Below, one piece after another: positions 1-64,000 of a DNA stretch of 64,000 nucleotides. Positions within the stretch are counted from its first letter, which is position 1. The number at the start of each line of letters is the position of its first letter. The notes below the pieces were generated by a model. The model saw only the letters and a program-made list of their open reading frames with translations, did not search any database and was not told where the DNA came from. Source of the DNA: Armatimonadota bacterium (lineage in GTDB: Bacteria; Armatimonadota; Fimbriimonadia; Fimbriimonadales; Fimbriimonadaceae); the NCBI GenBank assembly GCA_016125185.1, contig WGMG01000006.1, positions 620,001 through 684,000 on the forward strand. The letters are read 5' to 3'. The position numbers were made by a program, and so were the translations under genes.

Positions 1-2
1 TG

Positions 3-1025
3 CCAGCGTTTTTGTTCATCAATCCAAGTGCGGCCAAGTCCGCCGCCGATTATCGCCTGGACCGCGCGGCCCAGGCACGACGGAACTTCAACGAGTGGGC
101 GAAAGGGAAGAGCGAGGCTTTTGAACTGGGTGGGATGATGTTCCCATGGGAGTCGTCGGTCTCGGGCCGGGAGGTGTGCATCCAGAAGACCCGAAATCAA
201 CAGCATATTTCGGGCGACGTCGTCTGGGGTTTGACGCAATGCGAGGCGTTTGGGTTGGCCAACCCGACGGCAGTAGCGGACGTCACGCGGGGCGTGGCGC
301 AGTTCTACGGCATGCGATCAAAACAGACGGCAAGGGGACGAGAGATTCTCGATGTGACTTCGCCCAACGAGAAGTTCGAGGGCGACAACGACCTCTACAC
401 GAACTTGCTGGCCGAATGGTGTTCGAATGGACGGCGATGGAGCCCCAGGCCAACCTACTATTTGCCGAAGGACCAGCAATCGCTCCTGAACTACGACAAC
501 GACCCGATGCGGGACTACCAGCAGGCGGCGGGGCTGTTGGCGATCTATCCACTTCAATATCCGGAGGCCGAGCGCGAGGCGAGGACGATGCTAGAGCGGT
601 TTGGCGACAAAATCAGCCCGAACGGGCCAGCGATGGGGCACAGCGTGGTTGCGACGATTTGGGCGAGACTTGGTGAGCCCGAGAAGGCGTACGCGGCGTG
701 GCTGGATAGTTGGAAACCGTACACGGACAATCCGAACCACTACTTTTCGGAACGGCGGAAGGTGCTTCGCGCCTACTTTTATACGGGCGCGGCAGGGGCG
801 ATCAATACGGTCATCTACGGCTTCGCCGGATTTCGAATCGACCGGATTCCGTTGCCGGGCGCGAAGTGGACGAAGCAGTTGAAGTCTGGCTGGTGGCTGA
901 GCGTCAAGCCGTGCGTTCCGAAGGAGATCGGGCAGATTTCGATGCGAGGAATCGTGCTGGACGGCAAGCTTTACGATTTTTCCATGTCGAGTAACGGTGA
1001 TTTTTCGGTCAAGCCGAGGGTCTGA
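3..1025 (+). CDS. Glycoside hydrolase family 65-like protein, C-terminal part (cut by window edge)
   Basis: The reading frame is open to the left edge, so the gene begins outside the window; about 340 residues are visible. GH65 enzymes are (alpha/alpha)6-barrel disaccharide phosphorylases or hydrolases (maltose, kojibiose, trehalose type). Seen here: a G-x-M-F-P-W-E-S motif about residues 41-48 (counted from the TTG at 12) and V-T-S-P-N-E followed by G-D-N-D-x-Y-T-N at about 115-130, matching the GH65 G-P-D-E-Y-H motif whose Glu is the general acid (Glu120 here; the usual Asp before it is Asn). Substrate and phosphorylase-versus-hydrolase status cannot be told from this part. The stop overlaps the possible upstream extension of carA, but carA probably starts just after it. 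Confidence 0.75.
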   Translation, partial: PAFLFINPSAAKSAADYRLDRAAQARRNFNEWAKGKSEAFELGGMMFPWESSVSGREVCIQKTRNQQHISGDVVWGLTQCEAFGLANPTAVADVTRGVAQFYGMRSKQTARGREILDVTSPNEKFEGDNDLYTNLLAEWCSNGRRWSPRPTYYLPKDQQSLLNYDNDPMRDYQQAAGLLAIYPLQYPEAEREARTMLERFGDKISPNGPAMGHSVVATIWARLGEPEKAYAAWLDSWKPYTDNPNHYFSERRKVLRAYFYTGAAGAINTVIYGFAGFRIDRIPLPGAKWTKQLKSGWWLSVKPCVPKEIGQISMRGIVLDGKLYDFSMSSNGDFSVKPRV

Positions 1026-1047
1026 GCGGGTATTCTATCCTTTTAGT

Positions 1048-2151
1048 TTGAAACGCTATCTCCTCCTCAGCGACGGCTCTATTTACGAGGGAACCGCCCT
1101 AGGAGCATCGGCCGATTCTGTAGGTGAGGTGGTCTTCAATACGGGGATGACCGGATACCAGGAAATCCTCACCGATCCCAGCTACGCCGGCCAAATGGTC
1201 ATGCTGACCTACCCGCTCGTCGGCAACTACGGCATCAACGACGACGATTTCGAATCCGACCGCATCCAGGTTTCGGGATTTATCGTGAAAGAAGCCTGCG
1301 ACGACCCGAGTAACTGGCGATCCGAGAAGACCCTCCATCAACTCCTTTGCGAGCGCGGCGTGACAGGAATTCAGGGATTGGATACCCGAATGATCACCAA
1401 GCACATTCGGAGCGCGGGCGTGACGATGGGCGTGATCTGCGACGACCCTGTGGCGGGCAAGCAATCGCTGGAGAGCGCGGATCGGTACGACGATAGCGAC
1501 TTTGTGTACCAAGTGACAACCAAGGATTCGTACAAGTACGGTCCTTCGGGGCGAGAGTCGCTTGAGGAACCGGACGCCGAGGGTAGACCTCGACTGGTGG
1601 TGCTGGACTGTGGTCTAAAGTTCAACATTCTCCGACGGTTCTGGAGTGCAGGCTGTCAGCCGATTGTGGTTCCTTGCCACGCAAGCGTCGAAGAAATTTT
1701 GAACCATCGACCGGACGGAATCTTGCTGAGCCCTGGCCCGGGTGACCCGAAGCGGCTTCAGCCGGTCATCGAGACGGTGAAGAAGTTGATCGGGGTTCGA
1801 CCGATCTTTGGCATCTGCCTTGGAAACCAGTTGCTGTGCCATGCCGTCGGCGGCGAGACGTACAAACTGAAGTTTGGCCACCGGGGAAGTAACCACGCAG
1901 TTCGCGACCTGGAGACGGGCAAGGTGACGATAACGAGCCAAAACCACGGCTATGCGGTCGACCCAGATTCGTTGAACGGCACTCGGGCGATGGTGACGCA
2001 GGTCAATGTGAACGACGACACCGTCGAGGGGATTCGCATCAAGGATGCCGACGCGTGGAGCATCCAATATCACCCCGAGGCGGCACCCGGCCCTTGGGAT
2101 TCGCGTCCCTACTTCAACCAGTTTGTGGAGAAGATGAAGAGTGGCAATTGA
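1048..2151 (+). CDS. carA: Carbamoyl-phosphate synthase, small (glutaminase) subunit
   Basis: Hydrolyses glutamine and channels ammonia to CarB for carbamoyl phosphate, feeding pyrimidine and arginine synthesis. The N-terminal CPSase small-subunit domain begins with L-x-L-S-D-G-x-x-Y-E-G and includes F-N-T-G-M-T-G-Y-Q-E. The C-terminal class I glutamine amidotransferase domain shows S-P-G-P-G-D-P, the nucleophile in G-I-C-L-G-N-Q and the catalytic His/Glu in Q-Y-H-P-E-A. The start chosen is TTG at 1048 (367 aa) because the family begins at this point; an upstream TTG at 997 would overlap the preceding gene. A TATTCT hexamer lies 11 bases before it. The 3' end overlaps the next gene by 11 bases. 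carB lies 1.7 kb downstream, separated by three genes. Confidence 0.95.
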   Translation: MKRYLLLSDGSIYEGTALGASADSVGEVVFNTGMTGYQEILTDPSYAGQMVMLTYPLVGNYGINDDDFESDRIQVSGFIVKEACDDPSNWRSEKTLHQLLCERGVTGIQGLDTRMITKHIRSAGVTMGVICDDPVAGKQSLESADRYDDSDFVYQVTTKDSYKYGPSGRESLEEPDAEGRPRLVVLDCGLKFNILRRFWSAGCQPIVVPCHASVEEILNHRPDGILLSPGPGDPKRLQPVIETVKKLIGVRPIFGICLGNQLLCHAVGGETYKLKFGHRGSNHAVRDLETGKVTITSQNHGYAVDPDSLNGTRAMVTQVNVNDDTVEGIRIKDADAWSIQYHPEAAPGPWDSRPYFNQFVEKMKSGN

Positions 2152-2485
2152 ACTTCTCGATAACCCACTGATCACGTCGCTCGAAGAAGACCTAATGGGG
2201 TCGTTCGGCTCCTTTCCCGAGGAAATCTATCTGATTTCGGTGGGTGACGGAAAGTTTGCGTGCAACAACGCGACAACTCCCGATGGCATGCAGGTGAACG
2301 GCTTGGCGTGTTTCCCGTCGCCAGACGACGTGACGACCTATATGGCTTCGGAAGGCGGCCTATCGGGCGACATCAAGAAGAGCTCATTTAATGACGCAAG
2401 AGAGATCGCCAAGAGCAAACCGGTGCTGGACTGCCTGTTCCTTTTCGCCGGAATTCGGATCGTCGAGATTCATTTCGTGCGGTAA
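2141..2485 (+). CDS. Hypothetical protein, 114 aa
   Basis: Not recognised. Starts with GTG inside the last codons of carA, so it is probably co-transcribed and translationally coupled with it. The product is soluble, acidic, with no signal peptide or membrane segment; it mixes short beta-type stretches (I-Y-L-I-S-V-G-D-G-K and F-A-G-I-R-I-V-E-I-H-F). The contents suggest a small alpha/beta domain, vaguely SseB-like, but no family motif is firm. Coding status rests on the 4-codon overlap with carA and the lack of any better frame in this stretch. Confidence 0.55.
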   Translation: MAIELLDNPLITSLEEDLMGSFGSFPEEIYLISVGDGKFACNNATTPDGMQVNGLACFPSPDDVTTYMASEGGLSGDIKKSSFNDAREIAKSKPVLDCLFLFAGIRIVEIHFVR

Positions 2486-2611
2486 CGGAATTCCACAACT
2501 TGGCGAAAGTTGTTACGAATTTCTTTGAAATTTGATAGAATGTTAACGTCCTGGTTCATTCTAGGCTCCTGCCCTAATTTACCCATAGCTTCAATTCGGA
2601 GTTCTCATATC

Positions 2612-3505
2612 ATGAAAATGAATCGAAATCGGGCATTTACACTCATTGAACTGCTCGTAGTTATTGCCATCATTGCCATTCTTGCGGCAATCCTTTTCCC
2701 TGTTTTCGCGCAAGCCAAAGAAGCGGCCAAGAAGACCGCCGACATCTCCAACAACAAACAGCTCCTTACGGGAACGATGATGTACATGGGAGACAACGAC
2801 GACGTCTACCCGCTTCTGCGCGTTGGTCCGTCCAACTGGCAGTCGAACGTTACCGGCCCCCAGATCAATTCTGGTCACATCCTGCTTATCCCCTACGTGA
2901 AGAATAAGGACATCTGGAAGTCACCGAACGACTCGCTCGCTCGATGCGACGCGAACTCGACGGGCTACGGCTCCCCGGTTACGGGCGGCCCGGTTAGCTA
3001 CGTCTTCTCGTACAACGGAAGCCAGAACATCAAGAACACCAGCGCGGCTCTGCCGTATGCGTGGGGTATCGCGGGTTGGCTCGCCACGAACGCCGATGGA
3101 TCCATTCCTTCGGGCGGTACGGTTCGAACGACTTCGTTGACGGCCAGTCAGATCGGCGCTCCGTCATCGACCATTTGGCTGATGCCGAGCTACATCTCGT
3201 GGTCCTACTGGAACGGTCTGATGCAGCATCGCGCCGACCAGCGACAGTACGCATTCCCGCCGTCTGACCTTGCCGGTTCGCTTGCGACCTGGCCGGGCAC
3301 GACCGCAGTTGGTGCCGCATGGTGCTCGAACGACTTTATGTCGCTCGGCGCTTACACGAAGAAGACCAACTGGGGCTTTGCCGACGGACACACGAAGACG
3401 ATTGATCGATCGGCCATCATGGATCGCACCTGGCTGACCGACCCGACCACTGCAAATGCGAATAACCTGAAGAATCTCATCCACTGGGATGAAAGGTTCA
3501 AGTAG
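2612..3505 (+). CDS. Prepilin-type N-terminal cleavage/methylation protein (Armatimonadota-style pseudopilin)
   Basis: A 297-residue secreted or surface protein with a type IV prepilin leader: a short basic leader, then [20 protein letters not shown], with the processing site before Phe and Glu at mature position 5. The hydrophobic helix runs into [14 protein letters not shown], a form I associate with Armatimonadota and Planctomycetes. The large C-terminal region ends with W-G-F-A-D-G-H-T, the H-x9-DG style motif of that group. The ATG at 2612 is chosen because it gives a short standard leader; the longer frame upstream has no such signal. Substrate or appendage is unknown. The next small membrane protein gene starts 2 bases after its stop. 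Confidence 0.85.
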
Positions 3506-3507
3506 TA

Positions 3508-3759
3508 ATGAACGAAAACCTTAAGAAAGGTCTTCTCATTGCAGCGGTAATTCTGCTGGTCGGCTTTGCCGGCTGGCAGATCGCAAAATCGGTTGGATCG
3601 GATACTCCGCACGTCGAGGCGGAAGCGAAGGTAGAACCGGGACACAAGTCGGAAAAGGAATTGGCGCTCGAAGCCCAGCAACAGGGCAAGACCACCACGC
3701 CTCAGCCGGCTGATTCGAAGTCTGAGGCCGATAAGGAAGCCGCTCTCGCAGGCGGCTAG
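3508..3759 (+). CDS. Small membrane-anchored protein, 83 aa
   Basis: Not a named family. One N-terminal membrane helix (about residues 8-25, G-L-L-I-A-A-V-I-L-L-V-G-F-A) is followed by a charged, Glu/Lys/Gln-rich tail with no Cys, probably disordered and outside the cytoplasm. It begins two bases after the prepilin-like gene stops and is followed by a good terminator, so the two form a small operon. That placement suggests a partner of the prepilin-like protein; nothing else supports a function. Confidence 0.7.
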   Translation: MNENLKKGLLIAAVILLVGFAGWQIAKSVGSDTPHVEAEAKVEPGHKSEKELALEAQQQGKTTTPQPADSKSEADKEAALAGG

Positions 3760-3776
3760 GTCGAAACCTCTCTCGC

Positions 3777-3811
3777 AAAGGGTCTTCTCACAACGTGGGA
3801 AGGCCCTTTTT
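3777..3811 (+). terminator. Intrinsic terminator
   Basis: AAAGGGTCTTC (3777-3787) pairs with GAAGGCCCTTT (3799-3809), one G-U pair, followed by T residues. It ends 21 bases before the carB start, so carB needs its own promoter; TAAACT at 3818-3823 is the only candidate -10 in between. Confidence 0.85.
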
Positions 3812-3832
3812 CACGGGTAAACTTTTGTTTTA

Positions 3833-5485
3833 ATGAAAGTTCTTGTGATCGGCTCCGGGCCCATCGTCATCGGCCAAGCAGCGGAGTTTGATTATGCGGG
3901 AACCCAGGCGTGCAAGAGCCTGAAGGAGGAGGGCCACGAGGTTGTCCTCATCAATAGCAATCCCGCCACGATCATGACGGATCCGGGTGTAGCCGATGCA
4001 CTTTACATCGAGCCTATGACGCTCGAATTCTGTACCCGCGTCATTGATCGCGAGAGACCGGACGCATTGTTGCCAACGCTAGGCGGTCAGACCGGCTTGA
4101 ACCTTGCTACCCAGCTTCAGGACGCGGGCGTCCTCGACAAGTACAACATTCGCGTGCTCGGGACGCCGCTGAGCGCTATCAAGCAAGCTGAGGACCGCGA
4201 GAGCTTCCGCTCTCTCATGCGCGAGATTCAGGAACCGGTTCCTGAGAGCTGGATTGTGACGACGGATGCCGAACTCGAGGCGATCCTTGACGAAGTTCCT
4301 TATCCTTGTATCATTCGCCCGGCGTATACGCTTGGCGGCACAGGCGGAGGCATCGCCAACACTCGCGAAGAGCTTTGGGAAACTGGCCGGAAGGGGCTCA
4401 AGCTCTCCATGCGAAGCCAGATCATGGTCGAGCGCAGCCTGCTGGGCTGGAAAGAGGTCGAGTACGAAGTCATGCGTGACTCGAACGGGACGGTCATCAC
4501 CGTCTGCAACATGGAGAACTTCGATCCGATGGGCGTTCATACCGGCGACTCCATTGTCATCGCCCCCTCGCAGACCTTAAGCGACATCGAGTACCACATG
4601 CTCCGCACGGCGTCGCTGAAGATCATTTCGGCGCTTGGGATCGAAGGTGGGTGCAACGTGCAGATGACCGTGAACCCGGATAGCTTCGACTACTACATCA
4701 TTGAGGTTAACCCGCGCGTGTCTCGCTCGTCGGCGCTGGCGTCGAAGGCGACCGGGTATCCGATTGCTCGGGTGGCGGCGAAGATCGCCATGGGCATGAC
4801 CCTCGATCAGATTCAAAACCAGGTCACGGGGACGACCAAGGCGGCCTTTGAACCGGCGCTGGACTATTGTGTGGTGAAGATTCCACGCTGGCCATTTGAT
4901 AAGTTTGCTTCTGGCGATCGAACCCTGTTCACGCAGATGAAGGCGACCGGCGAGGTCATGGCGATCGACCGATCCTTCGAGGCGGCATTCATGAAGGCGA
5001 TCCGGGGCTTGGAGATCAAGCAGAAGGATCTGCGACACGCCAAGTTTCAGGCGCAAGACGATGAGCAATTGGAATCGTCGATCCGCCAGCCAACGGACGA
5101 GCGGCTCTGGGCGATCGCTGAGGGGCTTCGCCGAGGTTGGAGCGTGGAGACCGTCAACAAGATTTGCAAAGTGGACACCTGGTTCCTGCGCAAGATGCTC
5201 AAGCTGTTGGACATTGAGCGCGAACTGACGGAGGCGCACCAGTCGGATGTTCCGCTAGAAGACATTGTCTTCCGAGCATTCATGATCGGGTTCCCAAGCC
5301 CGGCGATCTTCGACATTGCCAAGACCGACGATCCGGCTTTCACTGAAAGATTGAAGCAGGTCGTGGATAACCTGAAGGTACAGCCGGTGTTTAAGATGGT
5401 GGATACCTGTGCAGGCGAGTTTGAATCGAAGACGCCGTACTACTATGGAACCTTCGAAACCCAAGACGACGTCGTTAGAGCTTAA
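3833..5485 (+). CDS. carB: Carbamoyl-phosphate synthase large subunit, N-terminal half only
   Basis: 550 residues against about 1070 for a full CarB. The protein has the carboxyphosphate domain (V-L-V-I-G-S-G-P-I-V-I-G-Q-A-x-E-F-D-Y-A-G at the start, ATP-grasp motifs, E-V-N-P-R-V-S-R-S-S-A-L-A-S-K-A-T-G-Y-P) and the oligomerisation domain, ending T-P-Y-Y-Y-G-T-F-E. That is the boundary where the second ATP-grasp half (G-x-G-P-N-R-I-G-Q) begins in fused enzymes. The stop is TAA and sequence beyond it is the end of an opposite-strand VOC gene, so the second half is not adjacent. CarB is known to be split in Aquifex and several methanogens. The activation domain for carbamate phosphorylation and allosteric control must be encoded elsewhere if the enzyme works. 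The start is close to the first beta strand, with no room for a longer N-terminus. Confidence 0.93.
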   Translation: MKVLVIGSGPIVIGQAAEFDYAGTQACKSLKEEGHEVVLINSNPATIMTDPGVADALYIEPMTLEFCTRVIDRERPDALLPTLGGQTGLNLATQLQDAGVLDKYNIRVLGTPLSAIKQAEDRESFRSLMREIQEPVPESWIVTTDAELEAILDEVPYPCIIRPAYTLGGTGGGIANTREELWETGRKGLKLSMRSQIMVERSLLGWKEVEYEVMRDSNGTVITVCNMENFDPMGVHTGDSIVIAPSQTLSDIEYHMLRTASLKIISALGIEGGCNVQMTVNPDSFDYYIIEVNPRVSRSSALASKATGYPIARVAAKIAMGMTLDQIQNQVTGTTKAAFEPALDYCVVKIPRWPFDKFASGDRTLFTQMKATGEVMAIDRSFEAAFMKAIRGLEIKQKDLRHAKFQAQDDEQLESSIRQPTDERLWAIAEGLRRGWSVETVNKICKVDTWFLRKMLKLLDIERELTEAHQSDVPLEDIVFRAFMIGFPSPAIFDIAKTDDPAFTERLKQVVDNLKVQPVFKMVDTCAGEFESKTPYYYGTFETQDDVVRA

Positions 5486-5852
5486 GATTCGAGTCGAATA
5501 GCTCGATGGGATTGCCATCGGGGTCGTTGATGAGGACTTGCTTGCCACCGGGACCGGTGACCAATCCAATCCGAATTTTGGCGCCTTTCTCCACCAGTTT
5601 TGGCAGCTCGTTTTCGAGTTGATTGATTGGGACGACGATTCGATTCCACCCTCCGGGCGTCGCTTTTTCACCGATCTGCTCGGCGGCGGTGGCGGCAGAG
5701 GTTTGGGGGCCGCTCAACCAAAGCTGGTTTGACTTATCGAGGGTCATGATGGCGAAAGCCGGTCCCCACTGAACGACCAATTCGAACCCTAACACATCGC
5801 GGTAGAAAGCGATGGACTTTTCCAAGTCGGAAACAAAGTAGCGAATGTTCAT
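5475..5852 (-). CDS. VOC / glyoxalase-fold protein
   Basis: 125 residues with the vicinal oxygen chelate layout: an N-terminal beta-alpha-beta unit (I-R-Y-F-V-S-D-L-E-K-S-I-A-F-Y-R-D-V-L-G-F-E-L) and the closing D-P-D-G-N-P-I-E-L-F unit with a conserved metal-type Glu. Activity cannot be assigned: the family covers lyases, dioxygenases and resistance proteins. Converges on carB with an 11-base overlap. TAAGAT sits 6 bases before its ATG, suggesting a leaderless mRNA. Confidence 0.85.
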   Translation of the reverse strand: MNIRYFVSDLEKSIAFYRDVLGFELVVQWGPAFAIMTLDKSNQLWLSGPQTSAATAAEQIGEKATPGGWNRIVVPINQLENELPKLVEKGAKIRIGLVTGPGGKQVLINDPDGNPIELFDSNLKL

Positions 5853-5914
5853 GCGGGCATCTTACTACGCCCTTCCTTAACCTAGCAAATGTTCCAGGAG
5901 GATAAACTAAGGTC

Positions 5915-7402
5915 ATGCGTTTCCTTGCCCTGGTTCCGGCAGTGCTTCTCTCGGGAGCCTGCCTCGCCCAAAAGCCGCTGACTTTGACCATTCTTCACTC
6001 GAACGACCTTCATTCTCACGAGGATCCTACGGCGATCAAAGGGAAGATGTATGGCGGGCTGGCTCGAATCACGACCGTGATCAAGCAGGTTCGGGCCAAG
6101 GAAAAGAATGTCATTTTGTTGAACGCCGGGGACTGCTTCCAGGGCACGCTATTTTTCAATATTTACGATGGCTTGGCGGAAGCGGCGGTTCTCGATAAGA
6201 TGGGCTACCAGGCGTCGTGCATCGGTAACCACGAGTTCGACAAAGGCGTCCCGAACCTGGTCGATTTCTGCAGGCACGTCAACTTCCCGATGCTTGCCTG
6301 CAACATCGATATGACCAAAGAGCCGGAACTGGCGAAGGTCGTCAAGCCTTACACGATCCTGACAGTCGATAAGCAGAAGATCGGGGTGGTAGGTCTGATT
6401 ACGGATACGACAGGCAACATCACGCTCGGCGCGGACAATCTCGTTTTTGAGAAGCATCTTGCGCCGACGCAGAAGGCCGTCGATGAACTGACGAAGCAGG
6501 GCGTCAACAAGATCATTGTTTTGAGCCACATCGGCTACGAGGAAGACCAACAGCTTGCGGCAAAGCTCCACAACGTCGATCTGATCGTGGGTGGGCACAG
6601 CCATACGCCTTTGGGCACTCCGGCTTTGGATGGATGGCGACCGGCGGCAGGTCCATATCCGACCTACGTGAAGGATGCCGACGGGAATTCTGTGCCGATC
6701 GTGCAAGCGTGGGAATGGGGCAAAGTGTTCGGCGACATCAAAGTTCAGTTTGATGCGAAAGGGAAGCTAACCAAGGTTTTGGAGGCCAAGCCGATCGTGA
6801 TTGATGCCAGCATTCCCGAGGACCCAGAGGTTGCTAGCCTGATCGATACGCTTCGAAAGCCGGTGACGGCGATGGGCGACGCAGTCTTGGGAACCTCATC
6901 GGAGGCTTATACGGACCGTACTTCGGTCGGATACTTTGTGGCCGATTCGTACCTGATGGCGACGAGCAAACTGGGCACGAATCTGGCTTTGATGAACCCG
7001 GGTGGCGTGCGCGCGAACCTTGAGGCAGGGAAAATCACGTTTACGGCGGCCAACTCGATCTGTCCGTTCCGAAACTCGTTGGTGATTGCGGAGATGACGG
7101 GCGCACAGATTATCGCCGTGCTGAACGACAGCAAAGGCAGTCTGATTCCTTCGAAGGGGACGCACTATACTGTGGCGGGTGGCGGCGTTCGCGACCTTAT
7201 GATCAACGGTGAGGCCGTTGACGTGGGCAAGACTTACAAGGTTGTGGTCAACAACTTTATGGCGGGCGGCGGAGACAACCTGGCGACCCTGAAAGATGTG
7301 AAGAAGCTCGATACCGGGTTATCCGATATCGATGCTTTCGTCGACTATATCAAGGCAAACAGCCCGCTTTCGACGGGCGGCGAAGTGCGAATCGGGCACT
7401 AA
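5915..7402 (+). CDS. Secreted 5'-nucleotidase / 2',3'-cyclic phosphodiesterase family protein (UshA-like)
   Basis: A 495-residue exported enzyme expected to dephosphorylate nucleotides outside the cytoplasm. An N-terminal signal peptide (F-L-A-L-V-P-A-V-L-L-S-G-A-C-L-A) precedes a calcineurin-type metallophosphatase domain with H-S-N-D-L-H-S-H, N-A-G-D, G-N-H-E-F-D and G-G-H-S-H-T metal-binding motifs. The C-terminal half is the nucleotide-binding 5'-nucleotidase domain (N-P-G-G-V-R-A-N-L near residue 365 and F-M-A-G-G-G-D-N near 450). Size fits the family. AGGAGG lies 12 bases before the ATG and TAAACT is within 6 bases, so either leadered or near-leaderless initiation is possible. Monocistronic; ends at a hairpin shared with the convergent gene. 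Confidence 0.9.
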   Translation: MRFLALVPAVLLSGACLAQKPLTLTILHSNDLHSHEDPTAIKGKMYGGLARITTVIKQVRAKEKNVILLNAGDCFQGTLFFNIYDGLAEAAVLDKMGYQASCIGNHEFDKGVPNLVDFCRHVNFPMLACNIDMTKEPELAKVVKPYTILTVDKQKIGVVGLITDTTGNITLGADNLVFEKHLAPTQKAVDELTKQGVNKIIVLSHIGYEEDQQLAAKLHNVDLIVGGHSHTPLGTPALDGWRPAAGPYPTYVKDADGNSVPIVQAWEWGKVFGDIKVQFDAKGKLTKVLEAKPIVIDASIPEDPEVASLIDTLRKPVTAMGDAVLGTSSEAYTDRTSVGYFVADSYLMATSKLGTNLALMNPGGVRANLEAGKITFTAANSICPFRNSLVIAEMTGAQIIAVLNDSKGSLIPSKGTHYTVAGGGVRDLMINGEAVDVGKTYKVVVNNFMAGGGDNLATLKDVKKLDTGLSDIDAFVDYIKANSPLSTGGEVRIGH

Positions 7403-7409
7403 ACCGTTT

Positions 7410-7432
7410 GGCTAGGCTCGGGGAGCCTAGCC
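7410..7432. terminator. Bidirectional terminator hairpin between convergent genes
   Basis: GGCTAGGCTC (7410-7419) pairs perfectly with GAGCCTAGCC (7423-7432) around a GGG loop. It follows the nucleotidase stop by 7 bases and contains the stop codon of the opposite-strand DUF1259 gene. No long T tract follows. Confidence 0.65.
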
Positions 7433-8317
7433 ACCCAATCCGTCCCAGCAGTTCTTGACGCCGCCGGCGAGTTTGAGCACGTCTCCCTCGCCTTCGTAGT
7501 GCATGAATGCGGTGTCGGGGGAGCCGCCGAACACGTGTCGGTGGATCGCCGTGATGTGGATTCCAACCTTTCGAAGGGCGTCGATCGAGTGCTGAAGATC
7601 TTTTTGGGTGCAGCAGGTGTCGCCCATCGCCATTGTCAGGCCGCACTCACACCCGCTGAAGGCCACCCAGGAGCCGAGGCCCATGCCGGGGGTGAATGAC
7701 TCATCCAGAACCTTTACGTTTAGGTCTTTTCGGGGTGTAGCGAAGCGAACGACACCGCTTGGGAAGACTTGGGGGGCTGCGCCGAAAATTTTGCCGAGCG
7801 CTTCTTTGTCGATCTCGGGTTTGCCCATCTTGGGAAGAACCTTGATCTCTTCGCCGTGGCCCAGAATATCGAGCGCTGGCTTGAAACCCTTAGCGAGATC
7901 GGCGGGTGAGCCAACTTTTTGGAAGTGCAGGTAGAAGAGGCGAGGCTGCTCGGATGTCATGTGGTTGTGTAGCGACACGATCTCGAAGTCGGCTTTGCGG
8001 AGGGCATCGATCACTCCGTCGATCTCACCTTCGAGCATGGCTACATCGCCAACGGCAAGAGAGTGGTCGGTTGGTGAAGAGAAGGCGATATAGGTCGCGA
8101 GGCCGAGATCGGTGGGAATCGCCATTCCTCTTGAGTTCTCAAAGGTGACGTCGTTGCGGGGAAAGTTGATGCGATAGGTTCCGTCAGCGTTAAGCGTTCC
8201 GTTTTTACCGATGATTTTGGCGGCGTCGGTGTACGGCGTCGGTGGGGTCTGTTGACCAAAGCTTTGGGACGTGAGAAGGGAAGCGAATAGGGCGAACGAG
8301 AGATATGTGGGTTTCAT
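7427..8317 (-). CDS. Secreted DUF1259 (LppY/LpqO-type) protein with two repeated domains
   Basis: 296 residues with a signal peptide (Y-L-S-F-A-L-F-A-S-L-L-T-S-Q-S-F-G). Two homologous halves follow, each of the DUF1259 kind: the first carries V-S-L-H-N-H-M and the second I-H-R-H-V-F-G-G, each after an A-L-R-K-x-x-(F/I) helix; the second half also has clustered Cys (G-C-E-C-G and D-T-C-C). Repeated His and Cys suggest metal binding, but the biochemical role of the family is not known to me. The start at 8317 is set by GGAGG 10 bases upstream and by the signal peptide; a longer frame to 8389 adds a poor N-terminus. Confidence 0.8.
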   Translation of the reverse strand: MKPTYLSFALFASLLTSQSFGQQTPPTPYTDAAKIIGKNGTLNADGTYRINFPRNDVTFENSRGMAIPTDLGLATYIAFSSPTDHSLAVGDVAMLEGEIDGVIDALRKADFEIVSLHNHMTSEQPRLFYLHFQKVGSPADLAKGFKPALDILGHGEEIKVLPKMGKPEIDKEALGKIFGAAPQVFPSGVVRFATPRKDLNVKVLDESFTPGMGLGSWVAFSGCECGLTMAMGDTCCTQKDLQHSIDALRKVGIHITAIHRHVFGGSPDTAFMHYEGEGDVLKLAGGVKNCWDGLGG

Positions 8318-8445
8318 GGTTGTTCTGCCTCCATTGTCGCACTTTTGCAAATCCGAAAAAAGTACGGTCGGTTTGGCACTTTTTGGCACGGGAGTCGGTA
8401 TTCTTCATTTGAATACCCTACCCCTGGTGGGTAATCCTGATTTTC

Positions 8446-9063
8446 ATGAATGGCCTCCTAGACTTCCTTCAAAAGGGCGGGGTGATGATGTACCCCCTCA
8501 TCATCTGCTCCGTCCTTATGATCGCCCTTATTCTTGAGCGCATCATCGTCATGCGAAAGGAGTCTCCAGACGTGGAGAGTATTTTCGAGGACATTCGAGA
8601 GAATTATCAGCCGGGCGATGACCCGAAGAAAGCGATCGACATGATTCAGCGAAAGGGCATTCCGGGCAAGGTGTTTGCCCGTGGGCTCCTGAACTCGAGG
8701 CGGGACGCCGACGCAATTGAGATGGCGATGGAGTTAGAGGCGACGGGCGAAACTCCGACCCTGGAATCCAACCTGGCGATCATCAAAACGATTATCAATA
8801 TTTCTCCGCTTCTGGGTCTTTTGGGCACGATCGCAGGCATGATCGCAAGCTTTCGAGCGGCGAGTCAGGTTGGTCTCAGCAATCCGACGCAGATTCTGGG
8901 GGGCATTTCGGAAGCCTTGATCTCGACGGCGACCGGTATCTCGCTGGCAGTGATCGGCTTTGTGTTCCACAACTACTTTTCCAACCGAGTTCGGCGAACG
9001 ATCGAAGACATGGAGTATTTCGGGGCCGAACTCGTGAACCTCATCACCGGGCGAGTGGAGTAA
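8446..9063 (+). CDS. exbB: MotA/TolQ/ExbB proton channel family protein
   Basis: 205 residues, three membrane helices (about 14-33, 105-130 and 148-172) with the family core P-L-L-G-L-L-G-T-I-A-G-M-I-x-x-F and the conserved Thr/Gly of helix 3 (E-A-L-I-S-T-A-T-G). In the inner membrane it forms the pentameric proton channel that energises TonB. First gene of exbB-exbD-tonB-receptor; 3 bases separate it from exbD. ExbB rather than TolQ is chosen from the tonB and receptor genes that follow. Confidence 0.9.
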   Translation: MNGLLDFLQKGGVMMYPLIICSVLMIALILERIIVMRKESPDVESIFEDIRENYQPGDDPKKAIDMIQRKGIPGKVFARGLLNSRRDADAIEMAMELEATGETPTLESNLAIIKTIINISPLLGLLGTIAGMIASFRAASQVGLSNPTQILGGISEALISTATGISLAVIGFVFHNYFSNRVRRTIEDMEYFGAELVNLITGRVE

Positions 9064-9066
9064 GCC

Positions 9067-9480
9067 ATGAGGAGTCGCGTCAAGATCGGTCGGCGCAAGC
9101 CGATTGAAGAGCCGGAAATCATCGTCATCCCGATGATCGACGTGATGATGTTCCTGCTGTTCTTTTTCATGGTGGCAAGCCTGGCGATGGCGGTTCAGAA
9201 TGGGATTCCGGTGAACCTGCCCAAGGCGAGCACCGGGAAGGATGACCGGTCGCAGACCGTGACGATTACGCTTCAGCCGGACGGATCGGTGTATTTGAAC
9301 ACGGCGAAGATCAAGCTTGACCAGCTTGCGCCGAAGCTGAAGGAATTAGGTGTCACGGGACGGACCCTCGTGACTCTCAACTCGGACGATAAGGTGCCGT
9401 ATGGAACGGTGGTTTCGGTCATGGACGAGGCGAGGCAGGCAGGCGTACAAGCGTTCGCATTTGCGACCAATAGGCAGTAA
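9067..9480 (+). CDS. exbD: ExbD/TolR biopolymer transport protein
   Basis: 137 residues: short basic N-terminus, then one membrane helix with the family pattern I-P-M-I-D-V-M-M-F-L-L-F-F-F, whose Asp (about residue 25) is the proton-carrying residue, and a periplasmic domain with V-T-I-T-L-Q-P-D-G-S-V-Y-L-N. Partner of the upstream ExbB; two bases separate it from tonB. Confidence 0.92.
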   Translation: MRSRVKIGRRKPIEEPEIIVIPMIDVMMFLLFFFMVASLAMAVQNGIPVNLPKASTGKDDRSQTVTITLQPDGSVYLNTAKIKLDQLAPKLKELGVTGRTLVTLNSDDKVPYGTVVSVMDEARQAGVQAFAFATNRQ

Positions 9481-9482
9481 AG

Positions 9483-10292
9483 ATGGCGAGCCGACGACGA
9501 CGACGAAAAAAGAACCCTCTGCTCACGAGAATCTTCGTCATCACCGTTATTCTCCATGCCATCGCGTTGCCGATCGCAGCTCACTTTGGCGTCTTCAAGA
9601 ACATCAAACGCGGAAACGGTACTTCGCAGATTGTGATGTTGACGACCAGCCTCAAAGATCAGCCTGAACAGCCCAAGGAAAAGCAAAAGCCGAAACAGGT
9701 TAAGGATACGAAGAAGGCCCCGTCGGGAGCGAAGTCGGCGAGTAAGGGGAAGTCGGACAATTTGCCCCAGCCGAAGGTTGTGACCTCGGGTCCGGCTAAT
9801 GGAGCCGGTGGCGGCGGAGATACGCCAAGCGCAGAGTCGGGAAGCGGCAAAGCGGGGCAAGTTCCCAACGGGGGCAAGACCGAACCGGCGAAGACGGAGC
9901 CTACGAAACCCGAGCCAAAGCCCGAGCCAGAAAAGAAACCGGAGCCCAAGAAGCCCGACCCGCCCAAACCGGAACCGGCAAAACCGGAACCCGAAAAGAA
10001 GCCAGAACCCCAGCCAAAGAAGATCATTGAGGCGGTGGTCTCCGAGGCTCCGCAACCGGAGATTCCTGAAGACCTTCGCTATGACCCGCTGGACAAGACT
10101 CTAGTGGTGGAAGCGCAGATCGATACCGGCGGGCACCCGATCAATGTCGAGATCGTGACTTCGACCGGGATTAAGGAACTCGACGATGTGGGGCTGGAGA
10201 CGGCGAAGAAGTATCGCTTTACTCCGGCGACGATCGACGGCGTGGCCATCGAGCAACGGGTCCGATTCAAGATTTACTTCAAAGTCGAATGA
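9483..10292 (+). CDS. tonB: TonB family energy transducer
   Basis: 269 residues: Arg/Lys-rich start, one membrane helix (about 16-35), then a long periplasmic spacer of Pro/Lys/Glu repeats (P-E-P-K-P-E-P style, about 135-185) and a C-terminal TonB domain (V-V-E-A-Q-I-D-T-G-G-H-P-I-N-V-E-I through Y-R-F-T-P-A-T-I-D-G-V-A). It transmits the ExbBD-derived force to the receptor. Its stop overlaps the receptor start as ATGA (10289-10292), so this TonB is probably dedicated to that receptor. Confidence 0.9.
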   Translation: MASRRRRRKKNPLLTRIFVITVILHAIALPIAAHFGVFKNIKRGNGTSQIVMLTTSLKDQPEQPKEKQKPKQVKDTKKAPSGAKSASKGKSDNLPQPKVVTSGPANGAGGGGDTPSAESGSGKAGQVPNGGKTEPAKTEPTKPEPKPEPEKKPEPKKPDPPKPEPAKPEPEKKPEPQPKKIIEAVVSEAPQPEIPEDLRYDPLDKTLVVEAQIDTGGHPINVEIVTSTGIKELDDVGLETAKKYRFTPATIDGVAIEQRVRFKIYFKVE

Positions 10293-12754
10293 TGCAGAAC
10301 CTTCGTATGTTGTCGTTAGCTGCGGCGTTGGCCGCCGTGCCGTGCGCCTATGCCCACGGGCTGTCGCGGGTGTGCTTCGTGGTGGTCGATCCGGTGACGC
10401 GAATGCCGGTGGAAGGGAAGGTGACGGTCACCGACGATGCGGGGCGGAGCATACAGCTCACCAGTTCTTACTTGCGGCTAGGGCGGACCGAGGCCTTGAA
10501 TACGTTGGCATGGCGTTCCGAACCGGAAGTTGATCCTGACGTGACGGTGATCACGATTCCGGCAGGAGCGGGAACCACGATCCAGCAGAAGGACCAACTT
10601 CCGACGAAGGAGATCACGATCCATGTGACGGCGACACGGCTGAAGCCGAAGACGCCGGGGACGACTTCGGGCACTACTCGCGACAACACGGAACTGAAGA
10701 AGTTTGGCGGCGGCGGTGCCACAGGCAACGACAACAACCGACTAACCAAAGGACAGGCGGGCGTGGCAGAGGACTCGGCGGGGCAGGCGCACGTGCGCGG
10801 CGAGCATAGCGAGATCGCCTATGTGGTGGACGGTGTTCCGCTTCCCGACACGCTGTCCGGTCGGCAAGGTTCGATCGTGGTCGAGAGCACCATCCAGACC
10901 CTGGAGATGATTACCGGAGGATTTGCACCGGAATTCGGCGGGCAAACGGCCGCAGTTCTGAACATTTCGACGTTGGCGAACATCAAGAAGCGCCGATGGG
11001 ATTACTCGACTTCGGCGGGAAGCTTCGATACGTACGGGGGTGAGGTTACGGCGGTGAGCCCGCTTGGCGAACGCGGCAATATCGTATTCGACGTTTCATC
11101 GAGCAAGACGAATAGTGCACAGGAGTCGCCCCAACCGGACAACCAGACGGCGCACAACGCAGGATCGACGCGGTCGTACTTCAGCAAAGTGCGGCTTGCG
11201 CCGAACTCGAAAGACGCCTTTACGGTGACGCTAAGTCACAATCCCGACGGCCTGCAAATCGCCAATCGATCGGGTTTGCCGGACTCGTTCGCCTCGGCAG
11301 GGCAAGGGTACGGACTATTCGGCCTGCGAAATGCGGACGGGTCGCGACCAGACGTCAATTCGAGCAACTCCGGTTTGCTGGGAGCGGCGCCGGTGGTGCT
11401 CCAGAGCCAACAGCAGGCCGGGCAGGACATCAACCAGTCGGAAGTCAGCGAGTTTGCCACCATCAACTATCAGCGGCAGATGGCGAAGGGGGAGTCGGCA
11501 CAATTGGCGATGACGCTTCTGCACAGTGGCCAAGATGTCACGAATAACAACCCGTTGATCGACCTTAATAACCTGCCGGTGGACAACAGCATCGAATACA
11601 ACCCGACGGCGATTCGCAACGTCCACCACGTGCAGTTTTCGGGCAGTTGGCAGGCGAAGCGGGGGGCTCATCAGCTCAAGGCGGGGTTCTTGTGGGATGC
11701 TCAGAGCGGGACCGAGTCGTACAATGTCATTCCGGCTTCTCAACTGGCGCTCGACGCGTTGGCGGCGTTGGCACCGGACTTGGCTCCGCCGGGCACGACG
11801 AACGGCCAGCTCGACATCAACGGCAATCCGGTGTATACGGCGAACGGTTCGTCGCCGACCTTGAATGTGCATCGAACCGGTTCGTACAAGGCGGCTTACG
11901 TGCAGGACACGACAAAGTTTGGACGGTGGACGGCGAACTACGGCTTTCGTGGCGACTGGTACGACCAGGAGCAGAACTTGGGGCAGAACTCGGTTAACTC
12001 GTTCCAATTCTCTCCACGCGTGAATCTGCAGTATCAGATCGACCGAACGATGGACCTTCGGATGGCCTACAATCGCCTTTTCAACACTCCGCCGCTGGCG
12101 CAGGGCGCGATTGTGGGCGAGGCAATCCAGCCCGAGACTTTGAGCCAGTACGACATCGCGGTTTCCAAGCGGTTCACGCCTCGGCACACGATGACGCTGG
12201 CCTACTACTACAAGGACATCCGAAACCAGGTGGATACGGGATTGCTGATCCCGGGAAGCCAGATTGGGCTTTATAGCGCGGTGAACCTCCAGTTTGGCGG
12301 CGTCCACGGCGTCGAGTTTAGCTACGACGTTTCGGCCCCGAAGGACGGCGGCTGGGACACGTACGTTCACTACTCGTACTCGGCGGCAAAGCCGAACGGC
12401 GTCGACAACACAGGCGAGCCGGTCGATGACTATAACGACCACGATCAGCGGCAGACGGTGGGAATCGGCGCGGCGTACACGTGGAAGTCGGGTGCGACCT
12501 TTGCGATGACGATCGACCACGGCTCAGGCTTGGCGAGTAGCATCGTTCCTCCGAGTGAGGGGCGAACGCCGCGAACCCAGGTCGACCTGCACTTTTCAAC
12601 GGGCGACAAGCTGTTCAAGGGCAACGGCGGATTGGCGTTCGATGTGTCAAATTTGTTCGATGACCGAACGGTTATCAACTTCCAGTCGGCGTTTAGCGGA
12701 ACTCGATTCCAGCAAGGGCGACGAATCGCCCTTACTGTCTTCGGGCACTTCTAG
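10289..12754 (+). CDS. TonB-dependent outer-membrane receptor
   Basis: 821 residues. Signal peptide (L-S-L-A-A-A-L-A-A-V-P-C-A-Y-A), then a short carboxypeptidase-regulatory-like beta domain (V-D-P-V-T-R-M-P-V-E-G-K-V), a plug domain (about 155-240, with Y-V-V-D-G-V-P-L-P-D-T and I-T-G-G-F-A-P-E-F-G-G) and a 22-strand type barrel ending in an aromatic residue (G-H-F), as needed for outer-membrane insertion. The stretch at about 125-150 (D-N-T-E-L-K-K-F-G-G-G-G) may hold the TonB-box region. The substrate is unknown. Fourth gene of the exb/ton operon; ends in a 4-base stop overlap with the convergent lipoprotein gene. Confidence 0.9.
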   Translation: MMQNLRMLSLAAALAAVPCAYAHGLSRVCFVVVDPVTRMPVEGKVTVTDDAGRSIQLTSSYLRLGRTEALNTLAWRSEPEVDPDVTVITIPAGAGTTIQQKDQLPTKEITIHVTATRLKPKTPGTTSGTTRDNTELKKFGGGGATGNDNNRLTKGQAGVAEDSAGQAHVRGEHSEIAYVVDGVPLPDTLSGRQGSIVVESTIQTLEMITGGFAPEFGGQTAAVLNISTLANIKKRRWDYSTSAGSFDTYGGEVTAVSPLGERGNIVFDVSSSKTNSAQESPQPDNQTAHNAGSTRSYFSKVRLAPNSKDAFTVTLSHNPDGLQIANRSGLPDSFASAGQGYGLFGLRNADGSRPDVNSSNSGLLGAAPVVLQSQQQAGQDINQSEVSEFATINYQRQMAKGESAQLAMTLLHSGQDVTNNNPLIDLNNLPVDNSIEYNPTAIRNVHHVQFSGSWQAKRGAHQLKAGFLWDAQSGTESYNVIPASQLALDALAALAPDLAPPGTTNGQLDINGNPVYTANGSSPTLNVHRTGSYKAAYVQDTTKFGRWTANYGFRGDWYDQEQNLGQNSVNSFQFSPRVNLQYQIDRTMDLRMAYNRLFNTPPLAQGAIVGEAIQPETLSQYDIAVSKRFTPRHTMTLAYYYKDIRNQVDTGLLIPGSQIGLYSAVNLQFGGVHGVEFSYDVSAPKDGGWDTYVHYSYSAAKPNGVDNTGEPVDDYNDHDQRQTVGIGAAYTWKSGATFAMTIDHGSGLASSIVPPSEGRTPRTQVDLHFSTGDKLFKGNGGLAFDVSNLFDDRTVINFQSAFSGTRFQQGRRIALTVFGHF

Positions 12755-13623
12755 AGTTCCATCTTGGGCGGTGGCTGGGGGCTTTCCTTCGTCCGTGCCT
12801 TTTTGATGACTCGGTTCACGATCCAGGCGATAAGTCCGAGAGGGATCAGCCAGGGAGCGACGGCGACCAGGAACAAAAGGAGCGCGGTCGCGACCTGCTT
12901 CATGACATCCATCGAGCCTCCGAAGGTGCGCCCGACTTGGGTTTTGACGCCGGGGGAGCCTTGGGGAACGAAGTCCTTGATCTCCTGCATGGCGATGTCG
13001 ATCGTCGACATGTCGGCTTGGTTGGCAAGGAGGCGCATGCGGCCTTCGATGCGCTCGGCTTCTTCGCGGACGCGGCTGAGTTCCTTTTCGAGGGTCAGCA
13101 CGTCGCCGAGTTTGCCAGATGATCTTTTCAGGAGGTCGATGAGGCGGTCCTCCTCAACCTTCTTGTTCTTGAGACGGGCGGCAGCATCGTAGTATTCCTC
13201 GCTGACGTCTTCGGCTTGGCGGTTGCTGGATTCGAGTTCACCGAGTCCGGAGAGGAACTGCATGAAGCCGTCGAACTGGGGGGAGGGGATGCGGACGGTC
13301 CAGTGGGCGGTGCGGATGGTGCCTTTGGCGCCGGTTGTTCCGCCGCCGCTGAGGTAGCCGCCGACTTTGCGGATTTGGGAGGCGAGTTGTCTGGAAGCAG
13401 AATCCAGGTCCTCGCAAGCGAGTTGGACGGTGCCCTTGTAAATGACTTTGCGGGGCATGGCGTCGGGGATCGACGAATTGGGATTGGACGGGGTCTGGGC
13501 GGCGACCATTTCGGCGGTAGCGGCGGCGGTGCTCGCTACTGTTCCGGCCGAATCGGCTCCACTACCCGATCCACATCCTACGATGGCGATGCCTGCGCAC
13601 GCCAGGTAGATTAGTTTGCTCAT
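12751..13623 (-). CDS. DUF4349 lipoprotein
   Basis: 290 residues. Lipobox I-V-G-C at about residues 14-17, so probably lipid-anchored. The DUF4349 core follows: K-V-I-Y-K-G-T-V-Q-L near 60, then R-I-P-S-P-Q-F and a long coiled coil (about 145-215, E-Y-Y-D-A-A-A-R-L-K-N-K through E-R-I-E-G-R-M), ending in one C-terminal membrane helix (about 240-270) and a basic tail. The family is exported and membrane-linked; its function is not established. Its stop shares CTAG with the receptor stop. Confidence 0.82.
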   Translation of the reverse strand: MSKLIYLACAGIAIVGCGSGSGADSAGTVASTAAATAEMVAAQTPSNPNSSIPDAMPRKVIYKGTVQLACEDLDSASRQLASQIRKVGGYLSGGGTTGAKGTIRTAHWTVRIPSPQFDGFMQFLSGLGELESSNRQAEDVSEEYYDAAARLKNKKVEEDRLIDLLKRSSGKLGDVLTLEKELSRVREEAERIEGRMRLLANQADMSTIDIAMQEIKDFVPQGSPGVKTQVGRTFGGSMDVMKQVATALLLFLVAVAPWLIPLGLIAWIVNRVIKKARTKESPQPPPKMEL

Positions 13624-13757
13624 CTCTTGGTGACCTCTCAGTCATGAGTTGTTCTTGTTAACCTGGCATTCGAGACAGGGGTTCCTAGTCTTTGGTACTT
13701 GAAATTGGGCTTCAGGCTTCAGAGAGAGCACAGGGCGCGGGGCACAGAGGGCGAGGC

Positions 13758-13785
13758 GCAAAGTGCGAAGTGCGAAGTGCGAAGT
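13758..13785. repeat. Four tandem copies of a 7-base unit
   Basis: GCAAAGT followed by three exact GCGAAGT units, in the 205-base gap between the DUF4349 and DUF1287 genes. A short sequence repeat with no evident coding role; the rest of that gap shows nothing recognisable. Confidence 0.8.
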
Positions 13786-13828
13786 GCAGGAGACGGTAAT
13801 GCTTGGTCCTGCGCCTTAATCATTTTGC

Positions 13829-14365
13829 TTACTTGGGATAACGATAGTGGCCGATGACGCGCCATTTGCCGAGGACGTCTTCTTCGAGTGGGGTGCTCAT
13901 GTTATGGACGACCATGTATTTTCCGCTTGGGCCGCGTTTGTCGGTGACGAGGCCGATGTGGTCGAGGCCGCTATCGAGAATCCAGTAGACGATGTCGCCC
14001 GGTCGCCAGTCTTTATTGGTCGGGAGGTTGGCGTTCTTGGCCCGAAAGAAGACAGCCATGTTTTTGACTCGGCGGTGGTCGATATTGGGATCGAGTTTGC
14101 CTTTCGGATAGAGGCTCATATGAGTCCGTTTGTGCTCAATGATGAGCTTTTGGAGGTCGATATGGACGCTTCGATAGGATCGAATAATGACGTCGGTGCA
14201 GACTCCTTTGGTTCGATCAACGTCGCCGCCGGGGTATTTCATCGACACATAGGAGGGGTCGTAAGTTGTGCCCCAAGTGAGTTGGTTGCGGGCGGACGCG
14301 ATGAGTTTCTGAGGAATCGTGGCTTGGAGCAGAAGGATAGTAGCGACGATCATTTGTTGGTTCAA
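13829..14365 (-). CDS. DUF1287 family protein, NlpC/P60-like exported hydrolase
   Basis: 178 residues with a weak N-terminal signal-like stretch (M-I-V-A-T-I-L-L-L-Q-A). The DUF1287 pattern is clear: G-G-D-V-D-R-T-K-G-V-C-T-D-V-I-I-R, where Cys is the likely nucleophile, then M-A-V-F-F, G-D-I-V-Y-W and a His in D-H-I-G-L-V-T-D-K. This arrangement resembles papain-like cell-wall peptidases and acylases. Substrate unknown. Stands alone, followed upstream by the repeat-bearing gap. Confidence 0.82.
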   Translation of the reverse strand: MNQQMIVATILLLQATIPQKLIASARNQLTWGTTYDPSYVSMKYPGGDVDRTKGVCTDVIIRSYRSVHIDLQKLIIEHKRTHMSLYPKGKLDPNIDHRRVKNMAVFFRAKNANLPTNKDWRPGDIVYWILDSGLDHIGLVTDKRGPSGKYMVVHNMSTPLEEDVLGKWRVIGHYRYPK

Positions 14366-14820
14366 CGTGGATTTGCCGGGAAATGTCTCGGAAACTTGGG
14401 ACGGGCGAACATCCGCTTGTCCTAGGACCTGGCCGGATCGGCCCTATTTGTTCTGTATGATTCCCTCGCAAAGCTCGGTGGGGTCGCTTCCGCCTTCGCC
14501 GAGGCTATGGCGGACAAGCCGCTCCTCGGACTTTTTCTAATGCGGGACTTTCCTGGGGTGCAGGCACCCCAGGCTAAGCTCTGGGACCCCGCTGGGGTCC
14601 TAAATTCGCACTTTGACTAGTCTGAACGACATTCAAACAGGATATAAAATCGGCTGGTTTTCGAACCTAGGTGGGAAGGCTTTGTACCCAAGTCGACTAA
14701 TGGCGTCCAACTCGCTCAGACCTACGGGCCTAAACAAAATCATTTCCTGTCAATATTACTGAACATTCACTGAACACGGGTTTTGGTTTTTCGTCCATTC
14801 GTCCGAAGCGGAGCATACAG
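14366..14820. other. 455-base gap holding a structured repeat
   Basis: No gene is convincing. The middle (about 14480-14600) is a copy of the family A structured repeat. The right end carries the upstream region of the next gene, including an AT-rich stretch and GGAG before its ATG. A TATTAC / GAACAT region at about 14754-14767 might contain its promoter, but no good -35/-10 pair is seen. Confidence 0.7.
14480..14600 (-). repeat. Family A structured repeat, copy 1
   Basis: Read on the minus strand: a 7+3+7 hairpin (GGACCCC / AGC / GGGGTCC, 14600-14584), linker CAGAGCTTAG, then a second hairpin with perfect 10-base arms (CCTGGGGTGC and GCACCCCAGG, 14573-14552), followed by TCCGAGGAGCGGC and a tail ending GGCGGAAGCGACCCC. 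The same order of parts occurs at 62274-62414 and 63851-63980 with different but still pairing arms. Confidence 0.8.
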
Positions 14821-15597
14821 ATGAAAATCTCTTCTAAAGCAATAACCTTGATTATTGTTTCGGCACTCGGTGTATCGATGGCGTTGGCCCAGGGCGGCCA
14901 AGGCGGCGGCGGTCGTGGCCAGCGCGGCGGTGGATTTGGCCAGCGCGGCGGCGGCAATTTCAACTATGAGCTGAACCTCCTCAATCGATCCGACGTTCAG
15001 AAAGACCTCGGACTCACCAACGACCAAAAGACGAAGGTCGAAGACTATATCGAAAAGAACCGACCGCAGCGCGGTCAGGGCGGCGGCCAGCGTGGCGCTG
15101 GCGGCGGTAACGGTGGCGGCGGAGGCCAGGGCGGCGGTCAACGCGGTCAGGGCGGCCAGGGTGGCGGTCAGCGTGGTCAAGGCGGCCAGATGACCGAAGA
15201 AATGATGAAAGCCATGGCCGAGCGACGCGAGAAGACCCGAAAGGATCTTCTTGAGATCATCAGCGACACCCAACTGAAGCGAGTGGACGAAATCCACCTC
15301 CAACTTCAGGGCAATCTGGCGATCATGGAGCCGGACGTGCAGAAGGCACTAGGACTTTCGTCTGATCAGACCGATAAAATTAAGGACCTGCAGACCAAGC
15401 AAGGCGAGGCAAATCGGGCTTTATTCCAAAAAGTTCGCGATCAGGAGATATCTCGCGAAGATATGCAGGCAGCTTTTCAGAAAAATAACGATACAATGAA
15501 AAGTGAACTTGGCAAGATTCTAACGTCCGACCAAGCCGCAAAGCTGAAAGCGATGCAGGGCAAGCCGTTTACGGCGGACGAAGACGGCGGAATCTAG
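14821..15597 (+). CDS. Secreted Gly/Gln/Arg-rich protein with Spy/CpxP-like helices
   Basis: 258 residues. Signal peptide (A-I-T-L-I-I-V-S-A-L-G-V-S-M-A-L-A) followed by GGQGGGGRGQRGG-type low complexity at about 25-45 and again at 80-122. The folded parts are helical and carry repeated L-x-x-x-Q motifs: K-D-L-G-L-T-N-D-Q-K, A-L-G-L-S-S-D-Q-T and I-L-T-S-D-Q-A, like the LTxxQ pattern of periplasmic Spy/CpxP proteins. Function is inferred only as an extracytoplasmic, perhaps aggregation-related protein. GGAG lies 9-12 bases before the ATG; a terminator follows. Confidence 0.75.
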   Translation: MKISSKAITLIIVSALGVSMALAQGGQGGGGRGQRGGGFGQRGGGNFNYELNLLNRSDVQKDLGLTNDQKTKVEDYIEKNRPQRGQGGGQRGAGGGNGGGGGQGGGQRGQGGQGGGQRGQGGQMTEEMMKAMAERREKTRKDLLEIISDTQLKRVDEIHLQLQGNLAIMEPDVQKALGLSSDQTDKIKDLQTKQGEANRALFQKVRDQEISREDMQAAFQKNNDTMKSELGKILTSDQAAKLKAMQGKPFTADEDGGI

Positions 15598-15634
15598 ACG
15601 ACTTCATTAGCTGAACTCCTAAGCAAACACTCCC

Positions 15635-15667
15635 GGGACCGCCTTCAGTGCGGTCCCTTAATTCTTT
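15635..15667 (+). terminator. Intrinsic terminator
   Basis: GGGACCGC (15635-15642) and GCGGTCCC (15650-15657) form a perfect stem around a 7-base loop, followed by a T-rich stretch. Confidence 0.9.
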
Positions 15668-15687
15668 TACTGGGAGTATTTTTCGCG

Positions 15688-16668
15688 TTATTCGGGGAAT
15701 TCTTCTCCGACCAGCTTTTCGCTGACGGCCCAAAGAGCACGAGCACGATCGGCGTCCAGGGCGTAGCCGCGGACTCCTTCCATCACTGGATTGATGCTTT
15801 GGTCATCGGGAACGATTTGGCCAACGTGACAGTTTTCGCAATAGCGTCCGCCGACTTCGTCTACCGAAGCGACGAATCCGGCCCACACGGATGTGGCCGC
15901 GCCCTGGGGGATGGTCTTCCATTGGAAGGGCGGCTTGCCTTGCTCGGCCAGTTCACGGTTTAGGTTTTCGAGGAGGGCCGCGACGTTCTCCTGACCCATG
16001 TGGCGACCGAGCTCGGTTTGGATGCCTCCGGGGTGGACCGCAGTCGCGCGGATGCCTTTGCTTCGATAGCGTCGGTCGAATTCCACCGCGAAGAGAATAT
16101 TGGCGGTCTTCGAGCGTCCGTAGGCGGCGAAAGGCTCGTACGGGGTGGATTCGAAGTTTGGATCGTCAAGATTGACGTCGCTAAACCGATGACCCGACGA
16201 CGCGAGGTTGACCAGCCGACCGCCAGGGCGGAGCAGGGAAGCGATCCGGTTGATAAAGACGAAGTGGCCCAGGTGGTTGGTGCCGAACTGAGTTTCGAAG
16301 CCATCGGCGGTGAAGCCGAGCGGAGTGGCCATGACGCCGGCGTTCGCGATGATCACATCGAACGGACGCCCGTCGGCGAGGAGAGCATCGGCACAGGTCC
16401 TGACGCTAGAGAGGGAAGCGAGGTCGAGTTCGACGATTTCGAGACTGCCACCCGAGGCGGCTCCGGCTTGGATGTGGGCAGTAGCGGCCCTGGCTTTGTT
16501 CAGGTCTCGTGCGGTACCAACAACATTGGCACCGTGGGCGACCAAGGTTCGGGCGGTTTCGACGCCGAGTCCGGCGGAAACCCCGGTAACCAATACACGC
16601 TTGCCTTGGAGCTGAATTCCGTCCAAGACTTCATCGGTGGTCGATTTCGCATCAAATTGCTTTGTCAT
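15688..16668 (-). CDS. Short-chain dehydrogenase/reductase
   Basis: 326 residues from the ATG at 16668, which has AAGGAAAG just upstream; a longer frame to 16692 lacks this. Classical SDR marks: V-T-G-V-S-A-G-L-G nucleotide-binding turn, D-L-A-S-L, I-A-N-A-G, catalytic Ser in A-S-S-G-H and Y-G-R-S-K. The length and F-x-T-N-H-L-G-H-F put it near retinol dehydrogenase/WWOX-like reductases. The substrate is unknown. Transcribed away from a TetR gene with two operator palindromes between them, so probably controlled by it. Confidence 0.88.
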   Translation of the reverse strand: MTKQFDAKSTTDEVLDGIQLQGKRVLVTGVSAGLGVETARTLVAHGANVVGTARDLNKARAATAHIQAGAASGGSLEIVELDLASLSSVRTCADALLADGRPFDVIIANAGVMATPLGFTADGFETQFGTNHLGHFVFINRIASLLRPGGRLVNLASSGHRFSDVNLDDPNFESTPYEPFAAYGRSKTANILFAVEFDRRYRSKGIRATAVHPGGIQTELGRHMGQENVAALLENLNRELAEQGKPPFQWKTIPQGAATSVWAGFVASVDEVGGRYCENCHVGQIVPDDQSINPVMEGVRGYALDADRARALWAVSEKLVGEEFPE

Positions 16669-16707
16669 TTCTTTCCTTTTACGGCTGTCCACCCTTGTTA
16701 TTCAGTA

Positions 16708-16759
16708 AAATGGAGACAGCCTCCATTTCTGAGAGTATAAACGGAGGATGGCTCCGTTT
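16708..16759. promoter_or_regulatory. Twin TetR-type operators in the SDR/tetR divergent region
   Basis: Two palindromes of one pattern, AAAYGGAG-N5-CTCCRTTT: AAATGGAG acagc CTCCATTT at 16708-16728 and AAACGGAG gatgg CTCCGTTT at 16739-16759. Centres are 31 bases apart, about three helical turns, so two dimers could bind one face. The Y/R difference is matched on both arms. AGTATAA lies between them, placing the sites over the promoters. Confidence 0.8.
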
Positions 16760-16773
16760 TCAATACATACGCC

Positions 16774-17352
16774 ATGTCCGACGAAAATTCTTCATCCTCG
16801 CCTCGAAAATTGCGGTCCGACGCGCAACGGAATCGGGACCACATTCTGAAAGTCGCGCGGGAGGCCTTCGCTGAGAGAGGCGATTCGGTGACGTTCGACG
16901 ATATCGTAAAGCTTTCTGGCCTCGGGGTGGGGACTCTGTATCGCCACTTCCGGACCCGCGAGGCGCTGGTTGAGGCGATGTATTTTGGAGAGATCGAAAA
17001 GCTGGCGGCGGCAGCAGGGGAGTTGGCGAAGTCGCTTCCGCCAGTGGAGGCTCTGCGGCAATGGATGCTGCTCTTCGTCGATTTACTGGTCACAAAGTAT
17101 TCGATGCCAAGCTCGGTCAACGCGATTGTGGGGAGCGCTACGGCGCGATATGGCACTTTGAGCGATATGGTTGAAGCGGCGATCGGCGGGCTGGTCGATC
17201 GGGGCGTGGCAAGCGGGGAGATTTCGCTGTCGTTTCCGCCATTGGACCTTTTACGAGCGCTGGCAGGCGTGGCGAACTCCGGCGCGGGTGACCAGTGGGT
17301 GGAGAATGCCCGGCGAATGGTCGATGTCCTGATCGCTGGTATTCGGACTTAA
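16774..17352 (+). CDS. TetR/AcrR family regulator
   Basis: 192 residues. The N-terminal helix-turn-helix is standard: R-N-R-D-H-I-L-K-V-A-R-E-A-F-A-E-R-G, V-T-F-D-D-I-V-K-L-S-G-L-G-V-G-T-L-Y-R-H-F-R-T-R-E-A-L. The helical C-terminal part binds an unknown ligand. It faces the SDR gene and almost certainly binds the twin operators between them. Its 3' end overlaps the Rieske oxygenase stop by 4 bases (TTAA). Confidence 0.92.
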   Translation: MSDENSSSSPRKLRSDAQRNRDHILKVAREAFAERGDSVTFDDIVKLSGLGVGTLYRHFRTREALVEAMYFGEIEKLAAAAGELAKSLPPVEALRQWMLLFVDLLVTKYSMPSSVNAIVGSATARYGTLSDMVEAAIGGLVDRGVASGEISLSFPPLDLLRALAGVANSGAGDQWVENARRMVDVLIAGIRT

Positions 17353-18437
17353 GCGTTTAGCCTTTGGGCCAGCATACGGTGGAATTGGTGGGTGCCGATT
17401 TCCCGTTGAGGCGAGAAGCGTCCTCGTCCATAGAAGCGTGAGCGCAGACCTTTTTGGACAAGTTCGACGACCTGCTCGTCTTCGCGCTCCACGCGGTCGA
17501 TTTCGGCTCCAGCTCCGACGCCCAACAGCTCCTCTCGCCATACGTAGCGGATGAACGAGACCTTGGTGGTGTCGATGCCCGTAGGGCGGACGACATTGAT
17601 GCTGAGACCCCACGGGTAAAAGTTGAGCATCAGGTTGGGGAAGATCCAGTAGTAGTACGCCGCGATGCGCCGGCCATGGTCGGGCGAGGATGTGGGGAGG
17701 TCGAAGATGCCTTCGCCGCCTTTGGCCTCCGCAAGTTGGAGGTTGCCCCAGGCGAATCGCTCGGTGTGGTAGCTGTCGTACTCAAGGATGTCGTTAAGGG
17801 CAGTGTGCACGAAGGGAATGTGGAAGCCTTCGAGGTAGTTGTCGACGTAGAGCGCCCAGTGAGACTTGACGAGGTAGTCGCGGGAGTTAGCCGGATCGTG
17901 ACGGAACTCGTCGAGCGGGAGCCAGGCGAGGCGTTCGAGGATGGGACCGAAGACTTCTTCAAAGGGCGCGGCGGGTTGAAGCGAGGCGAAGAGGAATCGG
18001 CTCCAGGCATGGAAGGGAACTTGGGTCAGATTGTCGGCGTCGGTAGGGAAGTTACAGACGTCTTCAAACTCGGGCATGGATTTGAATTTGCCGTCGAGCC
18101 CGAAACGGCGTCCGTGGTAGCGGCACCGAAGAAATCGCTCATTGCCGGGGCCTTCGCAAACCTGCATTCCGCGGTGGGTGCAGACGTTGCTGCAAAGGTG
18201 GACTTGATCTTCGGTATCGCGGGTGAAAAGGAGGGGTTCGGGCAAGAAGCCGGGCATGAATTCGAAGGGGTAGACCTGACCAGGAACGCGGATAAGGTCG
18301 GTGTCGCCGACGAGTTGCCAACTGTTAGCGAAGTAGGCCTCCTTGCCTCGGTTATAGGCGTCTAGGTCGTGGTAGTAGGCACCGGGGAGAGTCGAAGCAT
18401 TTCTGATGTCTTCATCAACTTCATAAATGCGGGGCAT
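17349..18437 (-). CDS. Rieske non-haem iron oxygenase, large subunit
   Basis: 362 residues, usual for a ring-hydroxylating or choline-monooxygenase-type alpha subunit. Rieske [2Fe-2S] ligands are Cys86-x-His88 and Cys105-x-x-His108 (C-T-H-R-G and C-R-Y-H-G). The mononuclear iron site is in W-A-L-Y-V-D-N-Y-L-E-G-F-H-I-P-F-V-H. No ferredoxin or reductase gene lies nearby, so the electron donor must be elsewhere. TAAAAT lies 6 bases before the ATG. Substrate not deducible. Confidence 0.9.
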   Translation of the reverse strand: MPRIYEVDEDIRNASTLPGAYYHDLDAYNRGKEAYFANSWQLVGDTDLIRVPGQVYPFEFMPGFLPEPLLFTRDTEDQVHLCSNVCTHRGMQVCEGPGNERFLRCRYHGRRFGLDGKFKSMPEFEDVCNFPTDADNLTQVPFHAWSRFLFASLQPAAPFEEVFGPILERLAWLPLDEFRHDPANSRDYLVKSHWALYVDNYLEGFHIPFVHTALNDILEYDSYHTERFAWGNLQLAEAKGGEGIFDLPTSSPDHGRRIAAYYYWIFPNLMLNFYPWGLSINVVRPTGIDTTKVSFIRYVWREELLGVGAGAEIDRVEREDEQVVELVQKGLRSRFYGRGRFSPQREIGTHQFHRMLAQRLNA

Positions 18438-18477
18438 GCTTCGATTTTAGACGGTAGCGTCGGCTAAGATGGAGAGA
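18438..18477. promoter_or_regulatory. Divergent leaderless-type promoter region
   Basis: Forty bases separate the starts of the Rieske oxygenase (minus) and the PAP2 gene (plus). TAAAAT (minus strand, 18449-18444) is 6 bases from the oxygenase ATG; TAAGAT (18465-18470) is 7 bases from the PAP2 ATG at 18478. Both spacings would put the transcript start at or next to the initiation codon. Confidence 0.55.
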
Positions 18478-18993
18478 ATGCTCAAGTACGCGGCTGTTTT
18501 CGGCCTAGTTGCCTTTTCATCTTTTGCCGCTGCCGATTCTACGGCGGACTTTCTGTCGGGGACAGGTTATAAGGCCTTTCTGGCGTACGGTGTGGTGCAT
18601 GCGTTTGGGTCGGAGCACGACGAGGGTGTGCGATCGTTGGACACGCTGTTGTGCTCGGGGCTGGCGGCGGAAGGCTTGAAGCGGTTGACTCGGGTCGAGA
18701 GGCCGGACCATACGGACCATGAGTCCTTTCCCAGCGGACATGCGACGGCGGCATTTGCAATTGCGACCTTTGAAGCCGACCACCATCGAAGCGAGGCACC
18801 ACTTTGGTACCTCGGTGCGGGGCTGATCGCGCAATCCCGCGTAGACCTGCATCGACACCATGAGACGGACGTGCTGGCGGGCGCGGCACTGGGCTTCCTG
18901 ATGGCGAGGGCCGAGGAGCGCTCGAAGGACGGATTTCTGATTCGTCCAACCCCGACAGGGGCGGTAGCGCTTGGGATTAGCCTAAAGTTCTAA
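18478..18993 (+). CDS. Exported PAP2-superfamily phosphatase
   Basis: 171 residues from the ATG at 18478; a second ATG at 18469 overlaps the likely -10 hexamer. Signal peptide (F-G-L-V-A-F-S-S-F-A-A-A). All three PAP2 motifs are present: K-x6-R-P (K-R-L-T-R-V-E-R-P), F-P-S-G-H and S-R-V-D-L-H-R-H-H-E-T-D-V. Likely an acid or lipid-linked phosphatase outside the cytoplasm. Stop overlaps the convergent zinc-ribbon gene (CTAA). Confidence 0.85.
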   Translation: MLKYAAVFGLVAFSSFAAADSTADFLSGTGYKAFLAYGVVHAFGSEHDEGVRSLDTLLCSGLAAEGLKRLTRVERPDHTDHESFPSGHATAAFAIATFEADHHRSEAPLWYLGAGLIAQSRVDLHRHHETDVLAGAALGFLMARAEERSKDGFLIRPTPTGAVALGISLKF

Positions 18994-19337
18994 GCTCGGA
19001 GATCGAGGCGCTTTCGGAAGCGGATTTCTCGGGAAAGGAACTCGCGCAGGCGGGCGATGAGCGTCGGCTGAGGCTCAGGTACGAGCGTGTGCAGGAGTTC
19101 GGGGCACTTGGCGAGCAGGTCGCCGAGGGTTTCCGCAACGTGATCGACCTCGGTGTCGAACTTACCGGCCCAGTTGCAGAGGGTGCAGGTCTCGGCTTCG
19201 ACACGAGTCAGGCTATTGCAGACTGGACACACCTTTAGGCGCAGAACCAAAGTCTGCATCTGCTCTTCCGTTCGGGTGTCTCTCAATCGTTGAATGTCTT
19301 CCATAAGCCTATTCAAATTTTCGGTTTGAGCCTCCAT
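18990..19337 (-). CDS. Small zinc-ribbon protein
   Basis: 115 residues. A Zn site of four Cys (C-P-V-C-N at about 37-41 and C-T-L-C-N at about 51-55) lies between two helical, charged arms (N-R-L-M-E-D-I-Q-R-L-R and L-R-E-F-L-S-R-E-I-R-F-R). No family name is known to me; it could be a nucleic-acid or protein-binding adaptor. Confidence 0.7.
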   Translation of the reverse strand: MEAQTENLNRLMEDIQRLRDTRTEEQMQTLVLRLKVCPVCNSLTRVEAETCTLCNWAGKFDTEVDHVAETLGDLLAKCPELLHTLVPEPQPTLIARLREFLSREIRFRKRLDLRA

Positions 19338-19477
19338 TCTTCCTTACGACTTTCGTGGCGAAAAACCTACAATTTCACGCGAGGATTGCCGGGGCGGCCA
19401 GGGATTAGACTGGTCTCGGGCCTCGAAGGACGCCATTTGGGGCCATGGACCCAGGTGGATAGGGTCATACTAGATTC

Positions 19478-20347
19478 ATGGAAGCGAGAGATCGACAGGC
19501 CCAGTCTGCGGCCCGCCTTTCCCTGTTCTATAACTGCTTCCAGACCGCGCTGAAGCTATTTGGGGCGGCGCTGACGGGTTCCGTTAGCCTGCTCTCCGAA
19601 GGTCTCCATAGTTTGAGCGACATTTTGTCGTCGTTCATCAGCTTTGTGAGCATCCGGGCGGCCTCGGCTCCACCAGACGAAGAGCATCCCTATGGTCATG
19701 GGAAGATTGACACGCTGGCAGGCTTGAGCGAAGCGATCGTGCTCTTTCTGTTCTCGGTTTACACGTGCATTTTGTCGACGATGAAGTTCTTCCAGAAGCC
19801 GGAAGTGTCGAAGGTCGATGCCGGCGTAGGGATCATCGTGGCGTGTACGTTATTGGGCGGATTGATCTTCAACCGCATCAATCAGGCGAGCAAGGAGTGC
19901 GAATCGTTCGCTCTGAAATCGAACGCCCAGCATTTGTTGGTCGATTTGGCGACGTCGATCGGCGTTTTGGTGGCGTTGCTGGTGACCCGGTACACTGGAT
20001 GGCATTATGCCGACCCGCTGTTTGGCCTCGGTTTGTCGCTGTGGCTCGGATATTCGTCGGTGCGGATGATCCATCGGTCGTTCGACGAGGTTATCGACCG
20101 GCGAATCGAGCCGGAGGAATTGTCGACGATCGAGGGAATCTTGAAGTCGGAGCCCGACTTGCTGAGCTACCACAAACTGCGGACTCGGCATTCGGGGAAT
20201 GTGCACTATATCGATGTTCATTTGGTGGTGCCTCGGACGTGGAGCGTGGTGCAAGGACATGAACTGGCGGACCGGGTAGAGAAGGCGATTGAGAGCGCAC
20301 TGGACCCGGCGGTTTGTACGGTCCACGTGGACCCCAGCGACGAATAG
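19478..20347 (+). CDS. Cation diffusion facilitator (CDF) metal exporter
   Basis: 289 residues with the six-helix CDF transporter layout and C-terminal cytoplasmic domain. Metal-site patterns: S-E-G-L-H-S-L-S-D (helix 2, His-x3-Asp), H-P-Y-G-H-G-K after it, and H-L-L-V-D-L (helix 5, His-x3-Asp). His-Asp/His-Asp favours Zn(II) over Mn; Fe or Co cannot be excluded. C-terminal dimer domain with V-H-Y-I-D-V-H-L-V-V. CATACT lies 6 bases before the ATG. Confidence 0.9.
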   Translation: MEARDRQAQSAARLSLFYNCFQTALKLFGAALTGSVSLLSEGLHSLSDILSSFISFVSIRAASAPPDEEHPYGHGKIDTLAGLSEAIVLFLFSVYTCILSTMKFFQKPEVSKVDAGVGIIVACTLLGGLIFNRINQASKECESFALKSNAQHLLVDLATSIGVLVALLVTRYTGWHYADPLFGLGLSLWLGYSSVRMIHRSFDEVIDRRIEPEELSTIEGILKSEPDLLSYHKLRTRHSGNVHYIDVHLVVPRTWSVVQGHELADRVEKAIESALDPAVCTVHVDPSDE

Positions 20348-20404
20348 AACCCAGTAATTCTGCGGGCGTTGGACCTGGTAGGGGTGCGGAATAACTCACC
20401 TACC

Positions 20405-20887
20405 ATGATCGAGTGGCTGGTCTACCTTTTGACAGGCGCTTTTGCGGGCTTTGTGTTAGCCTTCGGTATCGCATTGTTCAAAGTTGGGCCCGGAAAGCCT
20501 GAGTTCGCATTTGGCAAGGCTTTGTTGGCGTGCCTGGCGGTGGCCTGGGTTGGACCCTTCGGCTATGTCGAGGTCATGACCAAGCTCCACGAGCAGGCGC
20601 TTGAGCCGGTGGTGAAGGACTACTTCACTAGCGACGACTGCCCGATCCAGGGCACGATGAAGTACTTCAAGGTGCTGTACGCGACCAATAACACCGCAGT
20701 GGTGTATCTGGTGTCGAATGAGCCTCAGGACTGGGGCGGCAACGACTCACCGCTGGTGAAATTGAAGCTGAAGCACAGTCCGACGGCGGCGAACGCCAAG
20801 ATGGGCGGCTGGGAAGTGACTTCAACGAAGCTGCTCCGCTCGGATCGCCTTCAAAAAGACAGCGTCGTGTGGCCTCCGTATCAGTAA
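20405..20887 (+). CDS. Hypothetical membrane protein, 160 aa
   Basis: Not recognised. Two N-terminal membrane helices (about 3-22 and 33-53) are followed by a roughly 100-residue extramembrane domain with Y-L-V-S-N-E-P-Q-D-W-G-G and G-W-E-V-T-S-T-K-L-L. Start at 20405 preferred: TTGGAC (20369-20374), 16 bases, ATAACT (20391-20396) form a plausible promoter just before it. The next gene begins one base after its stop, so the two are likely co-transcribed. Confidence 0.65.
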   Translation: MIEWLVYLLTGAFAGFVLAFGIALFKVGPGKPEFAFGKALLACLAVAWVGPFGYVEVMTKLHEQALEPVVKDYFTSDDCPIQGTMKYFKVLYATNNTAVVYLVSNEPQDWGGNDSPLVKLKLKHSPTAANAKMGGWEVTSTKLLRSDRLQKDSVVWPPYQ

Positions 20888-20888
20888 A

Positions 20889-22280
20889 ATGGAGTCTATG
20901 ACTCCGACGTTGGGGTTTTTCGGCGCAGCGAAAACCGTTACTGGCTCAAAACACCTTCTTTCCCTCGGCAAAGCCAAAGTCCTCATCGACTGCGGAATGT
21001 ATCAAGGGACCCGCGACCTCAAGGATCGGAACTGGCAGCCTTTTCCGTTTGATCCGTCCGAACTCGATGCGGTGGTTATCACTCACGCTCACCTCGACCA
21101 TATCGGCATGCTGCCGCGGCTGGTAAAGGACGGTTTCACCGGGCCGATCTATGCGACCGCGCCGACGATCAGTCTTTCGCGAATATCGCTGGCGGACTCT
21201 GGCCGACTTCAGGAAGAAGAGGCTCGGTACCACGTGAGGCATGGCCTCCGTCACGACGCTAAGCCCCTGTACGATGAGGACGACGCCTATCGGGCGATGA
21301 AGCAGTTCAAGGCGGTGCCGTTCAACACAAGGCACGAGTTACCAGGCGGAGGATCGTGGGTGTATAAGCATGCGGGGCATATTTTGGGCTCGGCCTACGC
21401 GGAGATTGCTCTGCCGAACGGCGAACTGCTGCTGATGAGCGGAGACCTGGGTCGGTTCGACACGCCAATCATCAAGGACCCTGAGGTCGTCGATTACACG
21501 GATTATCTCGTGATCGAGTCGACTTACGGCGACCGTCTGCACTCCAAGGAGGACCCAATGATCAAGCTAGAAGAGGCGTTGAATTGGGCTTGGCAGAACG
21601 GCGGGACGATCTTGATTCCGTCCTTTGCGATTGGGCGCACGCAGGAGATGCTGTTCTACTTCAAGATGCTGCAGGAGCAGGGAAGGATGCCACGCATTCC
21701 CATTTACATCGACAGTCCGATGGCGACTTCGGTGACGAAGGTTTACGCCGACGCGAAGGACGACCACGACGACGAAATGAAGGTTTCCATCGCTGAAGGT
21801 CAAAGCGAACTGGAGCCGACGGGGCTGAACTACATCCGCGATCGGGAGCAGTCGCAGGCTCTGAACAAGCAGCATGGTCCACAGGTCATCATCGCGGGAA
21901 GCGGCATGGCGAACGGCGGGCGCATCAAGCACCACTTGATGCACCGGCTGGGCTTACCGGAGACGATGGTCCTGTTTACCGGCTATCAGGCTCAGGGGAC
22001 GCTGGGCCGAGAACTGATCGAGCACGCGCCCTCGGTGAGCATTTTTGGGCAGGATGTGATGGTTCGAGCCAAGGTCGATAAGTTGAATGCGCTGTCGGCG
22101 CACGCCGACCAGGGCGAGATTATGCACTGGCTGAGCTTCTTCAATACACCCCCGAAGAAGACGTTCATCGTCCACGGCGAGCCTCCGGCGCAGGAAGCGT
22201 TGGCAGCGAAAATTCGGGATGAATATGGGTGGGATGTAGTGATTCCGGCGTTCGGCGATCATGCCGAATTAAGCAACTAG
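20889..22280 (+). CDS. Beta-CASP metallo-beta-lactamase RNA-processing exonuclease
   Basis: 463 residues, the CPSF73/YSH1-like bacterial family that cleaves RNA. Signature parts: L-I-D-C-G-M-Y-Q-G, T-H-A-H-L-D-H-I-G (Zn ligands), H-I-L-G-S-A, S-G-D-L-G-R-F, and the beta-CASP region with P-S-F-A-I-G-R-T-Q-E, D-S-P-M-A, G-S-G-M-A-N-G-G-R-I-x-H-H, F-T-G-Y-Q-A-Q-G-T-L-G-R and closing S-A-H-A-D-Q and V-H-G-E. ATG at 20889 or 20898. The stop shares CTAG with the convergent small membrane protein. Confidence 0.93.
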   Translation: MESMTPTLGFFGAAKTVTGSKHLLSLGKAKVLIDCGMYQGTRDLKDRNWQPFPFDPSELDAVVITHAHLDHIGMLPRLVKDGFTGPIYATAPTISLSRISLADSGRLQEEEARYHVRHGLRHDAKPLYDEDDAYRAMKQFKAVPFNTRHELPGGGSWVYKHAGHILGSAYAEIALPNGELLLMSGDLGRFDTPIIKDPEVVDYTDYLVIESTYGDRLHSKEDPMIKLEEALNWAWQNGGTILIPSFAIGRTQEMLFYFKMLQEQGRMPRIPIYIDSPMATSVTKVYADAKDDHDDEMKVSIAEGQSELEPTGLNYIRDREQSQALNKQHGPQVIIAGSGMANGGRIKHHLMHRLGLPETMVLFTGYQAQGTLGRELIEHAPSVSIFGQDVMVRAKVDKLNALSAHADQGEIMHWLSFFNTPPKKTFIVHGEPPAQEALAAKIRDEYGWDVVIPAFGDHAELSN

Positions 22281-22468
22281 GCTTTGTCGGTCCTGCCGAA
22301 CAGGACGGCAAGACCGACGATGACGAAGAGAGCGGCTCCGCCGATCATCAAAACCCATACGAGGTTGCCACCCACCGGTTCGCCATGAGGCATGGCGAGA
22401 ATCGTACCGGCCACGATGCCGATACCGAGGACCATGCTGGCCACGCCGTGCCACCTCTTCATACTCAT
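22277..22468 (-). CDS. Small two-helix membrane protein
   Basis: 63 residues made of two membrane helices (about 8-27 and 36-56) with a short Pro-Gly loop and a basic C-terminal end (F-G-R-T-D-K). No family recognised. Support: hydrophobic pattern, a start in a clean intergenic position, and a stop placed exactly on the neighbour's stop, as in other convergent pairs here. A start at 22462 is equally possible. Confidence 0.6.
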   Translation of the reverse strand: MSMKRWHGVASMVLGIGIVAGTILAMPHGEPVGGNLVWVLMIGGAALFVIVGLAVLFGRTDKA

Positions 22469-22512
22469 TGGGACGATTCACAGCCTGTCAATAGACCGGT
22501 AGTCCTACTAGG

Positions 22513-22573
22513 TTGACAGATAGTCTCGTTTGGTGCAAACTCATAGTGTTTCTCCCCACGCATGGTTGGGGAG
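22513..22573 (+). promoter_or_regulatory. Promoter with hairpin in the 5' leader of the PEP-CTERM gene
   Basis: TTGACA (22513-22518) is an exact -35; CAAACT at 22536-22541 with a 17-base spacer is a weak -10. Downstream, CTCCCCA (22552-22558) and TGGGGAG (22567-22573) form a 7-base stem that ends 18 bases before the ATG. The stem could stabilise or control the mRNA. Confidence 0.5.
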
Positions 22574-22591
22574 CCTTAGTTGAGGGGCAAA

Positions 22592-23248
22592 ATGAAAAAA
22601 CTAATCATGACGGCGATGTTCGCCGTGCCTGCCGCGCTCTCGTTGGCGCAACTTTCTTCCGTGGGACCCTTTACCGGTTCAATGAGTGAAGGCTTTGAGT
22701 CCTTTACCAATTCCCAAATCGCCGGTCACTACCAAACGATGTCGATCTTTGGTGGCGGTGGCACACTCAACAGCGTTCCGATGAATGCCGAGCACATGTA
22801 TGTGTACGAGCCAGGTGCTGGCGCGACCTGGGGCCTTGGCGGTCTTGGATCCGCCGGAGTCAATAGCGGCGCGAAGGCCGTTGGCTTTGAGGACATCAGC
22901 GCAAACCCGTCGGGCGATCAGAATGGAGAAATCCTCTTCGCCAGCCCAGTTGACTCCTTTGGTGGATACTTCGCCCTCGAAGCGAGCTCTCCTGCCTTCT
23001 TGCAGTTCTTTGATTCCGCCGGTATGCAGATCGGTACCGATCAGCAACTGATGTCGGCCACCAACGTCCTGCAGTGGCAAGGTTGGTCATCGACGGTTGG
23101 TATTTCGAGGATCGAAATCGTCAGCAGAGACAACTATCTGGCGATGGACGACCTTCAAGCGAATACCAGCACCGTTCCTGAACCGGCTTCGCTGGCCGTG
23201 CTTGGCCTGGGCGCGATCGCATTGATCCGACGCCGAAAGTCTGCCTAA
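22592..23248 (+). CDS. PEP-CTERM sorted extracellular protein
   Basis: 218 residues: signal peptide (M-T-A-M-F-A-V-P-A-A-L-S-L-A), a beta-rich middle (like the lectin-type domains of PEP-CTERM proteins) and the sorting tail V-P-E-P-A-S-L-A-V-L-G-L-G-A-I-A-L-I-R-R-R-K. Known route: anchoring, then processing by an exosortase encoded elsewhere, usually tied to exopolysaccharide. Start at 22592 because it gives a proper signal peptide after GAGGGG; the longer start at 22580 is less likely. Single gene between its own promoter and a terminator. Confidence 0.85.
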   Translation: MKKLIMTAMFAVPAALSLAQLSSVGPFTGSMSEGFESFTNSQIAGHYQTMSIFGGGGTLNSVPMNAEHMYVYEPGAGATWGLGGLGSAGVNSGAKAVGFEDISANPSGDQNGEILFASPVDSFGGYFALEASSPAFLQFFDSAGMQIGTDQQLMSATNVLQWQGWSSTVGISRIEIVSRDNYLAMDDLQANTSTVPEPASLAVLGLGAIALIRRRKSA

Positions 23249-23262
23249 GCGGATTTTGAAGC

Positions 23263-23307
23263 AACAAAGAAGGTCTTGGCGATTCTCGCCAAGACCTTCT
23301 TTGTTTT
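23263..23307. terminator. Strong bidirectional terminator
   Basis: Two perfect 20-base arms (23263-23282 and 23286-23305) around a TTC loop. The A-rich start and T-rich end let it work in both directions, for the PEP-CTERM gene and the convergent DUF4242 gene. Confidence 0.92.
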
Positions 23308-23312
23308 GACGC

Positions 23313-23585
23313 TTACTCCGAGGTGGTCGGGTCGATGATGGTTCGAACTTCGCTGATCGAGTTCGCCGGGAAGCCGCCTTTGGAGGCGTGCTCACGGACC
23401 ATTTCTTCGTTGGGGGCAATGTAGACGCAATAGATTTTGTTGTCGGTGACATAGCTCTGAACCCACTGAATGGAGGGTCCCAGCTCGCGAAGGACGGAGC
23501 AGGATTTTTGTGAAATTCCTTGGAGATCACCGGCCGAAAGGTTTCCAGCACCGGGGATCTCTCTTTCAATTACAAACTTAGGCAT
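23313..23585 (-). CDS. DUF4242 family protein
   Basis: 90 residues beginning M-P-K-F-V-I-E-R-E-I-P-G-A-G, the usual start of this ferredoxin-fold family, and continuing through Q-W-V-Q-S-Y-V-T-D-N-K-I-Y-C-V-Y-I-A-P to E-V-R-T-I-I-D-P-T-T. Related SCO4226-type proteins bind nickel; whether this one does is not known. The start at 23585 follows the family; 16 extra codons to 23633 are unlikely to be used. Confidence 0.85.
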   Translation of the reverse strand: MPKFVIEREIPGAGNLSAGDLQGISQKSCSVLRELGPSIQWVQSYVTDNKIYCVYIAPNEEMVREHASKGGFPANSISEVRTIIDPTTSE

Positions 23586-23699
23586 TTTGTACTCATTAAG
23601 CCACATGAAGTAGCCAACTATAGTCTCGCGCATTTAGCGGTAACAAGACCAGTGGCCAAATGCCTAAAGGCAGTTATTCGTTCCGCAGAGTTATCCCCA

Positions 23700-24578
23700 T
23701 TATTGGAATCTTGAACGAAGGACTTCCATGAACCTGCGTACGGCTGCCGATTGGCTGCTGCCGGCCAAGCGGACAATGTGTAGTTGCCGAGTAAACCGGA
23801 ATGGGGTTTGTAGCTCGATAACCGCTTTTTCGCGGAACTCGGACTCGAGCGCCAGTGTGGAGACCACGCCGAGCCCCAAGCCCGTCGCGACAGCATGGGT
23901 AACCGCCTTCGTGCTCCCCATAACGCAAGAGATGGTCGGATTGAATCCTAACCGATCAAATCCCTCTTCGACAATTCTTCGGGTGCCAGAACCATGTTCG
24001 CGCATGATGAATCCATACTGAGCGAGGTCGGATAAGGAGACGGCTCTATTTGCCAACGGGTGTTCCGGCGGTGCGATGACCGATAGCTGGTCTTCGGCGA
24101 GAACGGACGTTTCGAACTTGTCAGAATCGACTCTTCCCTCCGTAAATCCGATGTCATATCGACCGTCGAGGACCCCTTGCTGGATCATTTCGGTATTTGA
24201 GACTTCAAGCGATATCTTGACCTTTGGATACTGAGTAAGGAATGAGGAGACAGCTTTTGGGAGCAAGTAGTCGCCAATCGTCGTGCTTGCGCCAATCTGA
24301 ATGCTGCCAGCATCCAGGCCCTGCAAATCGTTTAGAGCAGCTATCGCTTCCCGTTCGAGTTGAAAGATCCGCCGGCCATAGTCGGCCAGGAGTCGGCCAG
24401 CTTCGGTTGGCCGAACCCCTTTCGGATATCGATCGAGAAGACGGGTACCAAGGGCGTGTTCGAGATCGGCTATGGCGCGCGAAATTGCCGGTTGGCTGAC
24501 CGCAGCTCTTTGGGCTCCGCGAGTCACGCTACCTTCTTCGACCACCAAAAAGAACTGATGCAACTGACTGAGATTCAC
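23700..24578 (-). CDS. LysR-type regulator, YeiE/CysB-like
   Basis: 292 residues. Winged helix-turn-helix at the N-terminus (L-H-Q-F-F-L-V-V-E-E-G-S-V-T-R-G-A-Q-R-A-A-V-S-Q-P-A-I-S-R-A-I) and a periplasmic-binding-type effector domain (G-A-S-T-T-I-G-D-Y-L-L-P). Transcribed away from a YeiH gene with 74 bases between, the arrangement of yeiE-yeiH in enterobacteria, where YeiE governs YeiH and senses sulphite; this function is carried over by analogy only. Confidence 0.88.
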   Translation of the reverse strand: MNLSQLHQFFLVVEEGSVTRGAQRAAVSQPAISRAIADLEHALGTRLLDRYPKGVRPTEAGRLLADYGRRIFQLEREAIAALNDLQGLDAGSIQIGASTTIGDYLLPKAVSSFLTQYPKVKISLEVSNTEMIQQGVLDGRYDIGFTEGRVDSDKFETSVLAEDQLSVIAPPEHPLANRAVSLSDLAQYGFIMREHGSGTRRIVEEGFDRLGFNPTISCVMGSTKAVTHAVATGLGLGVVSTLALESEFREKAVIELQTPFRFTRQLHIVRLAGSSQSAAVRRFMEVLRSRFQ

Positions 24579-24580
24579 TT

Positions 24581-24595
24581 ATAAGATTTCCTTAT
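24581..24595. promoter_or_regulatory. Candidate LysR box
   Basis: ATAAG-N5-CTTAT, a perfect palindrome 3 bases upstream of the lysR start and in the divergent gap to yeiH. It has the T-N11-A-like symmetry expected for LysR autoregulation. No tested support. Confidence 0.45.
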
Positions 24596-24652
24596 GGATT
24601 CTATGATTATTATGTCTTTGACTTATGGCTATTAGGGCAACACAATGAAAAT

Positions 24653-25621
24653 ATGTTCTTCAACACGGCCAGCGTCAGGGTGGTTTTCTGGGGACTCTGC
24701 CTGCTGTGTTTGGTTCCGCTCCTTCCGCTTCCATCGGCTGTCGGATCATTGGTTGCTCCCATCGCCCTTTTGAGCGGGGTGGCCTTGGCCCTGACTGTCG
24801 GAAATCCTTATCCATTCGAAGCAAGAAAATGGTCGAAGAACTTGCTTCAGATGAGCGTCGTGATCCTTGGTTTTTCGATGGATGTCGGGAAGGTCGCGAA
24901 GGCTGGACAAAGCGGCCTCATTTTTTCGCTTGTTTCCATCACGGGAATTTTCTTGCTTGGGTGGGCGCTTTGCCGAAGGCTGGGTATGCGGTCAGTTACC
25001 GGGTTCCTCGTGAGTGCGGGCACGGCGATATGCGGCGGTTCGGCCATTGCGGCTGTCAGTTCCGTGATCGATGCGCCGGAGGAAGACATTTCGGTGGCAG
25101 TTGGAACCGTGTTTGTACTCAATGCCCTGGCGCTGCTGGTGTTCCCACCCATCGGCCACTTCTTGGGGCTTTCGCAACGTCAGTTCGGCTTTTGGTCGGG
25201 AATTGCGATTCACGACATCGCCAGTGTGGTTGGCGCCGGCGCTTCGTATGGGCCGGTTGCGCTCGACGAGGCGACGGCTGTGAAACTATCCCGCGTCCTC
25301 TATCTGGTGCCGGTGATCTTCGTCGCCAAGTGGATTTTTCGCCGACAAGGCAAGACCGGTCAGGCGAAGGGGCAGATTCCCTGGTTTGTCGTTTTCTTCT
25401 TGCTGGCGGCTGCGCTGCGCACCTTCATTCCGGCGATCCACGGGTTTGAGTTGGACTTCAAGCGGGTTGCAACGACCGGATTCGCGCTGGCGCTGTTCCT
25501 TATTGGAACGGGGCTGCGCCGCGAAACCTTGAGGAGCGTTGGAGTAAAGCCCTTGCTCCTGGGGACCACGCTTTGGCTGACGATCTCAGTTGCCACCCTT
25601 CTGATTGTTCGACTAGGCTAA
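24653..25621 (+). CDS. YeiH/PSE family transporter (putative sulphate exporter)
   Basis: 322 residues, about ten hydrophobic segments. Family motifs: L-Q-M-S-V-V-I-L-G-F, S-A-G-T-A-I-C-G-G-S-A-I-A-A-V-S-S-V-I, the A-V-G-T-V-F-x-L-N-A stretch and I-A-I-H-D-I-A-S-V-V-G-A. The proposed substrate is sulphite or sulphate; direct evidence in the family is limited. Divergent from the LysR gene that likely controls it; a hairpin starts at its stop codon. Confidence 0.88.
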   Translation: MFFNTASVRVVFWGLCLLCLVPLLPLPSAVGSLVAPIALLSGVALALTVGNPYPFEARKWSKNLLQMSVVILGFSMDVGKVAKAGQSGLIFSLVSITGIFLLGWALCRRLGMRSVTGFLVSAGTAICGGSAIAAVSSVIDAPEEDISVAVGTVFVLNALALLVFPPIGHFLGLSQRQFGFWSGIAIHDIASVVGAGASYGPVALDEATAVKLSRVLYLVPVIFVAKWIFRRQGKTGQAKGQIPWFVVFFLLAAALRTFIPAIHGFELDFKRVATTGFALALFLIGTGLRRETLRSVGVKPLLLGTTLWLTISVATLLIVRLG

Positions 25622-25649
25622 GATGTCGGCGGTAGGACGCCGACATCTT
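25620..25649. terminator. Bidirectional hairpin between convergent genes
   Basis: AAGATGTCGGCG (25620-25631) and CGCCGACATCTT (25638-25649) pair perfectly around GTAGGA. The first arm begins inside the yeiH stop codon; the dioxygenase stop lies 12 bases beyond the second arm. Confidence 0.8.
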
Positions 25650-25660
25650 GCGAGCCTTTC

Positions 25661-26953
25661 CTAGTGGTTGATGCCAACCGCAAGTTTCGCGGTGTATCCG
25701 GCGGCGATGCTACCACTCATAGTTGCCATCTGGTAGGTGGTTCCATCGCTAAACACGTTGTCTTGCGCGAAGCTGGTGACGGACGTGTTCTGACCGTGGG
25801 CGGCGTACAGGGTGGAGTTGTAGACCGCAGTGGTGATGTCCTGCGGGAAGGCCATCTGCGAGGTCGCCGTGACGTTGGTCTGCGAGAGGGTCGTCAGGTA
25901 GACCTGGAAGTGGACGTGAGTAATGCGTCCGGTGTACCAGCCGGGATAGATGGTGGTGAAGGTGACTTTCCCAGTGGCGTCCGTTTTGTAGATGCCACGG
26001 CAGAAGGTTTGGCCTTCGTAGCCGTTGTAGCCGGAGTAGTTGCCGTCCTTATCGCAGTGCCAAATGTAGACGTAGGCATCGGGGATCACGGCGCATCCGC
26101 CGTTCACGTTGACCAGCGTAAGCTCGATGGTGAGAGGAACGCCGGTTTTGGTTTCGTTGACGGCGGTGCGGATCATCGACGAATTGCTGAGGACGCTGTA
26201 GAGCGGATAAGGGCCGTCGGTTTCGGTAGGGATGAGGTGGCACGACGTACTGGTCGAGGTGACGGTCAGGCTGACGCTATTCGTTTTGCCGGACTCGGAT
26301 TCCGTGACCTGGATGATCGCGTTTCCGCTGGAGAGACCACTGACCAAACCGGTCGAATCGACGGTGGCGACGCTGGTGGAAAGGGAAGTCCACGTGACGT
26401 TTCCGCTGGAGACCAGTACTACTGCGCCGTTGGAGTCGAGCGCGGTCATGACCAGTTGGAGCGTGCTGCCAACTTCGACCGATGGGCTGCTCGGAGTGAT
26501 CGAGAGCGAGCTAACGGTCGAATTCATGGTGATCGACAGGGTCGAGGTGACACCCGAGGTGATGGTCACCGATTTGGAGGCGCTGGCTTGGGCGGTTCCG
26601 GTACCATCGGCGTTGGGAAATGCCTCGGCCTTGAGGGTCAGACTTCCGGCGACGAGCCCCGAGAAGGAGACCGTGGTCGAGGATGCGGAACTGGGTCGGG
26701 CAACGGTTTGGGTGGCGACGACGACGGAGCCGTTGAGGAAGGAGATCGTGATGCTTTCAGAAGCATCGGGGATGAGACGCGATCGGTCAGGCCAATCGAT
26801 GGTGAGAGCGGCGGCACCGGCGGCGGATGCCGAATCGGTACCTCCGCCGCACCCGACGACGATGGTCGAGGCGACGATGCCGGCGCTGGCAAGGTACTTG
26901 ACGGCGTCGCGGCGCGAGAACTGATGGTCGCTGAGGGTCTTTTGATCTTTCAT
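25661..26953 (-). CDS. Tat-exported lipoprotein: Ig-like (Big2) domain plus intradiol ring-cleavage dioxygenase
   Basis: 430 residues. N-terminus has a twin-arginine signal (S-R-R-D-A-V-K-Y-L-A-S-A-G) ending in a lipobox (V-V-G-C), so it is probably folded in the cytoplasm and lipid-anchored outside. A linker of beta-sandwich segments follows, then a Big2 domain (V-T-W-T-S-L-S-T-S-V-A-T-V-D-S-T-G-L-V-S-G). The C-terminal domain is an intradiol dioxygenase: T-E-T-D-G-P-Y, Y-I-W-H-C-D-x-x-G-x-Y-S-G-Y, R-G, then T-I-Y-P-G-W-Y-T-G-R and T-H-V-H-F. The Tyr/Tyr/His/His iron ligands appear in place. AGGAAG before the ATG at 26953 fixes the start. Confidence 0.87.
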   Translation of the reverse strand: MKDQKTLSDHQFSRRDAVKYLASAGIVASTIVVGCGGGTDSASAAGAAALTIDWPDRSRLIPDASESITISFLNGSVVVATQTVARPSSASSTTVSFSGLVAGSLTLKAEAFPNADGTGTAQASASKSVTITSGVTSTLSITMNSTVSSLSITPSSPSVEVGSTLQLVMTALDSNGAVVLVSSGNVTWTSLSTSVATVDSTGLVSGLSSGNAIIQVTESESGKTNSVSLTVTSTSTSCHLIPTETDGPYPLYSVLSNSSMIRTAVNETKTGVPLTIELTLVNVNGGCAVIPDAYVYIWHCDKDGNYSGYNGYEGQTFCRGIYKTDATGKVTFTTIYPGWYTGRITHVHFQVYLTTLSQTNVTATSQMAFPQDITTAVYNSTLYAAHGQNTSVTSFAQDNVFSDGTTYQMATMSGSIAAGYTAKLAVGINH

Positions 26954-27316
26954 CGAGTCTTCCTGGTTTCGAGTTGGTTGGTTTTGCAGGTGGTGATGAG
27001 CGACGCATCCTTGCTCGCGCATCGAGGTTTTCAGTGCCTGTCGGCCGGTGGGGAGGCGCCCGTGATTTCCTCTTCCGACCGATATGGTTCCTTGATGTCC
27101 AACGACGTCGAGGAACTGGACTTCATTTCTAGCTTCGTCGGCAAGTATGAAAAATATTTATTTGATTTTTGTTTGGGGCTTTGTTTTTGAACCTAGGCAT
27201 CGTCTGAAGACCTGGTAGGAACACTAGGGCAAGTGGTCTCGTAGTATGCTATGGATGAATGGCAAAGGGGCCTCGTTGGACGTTGCTTTGCCACTGACTA
27301 TTAGAGGAATAACGTC
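26954..27316. other. 363-base gap upstream of two divergent genes
   Basis: No gene is supported. Contents: an AT-rich stretch at about 27150-27190, which may contain promoters, and a weak inverted repeat GGCAAAG...CTTTGCC (about 27260-27293, 20-base loop) just upstream of the YHS gene. GAGGAATAACGTC before the ATG at 27317 is a plausible ribosome site. Confidence 0.6.
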
Positions 27317-27889
27317 ATGATTTTAACTCTCGCAATCGCTCTCGCCACTCAGCAAGCTCCGACTCTCTCATGTCCGGTTATGGGCGGCCCCGCTTCGAAG
27401 GATTCGGTAGTGACCGAATACAACGGCGTGGCATTCAGCTACTGCTGCGGCGGATGCGACACTAAATTCAAAGAGAATCCGAAGGAGTACATCGCTAAGG
27501 CCGCGAAGGACGGCAAGACGATCGGTGTCTCGTACTTTGACCCCGTCAGCATGAAGCCGATCGACATGAAGAAGGCCGAGGGTGGATTCTCGGACTATAA
27601 GGGCATTCGATACTACTTTGCTTCGGCCGACGAAAAGGCGACCTTTGACAAGACTCCGGCGAAGTACGGATCGTTGCCGAAGAAAGAAGCGCTGTTCTGC
27701 CCGGTTAGCAAGGAAGCAGTTAAGTCGTACGACAAGGCTGGCGGCTATGCGGACTACGAGGGAACTCGCTACTACTTCTGCTGCCCGATGTGCAGCGGCC
27801 AGTTTGTGAAAGATCCTGCAAAGTTTGCGGCTAACTCCAAGGGACATATCGCCGACCCGGCGACGATGGATCAAAAGAAATCGGACTAA
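27317..27889 (+). CDS. Protein with three YHS-type metal-binding domains
   Basis: 190 residues. A short hydrophobic start (L-T-L-A-I-A-L-A-T) may be a signal. Domain 1 (about 18-60): C-P-V-M-G-G ... F-S-Y-C-C-G-G-C-D-T-K-F. Domain 2 (about 72-118): same fold pattern, F-D-P-V-S-M-K-P ... Y-Y-F-A-S-A-D-E-K-A-T-F, but all metal Cys lost. Domain 3 (about 125-170): C-P-V-S-K-E ... Y-Y-F-C-C-P-M-C-S-G-Q-F. YHS domains bind soft metals such as Cu or Hg; here probably a periplasmic metal binder. Followed by a terminator. Confidence 0.85.
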   Translation: MILTLAIALATQQAPTLSCPVMGGPASKDSVVTEYNGVAFSYCCGGCDTKFKENPKEYIAKAAKDGKTIGVSYFDPVSMKPIDMKKAEGGFSDYKGIRYYFASADEKATFDKTPAKYGSLPKKEALFCPVSKEAVKSYDKAGGYADYEGTRYYFCCPMCSGQFVKDPAKFAANSKGHIADPATMDQKKSD

Positions 27890-27914
27890 CGGTTAGTCGT
27901 TAAGTGCGTTTTTG

Positions 27915-27947
27915 AAAGGGGGCTATGTTCCTCGGCCCCCTTTATTG
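27915..27947 (+). terminator. Intrinsic terminator
   Basis: AAAGGGGGC (27915-27923) and GCCCCCTTT (27935-27943) around an 11-base loop, with T residues after. A second small palindrome, GACTAAC-G-GTTAGTC (27884-27898), spans the stop codon of the YHS gene. Confidence 0.88.
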
Positions 27948-28067
27948 CTCTGTGGCACGTTCCTCTTTCTTATTTCTGCGGGCTTTTCCTGCCCGATGAT
28001 TGCTGTTCGGGTCCTATTCATCAATTGCTTTGGCCCGGGATACTTCGAAAGATGATATCTTAGGACG

Positions 28068-29201
28068 GTGCGTGCGATTAAGTCTCATTTGCTAGCGTGC
28101 TTGCTCTTTGTCACTACCAATGCCTTCGCTTCTGAAAAGCAGGTGTATGACATTGCCTCGTTCGATTCTCCAGTCGCTTGGACCCAACAAAATGGCGAAG
28201 GATTTCTCTCGTATTCCAAGACCGAAGGAGAAAATTGGTGTCAAATCGCCATCTATCAACATCGGACAAGCGCCGGAGACATTCAGGCTGATTTCGATAA
28301 GGATTGGAAGGACTTAGTCGCGAATTCGAGGAAGATTTCGAACGCGGAAAAGGCAAAGCCGGAGTCAGCAGGTGGCTGGACCGTAATGAGTGGCTCGGGA
28401 GTTTGGCAATACAAGGGCTCGAACGTGGCTACGATCCTCACCGTCTACTCAAATAGCAAGATTTGCCTTTCGGTTCTCTGCAATGCCACGACGTTGTCAT
28501 ACTTCAAGGACTACCAAGCGCTCCTTGCCTCGATGACGCTGGATGCGAGCAAAGTTACGTCGACCAACTCACCGGATGTCAAGAGTGCGTCACTTGTCGG
28601 GCTGTGGGATGATTACATCACCGAATCTAATGGGACCAGCACCAATGGCTTCCCTCAACTCACGGCGGGGTATTTTCGCCGCGAGTATCTGTTCAAAGCT
28701 GACGGAACCTATGTCTTCCGCGCCAAAGATTGGAGCGTCTATACCAAAGATATTTTGTTCCTTTATGAGACTGGCACCTGGAAAATTGGGGGCAACCAAC
28801 TCACCTTGACCCCAAAGAGCGGCCGGGGACAATGGTGGGGCAAGGCCGCCAGCGGCAGTACCAAGGGATGGGGAAGTTTGGATAAGGCCTCCGAATATAA
28901 GCCGCAGACGGTCACCTATTCGTTCGAGTTGAAGTACAGGGATGATGTTAAGGAGATCCATCTTGTCCTCTACAACCCTAAGCGGACGTCGCGAGACCGG
29001 GGGACGAGTGGTTCGACTGGCATGAATCGGTGGGACTACCGGTCCCGACCTATCGATCAATCCCTCATCGATAATCCTCCGGGATTCAAGGTTCCGACTG
29101 TGTCGACCTCTAGTTCTGAAGGGACTACCGAGGCAAGATTGCGGAGAAGTCTTCGTGTTCTACGCTTGTCGATCATGCTGGCCTGCTCGTTGCCAGCATG
29201 A
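28068..29201 (+). CDS. Exported hypothetical protein with a lipocalin-like C-terminal part
   Basis: 377 residues. Signal peptide (H-L-L-A-C-L-L-F-V-T-T-N-A-F-A). The first half (about 25-165) is an alpha/beta domain without a family match. The second carries L-V-G-L-W-D-D-Y, Y-L-F-K-A-D-G-T-Y-V-F and G-T-W-K-I-G-G-N-Q-L-T-L-T-P, a beta-barrel pattern seen in small lipocalin-like domains. The last about 20 residues (R-L-R-R-S-L-R-V-L-R-L-S-I-M-L-A) look unlike the rest and are encoded inside a hairpin, so the natural end may have been shifted. GTG start with TATCTT 6 bases upstream. Confidence 0.65.
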   Translation: MRAIKSHLLACLLFVTTNAFASEKQVYDIASFDSPVAWTQQNGEGFLSYSKTEGENWCQIAIYQHRTSAGDIQADFDKDWKDLVANSRKISNAEKAKPESAGGWTVMSGSGVWQYKGSNVATILTVYSNSKICLSVLCNATTLSYFKDYQALLASMTLDASKVTSTNSPDVKSASLVGLWDDYITESNGTSTNGFPQLTAGYFRREYLFKADGTYVFRAKDWSVYTKDILFLYETGTWKIGGNQLTLTPKSGRGQWWGKAASGSTKGWGSLDKASEYKPQTVTYSFELKYRDDVKEIHLVLYNPKRTSRDRGTSGSTGMNRWDYRSRPIDQSLIDNPPGFKVPTVSTSSSEGTTEARLRRSLRVLRLSIMLACSLPA

Positions 29202-29205
29202 TCGA
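29169..29205. terminator. Hairpin at the convergent 3' ends
   Basis: TCGATCATGCTGG (29169-29181) pairs perfectly with CCAGCATGATCGA (29193-29205), 13 bases, 11-base loop. The stop codon of the upstream gene lies inside the second arm, and the chemoreceptor gene ends 12 bases further. No T tract, so termination is inferred. Confidence 0.7.
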
Positions 29206-29216
29206 CGAACGCAGCG

Positions 29217-31130
29217 TTAGGCTGCGAGCTTTAGGTGGTTCTTTTCGTCGATGACGAACTTCGTGGCTGCCTCTCGAAGCTCGGCCGATATCGCTTCGAG
29301 GTCTTCGGCCGCGGCGGCAAGATGAGTGGTTGAGGCGCGCAGTTCCTCGGCGCAGGCCGACGACTCCTCGCTAATGGCGGCCGAACTGTTGGCCGAGTGC
29401 GAAACCGTTCCGGCAATTCCCCGCATTTCTTGAGCGATTTTGTTGCCGTTGGTTGCAACTTGTTGAAGGGCAACCATTTTCTTGCTCGTTGCTTCGGCTT
29501 CGGAACTGACGACCAGGATTTGGTCGACGGTTCCGTTAATGCTCTCGACGATGACCGACAAAATGGAGCCCGTTTCCTTGGTGAGTCCTACGCCGGTCAC
29601 GACTTCGCTTCGCATCTCTTCGACGCAGTGGACGACTTCGTTAACGGAGGATGTCACATCGTTGATAAGGAGACCGATCTCCTTGGCGGCGTCGGATGCT
29701 TCCTGCGATAGCTTGCGCACCTCGTCGGCGACGACGGCAAATCCACGTCCATGCTCACCGGCACGTGCGGCTTCGATGGAGGCATTGAGCGAGAGAAGAT
29801 TTGTCTGAGCCGCGACATCCTCGATGGCTTTGACGATGGAGCCAATCTTATGGCTCTTTTCCTTAAGGTCTTGGACAACGGTCAGCGACTGATCGGCCTG
29901 TTTGGAGATACTTTCCATCGCTCCAACCGTTTTCGCGACGGCGGCAGAACCCTGCTTGGCGTTATCCGCCATGTGTCCGGACGTCTGGTTGACCATGTCC
30001 AGCGCTTGGTTGGCCGAAGTGAGCGATTCGAGGGATTCCTCAACGGTGTCGAGCTGCTTCATCGAACCGTTTGCAGCCGTTTCGATGCTTTTGTGAAGTT
30101 GTTCGAGAGACTGGGCGGTGCTAGTGGTGGCCTCGGCTAGCGACTCGGACCCGCGGGCGATTTCCGTTGAAGTCTGCATCGTCATGTCGACGGCGTTCTT
30201 CATGCTCTCGCTGGCCAGGGCTAGCTTTTCGGCTCCCGACGACATCTTGCTGACGGTGTTGCTGAGCCCGGTCCGAGCGGCATCGTATGCGCCGACCATC
30301 TCTTCGGTGCGGTCGGCCATGCTGTCGAAGGCGGAGGCAATTTCGTCCCGAGGTCCTTGGGACATGCGAACGGCTTCGATTTGCGGACGGTAGGCCAGGT
30401 TTCCGGCCGCCAGGTTGTGTAGAGCCTCTGTGAGTGGACCGATGACGGAGTTTTCGAGTTCTTTGGCCGCATCCTTAACGTCTTCGGCGCGCTTATTGAT
30501 GCGTGATCCGAGAACCCAAAGCGACACGATTGCGAAGGCGCCCATGGCGAAAACCGCAAAGAGGGAAACCTTGAGGTTTGTTTGACTGCTTTCCGAGGCA
30601 ATAGCCTTCTCCTTGGCTGCATCACCTTGGATTGTGTTGCTAAGGTCGGCCATCTTGCCTTCGAGGACTTCAAAGGCTTCAAGGAACTTCGGAAGCTCGC
30701 CTTTGCCCTTTTCGTAGTCCGAGTAAGCCAAATTCGTAATCTTTCCGGCGCTCGAAACGTACGAGTCGAGGGCAGGCTTTACGTCATCCAGAGCCTTGCG
30801 GGTGAGGGGCGTGAGCGGCATCGAGTCGTTTTCCTTAATCATCGACTGGAAATGATCGGAGTGGTCGGCTAGGCCCTCAAGAATCTCCTTTTTGTCCTTT
30901 CCGCCCTGAGAAGCATCGTAGAGGGCGGCGATGACGTCGGCGCGCAGCGCGTCGTGCATCATGTCGGCCTCGAGGTGGTTTCGCAGAATCTTCGAACTCT
31001 TGATTGCACCTTCGAGCCCTTCCGATACGTGCTGCACGGATCGGATTTGGAACGTCCCAATCAGGAACGAAACGACGAAAGCGAAGACGATCAGAACGGC
31101 AAGCTGCTGCTTAATTGAAAAGTGGCGCAT
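29217..31130 (-). CDS. Methyl-accepting chemotaxis protein
   Basis: 637 residues. Membrane helix 1 (about 8-28), an extracellular four-helix-type sensor (about 29-190), helix 2 (about 188-208), a HAMP linker and a long cytoplasmic signalling coiled coil with the hairpin tip [15 protein letters not shown]. Helical ends are Ala/Glu/Ser-rich as for methylation sites. The ligand is unknown and no che genes are adjacent; its target is likely the flagellar system encoded at 56-62 kb. GGGGGGA lies 9 bases before the ATG. Confidence 0.92.
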
Positions 31131-31422
31131 TGAAACAATCCCCCCAAAAGTTTTGCGGTCTTAGGGAGTTATCGGCTCTCCAACAATGACGACTGTAGCT
31201 CGTTTTATCCTTTTGTCGAAAATCGCTTCATGGTTGGTTTTTGAACCCAATAAAGCAATGAACTAAGGTGCGGAATTTGCTGCCGAAAGGGGTACTTTTG
31301 CCTTCTTCAGGAGGTGCTAAGGGAAGTCCGTACCTAGAAGGCGGGGGAGGCGTCTTGATCGCAGGAGGAGGCGGACGATAGAATGAGTCGGGGCCTCGTG
31401 ACCGGTGCAAAGGCTACGCGAT
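31131..31422. other. Gap with a purine-rich palindromic tract
   Basis: No gene supported. About 31289-31380 is a G/A-rich stretch (GGCGGGGGAGGCG, GGAGGAGGCGG) that gives a proline-rich frame on the minus strand; I read this as non-coding. The right end may hold the promoter of the YdeI gene (GATAGAATGAG at about 31376-31386). Confidence 0.5.
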
Positions 31423-31998
31423 ATGGAAACGAAAGGCGATTTGCCGATTCTTGGCTTTACGAATGCCGCCGCCTTTGCTTCGTGGATTTGTGGTCAGCCG
31501 TCGACGGCGGGTCTGTGGCTGAAGATTGCCAAGCAAGGGTCGGGAATTGCGAGCGTGACCAAAGCCGAGGCGATTGATATCGCCCTTTGCCACGGCTGGA
31601 TCGATGGGCAACTCGCCGCCTACGACGATCAATTCTGGCTAATTCGCTTTACGCCACGCCGGGCTCGGAGCAAGTGGTCGGAGATGAATCGCACGCGGGC
31701 GATCGAGTTAATCGACCTGGGACGAATGACGGAAGCGGGCTTAGCCGAAGTCGAAGCCGCCAAAGCCGACGGTCGATGGGAGGCCGCCTATGCGCCCGCT
31801 AGCCGAGCCACGGTTCCGCCCGACCTGCAGGCGGCTCTCGATGCCAACGAAAAGGCCGCTCAGTTCTTTGCGACTTTGACCGGGGCGAACCGCTATGCCG
31901 TGCTGTATCGCATCGGCGTGGTGAAGAAGAGCGAAACTCGGGCGCGGAAGATCGAAAGCATTATCGCCATGCTGGAGCGTGGCGAGACTTTCCACTAA
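31423..31998 (+). CDS. YdeI/OmpD-associated family protein
   Basis: 191 residues from the ATG at 31423. Typical parts: F-x-S-W-I family start, G-L-W-L-K-I-A-K-Q-G-S-G, the motif A-L-C-H-G-W-I-D-G-Q, R-F-T-P-R-R-A-R-S-K-W-S-E-M-N and P-x-D-L-Q-A-A-L-D-A-N. Members are linked to peptide or bacteriocin tolerance in some species but the mechanism is not clear. Single gene. Confidence 0.87.
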   Translation: METKGDLPILGFTNAAAFASWICGQPSTAGLWLKIAKQGSGIASVTKAEAIDIALCHGWIDGQLAAYDDQFWLIRFTPRRARSKWSEMNRTRAIELIDLGRMTEAGLAEVEAAKADGRWEAAYAPASRATVPPDLQAALDANEKAAQFFATLTGANRYAVLYRIGVVKKSETRARKIESIIAMLERGETFH

Positions 31999-32195
31999 CG
32001 CCGTGGCATATCAGGACGCAGAAGCGAACAACTAGGTCTCCAGCATATCCTACCAACACAACGCTCGGGCAGAGCGTCGGATACGCGGACCACTTCAATT
32101 AACCATGCTCACGAAGTGACTCGTCAATTCAACATTTTTTCATTAATACGTGATAAAGTTCATTGTTGGTATTTGAGGCATTTTGGTGATGAAAA

Positions 32196-34223
32196 ATGTT
32201 GAAGAGAATGAGTTATACCGAAAACGATAAAACTGTGTCTCGGGCAGTTGTATCGCTACCAAGTAATAGAGTTGGTGAAGGGAAGCCCAACCCTCAAAAA
32301 TCGATTGAACAGATATCTGAGGAGGCAAAGACCTTGAATATGTCCTGCACTGTATGCGGCGAAGTGGTCGCGTTGCAGGTTCCTATTGCGTTCGGCCAGC
32401 TCTTATGCACCTGCGGAGGCGAACTTGATCCCGTCAGTTGGCCCAAAAAACAAGATGCAAAGATCGAAAATATGGAACTGCGACAATATGAAGCAGTTCC
32501 CATAAACCACCTTCTTATGAGGCGGCTGATTGCTTGTTGCTACCGCAAACCGGCGTTCGCACAGGTAGTAATCAACCACTTTAGGCGCGACTGGGATCAT
32601 GCTCGAAACCAGGAATGGGGAATTGACTGCGAGCTACTAGTCGCCCACGCTTCTCAGGCTATAGTAATGAAAGGACACCGTTCAGTCTGGCCCTATTTTG
32701 TGATTTTGGTAGCCAGTCTGACCTTCTTCGTGTCTCCACTAGTCTACGCAATTCTTTGCTTGCCGCTTCTGATACTTGCTGTTTGGATGGCAGCAGGCAA
32801 TACGTCGAACGAGCAGCACTGGAAGAACTACTGTCGCTCTGATTCGTACGACCCCAGCAAGATTCTCCTAGAGAATAAGGAACGTGTGAACAAACTGCGC
32901 TCGTACTGTGATGGGTCCCAGCAAAAGAATCTGCTTTTTTTTGGTGGCTATCATCCATTTGCCTTGCTAGGGGAAGAAGATTCGGGATGGAGTCAAATGG
33001 TCGACAGGAGAAAGAGGTCAGATGGTGAGCAATCCCAGGAAGCAGCGGATCTAAATATCGATAGCACTGAGGAAAAGATTGTTCAGAGCATCACCGATGC
33101 GCTCGTAACATCTTCGGCTCGAAACGAACATCGACTTGGTAAGTTTGTTGCATCGCGACTGTCCGTCGATGAAATCGTGCTCACTAGTGGTCTGGGATTG
33201 AGGCACGAAGCGAGCCAATTTCTCGATAAAGGTTCTCCGAAGCAAGCTCTCTCCGTTGAGGAAGTCGAGCAGACTAAGTCCGAGTCAAACTCCACATCGC
33301 GAGTATATAAGAGGGTTTCCTACTATGATCCCGTAAGAGATTTAGGTGTAATGACTTTCTTTCGTTTGGCCCACGTTGGTCCATTTACCTACCTGGAGTC
33401 CTCAGGAACAAAGTTGTTGCCCGTAGTTGACAAGTTCTTGGGAATCTACTCGGATGAACCAACATCTCAAGAGTTAGAAGTTGATGGGCGTGGTCCTTCC
33501 TGGTGGCAAGCGCTATCAACAAGTCAAAAAGAGAAGGTGGCCGCCCTCATTATTGCCCTGGTCTTTTTTCACTTAGGGTCTGCGTGTGGGGTTGCCTTGG
33601 CTGGAGCTATGACGAGTCTTGACTTGAGTCAGCTTTTGAGTCAAGCTGAGACCTCAAAAGAAGACACATTCCTGCCGTTATTAGCAATAGTCGCAATGTC
33701 TTGGTTACCGGTCCTCATCCAAGTCTTTGCACACCATGGATTCATGCCAAAAGTGACCGATGAATTCAGCGAGAAAGAGCCGTCGGTATTCGAAATGGTA
33801 ATGTCGCTTGGCTTAGCTATGATCCACTATGCTCCGGAGGTAAAACGCCTTGAGCTAAGACGAAAAGTGAGAATTCTGAAGACGACCGGTGAGTGGAATT
33901 ATAGTCCTACAAAGATTGCATTTAGGGTGTGGCAAAGCAGGAAGTATTCTCGAAATGAGTTTGAGGCCACTGATCTCCTCATGCTTCGCAAAGTCAACGA
34001 TGTAGCAATCCAGGAGGGTTTTAAGGATTGCCTTGAATCGGCAGGTATCGATACGACTTCCTTTGACGAAGGAGCCGCAATCGTGAATAACTTCGGAATA
34101 ATCAACCAAAGCGGATCAATTAGCGGTGGAGCCATTGTAAGAAATGAGAAGCCAGCGAAAGCAAAGCCCAGCAAGAAAAAGGGTGCAGTAGTACTGGCAG
34201 CCCCAACGCCAACTGCAGAGTGA
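32196..34223 (+). CDS. Large membrane protein with zinc ribbon and C-terminal Gly/Ser-rich beta motif, function unknown
   Basis: 675 residues, no family I can name. Seen in order: a possible zinc ribbon with Cys51-x2-Cys54 and Cys71-x-Cys73; a hydrophobic hairpin at 165-199; a soluble central part with L-L-F-F-G-G-Y-H-P-F (246-255) and W-S-Q-M-V-D (265-270), and Y-D-P-V-R-D-L (377-383); two more membrane helices at 446-471 and 492-511; a charged helical domain to about 615; then N-N-F-G-I-I-N-Q-S-G-S-I-S-G-G-A-I-V-R-N (631-650) and a Lys/Pro tail. The G-Y-x-P-F ... W-S-x-x-V-D element recalls large unnamed actinobacterial membrane proteins, from memory only. The gene is AT-richer than its surroundings. 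The next gene, 4 bases on, repeats the terminal motif. ATG at 32196 or 32208. Confidence 0.75.
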   Translation: MLKRMSYTENDKTVSRAVVSLPSNRVGEGKPNPQKSIEQISEEAKTLNMSCTVCGEVVALQVPIAFGQLLCTCGGELDPVSWPKKQDAKIENMELRQYEAVPINHLLMRRLIACCYRKPAFAQVVINHFRRDWDHARNQEWGIDCELLVAHASQAIVMKGHRSVWPYFVILVASLTFFVSPLVYAILCLPLLILAVWMAAGNTSNEQHWKNYCRSDSYDPSKILLENKERVNKLRSYCDGSQQKNLLFFGGYHPFALLGEEDSGWSQMVDRRKRSDGEQSQEAADLNIDSTEEKIVQSITDALVTSSARNEHRLGKFVASRLSVDEIVLTSGLGLRHEASQFLDKGSPKQALSVEEVEQTKSESNSTSRVYKRVSYYDPVRDLGVMTFFRLAHVGPFTYLESSGTKLLPVVDKFLGIYSDEPTSQELEVDGRGPSWWQALSTSQKEKVAALIIALVFFHLGSACGVALAGAMTSLDLSQLLSQAETSKEDTFLPLLAIVAMSWLPVLIQVFAHHGFMPKVTDEFSEKEPSVFEMVMSLGLAMIHYAPEVKRLELRRKVRILKTTGEWNYSPTKIAFRVWQSRKYSRNEFEATDLLMLRKVNDVAIQEGFKDCLESAGIDTTSFDEGAAIVNNFGIINQSGSISGGAIVRNEKPAKAKPSKKKGAVVLAAPTPTAE

Positions 34224-34227
34224 GACA

Positions 34228-34575
34228 ATGAGAGTAAACGAAAATAAAGGTGTCATTAACTATAAAGGAACCATCTCCGGCGGTATCCACGTTCAAAACG
34301 TTTCTGCTGAGCATTCTTCAAGTAACGAAGAAGCAATTGACCTAAAGCAATTGGCCGAAGAGATCAAACAACTGAGACGGAGTGCACGTCTTGAGGCCTC
34401 AGAAGTAGAACATGACCACGCCGTTGCAGAATTGGCGTCTGCGGAGAAGGCAACAAGAGAAGGGGACGCTCCTACGGCCCTGGGACACTTGAAGAACGCT
34501 GGGCAGTGGGCTCTGGAGGTTGCAGAGAAAATCGGAGTTCCCTTAGTTCTGGAGGTGCTGAAGAAGAGTATTTAA
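34228..34575 (+). CDS. Small partner protein sharing the terminal motif of the upstream gene
   Basis: 115 residues. The N-terminus (residues 5-24) has N-x-G-x-I-N-x-x-G-x-I-S-G-G-x-x-V-x-N, 11 of 20 positions identical to residues 631-650 of the upstream protein. The rest is helical: a charged segment (about 34-65) and an amphipathic end (G-Q-W-A-L-E-V-A-E-K-I-G-V-P-L-V-L-E-V-L). Four bases separate it from the upstream stop, so the two are surely one transcript. The shared motif suggests the two proteins pair or co-assemble. Function unknown. Confidence 0.75.
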   Translation: MRVNENKGVINYKGTISGGIHVQNVSAEHSSSNEEAIDLKQLAEEIKQLRRSARLEASEVEHDHAVAELASAEKATREGDAPTALGHLKNAGQWALEVAEKIGVPLVLEVLKKSI

Positions 34576-34870
34576 AGCTTTTTGAGCGTGCCGCAAATCA
34601 CCAAAAGTAACAAGTCATAAGAGCGAGCGTGGTAATTGGTTTGCGCATCCGATAGGATACGCTGGAGACTGGTCATGGGGCTCCACGGGTTATGTCGCAC
34701 ATACCCGGTGCAGAATCTAACAGAAGCCAAACGGATGACTACTCGAATTCGCTCGGGTGAACTTTCCCAGCAAAAGTGCGTAAGATAAGGAGCCGGTAAC
34801 CGTGATCCGCAAGCCGTGAACTGGGAACAAGAGTTCTGTCGACTGCAAACTGCCAACTAGCGACTGGAAG
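34576..34870. other. Gap between the two-gene cassette and tRNA-Val
   Basis: 295 bases without a supported gene. A minus-strand frame covers it (34856 to 34572) but shows no domain, no ribosome site and low-complexity-free random composition. I looked for a second copy of the tRNA 3' end that would mark an integration and found none here or before 32196. Confidence 0.6.
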
Positions 34871-34945
34871 TGGTGGGCGATGAGGGGCTCGAACCCCCAA
34901 CCCTCTCGGTGTAAACGAGATGCTCTACCATTGAGCTAATCGCCC
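34871..34945 (-). tRNA. tRNA-Val (anticodon TAC)
   Basis: Full cloverleaf on the minus strand: acceptor GGGCGAT / ATCGCCC, D stem GCTC/GAGC, anticodon stem TCTCG/CGAGA with loop TTTACAC (anticodon TAC), five-base variable loop and T arm GGGGG-TTCGAGC-CCCTC with one G-U pair. Discriminator A; CCA is encoded (34873-34871). Confidence 0.97.
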
Positions 34946-35039
34946 GGGGAAGTCCGAATGAACCGGACAGCGATTCAAGATACCCAGAAAAAAGCCGAAA
35001 ATTCCAAGGGGGAGAGTGTCCACTATCGAAAAAAGCATG

Positions 35040-35045
35040 TACAAT
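35040..35045 (+). promoter_or_regulatory. -10 hexamer of the amidase gene
   Basis: TACAAT 12 bases before the ATG at 35058, preceded by TG. It leaves only a few leader bases and argues against starts at 35016 or 35037. The -35 region is not clear. Confidence 0.5.
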
Positions 35046-35057
35046 TACCGGGTCAGG

Positions 35058-36710
35058 ATGAGAAAACTGCATCTAATTCTGGCGCTAGGGACGGCGCTCA
35101 GTACAGTAGCAGCGGCCTCGCAATCCCGAGTCGCTTCCGTTAACTTCACCTTCCGGGAGACTCCCTTGCGCGGCTATCGAGTGGGAGATGAGTTCCTTTT
35201 GCCCCTCGAAAACGTGGCCGACCTCGGTTGGACCGCGAGTTCGGCCAATGCCGGCGCGAAGATCGTCGCCGAGAGTCGAACCTTTAACATTCCCACACGG
35301 CAGGTCGAGGGCAAAACGTGCATTCCGCTTCGCGCGGCCGTCGATAAGGTCGGCGGAGATTCCAGTTGGAACCCCGGCGGATACGACATCCTTCAAGTTT
35401 CCAGTCCCGTCTTTCGCGTTTCGGTCAATAAAGGCGTTCTGAACGTCGACTCGGCCATGGCGGTCAAGACGACAGTTTCGGTGATCGGTAGCAAGAAGGT
35501 CGTGATCGACCTTGATGGCGCGAAGTTCACCCGAGAGACCAAGGTGGACGCCGACGGCAGTACCAGCGTGTCGCAGTACGGCCCCAACACGGTGCGCATC
35601 GTCCTCAACCTCGATTTCGTTCCGAACCTCCCAAAGGGGCAGGTTTCTAATTCAAGCCAGATCAAGCTTGACCTGAGCCCAGAACCGGTCCGACCCAAGG
35701 AAGTCGCGACGCCGAAGCCGGATAAGACGGTGCCGAAACAGGACGACCCGCCCAAGACGGACCAGACGACGCAAAATCAGACCCAAAACCCAACTCAGAA
35801 TCCGGTTCCGACGGGTCCGATCGATCTTCCCATCGCGATCAATTGGGAGAATGAGACGAACACGTCGATGGCGATCAAGTTTGCGCCCGGCCAATGGGTT
35901 GGCACTGCGACCTGTCGTAAGCCGGAAAAGAACATCCTGGAGTTGGAGCTTTCCAACCTCGACGGCGTTTTGCCCAAAGACTTTGAACTGAAGTCCAAGG
36001 CGATCAAAGAGATCACGGCCGAAAAGAACGGAACCTCGACGATCCTTCGCCTTCGGCTTGAGCGCGCGATGGGCGCCGACATCACGACCTCGGCGACGGG
36101 CGTTGTTTTGAACTTGGTTCGACCCACCAGCACCGGCGGACGCCTGGACGGAAAGGTCATCGTTTTGGACGCCGGGCACGGTGGACGCGACCACGGCGCG
36201 ACGGCGGCGGGCATCATGGAAAAGAACATCAATCTTTTCCTTTCTCGCTATGTCCGGGACGCTTTGACGGCGGAAGGCGTTACTGTGATCATGACGCGCA
36301 ACGACGACTCGTTCCCCGAGCTCGAAGCTCGTCCGGCGCTCGCGAACAAGAACAGCGCAGACATCTTCCTTTCGATCCACGTCAACGAGCCGGGAAGGGG
36401 CGGCGGCACGACGCCGTCGGGCACCATCACCTTCTATCACAAGGGGAGCGCGATCAGTAAATTCCTCGGCGAATGCATCCAATCCGAAATTGTGAAAAGT
36501 AAACTCTTACCAGATATGGGCGTGCGAAGCGACGGGACGATCTACCAGTCAGGCTTCGCGGTCCTGCGGCTTTCGAACATGCCGGGGGTTTTGATCGAAA
36601 CCGGGTTCATCACGAACCCGAAAGATCGTCAGGTTTTGCAGTCGGAAGCCTTCGGAAAGGCATTGGCTAAATCAGTGGTGGCAGGGCTGAAAACGTACTA
36701 CGGGCAATGA
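35058..36710 (+). CDS. N-acetylmuramoyl-L-alanine amidase with AMIN-type domains
   Basis: 550 residues from 35058. Signal peptide (L-H-L-I-L-A-L-G-T-A-L-S-T-V-A-A-A), a copper-amine-oxidase-N-like wall domain (F-L-L-P-L-E-N-V-A-D-L-G-W ... I-P-L-R-A-A-V-D), two AMIN-like beta domains separated by a Pro/Lys/Gln/Thr linker (about 215-255), and a C-terminal Amidase_3 domain. Zn and catalytic residues: His in D-A-G-H-G-G, Glu in I-M-E-K-N, His in S-I-H-V-N and Glu in L-I-E-T-G-F. It cuts peptide stems off peptidoglycan during wall growth or division. Overlaps the next gene by ATGA. Confidence 0.92.
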   Translation: MRKLHLILALGTALSTVAAASQSRVASVNFTFRETPLRGYRVGDEFLLPLENVADLGWTASSANAGAKIVAESRTFNIPTRQVEGKTCIPLRAAVDKVGGDSSWNPGGYDILQVSSPVFRVSVNKGVLNVDSAMAVKTTVSVIGSKKVVIDLDGAKFTRETKVDADGSTSVSQYGPNTVRIVLNLDFVPNLPKGQVSNSSQIKLDLSPEPVRPKEVATPKPDKTVPKQDDPPKTDQTTQNQTQNPTQNPVPTGPIDLPIAINWENETNTSMAIKFAPGQWVGTATCRKPEKNILELELSNLDGVLPKDFELKSKAIKEITAEKNGTSTILRLRLERAMGADITTSATGVVLNLVRPTSTGGRLDGKVIVLDAGHGGRDHGATAAGIMEKNINLFLSRYVRDALTAEGVTVIMTRNDDSFPELEARPALANKNSADIFLSIHVNEPGRGGGTTPSGTITFYHKGSAISKFLGECIQSEIVKSKLLPDMGVRSDGTIYQSGFAVLRLSNMPGVLIETGFITNPKDRQVLQSEAFGKALAKSVVAGLKTYYGQ

Positions 36711-37198
36711 AGAATCGCAGTTTTCCATGGGCGCTTATCGCGGTGGCCGCGGTGGCCGGAGCCGGTTTTGCCGGCGTGATCAGCTATGTGCGCAACGAGC
36801 CTAAAAACTCGTTTGTGACGAACCAGCCGATCGATCAGCCGGGTGAGGTGATCTCCAAACCGCAGACGACGAGCGGGGGCACCACCTCCGGCACGCCTGC
36901 TGGGCAGAAGACCACGCACCTATCGCGCGCGGAAGACGTCAACGCGGCGCTGAAGGCGAAGAACTACGGCGAGTTTCGAGTCTTGGCGGTGAACGTTGAG
37001 AACGGCAACGCCATCGTGGACATGAACGACAAGCTTTTGGAAGGCATGGGAAGCGAGGCGGAGGCCGACTTTATCGAGACGATGAAGGCGGCGCTGGCCA
37101 AGTTTGACGACGTGAAGACGTTCCAAATCCGCATCGACGGCGAAATTCAGAAGTCGCTAAGCCACTTCGAGATGCTCGACCCGGTTCCGGTCCGCTAA
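36707..37198 (+). CDS. GerMN-domain membrane protein
   Basis: 163 residues: one N-terminal membrane helix (about 8-27), a Thr/Gly/Pro linker, then a GerMN domain (F-R-V-L-A-V-N-V-E-N-G-N-A-I-V-D-M-N through F-Q-I-R-I-D-G-E). GerMN domains occur in spore-coat and, outside sporulators, in wall-linked proteins paired with amidases, as here (4-base overlap). Likely an extracellular partner of the amidase. Confidence 0.82.
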   Translation: MKNRSFPWALIAVAAVAGAGFAGVISYVRNEPKNSFVTNQPIDQPGEVISKPQTTSGGTTSGTPAGQKTTHLSRAEDVNAALKAKNYGEFRVLAVNVENGNAIVDMNDKLLEGMGSEAEADFIETMKAALAKFDDVKTFQIRIDGEIQKSLSHFEMLDPVPVR

Positions 37199-37878
37199 CT
37201 TCTCTTAGCTGAAGAATTCATCTTGACAACGGCAAGGCCGATGCCGAACAGGCTAACGCCCGCCCATAACAAAGCCCAGACGATCGCCGGAATGTGCGTG
37301 CTCTGGGCCATTAGTTGCGCATCGGTTGGTACGTCGGTCCTGGCGAGGAGTACGAGGTCGCGTACAGACTTGAGAGCATTCAGGCACTGTTGGACCGCGA
37401 AGAACTGAGCCGCGAAGACTAGACTGTCACCTTTGAGGCGACTGGCCAGCACCAGAATGACGACCGGCCAGGCGAGGCCGATGGTCCAACCCACCAGGTC
37501 GCCTCGAACCCAGATCACATTGGAGACGAGTACCATTCCGCCTAGTACTTGGAGCCAGATGCGAGCCGCTTTCTCGTTGGTTGCCGACTGGATCATGGCG
37601 GCACCAAACAGCGACGAGCCGAGGTAACCGGCCATTTGGATCGCGGGCGTGAGGCCGCCGCGCGTGAAAGTCACGCCCGATCCATCGGTGAAGACCTGGA
37701 TATGGCTGACTTGCCCGCCGGTCAGGATGGCGGTGAGGGCGTGGAACATCTCGTGCAGGTGCGTGTTCAGGTAGTCGAACGGGAGCAGAAGGAGCCGAAC
37801 AATGGGGAGGTACGGCAGGACGATCGACAAGGCGATCGCGATGAGGAACGCTCGGGTGACGGGCCGCTCTAGGTTCAT
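37195..37878 (-). CDS. M50B-like membrane metalloprotease
   Basis: 227 residues, about six hydrophobic helices. The active-site motif H-E-M-F-H (about 42-46, in T-H-L-H-E-M-F-H-A-L) is the HExxH zinc site; a second ligand motif like N-x-x-P-D-G is not seen, and L-x-G-D at about 125-130 does not fit well. The family resembles plant and actinobacterial M50B-like proteins. Its start overlaps the PAP2 stop by 4 bases and its stop overlaps the convergent GerMN gene by 4. Confidence 0.78.
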   Translation of the reverse strand: MNLERPVTRAFLIAIALSIVLPYLPIVRLLLLPFDYLNTHLHEMFHALTAILTGGQVSHIQVFTDGSGVTFTRGGLTPAIQMAGYLGSSLFGAAMIQSATNEKAARIWLQVLGGMVLVSNVIWVRGDLVGWTIGLAWPVVILVLASRLKGDSLVFAAQFFAVQQCLNALKSVRDLVLLARTDVPTDAQLMAQSTHIPAIVWALLWAGVSLFGIGLAVVKMNSSAKRS

Positions 37879-38471
37879 ACTTGCTGAGGCTCCGGTGCGG
37901 GGGGCTCATCGCCTTCGGACTTCTTGGCCCGCTTTTTGGCGATGAAATCCCACAGCCAAGAAATCAGTACGGCGTAGAAGGCACCTACGATCCAGCCCAA
38001 CAGCACTTGATAGGGAAAATGCATGCCGGTGTAGATTCGGCTGAGGCTGACCAGGAAGGCGAGCAGGAGCCAAGGTATTCCGCCCCAGCGCAGGGCGATG
38101 AGCATGCAAATGGCGGCGGCCATCATGTTGGCAGAGTGGGCTGACGCCGTTCCTGCAGTGTGAGCTTCGGGCAGGCGAACCATGATGCCGGTGACGGTCG
38201 GATCGTCAAACGGACGGGGAAGCGGGAACCAATGCTTGAAGAGGTTAGTAGTGCCGTCCGAAAGCGGGAAGGCGATCATGCTACAGATGGCACCCTTGCG
38301 GGTGTCCTTTCCGGCCGCGATCATCGCGATGAGGACGATGAGCAGGAGAACCTGAACCCACCGCATGTTGATGGCTTGGCTGAAGAACTGCATCGCCGAT
38401 TCCAAACTTGAGGGCCAGGAATTGATCCAATGGAACACGGCATGATCGAACTGCACAGGCGTAGTGTACAT
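37875..38471 (-). CDS. PAP2-superfamily membrane phosphatase
   Basis: 198 residues, several membrane helices. PAP2 motifs: K-H-W-F-P-L-P-R-P, then T-A-S-A-H-S-A-N in place of P-S-G-H, and S-R-I-Y-T-G-M-H-F-P-Y-Q-V. Ala replacing Gly in the middle motif is tolerated in the family. Likely acts on undecaprenyl-pyrophosphate or another lipid phosphate. First gene of a two-gene minus-strand operon. Confidence 0.85.
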   Translation of the reverse strand: MYTTPVQFDHAVFHWINSWPSSLESAMQFFSQAINMRWVQVLLLIVLIAMIAAGKDTRKGAICSMIAFPLSDGTTNLFKHWFPLPRPFDDPTVTGIMVRLPEAHTAGTASAHSANMMAAAICMLIALRWGGIPWLLLAFLVSLSRIYTGMHFPYQVLLGWIVGAFYAVLISWLWDFIAKKRAKKSEGDEPPAPEPQQV

Positions 38472-38485
38472 TGAGAGTAGCGCGC

Positions 38486-38803
38486 GTGTTAAGTTTTGCG
38501 AACCTGCTGGCCCGAAACACCTGGTTCCTGATCCTGCATTGGATGAGGCGGCCGTGGATGCGCCGTTTGCACCTCATGCCGATGCAGAAGATGGTCGGAG
38601 ACCGGCGAACGCGGTTCTACACCACCTACAAAAATCAAAACCGTTTGGCGAGGCGGATCGGGCTCCCGTTGCTGAAGTCGGCGTTTTTTCTACTGTTAGC
38701 GTCGGCTTTGTTGCAGTTGACGTTGATGCTCGCGCTGACGATGAATGAACACGGGTGGCTGACACCGCCGCAACTGGATTCGCACCGCCTTAAGGACGGA
38801 TAG
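38486..38803 (+). CDS. Hypothetical basic single-helix membrane protein
   Basis: About 105 residues from GTG at 38486; TTG at 38471 is possible but would touch the divergent gene. The N-terminal part is Arg/Trp-rich and positive; a membrane helix (S-A-F-F-L-L-L-A-S-A-L-L-Q-L-T-L-M-L) lies near the C-terminus. The 3' end overlaps murB by 14 bases. No family known; a real gene is likely because the frame fills an otherwise empty gap. Confidence 0.5.
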   Translation: MLSFANLLARNTWFLILHWMRRPWMRRLHLMPMQKMVGDRRTRFYTTYKNQNRLARRIGLPLLKSAFFLLLASALLQLTLMLALTMNEHGWLTPPQLDSHRLKDG

Positions 38804-39746
38804 GCTCGTAGTTGGTCCAGTCGCCCAGGTACAACACTTCTTCTTCTAGCTCCACGCCGAATCGCTCTTGGACACTGATCTTGGCGTAGTGCGCCAACGA
38901 ACGGAGTTCGGTGGCGGTCGCGCCCGAGACGTTCAGTAGGAAGTTGGCGTGGCGGGAGCCGATCATGGCGCCGCCCAGGCGAAAGCCTTTGAGGCCGCAA
39001 GCTTCGATGAGGAAACCGGCGGGGACGACTCGGTTCTTGCGCATGCCTTCGGTCAAGCCCTCGATACGCTGGGATAGCTCCTCGCTGACGACGTTCTTGA
39101 AGAAACTTCCGGCCGAGGCAGAGGGTGGCTGTTTGCCGATGCGCTGTCGCTGGTATTCGCGAGCTTCGTCGTAGATGAACTTCGGTTCGCGCTCGGGTAG
39201 GCGCATGCGCACACGCTGGATGACGGCGCTGACGGGGTCGGGCTTGCGGAGAACCGAGTCGCGATAGGAGAACTGCATCCAACTGGGATCGACCCATTGG
39301 GTCGTTCCCCCATGGGTGATCTCGATTTCGACGAGGAACTCGGAGATGTCGCTTCGGTAAGCACCAGCGTTGCTGACGAGCGCGCCGCCGACACTGCCGG
39401 GGATTCCGACCGCGAATTCGAGGCCGCCGAGACTGCGCTGGGCGCATTGGAGAAAGAGGTTTTGGAAGCCGGTTCCGGAGTCGCAAGTGACCACGCCGTC
39501 GTCGCCGAAGTCGATGTTGGAGGCGAGGTTGACGGCGATCATGCCGGGGACGCCCTTGTCGGCAGGGAGAACGTTACTGCCCCATCCGAGCGGGGTCAAT
39601 GGGATATCGTGCTGTTGACAGCCTTCAGCGATCTTGCGCAAGTCTTCGGCGGTGCGGGCAATGGAGAAGTATTCGGCGTTGCCCCCGGCCTTAAGCGTCG
39701 TGTAAGTTTTGATCGGCACCTGGCGCTCGACGATTTCCCAGTTCAT
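38790..39746 (-). CDS. murB: UDP-N-acetylenolpyruvoylglucosamine reductase
   Basis: 318 residues. FAD-dependent reduction giving UDP-MurNAc for peptidoglycan. Motifs: N-terminal T-T-L-K-A-G-G-N-A-E-Y-F, P-L-G-W-G-S-N-V-L-P, G-I-P-G-S-V-G-G-A-L-V-S-N-A-G-A-Y, Y-R-D-S, then A-S-A-G-S-F-F-K-N (substrate/proton-donor Ser) and the C-terminal G-G-A-x-I-x-x-x-H-A-N-F. ATGA overlap with tsaB. Confidence 0.94.
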   Translation of the reverse strand: MNWEIVERQVPIKTYTTLKAGGNAEYFSIARTAEDLRKIAEGCQQHDIPLTPLGWGSNVLPADKGVPGMIAVNLASNIDFGDDGVVTCDSGTGFQNLFLQCAQRSLGGLEFAVGIPGSVGGALVSNAGAYRSDISEFLVEIEITHGGTTQWVDPSWMQFSYRDSVLRKPDPVSAVIQRVRMRLPEREPKFIYDEAREYQRQRIGKQPPSASAGSFFKNVVSEELSQRIEGLTEGMRKNRVVPAGFLIEACGLKGFRLGGAMIGSRHANFLLNVSGATATELRSLAHYAKISVQERFGVELEEEVLYLGDWTNYEPIRP

Positions 39747-40306
39747 GTGGTGCCTCCGGCGAGGCCGAGGCCCTTCTTCTGGACGGAGATGCTGGGCTCG
39801 ATGAGGTAGGTCGGGACAAACTCCTCTGGACTCGTACGCTTCAGATGAGGCAGGAGAGAGGCGAAGCGGGCGGCGAGAGGGAAGGTTTCGTTGGCAATGC
39901 CTTTGCCAAAGCCGACAAAGTCGTGCTCGGGCAGGGAAGTGGTTCGGTACGGCTCCTGGCCTGGCTCACGGATGAACCACTCGGTCTTCTTGGATGGGAG
40001 AACAACGGTGCGGTCGGGGGCGATAAGATCGAAGGATGTCGCGCCGGCGCACCGGGCTTTGGCCACGTAGGCCAAAGTTTTGGCAATAGCCACGCCCACG
40101 CGAGTACCGGTGAAGGAGCCGGGACCAATGTCGGCAAGGAAAAGGGTTCCGAGTTTGGGGTCAAATCCGGCCCGGTCGAGCATTTCGAAGCAAGCCGAGC
40201 TGGCTTGCATGCTGGCGGCTTTTTCTTCGGCAAAGAGGATTCTGCCCTCGGCGTCGAAAACGGCGACCGAGGCGATGGCAGAGCTCGTGCTGAAGGCGAA
40301 GACCAC
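39743..40306 (-). CDS. tsaB: tRNA threonylcarbamoyladenosine biosynthesis protein TsaB
   Basis: 187 residues, ASKHA-fold. F-S-T-S-S-A-I-A-S-V-A, then I-G-P-G-S-F-T-G-T-R-V-G-V-A-I-A-K-T-L-A, the defining TsaB element. It pairs with TsaD and TsaE (encoded elsewhere) to make t6A on tRNA. Start is GTG; TAG of the upstream gene overlaps it (TAGTG). Confidence 0.92.
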   Translation of the reverse strand: MVFAFSTSSAIASVAVFDAEGRILFAEEKAASMQASSACFEMLDRAGFDPKLGTLFLADIGPGSFTGTRVGVAIAKTLAYVAKARCAGATSFDLIAPDRTVVLPSKKTEWFIREPGQEPYRTTSLPEHDFVGFGKGIANETFPLAARFASLLPHLKRTSPEEFVPTYLIEPSISVQKKGLGLAGGTT

Positions 40307-41337
40307 TATTTCTTTTGGGTCAGGTCGGCCTGGAGAAGGTACTTCGTGACGATGGCCTGAGCTTTGGTAAAGTCGGCTTTGGTCGACGACGAATAGAACG
40401 CATGCAGGTAGACGGTCCCGACCTGGGTGACCACGCAGTCACAGGTGAGCAGAGGGGAGGAGTCTTTCGCAGAGACACCGGTTCGCCACACCATATCCCG
40501 CATCTGTTTGTCCGGGTTGTGCTGGAACGTCTTGTCGATGCGATAGATCGAACCAGTGAAAAGCTTGGCCGATTCAGCCGCCTTGGTCTGGAAGATGAGA
40601 CTCGGTGGGTTGCCGCCCGTGTCGTAGGCGGTGAAGATGATCGAACCGTTGATGCCGGGAATCGTCACTGAAGCGGCGGAATCCGATAGCTTCGCGACCT
40701 TAGAACCTGCGGGCAGATTGAGGACGGTCGCGGTGGTTCCAGCCATTAGGTCTTCCTTGACGGGAAGCGGAGCGGGTTTGCCCGGACTGGGGCGAACAAT
40801 GGCAATCTTCTTTTCAACAGCGACGGCCGGCTTCTTGGCGGGCGTAACCTTGATCTCGCGAAGGGTCTCAAGGGTTGACTGCATGTAGGGTTCGACCTTG
40901 TCGAATTCGCCGGAAATCGAGCTCACAGAGAGGACGAACTTCGACTTGTCTTCGCGGAAGAGGATGCCACGCACCGTGGTAGAGCCGCCCTTGGAGAAGC
41001 GAGTGAGAGCCATCGTCGAGTTCATGAGGTCGAGCTTCCACTGCTTTTCGACCGTGTTGCCGCCGGTGATGAGAATCTGCTTGGTGGCGGCGAGGAAGCC
41101 GTCGACGTCGGTGGATTGGTCCGATGAGTAGGCGAGGTCCATGCGCCCCTCATTCTTCGAGCCAGGAATCGGGATTTTGAAGGAAGCGACGAGGTTGGAG
41201 TCCTTTGGGTTTGCGACCCAGCTTTTGGGAACGGACACGGACAATCCGCATTGCTTGACCTCGACGACCCGATAGTCGGGCGCCTTTTGCGCGCCTTGGA
41301 GCGTGAGTGAGGCGAGGAGAATCGGTACGACAGTCAT
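40306..41337 (-). CDS. Exported hypothetical protein in the murB-rph operon
   Basis: 343 residues with a short signal-like start (V-P-I-L-L-A-S-L-T-L-Q-G). The sequence is beta-rich without a family match; C-G-L-S-V-S-V-P-K-S-W near the start resembles PsbP/DUF1795-like lipid or ligand-binding domains. A Lys/Pro/Val linker (about 165-190) divides two similar halves. Lies between rdgB and tsaB on one strand. Confidence 0.65.
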   Translation of the reverse strand: MTVVPILLASLTLQGAQKAPDYRVVEVKQCGLSVSVPKSWVANPKDSNLVASFKIPIPGSKNEGRMDLAYSSDQSTDVDGFLAATKQILITGGNTVEKQWKLDLMNSTMALTRFSKGGSTTVRGILFREDKSKFVLSVSSISGEFDKVEPYMQSTLETLREIKVTPAKKPAVAVEKKIAIVRPSPGKPAPLPVKEDLMAGTTATVLNLPAGSKVAKLSDSAASVTIPGINGSIIFTAYDTGGNPPSLIFQTKAAESAKLFTGSIYRIDKTFQHNPDKQMRDMVWRTGVSAKDSSPLLTCDCVVTQVGTVYLHAFYSSSTKADFTKAQAIVTKYLLQADLTQKK

Positions 41338-41379
41338 GGCTCTTACTGGATTATGGACGGCTCGGGACGCGTTTGGTTT

Positions 41380-41973
41380 TCATATCGAGGCAAGATAGTC
41401 GCCGAATTGCTTGAGAACTTTGCCGCGATGGCTGACCTGGTGCTTTTGCTGGGCCGTCAGATCAGCCATGCAACAATCCAATTGGGGCAAATAGAAGATG
41501 GGATCGTAGCCGAATCCACCGTTCCCGCTAGGCTCGGCGGCGATTTCGCCTTCGCAGATGGCTTCGAAGACTTTGACGGGATGGTTCGGACCGACGAGGG
41601 CGACATTGCACCGAAAGCGGGCCGCGCGGGTATCGGCATCTTCGAGTAAGTGAAGGATCTTCGCCATCTTTTCAGGAAAGGGAAGGTCTTCGCCACCGAA
41701 GCGCTTGCTGTAAAGTCCAGGCGCGCCGTCAAGGGCGTCGATTTCCAGGCCCGCGTCATCGGCCACGCACCAGTCGCCGGTGAAATCGAAGGCAGATTGG
41801 GCCTTGATGGCGGCGTTTTCGGAGTAAGTGGTGCCGGTTTCTTCGGGTTCCGGTGCACCCTCGATGTCGGCGAGGGTGAGCAGTTCAAGCGACGGAAACC
41901 GTTCGGACAAGATGGTCATCATCTCGCCAGCCTTCTTCCGGTTGTGAGTCGCGATGACGAGCCGAGCGATCAT
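41380..41973 (-). CDS. rdgB: XTP/dITP diphosphatase (RdgB/HAM1)
   Basis: 197 residues. Removes non-canonical purine triphosphates. V-I-A-T-H-N-R-K-K at the start, E-E-T-G-T-T-Y-S-E-N-A, D-D-A-G-L-E-I-D-A-L, G-L-Y-S-K-R-F-G-G and F-G-Y-D-P-I-F-Y, L-x-x-x-x-K-H-x-x-S-H-R. ATGA overlap with rph. Confidence 0.94.
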   Translation of the reverse strand: MIARLVIATHNRKKAGEMMTILSERFPSLELLTLADIEGAPEPEETGTTYSENAAIKAQSAFDFTGDWCVADDAGLEIDALDGAPGLYSKRFGGEDLPFPEKMAKILHLLEDADTRAARFRCNVALVGPNHPVKVFEAICEGEIAAEPSGNGGFGYDPIFYLPQLDCCMADLTAQQKHQVSHRGKVLKQFGDYLASI

Positions 41974-42683
41974 GGAAGGCCGAGGACTTCTCGCTGAGCG
42001 GCCATGAGTTCGTCACAACCTTTCTTGGCAAGCTTGAGCATGTGCCCCAGCGTGACCGCGTCGAACGGATCGCTTTCGGCGGTGCCCTGGACTTCGACGA
42101 ACTTACCCGCGCCGGTCATCACGACGTTCATGTCGGTGTCGGCGACGCTGTCTTCGTCGTAGTTGAGGTCCAGTACTTCGGATCCTCGGTAGACCCCGAC
42201 GGAAATGGCCGAGATCTGGTCCTTGAGAACATCCTTCTTCAGCATCCGCTGGCTCTTCATCCATTCGAGGGCGTCGAACGTAGCAATGTAAGCGGCGGTG
42301 ATGGCTGCACATCGGGTGCCGCCGTCGGCGCGAATGGCGTCGCAGTCAAGCGTGATGGTGCGCTCACCAAGGTTTTCGAGGTCGACAACCGCGCGGAGGG
42401 CGCGACCGATCAGCCGCTGAATCTCCATCGAGCGTCCGTTCGGCTTCATCAGCGACCGGTCGTTGCGCTGGCGGCCCGAACGGGGAAGCATCGAATATTC
42501 GGCGGTCAGCCAGCCGCTTCCTTTGCCCTTCAGGAACGGAGGGACTCGTTCTTCGACGGTCGCGGTAACCAGCATGTGGGTGTCTCCGATTTTGAGGAGG
42601 CAGGAGCCTTCGGCGAACTTGGCAAAGCCGCGATCGAAGCTGAATGGTCTTAACTGGTCGGGTTCTCGCCCGTCGGGTCTCAT
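41970..42683 (-). CDS. rph: Ribonuclease PH
   Basis: 237 residues, standard length, from ATG at 42683 (M-R-P-D-G-R-E-P-D-Q-L-R-P). It trims tRNA 3' ends by phosphorolysis. Motifs include S-G-W-L-T-A-E-Y-S-M-L-P and G-R-x-x-E-I-Q-R-L-I-G-R-A-L, D-C-D-A-I-R-A-D-G-G-T-R, and V-E-V-Q-G-T-A-E. First gene of a five-gene minus-strand run (rph-rdgB-unknown-tsaB-murB). TACCCT lies 7 bases before its ATG. Confidence 0.95.
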   Translation of the reverse strand: MRPDGREPDQLRPFSFDRGFAKFAEGSCLLKIGDTHMLVTATVEERVPPFLKGKGSGWLTAEYSMLPRSGRQRNDRSLMKPNGRSMEIQRLIGRALRAVVDLENLGERTITLDCDAIRADGGTRCAAITAAYIATFDALEWMKSQRMLKKDVLKDQISAISVGVYRGSEVLDLNYDEDSVADTDMNVVMTGAGKFVEVQGTAESDPFDAVTLGHMLKLAKKGCDELMAAQREVLGLP

Positions 42684-42776
42684 ATGGTAAAGGGTACCAG
42701 CCGAAGTCGCAAGACGACCGTCGAAAGTCATCGGATTCTCTTTACATTCGCGGGATCGTCGGCTAACCTATCAAGC

Positions 42777-44348
42777 ATGATTTCGTCGGTCGTTTCGTTC
42801 GTCTTGATGGCGCAAAGCCAAACCGGGCCGTTGACCAAAGCCGAGGCCACTAACTACCAGGAGACCTCGTCGTACGCCGACGTGATGAAGTTTCTGGAGG
42901 ACCTGAAGGCGACGGGTGCGCCGATCGACATTCGGTATAGCGGCACCAGCACAGAAGGGAAGAAGATTCCGATGGTGATCGCGGCGCGGCCGATGGTGAA
43001 AGGTCCAAAAGAGGCGGCGAAGTCCGGCAAACTGATCATCTACATCCAGGCGAACATCCACGCGGGCGAAGTAGAAGGGAAAGAAGCCGCGATGATGCTT
43101 CTGCGCGACTATTGCCGCCAAAAGAAAGGCGTGCTGGATAAGGCGATTCTCATCGTTCAGCCAATCTACAACATCGACGGGAACGAGAAGTTTGGTCCGC
43201 AAGAGCGCAATCGCCCGGGGCAGAACGGTCCGGAGATGATCGGCGTTCGGTACAACGGGCAGAACCTCGACTTGAACCGAGACTGCATGAAGGTGGAGTC
43301 GCCGGAGATGGAGGGCGTGCTGAAGCATATCTACACCTGGCACCCACACGCGATGTTCGACCTGCACACGACTGACGGCACGCGACACGGTTACCAACTA
43401 ACGTACGCTGGTCCTCTGAATCCGAACACGCACCCAGCATTGGCCAAGTACGAACTCGACGAATTCCTTCCCGCCATCCGCAAGAACATGAAGAAGGACT
43501 ATGGGAAGGACATCTTCGACTACGGAAATGGCATCAACGAGGGCGGCAAATGGCGTTTTGAGACCTTTGGCGGCGAACCGCGATACGTGACGAACTATGG
43601 CGCGCTCCGCAACACGCTGACCATCCTCAGTGAGTCCGTGGTATACGAGACCTTCAAGGACCGAGTCCTGGACACGGAGCATTTTGTGGACGAGTGCATG
43701 CAGAAGCTGCTGAAGGACGAAAAGCGGGTCAAGGCGATGCAGAAGCGGGCGGATGCGGCGATTGTGAATTGGGGCAAGAATCCAACGAAAGCGCCGCAAA
43801 TGGCGATTCGCTACAAGATGAAGCTGCGAGGCAACGAGCCGGTTCTGCTGGAGAAGGGGCTGGCGGACGGCGGCCGACGATCGGGGCCGGTGCGGGATAT
43901 TGAGACCGTACCGATGGATGTGTACGACCGGTTTGAGGGCGAGAAGTTTGCGAAGTATCCGTTCGCGTTCATCGTGCCAAGCGACGCCACCAAGGCGATC
44001 GAGAAGCTGAAACTCCACGGAATCAAGATGCAGGAGATTGCCGACGCACCACAGACGATTCCGGCCGAGGAGTTCCATATCGAGAAGTTCAGCCAGGCCC
44101 GGAACGCGTTTCAGGGCCATAAGCTGATCACTCTGGACGGCGAATGGTCGCCAGTCGCGCACAAGGTTTCGGGCTACTTTGTTCCGATGGCGCAACCGCT
44201 GGGCCTGCTGGCGTTCGAACTTTTGGAGCCGGATGCGGTGGATGGACTGACGGCGTGGGGCTTTTTCGGCGACACATTTGAGGAGAATTCGACCCACCCA
44301 GTTTTGCGGGTTTCTTTGCCGATCAAGGTCAATCTGAAAGGAAATTAG
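42777..44348 (+). CDS. Secreted M14 zinc carboxypeptidase family protein
   Basis: 523 residues from 42777; the frame extends upstream without a start signal. Short hydrophobic start (I-S-S-V-V-S-F-V-L-M-A), then the M14 domain: Zn site H-A-G-E-V-E-G-K-E, N-x-D-L-N-R-D, and F-D-L-H-T-T-D-G. Other catalytic positions resemble peptidoglycan- or succinylglutamate-type M14 enzymes. TAACCT lies exactly 7 bases upstream. Confidence 0.87.
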   Translation: MISSVVSFVLMAQSQTGPLTKAEATNYQETSSYADVMKFLEDLKATGAPIDIRYSGTSTEGKKIPMVIAARPMVKGPKEAAKSGKLIIYIQANIHAGEVEGKEAAMMLLRDYCRQKKGVLDKAILIVQPIYNIDGNEKFGPQERNRPGQNGPEMIGVRYNGQNLDLNRDCMKVESPEMEGVLKHIYTWHPHAMFDLHTTDGTRHGYQLTYAGPLNPNTHPALAKYELDEFLPAIRKNMKKDYGKDIFDYGNGINEGGKWRFETFGGEPRYVTNYGALRNTLTILSESVVYETFKDRVLDTEHFVDECMQKLLKDEKRVKAMQKRADAAIVNWGKNPTKAPQMAIRYKMKLRGNEPVLLEKGLADGGRRSGPVRDIETVPMDVYDRFEGEKFAKYPFAFIVPSDATKAIEKLKLHGIKMQEIADAPQTIPAEEFHIEKFSQARNAFQGHKLITLDGEWSPVAHKVSGYFVPMAQPLGLLAFELLEPDAVDGLTAWGFFGDTFEENSTHPVLRVSLPIKVNLKGN

Positions 44349-44362
44349 CTAGAATAGACCCG

Positions 44363-45646
44363 ATGCGGTCTCTATTTTGGGCATTTTTCTGCCTGCTAGC
44401 TTTGTGTGTGTTGGGTTGCGCCGGTGGCGGCGTCAGCGTTGGGTCGGGCACGGTCAACGCGCTTTCGATTAATCCGAATCCGGTTCATCTTAAGCCGAAG
44501 GAAAAGATTCAGTTAACGGCCATTCTCAATGGCGGTACGGCTCCGATCACTTGGACCGTCAACACCGCGAATGGTGGGACGATTTCGCAGGAAGGCATCT
44601 ACACGGCCCCCGCCGCATCGGGGAGCTATGAGATTCAGGTTGCACTGACTTCCGACCCCAGCAAGCTGGGCAAGACGACCGCGATTATCGATTCCGGCTA
44701 TACGGTTTCTATCACGCCGTCGTCTTCGTCCTCGACGAAGGTCTACGCGGCATTCGGTGGGACCCTCCAACTGACGGCAAAGGTGACGGGTGCATCGACG
44801 GACGCGGTGACTTGGTCGACCACGAACGGCGCTGTGGACGCCAACGGCTTATTCACGGCTCCCACCTCGGCCGGAACCGCCGTGGTGACGGCGACGAGCG
44901 TCGCCGATCCAGGCAAGTCCTCGACGGTGACCATCGACGTCGTACCTCCCGTCAGCATTGAGAACGACAACGCATCAAACACGACCATCCCGATGGGTTA
45001 CTTCAAGTACAAGGCGCTGGTGACCGGCGTGGAGTCGAGCGACGTCGATTGGACGGCGACCTCGGGCACGATCGATACGACGGGCAAATGGACGGCCGAT
45101 GCGTCCTATCTGGGCAACGTGACGATTACGGCCACGAGTAAGACCGACTCGTCGAAATCGGATTCGGTGACGGTGAACGTGGTCAGCAACTTGAACGTCC
45201 GGTTCAGCTTCTTGAACCAAGGCGATGTGGTCTTCGCGTTGAGGCCGGACAAGGCTCCGAACACCTGCGCGAACCTGGTGTCGCTCGCAAACGCGAAGTT
45301 TTATGACGGCATTTATGTCCACCGCTACGAGGCCGGATTCGTGGTTCAGTGGGGAGACCCGCTGACCAAGACTCTTCCGCTGACCGATCCTTCGATCGGC
45401 ACTGGCGGACCGGGTTACACCATCGATTTTGAAGCTAACGACCTTCTCCACCTGAAGTATGCGCTCGGCATGGCGCGGTCCTCCGGTTTGAACACAGCGG
45501 GAAGCCAAATCTACGTCTGCCTCGATGACTTACCTTCTCTGGATGGCAATTACGTGGTGTTTGGATCGGTGGCGAGCGGGACTTCGGTGGTCGATGTCTT
45601 ACGAGTTGGCGACAAGATCACCACGGCTCGAACCGAAGCGCCGTGA
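44363..45646 (+). CDS. Lipoprotein with Ig-like repeats and cyclophilin-type peptidyl-prolyl isomerase domain
   Basis: 427 residues. Lipobox L-G-C (about 17-19). Three Ig-like beta repeats follow (I-T-W-T-V-N, V-T-W-S-T-T-N-G-A-V-D-A-N-G-L-F-T-A-P and V-D-W-T-A-T-S-G-T-I-D-T-T-G), then a cyclophilin-like domain (about 270-425: A-P-N-T-C-A-N-L-V-S-L, Y-D-G-I-Y-V-H-R, F-V-V-Q-W-G-D-P, A-L-G-M-A-R-S). H-R replaces F-H-R; Q-W-G-D replaces Q-G-G-D. Likely an extracytoplasmic folding factor. TAGAAT is exactly 7 bases before its ATG. Confidence 0.87.
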   Translation: MRSLFWAFFCLLALCVLGCAGGGVSVGSGTVNALSINPNPVHLKPKEKIQLTAILNGGTAPITWTVNTANGGTISQEGIYTAPAASGSYEIQVALTSDPSKLGKTTAIIDSGYTVSITPSSSSSTKVYAAFGGTLQLTAKVTGASTDAVTWSTTNGAVDANGLFTAPTSAGTAVVTATSVADPGKSSTVTIDVVPPVSIENDNASNTTIPMGYFKYKALVTGVESSDVDWTATSGTIDTTGKWTADASYLGNVTITATSKTDSSKSDSVTVNVVSNLNVRFSFLNQGDVVFALRPDKAPNTCANLVSLANAKFYDGIYVHRYEAGFVVQWGDPLTKTLPLTDPSIGTGGPGYTIDFEANDLLHLKYALGMARSSGLNTAGSQIYVCLDDLPSLDGNYVVFGSVASGTSVVDVLRVGDKITTARTEAP

Positions 45647-46350
45647 TCTTTGCGTGGGTGCTCCTGGTCGCTTCGACGAGGACACCCATTCTGACGTATC
45701 ACGACATCATTCCCAAACGAAGGGCCAACTCTGTCTGGTTCGACTGCACGGTGCAGGAGTTCCGAGACCAAATTGCATGGCTTCGAAAGCGTGGGGCAGT
45801 GTTCGTCAGCACGCATGACATCTATGAAGCCCTCGAGCATCGAAGGACTCTGCCGACCAAAGCGATCTGCATCACGTTTGCCGACAACTACGAGGGGTTC
45901 TACAAGTACGCCTGGCCGATCCTAAGAAAGGAGAAGATTCCCGTCACACAGTTCGTGCACACGGGGTTTGTGGGCTCCAAGGTGGGGCGACCAAAGATGA
46001 CATGGGCTCAGTTGAAAGAGTTGAGTCAATCTGGGCTGGTCTCGGTGGCTTCGCAGACCGTCTCGCATCCGGCCGACCTAACCACGATGAGCGACGAAGC
46101 GGTGACCAAGGAGTTCACAAAGTCGAGAGAATCCATCGCCGCCCATATCGGGCATCCCACATCTGAATTGGCCTACCCGAACGGGAAATACGACGCTCGC
46201 GTGGCGGCGTTGGCTTCGGCAACCGGCTATCGAATCGCGTTCACCGAGGATTGCCGACCGGCAGAAACCGCCAAGGGGCTTTTCACCGTTCCTCGGTATG
46301 TTCACACCAAATATCGCCAAGCCTGGGCCGACAAAGAGTTACGGAACTAG
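45643..46350 (+). CDS. Polysaccharide deacetylase family protein, catalytic motifs degenerate
   Basis: 235 residues with a NodB-type fold. Overlaps the upstream gene by GTGA. A start helix may be a signal. Motif 1, normally T-F-D-D, reads T-F-A-D (78-81), so the catalytic Asp is Ala; motif 2, normally H-x3-H, reads Q-T-V-S-H (138-142), so one metal ligand is Gln. The later A-Y-P-N-G-K-Y-D is intact. The enzyme is therefore probably inactive or altered, perhaps a sugar-binding protein working with the cyclophilin lipoprotein. Confidence 0.83.
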   Translation: MIFAWVLLVASTRTPILTYHDIIPKRRANSVWFDCTVQEFRDQIAWLRKRGAVFVSTHDIYEALEHRRTLPTKAICITFADNYEGFYKYAWPILRKEKIPVTQFVHTGFVGSKVGRPKMTWAQLKELSQSGLVSVASQTVSHPADLTTMSDEAVTKEFTKSRESIAAHIGHPTSELAYPNGKYDARVAALASATGYRIAFTEDCRPAETAKGLFTVPRYVHTKYRQAWADKELRN

Positions 46351-46406
46351 CGATTGACCCTAAAAATACTGTCCAAGTTTGCTGATAAGTTTAGTACTAA
46401 GCTTAA

Positions 46407-47816
46407 GTGACGACAATGAATTTGAATCGGGGGATATGTCACTGGGTCGGGGAAATCGACACCGAGGTCGGAGAATTCTTGCGCCTGCAGGGATTCGAAA
46501 TTGTGCCGCATGAGCACAAGGCCTATTCGGGATTTGCCGAAGAAGGACATCACTTTTACGTGATTCGGTGCGATCAAAAACCGACGAGTCAGTGTGCTAC
46601 AAGGTTGGCAGGGGAGGCGCGAAAGCGACACACAGTTGTCGTTTGGACCGAACCGGAGTACGCCAGCGACTGGTATCAGTTGGGAACAGAGTTGGTCCTC
46701 ACTTCGGGGCCAATCGATCAAATCAAGCATTTTCTGGACTTCGCGATCAAGATGTTTGACGACCGAAGCCAGTGGCGCGAGGCCGAAGAGCGGCTGACGC
46801 GAACGAACGACGACTTGCATGCCAGCATCGAAAGCCTTGAGATCGCCTCGCGACGCTTTGAGGCGCTGTTCAACGGTCTGCCGATTGGATGCTTCACGTT
46901 CGATGCCAAGGGCATGATCCATGAGTGGAACGGTCTAGCGACTGAGATCTTCGGCATCGAAGGCTATCAGGCATTTCTCAATTCAGTTTGGGACGTTCTC
47001 GATCCAGACTATACCGGCGCATGGTCGGCGGAGCAGATCGCAGAGATTTTCGCCAGCGATGGCGGCTCGGAATTCGACTGGACGTTCACGCGGGACGACG
47101 GAGACGTCGTTCATTTGGCGTGTAAGGTGGTGTGCCTGACTAACAAGAAGGGCGAGGTTGTCGCCGCGATCGCGGGCAACCTGGACATCACGGCACGCGT
47201 TTTGGCGCAGGAGCGACTGGAAGAACAGATGCGAGAGAACCGCAACTACCTGAAGGTCATGGAGCGACAGCGTCTGAAGCTGCAGGAGGCGAACCGCCAA
47301 CTGCGACGGCTGGCCGTTACCGACGGTCTGACCTCGCTGACCAACCGCCGACGGTTCAACGAACTGTTGGAAGAGGTTTTGGATCGTGCCATTCGGCAGA
47401 GCCACACGTTCTCGGTGCTGATGTTCGACATCGACCATTTCAAGTCCTTGAACGACGTGTTTGGCCACCAAGCGGGCGACGAGATTTTGGAGAAGTTTGC
47501 CGAGATTCTGCGGGAAACCGCACGACGCTACGAGCGTCCGGCGCGCTACGGCGGAGAGGAATTCGCAATCATCTTGGATAACTGCGACAAGACATCTTCA
47601 CTGATCGCGGCGGAGCGGTTCCGCACCGCGATCAACACGTATCACTGGCCTTACCGCGAGATCACTTCGAGCATCGGCTGCTCAACGTTTACGGGCGTCG
47701 AGAGCGTGCGCGAGTTGGTGGAGCAAGCGGACTATGCGCTGTACGCGTCCAAGAACAATGGTCGCAACTGCGTGACGCACATCGACGATGTGCCGCGCGA
47801 AGCGAAAGCGGCCTAA
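46407..47816 (+). CDS. Diguanylate cyclase with unknown N-terminal domain and PAS domain
   Basis: 469 residues; GTG at 46407 or ATG at 46416. Residues 1-120 are an alpha/beta domain I cannot name, perhaps receiver-like but without phospho-Asp triad. PAS at about 148-265, short coiled coil (270-305), GGDEF domain to 460 with G-G-E-E-F at 382-386, T-D-G-L-T-S-L-x-N-R-R and F-D-I-D-H-F-K. Active-site residues are present, so c-di-GMP synthesis is expected. The feedback I-site R-x-x-D is R-x-x-E. TACTAA ends 7 bases before the GTG. Soluble. Confidence 0.9.
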   Translation: MTTMNLNRGICHWVGEIDTEVGEFLRLQGFEIVPHEHKAYSGFAEEGHHFYVIRCDQKPTSQCATRLAGEARKRHTVVVWTEPEYASDWYQLGTELVLTSGPIDQIKHFLDFAIKMFDDRSQWREAEERLTRTNDDLHASIESLEIASRRFEALFNGLPIGCFTFDAKGMIHEWNGLATEIFGIEGYQAFLNSVWDVLDPDYTGAWSAEQIAEIFASDGGSEFDWTFTRDDGDVVHLACKVVCLTNKKGEVVAAIAGNLDITARVLAQERLEEQMRENRNYLKVMERQRLKLQEANRQLRRLAVTDGLTSLTNRRRFNELLEEVLDRAIRQSHTFSVLMFDIDHFKSLNDVFGHQAGDEILEKFAEILRETARRYERPARYGGEEFAIILDNCDKTSSLIAAERFRTAINTYHWPYREITSSIGCSTFTGVESVRELVEQADYALYASKNNGRNCVTHIDDVPREAKAA

Positions 47817-48229
47817 CCGAGTATCGACTTTAAGGCGTGGTGGACAATGTCCACCGCGTTTTTGTCGTTTAGGGAGTCGATTTCCACCCATTCGACGAGG
47901 TCGGTGGTTCCGTCAATTTCGTTGGTTAACTCACCAGCCTTGACCTCGGCACCAAAGAGGAATTGGAGGAGGTGAAGCGACTTCTCGTCGAACTCGGCTA
48001 CCCGCGAATGAAAGCTGATCAGACCGCTCGATTGGACTTGCAGTCCCGTCTCTTCCAGAACTTCGCGAACCATCGCTTCCTCTAGGCTTTCGCCGAATTC
48101 CAATCCTCCCCCAGGAAGTGTCCAGCGGCCACGATGCTCAAGTCCATCGGAGAGACGGCATAGCAGAACTCGGTTGTTCTCGTGCATCACGGCGTAACAT
48201 CCGACGCGGGTTTCCTTGGGTTTCGACAT
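47813..48229 (-). CDS. Nudix hydrolase
   Basis: 138 residues. Complete Nudix box: G-G-G-L-E-F-G-E-S-x5-R-E-V-L-E-E-T-G. The substrate is unknown; the start C-Y-A-V-M-H-E-N-N-R-V-L-L resembles ADP-ribose or dNTP pyrophosphatases of this size. Divergent from ppk2 over 24 bases; stop overlaps the diguanylate cyclase stop (CTAA). Confidence 0.9.
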   Translation of the reverse strand: MSKPKETRVGCYAVMHENNRVLLCRLSDGLEHRGRWTLPGGGLEFGESLEEAMVREVLEETGLQVQSSGLISFHSRVAEFDEKSLHLLQFLFGAEVKAGELTNEIDGTTDLVEWVEIDSLNDKNAVDIVHHALKSILG

Positions 48230-48253
48230 GGACGGAAGATAGAATAGCTGAAT
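48230..48253. promoter_or_regulatory. Overlapping divergent promoters
   Basis: Only 24 bases separate two ATGs. Plus strand: TAGAAT at 48240-48245, 8 bases before ppk2. Minus strand: TATCTT at 48241-48236, 6 bases before the Nudix gene. The two -10 elements overlap by two bases, so polymerases likely exclude each other. Confidence 0.6.
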
Positions 48254-49084
48254 ATGTCGTACGCCAAGCTCGTCAAACCAGGATCGAAAGTAAAGATGCG
48301 CGACTTTGACCCGTCGGACACCGCCGGGCTGTCGAAGGACGACGGATTGGAGAAGATCGCAAAGTTAGGCGAAAAGGTTTCAAAGCTGCAGGAACTCCAT
48401 TACGCGGCGGGCGGAAATCCGATTCTAATCGTCCTGCAGGGGCCGGATACGGCGGGGAAGGACGGCACGATCCGAAGCATCATGCAGTTCATGAACCCGC
48501 AATCGACGCGGGTTGCGTCGTTCAAAGTTCCGACGCCGATCGAGTTGGCCCACGATTTTCTGTGGCGAATCCATCAGCAAACGCCGGCGAAAGGCGAATC
48601 GGTGATTTTCAACCGATCGCATTACGAGGACGTGCTGGTGGTGCGGGTCCACGAGATTGTTCCGAAGGAGGTCTGGAAGGAACGGTACGCGATCATCAAC
48701 GCGTTCGAGGATGCCTTGGTGAAGTCGGGAACGATCGTCCTGAAGTTCTATCTGTGCATCTCGAACGATGAGCAGAAGGAGCGGTTGATTGCTCGGCAGG
48801 AGGACCCGACAAAGGCGTGGAAGCTGAGCGTTGGCGATTGGAAGGAGCGCGAACTATGGGACGACTACATGGATGCGTACGACGACCTGCTGGAGAAGTG
48901 CTCGACGGATGAGGCGCCGTGGCGAGTGGTGCCCGCCAACCAGAAATGGTTCCGTAACCTAGCCGTGCTAGAGGCGATTCACGACGCGCTGAAGCCGCAC
49001 GAGGAAGAGTGGAAAGCGAAACTCGACAAGATCGGCGAGGCGGCGATGGCCGAAATTGTCGAGTTTCAGAAGACGACAGACTAA
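48254..49084 (+). CDS. ppk2: Polyphosphate:nucleotide phosphotransferase (PPK2 family)
   Basis: 276 residues. Walker A G-P-D-T-A-G-K-D-G, Walker-B-like region, lid N-R-S-H-Y-E-D-V-L-V-V-R-V, and the C-terminal D-E-A-P-W-R-V-V-P-A-N-Q-K-W-F-R-N. It moves phosphate between polyphosphate and nucleotides (ADP or AMP/GMP). One-domain length; class not determinable. The family B repeat follows its stop. Confidence 0.92.
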   Translation: MSYAKLVKPGSKVKMRDFDPSDTAGLSKDDGLEKIAKLGEKVSKLQELHYAAGGNPILIVLQGPDTAGKDGTIRSIMQFMNPQSTRVASFKVPTPIELAHDFLWRIHQQTPAKGESVIFNRSHYEDVLVVRVHEIVPKEVWKERYAIINAFEDALVKSGTIVLKFYLCISNDEQKERLIARQEDPTKAWKLSVGDWKERELWDDYMDAYDDLLEKCSTDEAPWRVVPANQKWFRNLAVLEAIHDALKPHEEEWKAKLDKIGEAAMAEIVEFQKTTD

Positions 49085-49087
49085 ATT

Positions 49088-49145
49088 CTCCCTCGCTTGC
49101 CGAGGGAGTCCGTGAGTCGGGCCCTAGGACGAACGGGTGGGAGCT
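49088..49145 (+). repeat. Family B structured repeat, copy 1
   Basis: CTCCCTCG / CTTGC / CGAGGGAG (49088-49108), then CCGT...ACGG as an outer pair around a GGGCCCTAGGACGA core, ending GGTGGGAGC. Located 4 bases after the ppk2 stop, where it may act as terminator. Confidence 0.75.
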
Positions 49146-49159
49146 AGTCCGAAGGAGAC

Positions 49160-49864
49160 TTAACCCTTCTTCAGCTTATCCCGGTAGTGCTCGCGGAACT
49201 TGGCAACCTTAGGCGAGACCACGAAGGCGCAGTAGCCCGCGTTCATGTGGCTTCGCTCCTCTTCCGAGGCGGCTTCGTACTTCTTGAAGTAATCCTGGTG
49301 GTACTCCTCGGCACGAACGTAGTTCTTCAGCGGCTCCAGCGTCGTAACGATGGGGTTCGGGTAGATCTTTTCGGCCGAAATCTCCTTGATGATCTTCTCG
49401 CCAAGCGCCTTTTCTTCGTCGCTGGTGTAGAAGATCGCCGAGCGATATTGGGTGCCGGAGTCCGGTCCCTGTCGGTTCAGCGTCGTCGGGTCGTGGGCCA
49501 CAAAGAAGATGCGTAGGAGGTCGGCTTCGCTGACCTGCTTAGGGTCAAAAGTGATCTTGACCGCTTCGGCCGCGCCGGTTCGACCGGTGCAGACATCGCC
49601 ATAGGTGACCGTGCCCTTGAAGTCGCCCGCGTAGCCGCTTTCGACGTCCAGGACTCCCTTCAACTCTTCGAACTGGGCTTCGACGCACCAGAAGCAACCG
49701 CCGGCGACGACTAACTGTTTTCCTTCCATATGTTTCGTGGGGGGTGTCGGCTGACCCTTCTGTCCGGTCGACGCCTGCACCGTGTTCATGGCGCAGGCAG
49801 CGCAGACGACGAGACTAGCGAGGGCTCCGCCGATTCCTATTTGCTTGACCATTCTAAGGTTCAT
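49160..49864 (-). CDS. msrA: Exported peptide-methionine (S)-S-oxide reductase MsrA
   Basis: 234 residues. N-terminal signal (G-I-G-G-A-L-A-S-L-V-V-C-A-A-C-A) and linker, then the MsrA domain with G-G-C-F-W-C-V-E (catalytic Cys57), Y-G-D-V-C-T-G-R-T-G-A-A-E, D-P-T-T-L-N-R-Q-G-P-D-S-G-T-Q-Y-R-S. It repairs oxidised Met in the cell envelope. Resolving Cys not clear beyond Cys60. Confidence 0.92.
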   Translation of the reverse strand: MNLRMVKQIGIGGALASLVVCAACAMNTVQASTGQKGQPTPPTKHMEGKQLVVAGGCFWCVEAQFEELKGVLDVESGYAGDFKGTVTYGDVCTGRTGAAEAVKITFDPKQVSEADLLRIFFVAHDPTTLNRQGPDSGTQYRSAIFYTSDEEKALGEKIIKEISAEKIYPNPIVTTLEPLKNYVRAEEYHQDYFKKYEAASEEERSHMNAGYCAFVVSPKVAKFREHYRDKLKKG

Positions 49865-49938
49865 ACGAACGGAATGCCGATGAAGTGCGTTTAGTTTCCG
49901 GAAGTTTCGACATTTTCCCTTGGGTTTACTTTGGGAAT

Positions 49939-50298
49939 ATGAGTTCAGAGTTGAAGCCGATGGTGACGATCGACGTTTTGGAGTCGCTGGATATTCGGAT
50001 GGGGCGGGTCATGAGCGTGGAACCGGCACCCGATGCACCAAAGAAGTCATACAAGCTTCAGGTCGATTTTGGGAAGTATGGGGTGCGAACCTCGGTGGCG
50101 CGGCTGACCTGCCATTCGGTCGATGAGTTGGTTGGTCTGCATGTTTTTGGCGTTCTGAACTTTCCGCCGCGGATGGTCGGGAGCACCGAGTCGGAGTTCT
50201 TGTGCCTTGGCGTGCAAGTGGCCAAGTTGGACAGTGGGGAAGCGACGCCGATTACGCCGCTGAACCCGAACGTGAAGATCGGGAGCAAGCTGTTTTAG
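49939..50298 (+). CDS. tRNA-binding OB-fold protein (CsaA-like)
   Basis: 119 residues from 49939. I-D-V-L-E-S-L-D-I-R-M-G-R-V, Y-K-L-Q-V-D-F-G, and the family G-V-Q motif. Same fold as the MetRS C-terminal domain; CsaA homologues bind tRNA or help secretion. TACTTT lies 6 bases before the ATG. Confidence 0.88.
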   Translation: MSSELKPMVTIDVLESLDIRMGRVMSVEPAPDAPKKSYKLQVDFGKYGVRTSVARLTCHSVDELVGLHVFGVLNFPPRMVGSTESEFLCLGVQVAKLDSGEATPITPLNPNVKIGSKLF

Positions 50299-50339
50299 CT
50301 TCAATCTTCAATCTTCTAGCTTTGGAATCTACCTAACGG

Positions 50340-50831
50340 CTACCAACTCTTCAGCGCCATCGTGATTTCATCCAACTTCTCCGACAAGCCTTCGTCGGCC
50401 AAAATCTTCTCGACGGTCATGCCGTGGCTGGCCAAGGGTACCGTGAAGGGAAGGATGTGGGCCTCCATGACCGAAAGCGTCTCGCGCAGGGCCGCATTCG
50501 CGATGGTCGCCTGATGCGAGCAGTTGACGACGACGGTCGGCTTCTTCATGAACTCACCGCTTCCCACCACCCAGTCGAGGGCATTCTTCATGACTCCGGT
50601 GACGCCATGGGCGTACTCGGGACTAGCGATGATCACCACCCGCGAGGCTCGGAGCAGGCGGCGGAACTCAAGGACAGGCTCACCTTCCGAGCCTTCGTCG
50701 TCGGGGTTAAACGGTTGGATGCCCGCAAGCCCTTCCCAAATCTGGATTTCGGGCAACTTGGTTTGGAGGGCTCGGAGAACCATGCGGTTCAAGGATTTGG
50801 CGCGGAGGCTCCCGCAAATGCCGAGGATCAT
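50340..50831 (-). CDS. NADPH-dependent FMN reductase family protein
   Basis: 163 residues. Flavodoxin-like: G-I-C-G-S-L-R-x-x-S-L-N at the start, S-P-E-Y-A-H-G-V-T-G-V-M-K-N-A-L-D-W in the middle. It reduces FMN, quinones, azo dyes or metals; which one is unknown. Single gene; no close partner. Confidence 0.9.
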   Translation of the reverse strand: MILGICGSLRAKSLNRMVLRALQTKLPEIQIWEGLAGIQPFNPDDEGSEGEPVLEFRRLLRASRVVIIASPEYAHGVTGVMKNALDWVVGSGEFMKKPTVVVNCSHQATIANAALRETLSVMEAHILPFTVPLASHGMTVEKILADEGLSEKLDEITMALKSW

Positions 50832-50911
50832 GAGACTATTTTGGCGTCTTCAGCGCCACTTTCGGTTGTTGGCGAAAATCGGCTAGTCAGAGGCTAAAAA
50901 AGGTACAACTA

Positions 50912-51736
50912 ATGCCCGTGACACAGTTTGCGTCCATCATCGATGCGGCCTGGGAAGACCGCGCCAATATTTCGGCTTCGGAGTACTCCGAAGACCTCAA
51001 GATCGCCATCGACGTCGTCTTTACCGGCCTCGACAGCGGCGAACTCCGAGTGGCCGAGAAAATCGACGGACAATGGGTCACCAACCAGTGGATCAAGAAG
51101 GCGGTCCTGCTGTCATTCCGCATCACCGGCAACGACGTGATGGAAGCCGGGTGCTTCCGCTACTTCGACAAGGTGCCGCTGAAGTTCGAGAACTATCGTT
51201 ACGATAATTTTGCCAACGGCGGCTTCCGCGTAGTTCCGCCCGCGACGGTTCGCCGAGGCGCGTACCTGGGACCTAACGTCGTGGTGATGCCGAGCTACGT
51301 GAACGTTGGCGCATACGTCGACGAAGGCACGATGGTGGACACCTGGGCGACAGTTGGCTCGTGCGCGCAGATCGGCAAGAATGTCCACCTCAGCGGCGGC
51401 GTTGGCATTGGCGGCGTGTTGGAGCCGATCCAAGGCAATCCGGTCATCATCGAAGACAACTGCTTCATTGGCGCGCGATCCGAGATCGTCGAAGGCGTGA
51501 TCGTCGAGGAGAACTCGGTGATTTCGATGGGCGTTTTCATTGGCCAAAGCACTAAGATTTACGACCGCGAGACGGGTGAGATCATGTACGGCCGTGTTCC
51601 TGCGGGTTCGGTGGTCGTGCCCGGCAACCTGCCGAGCAAGGACGGAAGCCACAGCCTTTACTGCGCGGTCATCGTCAAAAAGGTCGATGCCCAAACCCGC
51701 TCGAAGACGAGCCTGAACGAACTTCTGCGGGACTAA
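50912..51736 (+). CDS. dapD: Tetrahydrodipicolinate N-succinyltransferase
   Basis: 274 residues, full length. Left-handed beta-helix repeats ([23 protein letters not shown]) and the catalytic Asp region D-E-G-T-M-V-D-T-W; ends E-L-L-R-D. Fourth step of the succinylase branch of lysine/DAP synthesis. Five bases before dapE, clearly one operon. Confidence 0.95.
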
Positions 51737-51741
51737 GCCGA

Positions 51742-52875
51742 ATGCCGACGGTTGTCGAAATCGCTACCGAACTGATTCGACGGCCCTCGGTCACGCCCGA
51801 CGATGCGGGTTGCACCGACTACTTGGCGGCACTGTTCGCCGATGCAGGCTTTACCGTCCGGCACCTAGACTTCAACGACGTCAAGAACCTCTGGGTGACG
51901 CACGGAACGGCTGAGCCGCTAATCGTCTTCGATGGACACTGCGACGTGGTTCCGCCCGGGCCCCGAGAGGCTTGGAATACCGATCCATTTACGCCGACGA
52001 CCGTTGACGGCACGATTTACGGGCGCGGCGCATCGGACATGAAGGGCCCTCTGGCCGCGATGGTGGCGGCGCTGCTGGATTATGTGAAGGCCAATCCCAA
52101 CCACCCCGGCACGCTTGGCATGCTGGTGACGAGCGATGAGGAGGGCTATGCGGTCGATGGCACCGGACGGGCTCTCAAGACGCTGGTCGAAGAAGGGGTG
52201 AAGATTGATTTTGCGATCGTGGGCGAGCCGACGAGCGAGGACTCGTTTGGCGACATGATCAAGGTCGGACGGCGCGGTTCCGTCAGCGCGAAAATGGTGG
52301 TCCGGGGCAAGCAGGGCCACGTCGCCTACCCGCATCTAGCGCTGAATCCCATCCACACGCTTTCTCCATTCCTCACCGAACTACTGGCGTTCAAGTGGGA
52401 TATGGGCAACGAGAACTTTCCGCCCACCACACTCCAAGTAACAAATATCCATGCTGGGACCGGGGCGGTGAACGTCATTCCCGGCAGTGTCGAACTAGAT
52501 TTCAACCTGCGCTACAACACTCTCCTGACCGCACCGATCATCCAGGATCGGATCACCAAGATGGCGCATGCATTCGGCCTAGACTGCACCTTCGAATGGA
52601 ATGCGTCGGCGATGCCATTCGTAACGCGCGACCGACGACTGATCGGGGCGATCGCGACGGCAATCATCAAAGAGACCAAGCAGACGCCGCGCGAAGGCAC
52701 GGGCGGGGGAACCTCCGACGCGCGGTTCTTTGCCGTGCACAAGATTCCGGTGGTTGAGTTTGGCCCCAGCAACGCCACGATCCATGCGGCTAACGAGTGC
52801 GTAGCGATTGGGGACCTAGAGGCGTGCGTTCGGGTCTACAAGGACGCACTTGCGAACCTCTTGTCGGGCGAGTAA
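51742..52875 (+). CDS. dapE: Succinyl-diaminopimelate desuccinylase
   Basis: 377 residues. M20 metallopeptidase: D-G-H-C-D-V-V-P-P-G, Y-G-R-G-A-S-D-M-K-G (bridging Asp), T-S-D-E-E-G (catalytic Glu), G-E-P-T, and the lid V-N-V-I-P. Follows dapD, so the succinylase pathway is used. Confidence 0.95.
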   Translation: MPTVVEIATELIRRPSVTPDDAGCTDYLAALFADAGFTVRHLDFNDVKNLWVTHGTAEPLIVFDGHCDVVPPGPREAWNTDPFTPTTVDGTIYGRGASDMKGPLAAMVAALLDYVKANPNHPGTLGMLVTSDEEGYAVDGTGRALKTLVEEGVKIDFAIVGEPTSEDSFGDMIKVGRRGSVSAKMVVRGKQGHVAYPHLALNPIHTLSPFLTELLAFKWDMGNENFPPTTLQVTNIHAGTGAVNVIPGSVELDFNLRYNTLLTAPIIQDRITKMAHAFGLDCTFEWNASAMPFVTRDRRLIGAIATAIIKETKQTPREGTGGGTSDARFFAVHKIPVVEFGPSNATIHAANECVAIGDLEACVRVYKDALANLLSGE

Positions 52876-52907
52876 ACCTTTCGGGCCGACGTTCGTTATC
52901 GCCTACC

Positions 52908-53825
52908 ATGAATGGGTTGGGACGAGCGGGAACAGTTTCGATGGTGACGATTTTGGCGGCGGCCAGCCAAGCCAATCTTCTTCTGTCCGCGTTACCCAAA
53001 ACGAATGTGGCGCTGGTCGATCAGTCGAGCCTGATCGTCTGGGATCCGGCGACGAAGACCGAGCACCTGGTTCAAACCTCGACCTTTTTGTCCAAGGCCA
53101 ACCGCTTCGACATCATCGTGCCGACGCCGACGATGCCGAAGGTTGAAACCGTCGGACCAACCGTCTTCGATCGCCTGATGAATGTGCTCCATCCGGCTAC
53201 AGATTTGGTCGATTTTGGCGGTCAACAAACGCCAACGCAACCGGCCAAAGCGCCCTCGGTGGGATACCTAAAGACGACCAGCCTAAAGGCGTCGGACGTG
53301 GTGGCGCTGTACGAGTGGATGGATAAGAACGGCTACAAGCCGAGCATGGACCAGCGAAAGTGGCTGGAAAAGTATGTGGTGAAGGGGTGGTATCTGACCA
53401 TGCTCCAGGTTCAGACCAACGAAGAATCCTTCCGAACCTTGCCGATTCGACTGTCGTTTAAGACGAACGCACCGGTTGCACCCACTTCAACGCCGGACCA
53501 CACATGGCTGGCCGGGGTTCGACGACAGACCTTTCTGCTTTCGCCCGAGAGCCGAGACGGCTACTACTCGCTAAAGAAGTCGTGGAGCGCCGAACCCGAA
53601 AGCCACGCCTACGTGACAACGACAATAACCGAAAGGCTAATGAAAGATCTGAAGCTGGCCTCGAACGACCTACCTGGAAAGGCGTGGGTGAATCGGTTTG
53701 TCGAAATGGGCAAAGAGTCAACAAGCCCAGATGACTTGGTCTTCCTACCGAAAACAGCCGTGAAGAAGCAGACTAAAGCGCGGAAACCGACGGAGAAGCC
53801 AACGGGTTCACGTTCGGGATATTGA
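52908..53825 (+). CDS. Exported DUF2330-like protein
   Basis: 305 residues from ATG 52908 (52941 also possible); the longer frame begins within dapE. Signal-like start. D-Q-S-S-L-I-V-W-D-P-A-T-K-T-E-H-L-V-Q and D-I-I-V-P-T-P-T-M-P-K-V-E match DUF2330, a family of unknown role. Lys/Thr-rich tail. Overlaps the following minus gene by 53 bases. Confidence 0.75.
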   Translation: MNGLGRAGTVSMVTILAAASQANLLLSALPKTNVALVDQSSLIVWDPATKTEHLVQTSTFLSKANRFDIIVPTPTMPKVETVGPTVFDRLMNVLHPATDLVDFGGQQTPTQPAKAPSVGYLKTTSLKASDVVALYEWMDKNGYKPSMDQRKWLEKYVVKGWYLTMLQVQTNEESFRTLPIRLSFKTNAPVAPTSTPDHTWLAGVRRQTFLLSPESRDGYYSLKKSWSAEPESHAYVTTTITERLMKDLKLASNDLPGKAWVNRFVEMGKESTSPDDLVFLPKTAVKKQTKARKPTEKPTGSRSGY

Positions 53826-54237
53826 TCTGCGGCGTGTACGTCGGCGCTAAATAGCTTCGGGGTTGATTATAGTTCTGCCTAGGCGGCTGAGCTGGTCGGT
53901 AAACCGGAGGCGTATACGTCGGTTGCTGGTAAGCGGGCGGCGTATACGTCGGCGCAGTGTAGTTTTGCGGGGCTGCAGCTTGGGCCGATGGCTGAGGCGG
54001 AACCAGGTTGGTTCCATTGATTTCGTCAAGCTCCTTCTGCATCGGCTCGGCGTACTTTTCGGCCATCTTGCGAGTGGAATCTTCTTGCTGCTTCTTACCG
54101 CCGCCGATCATGTACACGCAGAAGTAGGCAAGCGCAATGAGACCTACCACAAGGAGGGAATAAAGCACGACTTCGAAGATTAGTCGTGTTTTGTCCGCCT
54201 TCGTTGGTATTGCCGCTGTATAGGAGCCCGTCGTCAT
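53773..54237 (-). CDS. Membrane-anchored Pro/Tyr/Gln-rich protein
   Basis: 154 residues. One membrane helix (about 21-45), a short coiled stretch, then T-Y-T-P-P-x-Y-Q/R repeats (about 92-145) rich in Pro, Gln, Tyr and Asn. Probably an elongated exported tail. The 53-base overlap with the DUF2330 gene includes the last part of this tail, so the C-terminus may be over-extended. No family known. Confidence 0.65.
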   Translation of the reverse strand: MTTGSYTAAIPTKADKTRLIFEVVLYSLLVVGLIALAYFCVYMIGGGKKQQEDSTRKMAEKYAEPMQKELDEINGTNLVPPQPSAQAAAPQNYTAPTYTPPAYQQPTYTPPVYRPAQPPRQNYNQPRSYLAPTYTPQINIPNVNPLASPSVSAL

Positions 54238-54453
54238 CTCTTACCCGTCCCTGACGTTACCGCCATCCCTTCGTATTTTTGGCAGGTCTTAGGCAATATT
54301 TTACGGCTTTACACGGCGAGGTATGTAAAAGAATGACTAAATTCACGCAAATTCCTAGACGAAATGACATAATGAACCTGGTTATCTATGACGACTGCGG
54401 CTTAAAAAGCCTGAACGACCTAGCCGTTCGGGCATCAGAAGAAATATCGTTTT

Positions 54454-54852
54454 GTGCGCGTTCCCGCGCCTGTCTTCTGTTACAAGCCAACTCCCTTGAA
54501 AGAAAAACTGAATCAACCGTTTCGTTGTCGCAACTGTGGACAAATGGTCTTTCCCGAAAATGCCGGAAGTCGGCATCGGAACCATTGCCCCCTATGTCTT
54601 TGTAGCCGTCACCTAGATTCGTCGCCCGGCGACCGAGAGGAAAGCTGTGGCTCGGTCATGGAGCCGATCGCCGTTTGGGTCCGAAAGGGCGGCGAGTGGG
54701 CTTTGATCCACCGATGCCGCGGGTGTGGGGCGATCCGCTCGAACCGAATCGCCGCCGACGATAACCCGGCGTTGCTGATTTCTATTGCCGCAAAGGCGCT
54801 TGCCAACCCTCCGTTTCCGCTGGACCGAACATTATGCGTGGAGAGCGAATGA
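54454..54852 (+). CDS. RNHCP domain protein
   Basis: Up to 132 residues. Zinc-binding: F-R-C-R-N-C-G, S-R-H-R-N-H-C-P-L-C-L-C-S-R-H (the RNHCP motif), then D-R-E-E-S-C-G and H-R-C-R-G-C-G. The family is small and of unknown role. GTG at 54454 is one start; TTG at 54496 just before the first zinc motif fits too. The 216 bases before it show no gene. Confidence 0.8.
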   Translation: MRVPAPVFCYKPTPLKEKLNQPFRCRNCGQMVFPENAGSRHRNHCPLCLCSRHLDSSPGDREESCGSVMEPIAVWVRKGGEWALIHRCRGCGAIRSNRIAADDNPALLISIAAKALANPPFPLDRTLCVESE

Positions 54853-54892
54853 ATGTGGAAACTAATCGGTAGAATAGATTGGAGCGAGCCAA

Positions 54893-55471
54893 ATGCCGAA
54901 AAGAGTTGAAACCGTAGTTCTGCACGACAGCACGATGCCCCAAATTCCCGGTGTGGAGAAGGGCGGCGGATGGCTGGTCACCAACATCGAAACTCTTGTC
55001 AGCCAAGCTCGAGCCAATTCGCTCTGGCCCGTCACCTTCGGCCTCGCCTGCTGTGCTATCGAAATGATGAGTGCGGCCGACCCGCGATTCGACATTGCCC
55101 GATTCGGTTCGGAAGCCTTCCGCGCGACTCCACGACAAGCCGACGTGATGATCATCGCCGGACGGGTCAGCAAGAAGATGGCGCCGGTCCTTCGACAGAT
55201 TTACGATCAAATGCCGGAACCCAAGTGGGTCATCTCGATGGGCGCTTGTGCCTCCTCGGGCGGTGTCTATAACAACTATGCGATCGTGCAGGGCGCGGAT
55301 CAGGTGGTGCCAGTTGACGTCTACGTTCCTGGATGTCCGCCATCGCCAGATGCCCTCATCTACGGCATCATGAAGCTTCAAGAGAAGATCAAGCGAGGCC
55401 GAGCCAAGACTTTCAGCGATCTGAAGCTCGTCGAACTTGAAGCACGAACCACCCAAGAGGTGACCGCCTAA
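54893..55471 (+). CDS. nuoB: NADH-quinone oxidoreductase subunit B
   Basis: 192 residues. N2 cluster Cys in [19 protein letters not shown] and V-P-G-C-P-P. TAGAAT at 54870-54875 and GGAG lie upstream. Stop overlaps the nuoI start (TAATG). No other nuo gene is in the window. Confidence 0.95.
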
Positions 55472-55917
55472 TGTCCCTAATCGAGAAGGTCGTCAAACCG
55501 CTCGTCGACGGAATGGGCATTACCGGCAAACGGCTGGGCCACGAGAAAGAGACCGTCATGTATCCCGAAGAGAAGCGGGAGCAGTTCGAGCGGACTCGCT
55601 GGCGACATGTTTTGACCCGATACGACAGCGGCCTGGAGCGGTGCATCGGATGTTCCTTGTGTGCAGGTGCCTGCCCCGCCAAGTGCATCAATGTCGTCGC
55701 AGCCGAGAACACCGACGAAGAGCGATACAGCCCGGGCGAGCGGTATGCCGCCCGCTACGAGATCAACATGCTCCGGTGCATCTTCTGCGGCTATTGCCAG
55801 GATGCTTGCCCGACCGGCGCAATCGTCCTAAGAAAGGATTTTGAACTCGCCAACTATGACCGCGAGAACTTCATTTTCACCAAAGAAATGCTTCTTGAGC
55901 CCATCAAAGAAGCGTAA
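55471..55917 (+). CDS. nuoI: NADH-quinone oxidoreductase subunit I
   Basis: 148 residues with two 4Fe-4S motifs: C-I-G-C-S-L-C-A-G-A-C-P and C-I-F-C-G-Y-C-Q-D-A-C-P. Passes electrons to NuoB. Starts on the last base of nuoB's stop. Followed after 50 bases by the flagellar operon. Confidence 0.95.
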   Translation: MSLIEKVVKPLVDGMGITGKRLGHEKETVMYPEEKREQFERTRWRHVLTRYDSGLERCIGCSLCAGACPAKCINVVAAENTDEERYSPGERYAARYEINMLRCIFCGYCQDACPTGAIVLRKDFELANYDRENFIFTKEMLLEPIKEA

Positions 55918-55968
55918 ACCCTAGAGTTCCGCCGCGCGATCTTCCGAGAATTATTCTCAGGGAAAGAT

Positions 55969-56589
55969 ATGTCTGAAGCCAAGGAAGATGCCGCGCCAAA
56001 AAAAAAGGGAGGGAAGATGCCCATTATCCTGGCGCTCGTCCTCATGCTTGGGGGCGGCGGATTCTTCATGATGAAGAAAGGCGGCAAGCACGAAAAGCCG
56101 AAAATTACGCTCGCCAAAGAAGAGATTCTGCTCGACGATGAATTCATCGTCAACATGGCCGACAACCGAACGTATGTACGCGCCAAGATCGGCCTAAAAG
56201 CCAAAGACGGATTCAAGGCCGAGGAAATCGTCAGCCACAGCGCCGAAGTTTCCGACGCGATCAACTCGATCCTGCGAACGACTAAGCCCGAACAAATCGT
56301 CACTGAAGAGCAAATTCACACGCTCAAGGTTCGAATCGCGACGGCGCTCAACAAGATATTCAAGGCGAGCGAGGAAGACGCGACCGACGAAGAATCCGAT
56401 TCGAAGGACGACAAGAAAAAGAAGAAATCGTCCGACGACGAGCAGACGGACGACAAGTCCTCGAAGTCGAAGAAGGATTCCAAAGACGAGGAAGACACCA
56501 GTTCCGATCCTGAAGAACTTCCCGACGGATGGGATTCGGCCAAGGGGCCAATTCTCAAGGTCTTCTTCAAAGCGCTGGCCACGCAGTAA
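55969..56589 (+). CDS. fliL: Flagellar basal body-associated protein FliL with an acidic/lysine-rich insert
   Basis: 206 residues. One membrane helix (about 18-36), then the FliL domain. F-I-V-N-M-A-D-N-R-T-Y-V-R-A is near the family start; the ending F-F-K-A-L-A-T-Q follows an unusual segment at 134-182 of Lys, Asp, Ser and Glu, longer than usual for FliL. It modulates the stator at the motor. Followed by a hairpin, then fliM. Confidence 0.88.
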   Translation: MSEAKEDAAPKKKGGKMPIILALVLMLGGGGFFMMKKGGKHEKPKITLAKEEILLDDEFIVNMADNRTYVRAKIGLKAKDGFKAEEIVSHSAEVSDAINSILRTTKPEQIVTEEQIHTLKVRIATALNKIFKASEEDATDEESDSKDDKKKKKSSDDEQTDDKSSKSKKDSKDEEDTSSDPEELPDGWDSAKGPILKVFFKALATQ

Positions 56590-56593
56590 GGCT

Positions 56594-56626
56594 CGAAAAA
56601 CCTGGAGAAATACTTCAGGTTTTTCG
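56594..56626 (+). terminator. Hairpin between fliL and fliM
   Basis: CGAAAAACCTG (56594-56604) and CAGGTTTTTCG (56616-56626), perfect 11-base arms, 11-base loop. It could end transcription after fliL in part, giving less of the export genes. Confidence 0.75.
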
Positions 56627-56694
56627 CATTTCTCCCTTAAGAACCTGCTAATTTTGCCGATTTGACACTTGGAAGTTCCAAAAGGAAATCGAAG

Positions 56695-57729
56695 TTGTCA
56701 GATATTCTCTCTCAAAACGAAATCGAGCAGTTGCTGAGTACGCTCAGCAGCGAGGTCGGCTCGAACCCGATTCCGGGTGCGAATCCTCCTCCTGGGATGC
56801 CGGCCAAAAAGTCCTCGGACAACCACGGCTCTCACCGGGTGATGCGGTCGTCTTCGGTCGCCTATGAACTTTACGATTTCCGCCGCCCGGACAAGCTGAG
56901 CAAGGATCAGCTTCGTACGCTCGGCATGCTCCACGACACCTTTGCGCGAGCCGCGGGCTCTTCGATTTCCGCCCAGACTCGTTCGTCGATCAACGTCGAG
57001 ATGATCTCGATGGAGCAGATTCCTTACGACGAATACCTGCGATCAATCAGCTCTTCGGTCTTTGGCATCGTTTCGCTCCCTCCGCTCTCTGGCCAAATCG
57101 TGGTCGAGATGGAAACCACGCTCATCTTCGCCCTCGTCGATAAGATGCTCGGCGGCCCCGGACGACCGATCGAGCGCAACATGCTCACCGAGATCGAAAA
57201 GCCGTTGGTGAAGTCGATCATGGAGCGAATGCTCGGCGCACTGAAGCAGGCATGGGAAGCGGTGGTGGTCGTCGCCCCGTGCGTGGACGGCTTGGAAACC
57301 AGCAGTCAGTTTGTTAGCGTCGCGCCGCCCAACGACATCGTCCTCGTCATCCTCTTCGAAGTCAAAATCGGCGAAGTCCGCACGGCCATGAGCCTGTGTA
57401 TTCCTTACCTTGTTCTCAAGCCGATCACCATCAAGCTGAGCGCGCAGAAGTGGTTTGCAAGCTCCAGCCGACGCCAGAGCCCGCAGACGCGACGCCTGAT
57501 GAGCAGCCAGGTGGCTAGCTCGCAGGTCGATCTTTCCGTCTTGCTCGGCAAATCGAAGATGGCGTTCGAAGACTTCTACCAAATCAAGGTCGGCGATGTC
57601 ATCAAGCTCGACCAAGACACTCAAAAAGACCTGACGCTCCTGATCGGGAATGTGGCCAAGTACAAGGGCCGCCCGATGATGAACGGCAGAAAATACGTTT
57701 TTTCCATTACGGAACCAATCCAGCAATAA
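56695..57729 (+). CDS. fliM: Flagellar motor switch protein FliM
   Basis: 344 residues from TTG at 56695 (S-D-I-L-S-Q-N-E-I-E-Q-L-L at the start, the CheY-binding region) with AAGGAAA 9-15 bases upstream; an in-frame start at 56662 is less likely. Middle CheC-like domain and C-terminal SpoA domain. Torque switch ring of the motor. Confidence 0.93.
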   Translation: MSDILSQNEIEQLLSTLSSEVGSNPIPGANPPPGMPAKKSSDNHGSHRVMRSSSVAYELYDFRRPDKLSKDQLRTLGMLHDTFARAAGSSISAQTRSSINVEMISMEQIPYDEYLRSISSSVFGIVSLPPLSGQIVVEMETTLIFALVDKMLGGPGRPIERNMLTEIEKPLVKSIMERMLGALKQAWEAVVVVAPCVDGLETSSQFVSVAPPNDIVLVILFEVKIGEVRTAMSLCIPYLVLKPITIKLSAQKWFASSSRRQSPQTRRLMSSQVASSQVDLSVLLGKSKMAFEDFYQIKVGDVIKLDQDTQKDLTLLIGNVAKYKGRPMMNGRKYVFSITEPIQQ

Positions 57730-57738
57730 GGCCAATCC

Positions 57739-58647
57739 ATGAACCAAATGCAACTCCTACAACAGATTAGCGACGTCCTACCAAGCGTATGGGCGACCGT
57801 TAGCGAAATGGTCACGAACTCGTCGCCGGCCCCGGCTAAGTTCGAGTCGCCGATCGCCATGCGGGCGACGCCGCAAGACCTGTCCGCCGAACTCGGCGGC
57901 AATATGCTGATCATCCAATTCGCGATGGCTGCCCAGCCGGACGCGATGCAGTTGATCATCATCCGCACCGAAACGGTTCTGGAAGTCGCCCGAATCATCA
58001 CCGGCATGAGCTGGGATGAGGTGGACGACAACGTTCAGGCTGAGATTCGCCCGTTCGCCGAAGCGATCATTCAGGGTATCTGCCTGGGTCTCGGCAATGT
58101 GCTGTTGGAAACCGTCGTTGCGACGGGCATGAGCATTCGATACCAAGACCTCCAGCTTCCCGAAAACCTGAGCACCTCGCCTTCGCTGGTGCGAACCCAG
58201 GTCGCGATGTCGATGGAAGATCTTTCCGGCGTCGTGCTGTGGCTGATGGACGATGAAACCGCGATGTACGTGACCGGTCAGGACAACGACGACGATCAGG
58301 TTTCTGCGCCGAGCATTCCGGCTATGACGGCCGCCGACGGCATGATGATGGCGGGCAACAACAACTCGGGACGACCCGAGTTCGATTCGAGCATGGAAGT
58401 CCTGCTCGACGTTCCCCTCGAGATTTCGGTCGAACTGGGCCGAGTGAAGATGATGGTTCGCGAAGTCCTCGACCTAGGAACCGGTTCGATCATCGAAGTG
58501 GACAAGGCCGCCGGTGAGCCGGTGGACGTGATGGTGAACGGCCGACTGGTCGCCAAGGGCGAAGTCGTGGTCATCGAAGACAACTTCGGTGTCCGTATCA
58601 CCGAAATCCTCAACCCGGCCGAACGATTCCGACTGGATGCCGCCTAA
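57739..58647 (+). CDS. fliY: Flagellar motor switch protein FliN/FliY
   Basis: 302 residues, longer than FliN (about 130). N-terminal half is CheC-like; the C-terminal SpoA domain (D-V-P-L-E-I-S-V-E-L-G-R through L-V-A-K-G-E-V-V-V-I-E-D-N-F-G-V-R-I-T) is FliN. This two-part form is FliY-like. CheC active-site pattern is not clear. Confidence 0.88.
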   Translation: MNQMQLLQQISDVLPSVWATVSEMVTNSSPAPAKFESPIAMRATPQDLSAELGGNMLIIQFAMAAQPDAMQLIIIRTETVLEVARIITGMSWDEVDDNVQAEIRPFAEAIIQGICLGLGNVLLETVVATGMSIRYQDLQLPENLSTSPSLVRTQVAMSMEDLSGVVLWLMDDETAMYVTGQDNDDDQVSAPSIPAMTAADGMMMAGNNNSGRPEFDSSMEVLLDVPLEISVELGRVKMMVREVLDLGTGSIIEVDKAAGEPVDVMVNGRLVAKGEVVVIEDNFGVRITEILNPAERFRLDAA

Positions 58648-58648
58648 G

Positions 58649-59191
58649 ATGCAACGATTTCTCGCCCTGAGCTTTGCCGCCCTCACCGCCTCGGTCGCAT
58701 TTGCCGAGGATGGGATGCTGGGCACAAAGAGTGACTCCATCTCGGCCCTTCAGGGACCGACGAGCAGCGGAGGAAGCCTTTTGCAGATGATCATTGCCGT
58801 GATCGTCGTATTCGGCCTCATGAAGTTCCTCCTGCCCAAGATGATGGCGAAGTTCGGCGGCAAGCTGACGACGGGCGTGGGAAGTGGAATCAAGATAGAG
58901 GAATCCGCTTCGTTCCCGGGTGGAACGCTTTACCTGGTCAACGTCAAGGACCGATCGCTGTTGTTGGGAGTGACTCCGACCTCGATCAATACGCTGGCCG
59001 ACCTCGGTGCCGTCGTCAAGAACGATCCCGGCCCCACCTTTATGGAATTTCTCGATTCGACGGATGGATCGAAGGCAGTCGTCACGGAAGCGCCCGCCGC
59101 TGAACCGCAAGAGGAGATCGCGATGGCGGTCGTCGGAACCGACGATGAAGCCAAAATCGCCCTCGAACGGCTTCAAAAGTTAATGAGTTAA
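58649..59191 (+). CDS. fliO: Flagellar biosynthesis protein FliO
   Basis: 180 residues from the ATG at 58649, one base after the fliY stop. Signal-like start, one membrane helix (about 50-70) and the FliO beta domain (S-L-L-L-G-V-T-P). Helps FliP assembly. Position before fliP confirms it. Confidence 0.83.
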   Translation: MQRFLALSFAALTASVAFAEDGMLGTKSDSISALQGPTSSGGSLLQMIIAVIVVFGLMKFLLPKMMAKFGGKLTTGVGSGIKIEESASFPGGTLYLVNVKDRSLLLGVTPTSINTLADLGAVVKNDPGPTFMEFLDSTDGSKAVVTEAPAAEPQEEIAMAVVGTDDEAKIALERLQKLMS

Positions 59192-59195
59192 TTGA

Positions 59196-59930
59196 ATGAA
59201 AAAGCTCTTTTGGATTCTCGTGTTGCTCGGTCTGATCCAAGTCGCTTCGGCGCAGGCAGGGCTCCCCAAAATCAGTATCGGAATGGACCAAGCTCACACT
59301 CAGGGTGACGTTTCCACTTCGTTGCAGATTATGGCGATGCTGACCGTGCTCAGCTTGGCCCCCGCGCTCATGATCCTCACGACGGCGTTCACCCGCATCG
59401 TGATCATCCTCAGTTTTGTTCGCACCGCTATCGGCACGCAGTCGATTCCGCCGAACCAAGTCATCATCGGCCTGTCGCTGTTCCTCACCTTCTTCGTGAT
59501 GGGACCGACGTGGACCAAGGTGAACGACCAAGCGCTTCAGCCTTACTTCGCCCATAAGATCGACCAGAAGGTCGCGATCGATCGAGCCAGCGTTCCGGTC
59601 CGAAACTTCATGCTGAAGAACACCTACGAAAAGGACCTGCGACTCTTCCTCGATATCCGCAAAGAAGCGCCCAAGAGCAAGGAAGACGTATCTCTCACGA
59701 CGCTGATTCCGGCGTTCGTGGTGAGCGAACTCAAAACCGCGTTCGTCGTCGGCTTCTACATCTTCATTCCGTTCCTTATCATCGACCTCATTGTGGCGAG
59801 CGGCCTGATGAGTATGGGCATGATGATGCTTCCACCATCGATGGTGTCGCTCCCTGCGAAACTTCTCGTCTTCATTCTCGCCGACGGGTGGGGAACCCTT
59901 GTCTCGGCCATCTTGGCAGGATACAGATAA
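59196..59930 (+). CDS. fliP: Flagellar export gate protein FliP
   Basis: 244 residues with a cleavable signal, four membrane helices, and family patterns F-T-R-I-V-I-I-L-S-F-V-R and P-P-N-Q-V. Core of the type III export gate with FliQ and FliR. Confidence 0.95.
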   Translation: MKKLFWILVLLGLIQVASAQAGLPKISIGMDQAHTQGDVSTSLQIMAMLTVLSLAPALMILTTAFTRIVIILSFVRTAIGTQSIPPNQVIIGLSLFLTFFVMGPTWTKVNDQALQPYFAHKIDQKVAIDRASVPVRNFMLKNTYEKDLRLFLDIRKEAPKSKEDVSLTTLIPAFVVSELKTAFVVGFYIFIPFLIIDLIVASGLMSMGMMMLPPSMVSLPAKLLVFILADGWGTLVSAILAGYR

Positions 59931-60203
59931 ATGAACCAAGCTCTCGCTCTCGATACCGCCCGCCTCGGCATGCAGACCGCCCTCATGGTCTCATTGCCGA
60001 TTCTGGGCACCAGCCTCCTGATCGGCCTGTTGGTCAGCCTCTTTCAGGCCGTCACCCAGGTTCAGGAAGCGACCCTGACGTTCGTGCCGAAGCTCATCGG
60101 CGTCGGCATCGCCACCGCCCTCCTGGGGAACTGGATGCTGATCACGATGATCCAGTTCGTTCATCTGTGCTTCCAGCGCGCCGCCGGTTTGGGTCTGCAG
60201 TAA
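59931..60203 (+). CDS. fliQ: Flagellar export gate protein FliQ
   Basis: 90 residues, two membrane helices, with L-L-I-G-L-L-V-S-L-F-Q-A-V-T-Q-V-Q-E-A-T-L-T family core. Starts on the base after the fliP stop. Confidence 0.95.
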   Translation: MNQALALDTARLGMQTALMVSLPILGTSLLIGLLVSLFQAVTQVQEATLTFVPKLIGVGIATALLGNWMLITMIQFVHLCFQRAAGLGLQ

Positions 60204-60206
60204 ACG

Positions 60207-60977
60207 ATGCTTCCGGTCAACGACATCGATGCTCTGTTCGGCCTGTTCATGGTCTTCGTGCGGTGTAGCGCCGCCGTCATGTCGTCGCCTTTGTTCGGAG
60301 CGCAGAACACGCCCGTTCAAGTTCGAATCTTTACGTCGCTCGCGATCAGTTTCGCCATCAGCCTGACCGTGAAAGGGAACCTTGGCCACGCGCCAGAAAA
60401 TCTGGGCGGACTCATCATGGTCATCGCCAACGAGGTCGCTTCTGGACTGCTCATCGGCATGCTGCTCCAGTTGGTGTTGCAAGTCGCGATGATCGCGGGT
60501 AGTTTTCTCGATCTTCAGATCGGCCTTGGTATGAGCCAGACGATGAACCCGCTGTTGGGCATCCCCGTGACGATCATCGGGCAGTTTAAGATGATGCTCG
60601 GCACCATGATCTTCCTTTCGATGGACGGCCATCACATGGTGATTCGCGCCATCATCCAAAGCTACAAAGTCGCTCCGACCCTGACCGCTTCCGATCTTGG
60701 CATTCTCCAGTCCGGCATCCTGCACCTGCTGACCAATTTCATGCTCCTGAGTCTGCAGATCGCCGCGCCGGTGCTCGGTGTTTCCATCATCATCGACGCC
60801 GCGCTCGGATTGATGTCTAAGGCTCTGCCCCAGCTTCAGCCGATCCAGATTGGCGCGCCGGCCAAGCTCGGCCTCGGTATGGCTTCGATTTCGTTGTGTC
60901 TTCCGGCTTTGGTCGCCGCTACCCAGAGTGGCGTGGCCCAAAGCATGGACCTAATCGGGCGAGTTTTCGCGAGGTAG
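60207..60977 (+). CDS. fliR: Flagellar export gate protein FliR
   Basis: 256 residues, six membrane segments, with F-G-L-F-M-V-F-V-R-C near the start and F-L-D-L-Q-I-G-L-G in the middle. Completes the P5Q4R1 gate. Three bases from each neighbour. Confidence 0.93.
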   Translation: MLPVNDIDALFGLFMVFVRCSAAVMSSPLFGAQNTPVQVRIFTSLAISFAISLTVKGNLGHAPENLGGLIMVIANEVASGLLIGMLLQLVLQVAMIAGSFLDLQIGLGMSQTMNPLLGIPVTIIGQFKMMLGTMIFLSMDGHHMVIRAIIQSYKVAPTLTASDLGILQSGILHLLTNFMLLSLQIAAPVLGVSIIIDAALGLMSKALPQLQPIQIGAPAKLGLGMASISLCLPALVAATQSGVAQSMDLIGRVFAR

Positions 60978-60980
60978 ACC

Positions 60981-62048
60981 ATGGCGGGCGAAAGCGGACA
61001 AGAGAAGACAGAACAACCAACAGACCGTCGTAAAAAGGAGGCTCGCAAAAAAGGCACCGTCGCCAAGTCGATGGACATGATCAGTGCCGTCGTCTTCATG
61101 TCGATCCTGATGTCGGCCCCGACCATCATCGGCATGGGCTTCCAGGGCTTCAAGGACGGATTCCGAAGCTCGATGACGGTTGCCAATCTCGAACCGACAT
61201 CGGCCAACATTGGCCGCGCGACCTTTGCCGCGATTCAGCCGATGCTTCCCGCGCTTGCTATGTTGATGGGGGTGGCGATGATGGTTGGCCTCGTGGGGAA
61301 CTATGCTCAGGTTGGATTCAATTTCAGCGCCGAGGCGATGGCGCCGAAATTCAGCAAGCTCAACCCCGCTAATGGCCTGAAGCGACTTTTCGGTAAACCC
61401 GCTCTGTTCGATCTGGCCAAGAGCCTGGTCAAGTTATTCCTGTTTTCGTGGATGACCTACACCGCCATCCGCGACAACTGGCTTCAGATCGGCATGATCT
61501 GGAGCTTGTCGCCGCTCGGCGCATTTGCCGTCATCGGCGGCATCATCCGTACCATCCTGCTCCGCGTGGGCATGGTGTGGCTGATCCTGGCCGTCGGCGA
61601 CTTCATCTTCCAAAAGAAGCAGGTGAACGATCAGCTCAAGATGACCAAGGAAGAGGTTCGGCAGGAAATGAAGGACGCCGAGACTTCGCCTGAATTAAAA
61701 GGCGCGCGGATGCGACAGGCGAGAAAGCTGACACGGATGCGGATGACCCAGGCGGTTCAGTCGGCGGATGTCATCGTCACGAACCCGACGCACTATGCGG
61801 TGGCACTGTCGTACAACCAGGGCAAGAGCCATGCGCCGGTGGTGGTGGCGAAGGGTGTGGACCATTTGGCATTCCGCATTCGAGAGATTGCCAAGGAAGC
61901 AGGTGTGCCGATCGTCGAGAATCGACCGCTTGCCCGAGCCCTGCACAAGCAGTGCGAAGTCGGCGACTTCGTGCCGCGCGAACTGTTCCAGTCGGTCGCC
62001 GAAGTCCTAGCTTACGTTTACCGAATGACGAAAAAGGTTCGAAAGTAG
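60981..62048 (+). CDS. flhB: Flagellar export switch protein FlhB
   Basis: 355 residues. Charged start (T-E-Q-P-T-D-R-R-K-K-E-A-R-K-K-G), four membrane helices, then the autocleaving cytoplasmic domain with N-P-T-H-Y-A-V-A-L. Controls substrate switching from hook to filament. Last gene of the operon; flhA, which often follows, is absent and a family B repeat begins after the stop. Confidence 0.95.
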   Translation: MAGESGQEKTEQPTDRRKKEARKKGTVAKSMDMISAVVFMSILMSAPTIIGMGFQGFKDGFRSSMTVANLEPTSANIGRATFAAIQPMLPALAMLMGVAMMVGLVGNYAQVGFNFSAEAMAPKFSKLNPANGLKRLFGKPALFDLAKSLVKLFLFSWMTYTAIRDNWLQIGMIWSLSPLGAFAVIGGIIRTILLRVGMVWLILAVGDFIFQKKQVNDQLKMTKEEVRQEMKDAETSPELKGARMRQARKLTRMRMTQAVQSADVIVTNPTHYAVALSYNQGKSHAPVVVAKGVDHLAFRIREIAKEAGVPIVENRPLARALHKQCEVGDFVPRELFQSVAEVLAYVYRMTKKVRK

Positions 62049-62097
62049 GCTTATCTTTCATCCGTGAGGGAGTCGATGTCGAATCGCGACGGTGCAA

Positions 62098-62153
62098 CTC
62101 TCCCTCATTCGTGAGGGAGACGGTGAGCAGGCCGTAGGCGAACCGGTGGGAGC
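62098..62153 (+). repeat. Family B structured repeat, copy 2
   Basis: TCTCCCTCA / TTCG / TGAGGGAGA (62099-62120), a perfect 9-base stem with a UUCG loop, then CGGT...ACCG and a GGCCGTAGGCGA core, ending GGTGGGAGC. The outer pair is CGGT/ACCG here, CCGT/ACGG in copy 1. Confidence 0.78.
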
Positions 62154-62273
62154 AAGAATATATGGTCCAAGCAAAAAACTTTAGAGCAAGGTTTGCAGAT
62201 TTGTAATCGGGTCAGCTCACTTAGAGCCGTGAGCATTTCGCTCGCTCAGATAGAGTAGTAGACATGATGCGGC

Positions 62274-62414
62274 CGACCACGAAGTGGTCGCGGACCTTAG
62301 CCTGGTGGTCGGAGTGAGGAACGAACGCAGACCCCAGGATAGAAAGTGATTCCGAAATAGTCCGAGGAGCGTCTCGTCTGCCAAAGCATGGCGATGGCGG
62401 AAGCGACCCGGTCC
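62274..62414 (+). repeat. Family A structured repeat, copy 2
   Basis: CGACCAC / GAA / GTGGTCG (62274-62290), linker CGGACCTTAG, then a longer second hairpin (CCTGG at 62301-62305 with CCAGG at 62334-62338), followed by TCCGAGGAGCG (62361-62371) and GGCGGAAGCGACCC. Confidence 0.78.
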
Positions 62415-62501
62415 TTACGACCGCCATGTCTGAGAGTTGCGAGCAACAAGGGAGGTGCCAGCAAGCCCTAAATCAACTCCAATGACGCGCAAGTAGCCTC
62501 G

Positions 62502-63053
62502 TTACTCATCCGGCCCCTGGTCAAGAACATAATCCCGAATCCAATCGAAGCGCCGCCTAGGATCCTCAAGGAGCCTCGATACATATCCCAATGCCTGGTC
62601 CCGCTCAATCCAGCCCCGCTGGAAATTGCCATAAACCCACAGGCTCCGCCGATACGGAGCCGAATTGGGTGGAATGGGCCCCTCCAGGAATTCACCCATC
62701 GACGGATCATCGAGATCGATCAGCGCTCGTTCGATATAGAAGCGAACGACGGGATGCGTCTCCTTGGCTCGCATGATCGCGAGAAGCCCAGGCCCTTCTT
62801 TCCGGAGTTGACTGAGCGCATCTGCAACTCCGCACCGCATCACCCACCAATTCTCCAAGCTAGAAGCATCAAGCAGAACCGGAAGATCGAGCGGCTTCGG
62901 GCTCGCCGCAAGGATGTCGACCGCCAGGATCGTCTCGTTCTTGTCGCCGCTCCAGTAGGCGTTATGGATGTAATCGCGATCATCCGCCCGAAGCGCCCGC
63001 CCCGCCCGAACTGAGTCTAACAGTGTTTGCAAACGATCGAGAGTGGGCGACAT
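62502..63053 (-). CDS. HEAT-repeat-like hypothetical protein
   Basis: 183 residues, all helical. Repeats like A-V-D-I-L-A-A-S-P-K-P-L-D-L-P-V-L-L and C-G-V-A-D-A-L-S-Q-L-R-K, R-F-Y-I-E-R-A-L-I-D-L resemble HEAT-type pairs. No catalytic pattern; probably a protein-binding scaffold. GAGGG is near the ATG. Confidence 0.7.
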   Translation of the reverse strand: MSPTLDRLQTLLDSVRAGRALRADDRDYIHNAYWSGDKNETILAVDILAASPKPLDLPVLLDASSLENWWVMRCGVADALSQLRKEGPGLLAIMRAKETHPVVRFYIERALIDLDDPSMGEFLEGPIPPNSAPYRRSLWVYGNFQRGWIERDQALGYVSRLLEDPRRRFDWIRDYVLDQGPDE

Positions 63054-63117
63054 CTACCCTCTATTTTGCGGGATTCGCACCATCGCCAGCGGCGCGGGCG
63101 TCCATATTCCTTAAGCC

Positions 63118-63795
63118 ATGAATGTTGTCGTCCTTACTGGAGCCGGAATCTCGCGCGAGTCGGGAATCAAAACCTTTCGCGACGAGGATGGCCTTTGGGC
63201 GGGCTACAACATCGAGGAGGTCTGCACTCCGACCGCTCTGGCGCGCGACCCGCAGAAAGTCCTCGACTTCTACAACTTGCGGCGCAGGGAAGTAGCGGCG
63301 TGCGAACCCAACGCTGGTCACTTTGCTCTCGCCGAACTGGAGAAGTATGCCGACGTGACGGTGGTGACGCAGAACATCGACGACCTGCACGAGCGAGCCG
63401 GGAGCACGAACGTGATTCATATCCACGGCGAGGTGTTCAAGGCTCGGAGCATAGACGACGACGAACTCATCGTCGAGGTGCGCGGCGACTTTAACGTCGG
63501 CGATCTCGCGCCGGATGGCGGCCAGCTTCGCCCGCACGTGTGCTTCTTTCACGAGATGCCGTATCGATGGAATGAGGTCGCATTCCTGGCGATGGATGCC
63601 GACGTCTTCGCCGTGATCGGAACCTCGCTGAACGTCTATCCGGCGGCCGGGCTGGTCGATGTCACCAAAGCAAAGTCGATCTACATCATCGACCCGAATC
63701 CGCCAAGGGTGGCGTCGCGGTGGGGAAATATCGAGGTCATCGCCGAGCCTGCGACGACTGGAGTCCAGCAATTGGTTAACCTCTTGCGGAATTAG
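63118..63795 (+). CDS. cobB: Sir2-family NAD-dependent deacylase (class III type), without zinc cysteines
   Basis: 225 residues. G-A-G-I-S-R-E-S-G-I-K-T-F-R, T-Q-N-I-D-D (84-89) and catalytic His103 in H-I-H-G-E. F-Y-N-L-R-R-R holds the Tyr52/Arg55 pair that in class III enzymes reads succinyl or malonyl groups. The usual four Zn Cys after the His are missing; the Cys present are 36, 62 and 142. G-T-S-L-N-V-Y-P-A-A-G-L closes the NAD site. A family A repeat follows. Confidence 0.9.
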   Translation: MNVVVLTGAGISRESGIKTFRDEDGLWAGYNIEEVCTPTALARDPQKVLDFYNLRRREVAACEPNAGHFALAELEKYADVTVVTQNIDDLHERAGSTNVIHIHGEVFKARSIDDDELIVEVRGDFNVGDLAPDGGQLRPHVCFFHEMPYRWNEVAFLAMDADVFAVIGTSLNVYPAAGLVDVTKAKSIYIIDPNPPRVASRWGNIEVIAEPATTGVQQLVNLLRN

Positions 63796-63850
63796 CGGTT
63801 CTTCCGTCTATCCTCCCGTCCACATGGCCGATCTCGACAGCAGAGTGGCC

Positions 63851-63980
63851 CGACCACGGAGTGGTCGCAGAGCTTAGCCCGGGGTCGTAGACCCCGGGAA
63901 AGATCCAAAATTGATAGAGTCCTAGGAGTCCCGAGTGTCGGGACGAACCCGCCATTATGGCGGCAGCAAGACCAGTAAGT
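63851..63980 (+). repeat. Family A structured repeat, copy 3
   Basis: CGACCAC / GGA / GTGGTCG (63851-63867), linker CAGAGCTTAG, second hairpin CCCGGGGTC / GTA / GACCCCGGG (63878-63898), then TCCTAGGAG and further palindromes GTCCCGA-GTG-TCGGGAC and CCGCCAT-T-ATGGCGG. It probably continues close to the window edge. Confidence 0.8.
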
Positions 63981-64000
63981 TTTGATAATAATACGTATAA

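Follow-up and report, generated by a model that had tools for sequence, protein, structure and literature searches.

The stretch of DNA analysed here, a window of 64,000 nucleotides, carries two adjacent genes whose products bear a matched Gly/Asn-rich motif at their facing ends. Comparison with related loci gives good support for a two-gene module that recurs, has spread horizontally and is linked by a motif matched within, and specific to, each cassette. The gene pair is conserved, the motif is matched within each cassette, the remainder of the partner protein is exchangeable, and the cassette has spread horizontally. As to function, we lean slightly towards the two genes forming a signalling pair that would operate by amyloid-type templating without an NLR.

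The two genes are arranged head to tail, with 4 bases separating the TGA of the first from the ATG of the second. The positions, sizes (675 and 115 residues) and spacing given in the first-pass annotation were all borne out by the list of open reading frames. The features of the locus are the following, in window positions:

32196 to 34223, plus strand: gene of the large protein, an open reading frame of 675 amino acids with relatives in 43 other loci; model pLDDT 61.5 overall.
32346 to 32414, plus strand: candidate zinc ribbon, Cys51, 54, 71 and 73, from the sequence; relatives have CxxC..CxxC or an FHA domain at the same end.
32628 to 32837, plus strand: predicted pair of membrane helices, residues 145–214; model helices 145–177 and 181–214, hydropathy peak 178–196.
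32928 to 33425, plus strand: conserved, predicted cytosolic α/β core, residues 245–410, from invariant residues and models.
33519 to 33734, plus strand: second hydrophobic region, residues 442–513, with peaks at 448–466 and 492–510; an insertion in the alignment.
33957 to 34040, plus strand: long conserved C-terminal helix preceding the motif, residues 588–615, from the model (pLDDT 87–97) and the alignment.
34089 to 34145, plus strand: C-terminal motif of the large protein, NFGIINQSGSISGGAIVRN, residues 632–650; low model confidence, probably disordered alone.
34228 to 34575, plus strand: gene of the small partner, an open reading frame of 115 amino acids.
34243 to 34299, plus strand: N-terminal motif of the small protein, NKGVINYKGTISGGIHVQN, residues 6–24, matching that of the large protein.
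34330 to 34575, plus strand: helical module of the small protein, of the LKxAGxWxLxVAxKIG type; some larger proteins elsewhere have it too, following motifs of a similar kind.
34871 to 34945, minus strand: tRNA-Val (tac), adjoining an amidase gene across the genus, with variable DNA on its 3' side.

The shared motif is present, with limits that differ slightly from those first proposed (631–650 and 5–24, 11 of 20 positions). Ungapped local alignment pairs N632 to N650 of the large protein with N6 to N24 of the small one, with 11 identities over 19 columns. The score of 55 compares with 21.4 ± 3.9 for shuffled C-termini of the large protein, and was reached by none of 200 shuffles. When residues 1–33 of the small protein were searched against the 4.5 Mb genome in six frames (E ≤ 10), the sole non-self match was the C-terminus of the large protein. 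The match is thus genuine and not due to chance. The same codon is used at 2 of the 11 identical residues. In the structure model, the C-terminal tail of the large protein, motif included, has low pLDDT and appears disordered.

Together with the window, loci encoding a related large protein number 44, from Actinomycetota, Cyanobacteria and a second genome of this phylum. The last of these (L002), a remote relative, has an equal layout: a membrane protein ending with NHGVIVSGGNINAKNVAAG is followed, after 6 bases, by a 128-residue protein starting with NSGVIAATINATNIATG. Used as a query against plasmids, this relative reached Streptomyces and Nonomuraea. The resulting alignment was then scanned over 84,980 genomes, yielding 39 further loci, mainly from actinomycetes, with three from cyanobacteria. 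An intact partner is encoded directly downstream in 36 of the 44 loci, its N-terminus matching the C-terminus of its own large protein; the distance between the genes ranges from −23 to 133 bases and is usually below 60. The partner was taken as the best-scoring downstream open reading frame, which brings a mild selection bias; second-best candidates score 15–30. At two loci (L023 and L047) the partner can still be recognised and one gene of the pair is frameshifted, the large gene is broken at L025, and the contig edge is reached at L033. At L026, L039 and L049 the large protein is intact and no motif-bearing partner was found nearby. The window's large protein had no tblastn match in plasmids and phages, and scans of viral contigs with both window proteins found no relatives.

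The motif is not merely conserved but matched within each cassette, since crossed pairs score far lower than own pairs. For the 14 cassettes sharing less than 45% core identity, the motif score was 65.1 for own pairs versus 28.2 for crossed pairs, the latter near the 21–28 obtained with shuffled sequences. None of 100,000 permutations of these cassettes reached the observed sum of 912, the best giving 729. Control regions elsewhere in both proteins score about 21 and show no match. In the Nonomuraea cassette L010, GSNFGNAPGSNFG occurs with small changes in both proteins; in cassette L035, NYGPINTGSGTQDNRGMT faces NQGPINTGSGTQDNRNMT; in cassette L037, GGGNQIGG is common to both. The matched, cassette-specific motif found in 36 of the 44 loci supports the view of the first-pass annotation that the pair is a module coupled through the motif, and shows that this two-gene module is recurrent.

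Motif similarity also tracks overall relatedness (r of 0.94 with the core). After relatedness was removed, a modest partial correlation of 0.36 was obtained over 36 cassettes, which none of 2000 permutations reached; the value for the 14 non-redundant cassettes (0.11) is uninformative. Over 507 identical motif residues, codon usage predicts 266 shared codons, and 299 were observed. Because this agreement is barely above expectation, the match is maintained at the protein level without recent copying of DNA, and a motif that was recently duplicated or converted at the DNA level was ruled out. Over the 36 pairs, motif length averages 26 residues and identity 56%. Asn (6.2-fold), Gly (2.4-fold), Ile (2.0-fold) and Ser (1.9-fold) are enriched, whereas Leu (nearly absent), aromatics and most charged residues are depleted. 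This composition fits that of known amyloid signalling motifs.

The non-motif half of the partner is exchangeable and the motif is the constant part. In many partners from actinobacteria the helical half matches DUF5955 (PF19380), as it does in 11 of 23 aligned proteins. The small protein of the window differs: it has no Pfam match to DUF5955, and profile comparison detected no homology between its helical module and the DUF5955-like actinobacterial modules. The partner at L037 (7935–8900) combines the motif with an enzyme of the PNP_UDP_1 phosphorylase superfamily (E = 2e-13). In Fischerella (L027, 7500–8380), a motif N-terminus behind the large gene is out of frame with a CHAT domain (E = 5e-11), which suggests a motif-CHAT partner gene that has been disrupted. 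Matches of partner proteins to EAD2 and VMAP-M2 are weak. As PNP_UDP, CHAT and TIR are domains already tied to amyloid signalling motifs in fungi or bacteria, the small slot would serve as output, with the membrane protein as sensor.

Larger proteins ending with a Gly/Asn motif and the LKxAGxW module were also seen (L012, 4053–5330; L013, 4461–5318; L004, 6–752; L005, 33–1475). Among larger proteins with this module, that of Hymenobacter has a weak TIR-like N-terminus (E = 0.066), and that of Azospirillum sits amid IS5 transposase fragments. A 203-residue cyanobacterial partner (L024, 7498–8109) has a further run of GDI-type repeats (GGDIGAFASGDITGVAGKNITGAAGRDISG), a second one, placed between its motif and the helical module.

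The large-protein family spans 470–830 residues. Its N-terminus varies, with a zinc ribbon in some members, an FHA domain in Nonomuraea L010 (E = 7e-14) and nothing in others. In the window protein, the four cysteines form a CxxC..CxC set near the N-terminus. They had been read as a possible zinc ribbon, which is plausible because several relatives have CxxC..CxxC ribbons at the same end; Pfam makes no such call in the window protein. The three hydrophobic regions previously noted were reproduced by a Kyte-Doolittle scan. The relatives have hydrophobic segments at the place matching residues 145–214, whereas the region 442–513 of the window member is mostly missing from actinobacterial relatives. 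The core carries the signature N-x-x-x-(Y/F)-G-G-x-x-P-F-x-G-x-G-x-W-S, and the invariant residues of the alignment include W265, R369 and Y371.

The pLDDT of the model is 85–95 across most of the core. A likeness to helix-grip/StARkin or KA1 folds was found with two separate models, one of the whole window protein and one of the cytosolic domain of L026. Z-scores reached 6.9 and 7.9, which is below the safe level, with helix-grip or KA1 folds making up most of the matches, and the best Foldseek E-value was 0.0085. With Z below 8 and E of at least 0.0085, the helix-grip/StARkin likeness of the modelled core gives a weak hint of a ligand-binding sensor domain. Neither window protein had a match above threshold in Pfam, NCBIfam, PADLOC or PDB sequences; the best PADLOC hit, to Csx3 (E = 0.03 over 20 residues), is not credible.

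The composition of the cassette sets it apart from the rest of the window. The GC content of the two genes is 0.479 and 0.483, against a window mean of 0.574 (s.d. 0.024), and their GC3 is 0.493 and 0.466, against 0.694 (s.d. 0.071), about three s.d. below the window's genes. The pair is therefore AT-richer than its surroundings, as had been remarked. The only other listed open reading frame of at least 100 residues that is as AT-rich lies at 54279–54605 (108 residues, GC 0.459, GC3 0.459). Among 291 genomes from the phylum, 2 encode the large protein; it is absent from the other 19 of the genus.

The cassette does lie on the 3' side of the tRNA-Val, which is on the minus strand. This tRNA gene stands beside the same amidase gene in 10 of 11 loci scanned across the genus. 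In the nearest congener (L073, G084:C41:160500-167500), its 3' side carries a tyrosine integrase, Replic_Relax and a TraG/TrwB-like protein, apparently an integrative mobilizable element. Within the genus the tRNA-Val thus serves for integration, since the nearest relative has an integrase element at its 3' side. Horizontal acquisition of the cassette, as first suggested, is well supported by its patchy distribution in the phylum, its AT-richness and the integrase element at the same tRNA-Val in a close relative.

Integration of the cassette at the tRNA-Val by a recombinase of its own found no support. A search of the 64,000-nucleotide window for att-like repeats of the tRNA end gave none, and no integrase lies between the cassette and the tRNA-Val. 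A location inside an integrated element with its own recombinase was ruled out on these grounds. The objections to a module anticipated by the first-pass annotation do not arise: the partner is usually present, no housekeeping family was found for either protein, and the composition differs from that of the surroundings.

A role in conflict or defence had also been put forward, and found no backing in PADLOC or in a recurrent defence family among the neighbours. Among 73 neighbouring open reading frames from 14 loci, no family recurs except zinc ribbons, which were found in 3 and are thus the most frequent neighbour family. One of the zinc-ribbon proteins, a membrane protein, is encoded behind a Streptomyces cassette (L009, 7825–8535). 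We infer that cell-suicide defence may be the role of the cassette.

In the mechanism that we propose, the large protein would be a membrane-sited sensor or scaffold whose N-terminal module varies and whose cytosolic domain is conserved. Its flexible C-terminal end would expose a motif of about 20 residues, and the small protein would present the cognate N-terminal motif, followed by an output or adaptor module. Upon a trigger and clustering of the large protein, the motifs would assemble a β-arch template of the amyloid-signalling type. By physical contact, this template would recruit and polymerise the partner's motif, and the partner would thereby be activated. Counting against this mechanism are the three loci with no partner found (L026, L039, L049), the reversed polarity of the motifs and the absence of recurrent defence neighbours.

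The matter of polarity bears on the first alternative, in which the roles are opposite: the small protein would be the sensor or adaptor, and the large protein a membrane-opening or membrane-damaging effector once its C-terminal motif is templated. In published pairs, the receptor motif is N-terminal, the effector motif is C-terminal, and the effector acts on the membrane (PMC7889193). Relative to these, the polarity is reversed in the cassette if the proposed roles are correct, and agrees if they are exchanged. The enzyme domains (PNP, CHAT) in the small slot of some cassettes and the sensor-type variable N-termini of the large protein speak for the proposed assignment, so that the opposite one is judged unlikely, if still to be reckoned with.

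Slightly less probable is a non-amyloid dock, by β-solenoid or strand exchange, that would hold the two proteins in a permanent complex without a switch, such as a membrane enzyme or a transport assembly. The motif statistics show matching, not amyloid; the genes lie close together or overlap, as would suit proteins that assemble together, and the core weakly resembles the helix-grip/StARkin lipid-binding folds. The disordered Asn/Gly-rich ends, the divergence between cassettes and the swaps to PNP and CHAT fit signalling better than they fit a fixed subunit. A toxin-antitoxin or immunity pair, with the large protein as a membrane-damaging toxin inhibited by the small one through the motif in a mobile addiction or defence module, would suit a patchy, AT-rich two-gene unit beside an integration-prone tRNA and the tight co-occurrence of the large protein and its partner, but is quite improbable given proteins of 470–830 residues with a zinc ribbon, FHA and cytosolic domain, unlike known small membrane toxins, three relatives that keep the large protein without a partner, and a partner slot taken over by PNP or CHAT domains in some cassettes, which fits an output and not an antidote.

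With templated signalling as the preferred reading, the cassette family would be a minimal two-gene test case for a question raised in a review, whether bacterial signalling amyloids act in NLR-independent pathways (PMC7889193). A bolder proposition, which we put forward tentatively and to which we do not quite commit, is that of widespread NLR-free amyloid-type signalling in bacteria, in which a membrane sensor, possibly lipid-sensing through its helix-grip domain, would template a cassette-specific β motif onto swappable outputs in the cytosol (helical modules, PNP_UDP, CHAT), with inverted polarity. Dozens of naturally diverged cognate motif pairs make the specificity of own over crossed pairs directly measurable. 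The proposed function would offer a first hint for the DUF5955-like proteins, and likewise for a membrane-protein family of many actinomycetes that is unannotated. The literature searched, with most subscription papers outside it, contained no mention of DUF5955 or of a function for it.

The first-pass annotation took the system to be undescribed. No earlier description of the pair, or of non-NLR bacterial amyloid signalling, was found in the literature searched, which leaves most subscription papers outside. In the strict sense the term is not borne out, because wiring by short matched β motifs on adjacent genes is known from fungal and bacterial NLR amyloid signalosomes (PMC7889193, PMC8086366). 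Published amyloid signalling motifs have a similar composition and likewise sit where the products of neighbouring genes face each other (PMC8086366, PMC9815663, PMC12261475). Their known partner domains include PNP_UDP effectors in the fungal systems and CHAT and TIR domains in the bacterial ones (PMC9815663, PMC7889193).

In fungi, NWD2/HET-S and the PNP_UDP/NLR (PUASM) pairs (PMC9815663, PMC3321046) likewise consist of two neighbouring genes with a short matched motif, and PNP_UDP is among the partner domains. The cassette differs from these in being bacterial, without an NLR and without a recognised HeLo domain, and its motif is not evidently alignable by eye to that of HET-s. Bacterial effector-associated and death-like adaptor domains (PMC8195603) are also homotypic modules linking sensors to TIR or caspase-like effectors; they are folded, whereas the element of the cassette is a short, disordered-looking motif.

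The bacterial NLR/Bell signalosomes with BASS motifs were considered as they are presented in later papers (Dyrka et al. 2020, through PMC7889193 and PMC8086366). In these accounts, the N-terminal motif is on an NLR (NB-ARC or NACHT), whereas that of the cassette is on a 115-residue helical protein without an ATPase domain. No NACHT match was found in the window, and the five in the genome lie elsewhere, none with the cassette motif. The C-terminal motif is on a Bell domain in the systems so described, and in the cassette on a 675-residue membrane protein with no domain of that kind recognised by the Pfam models searched. As far as these accounts go, the likeness is otherwise close: adjacent genes, facing termini, and a matched Gly/Asn-rich motif of 20–40 residues that differs between families. 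The cassette shares with BASS systems the arrangement in which a motif ending one protein matches a motif that begins the product of the adjacent gene. CHAT is among the partners on both sides, and the BASS hosts, multicellular actinomycetes and cyanobacteria in the same accounts, are also those of the cassette, which include filamentous actinomycetes and filamentous cyanobacteria.
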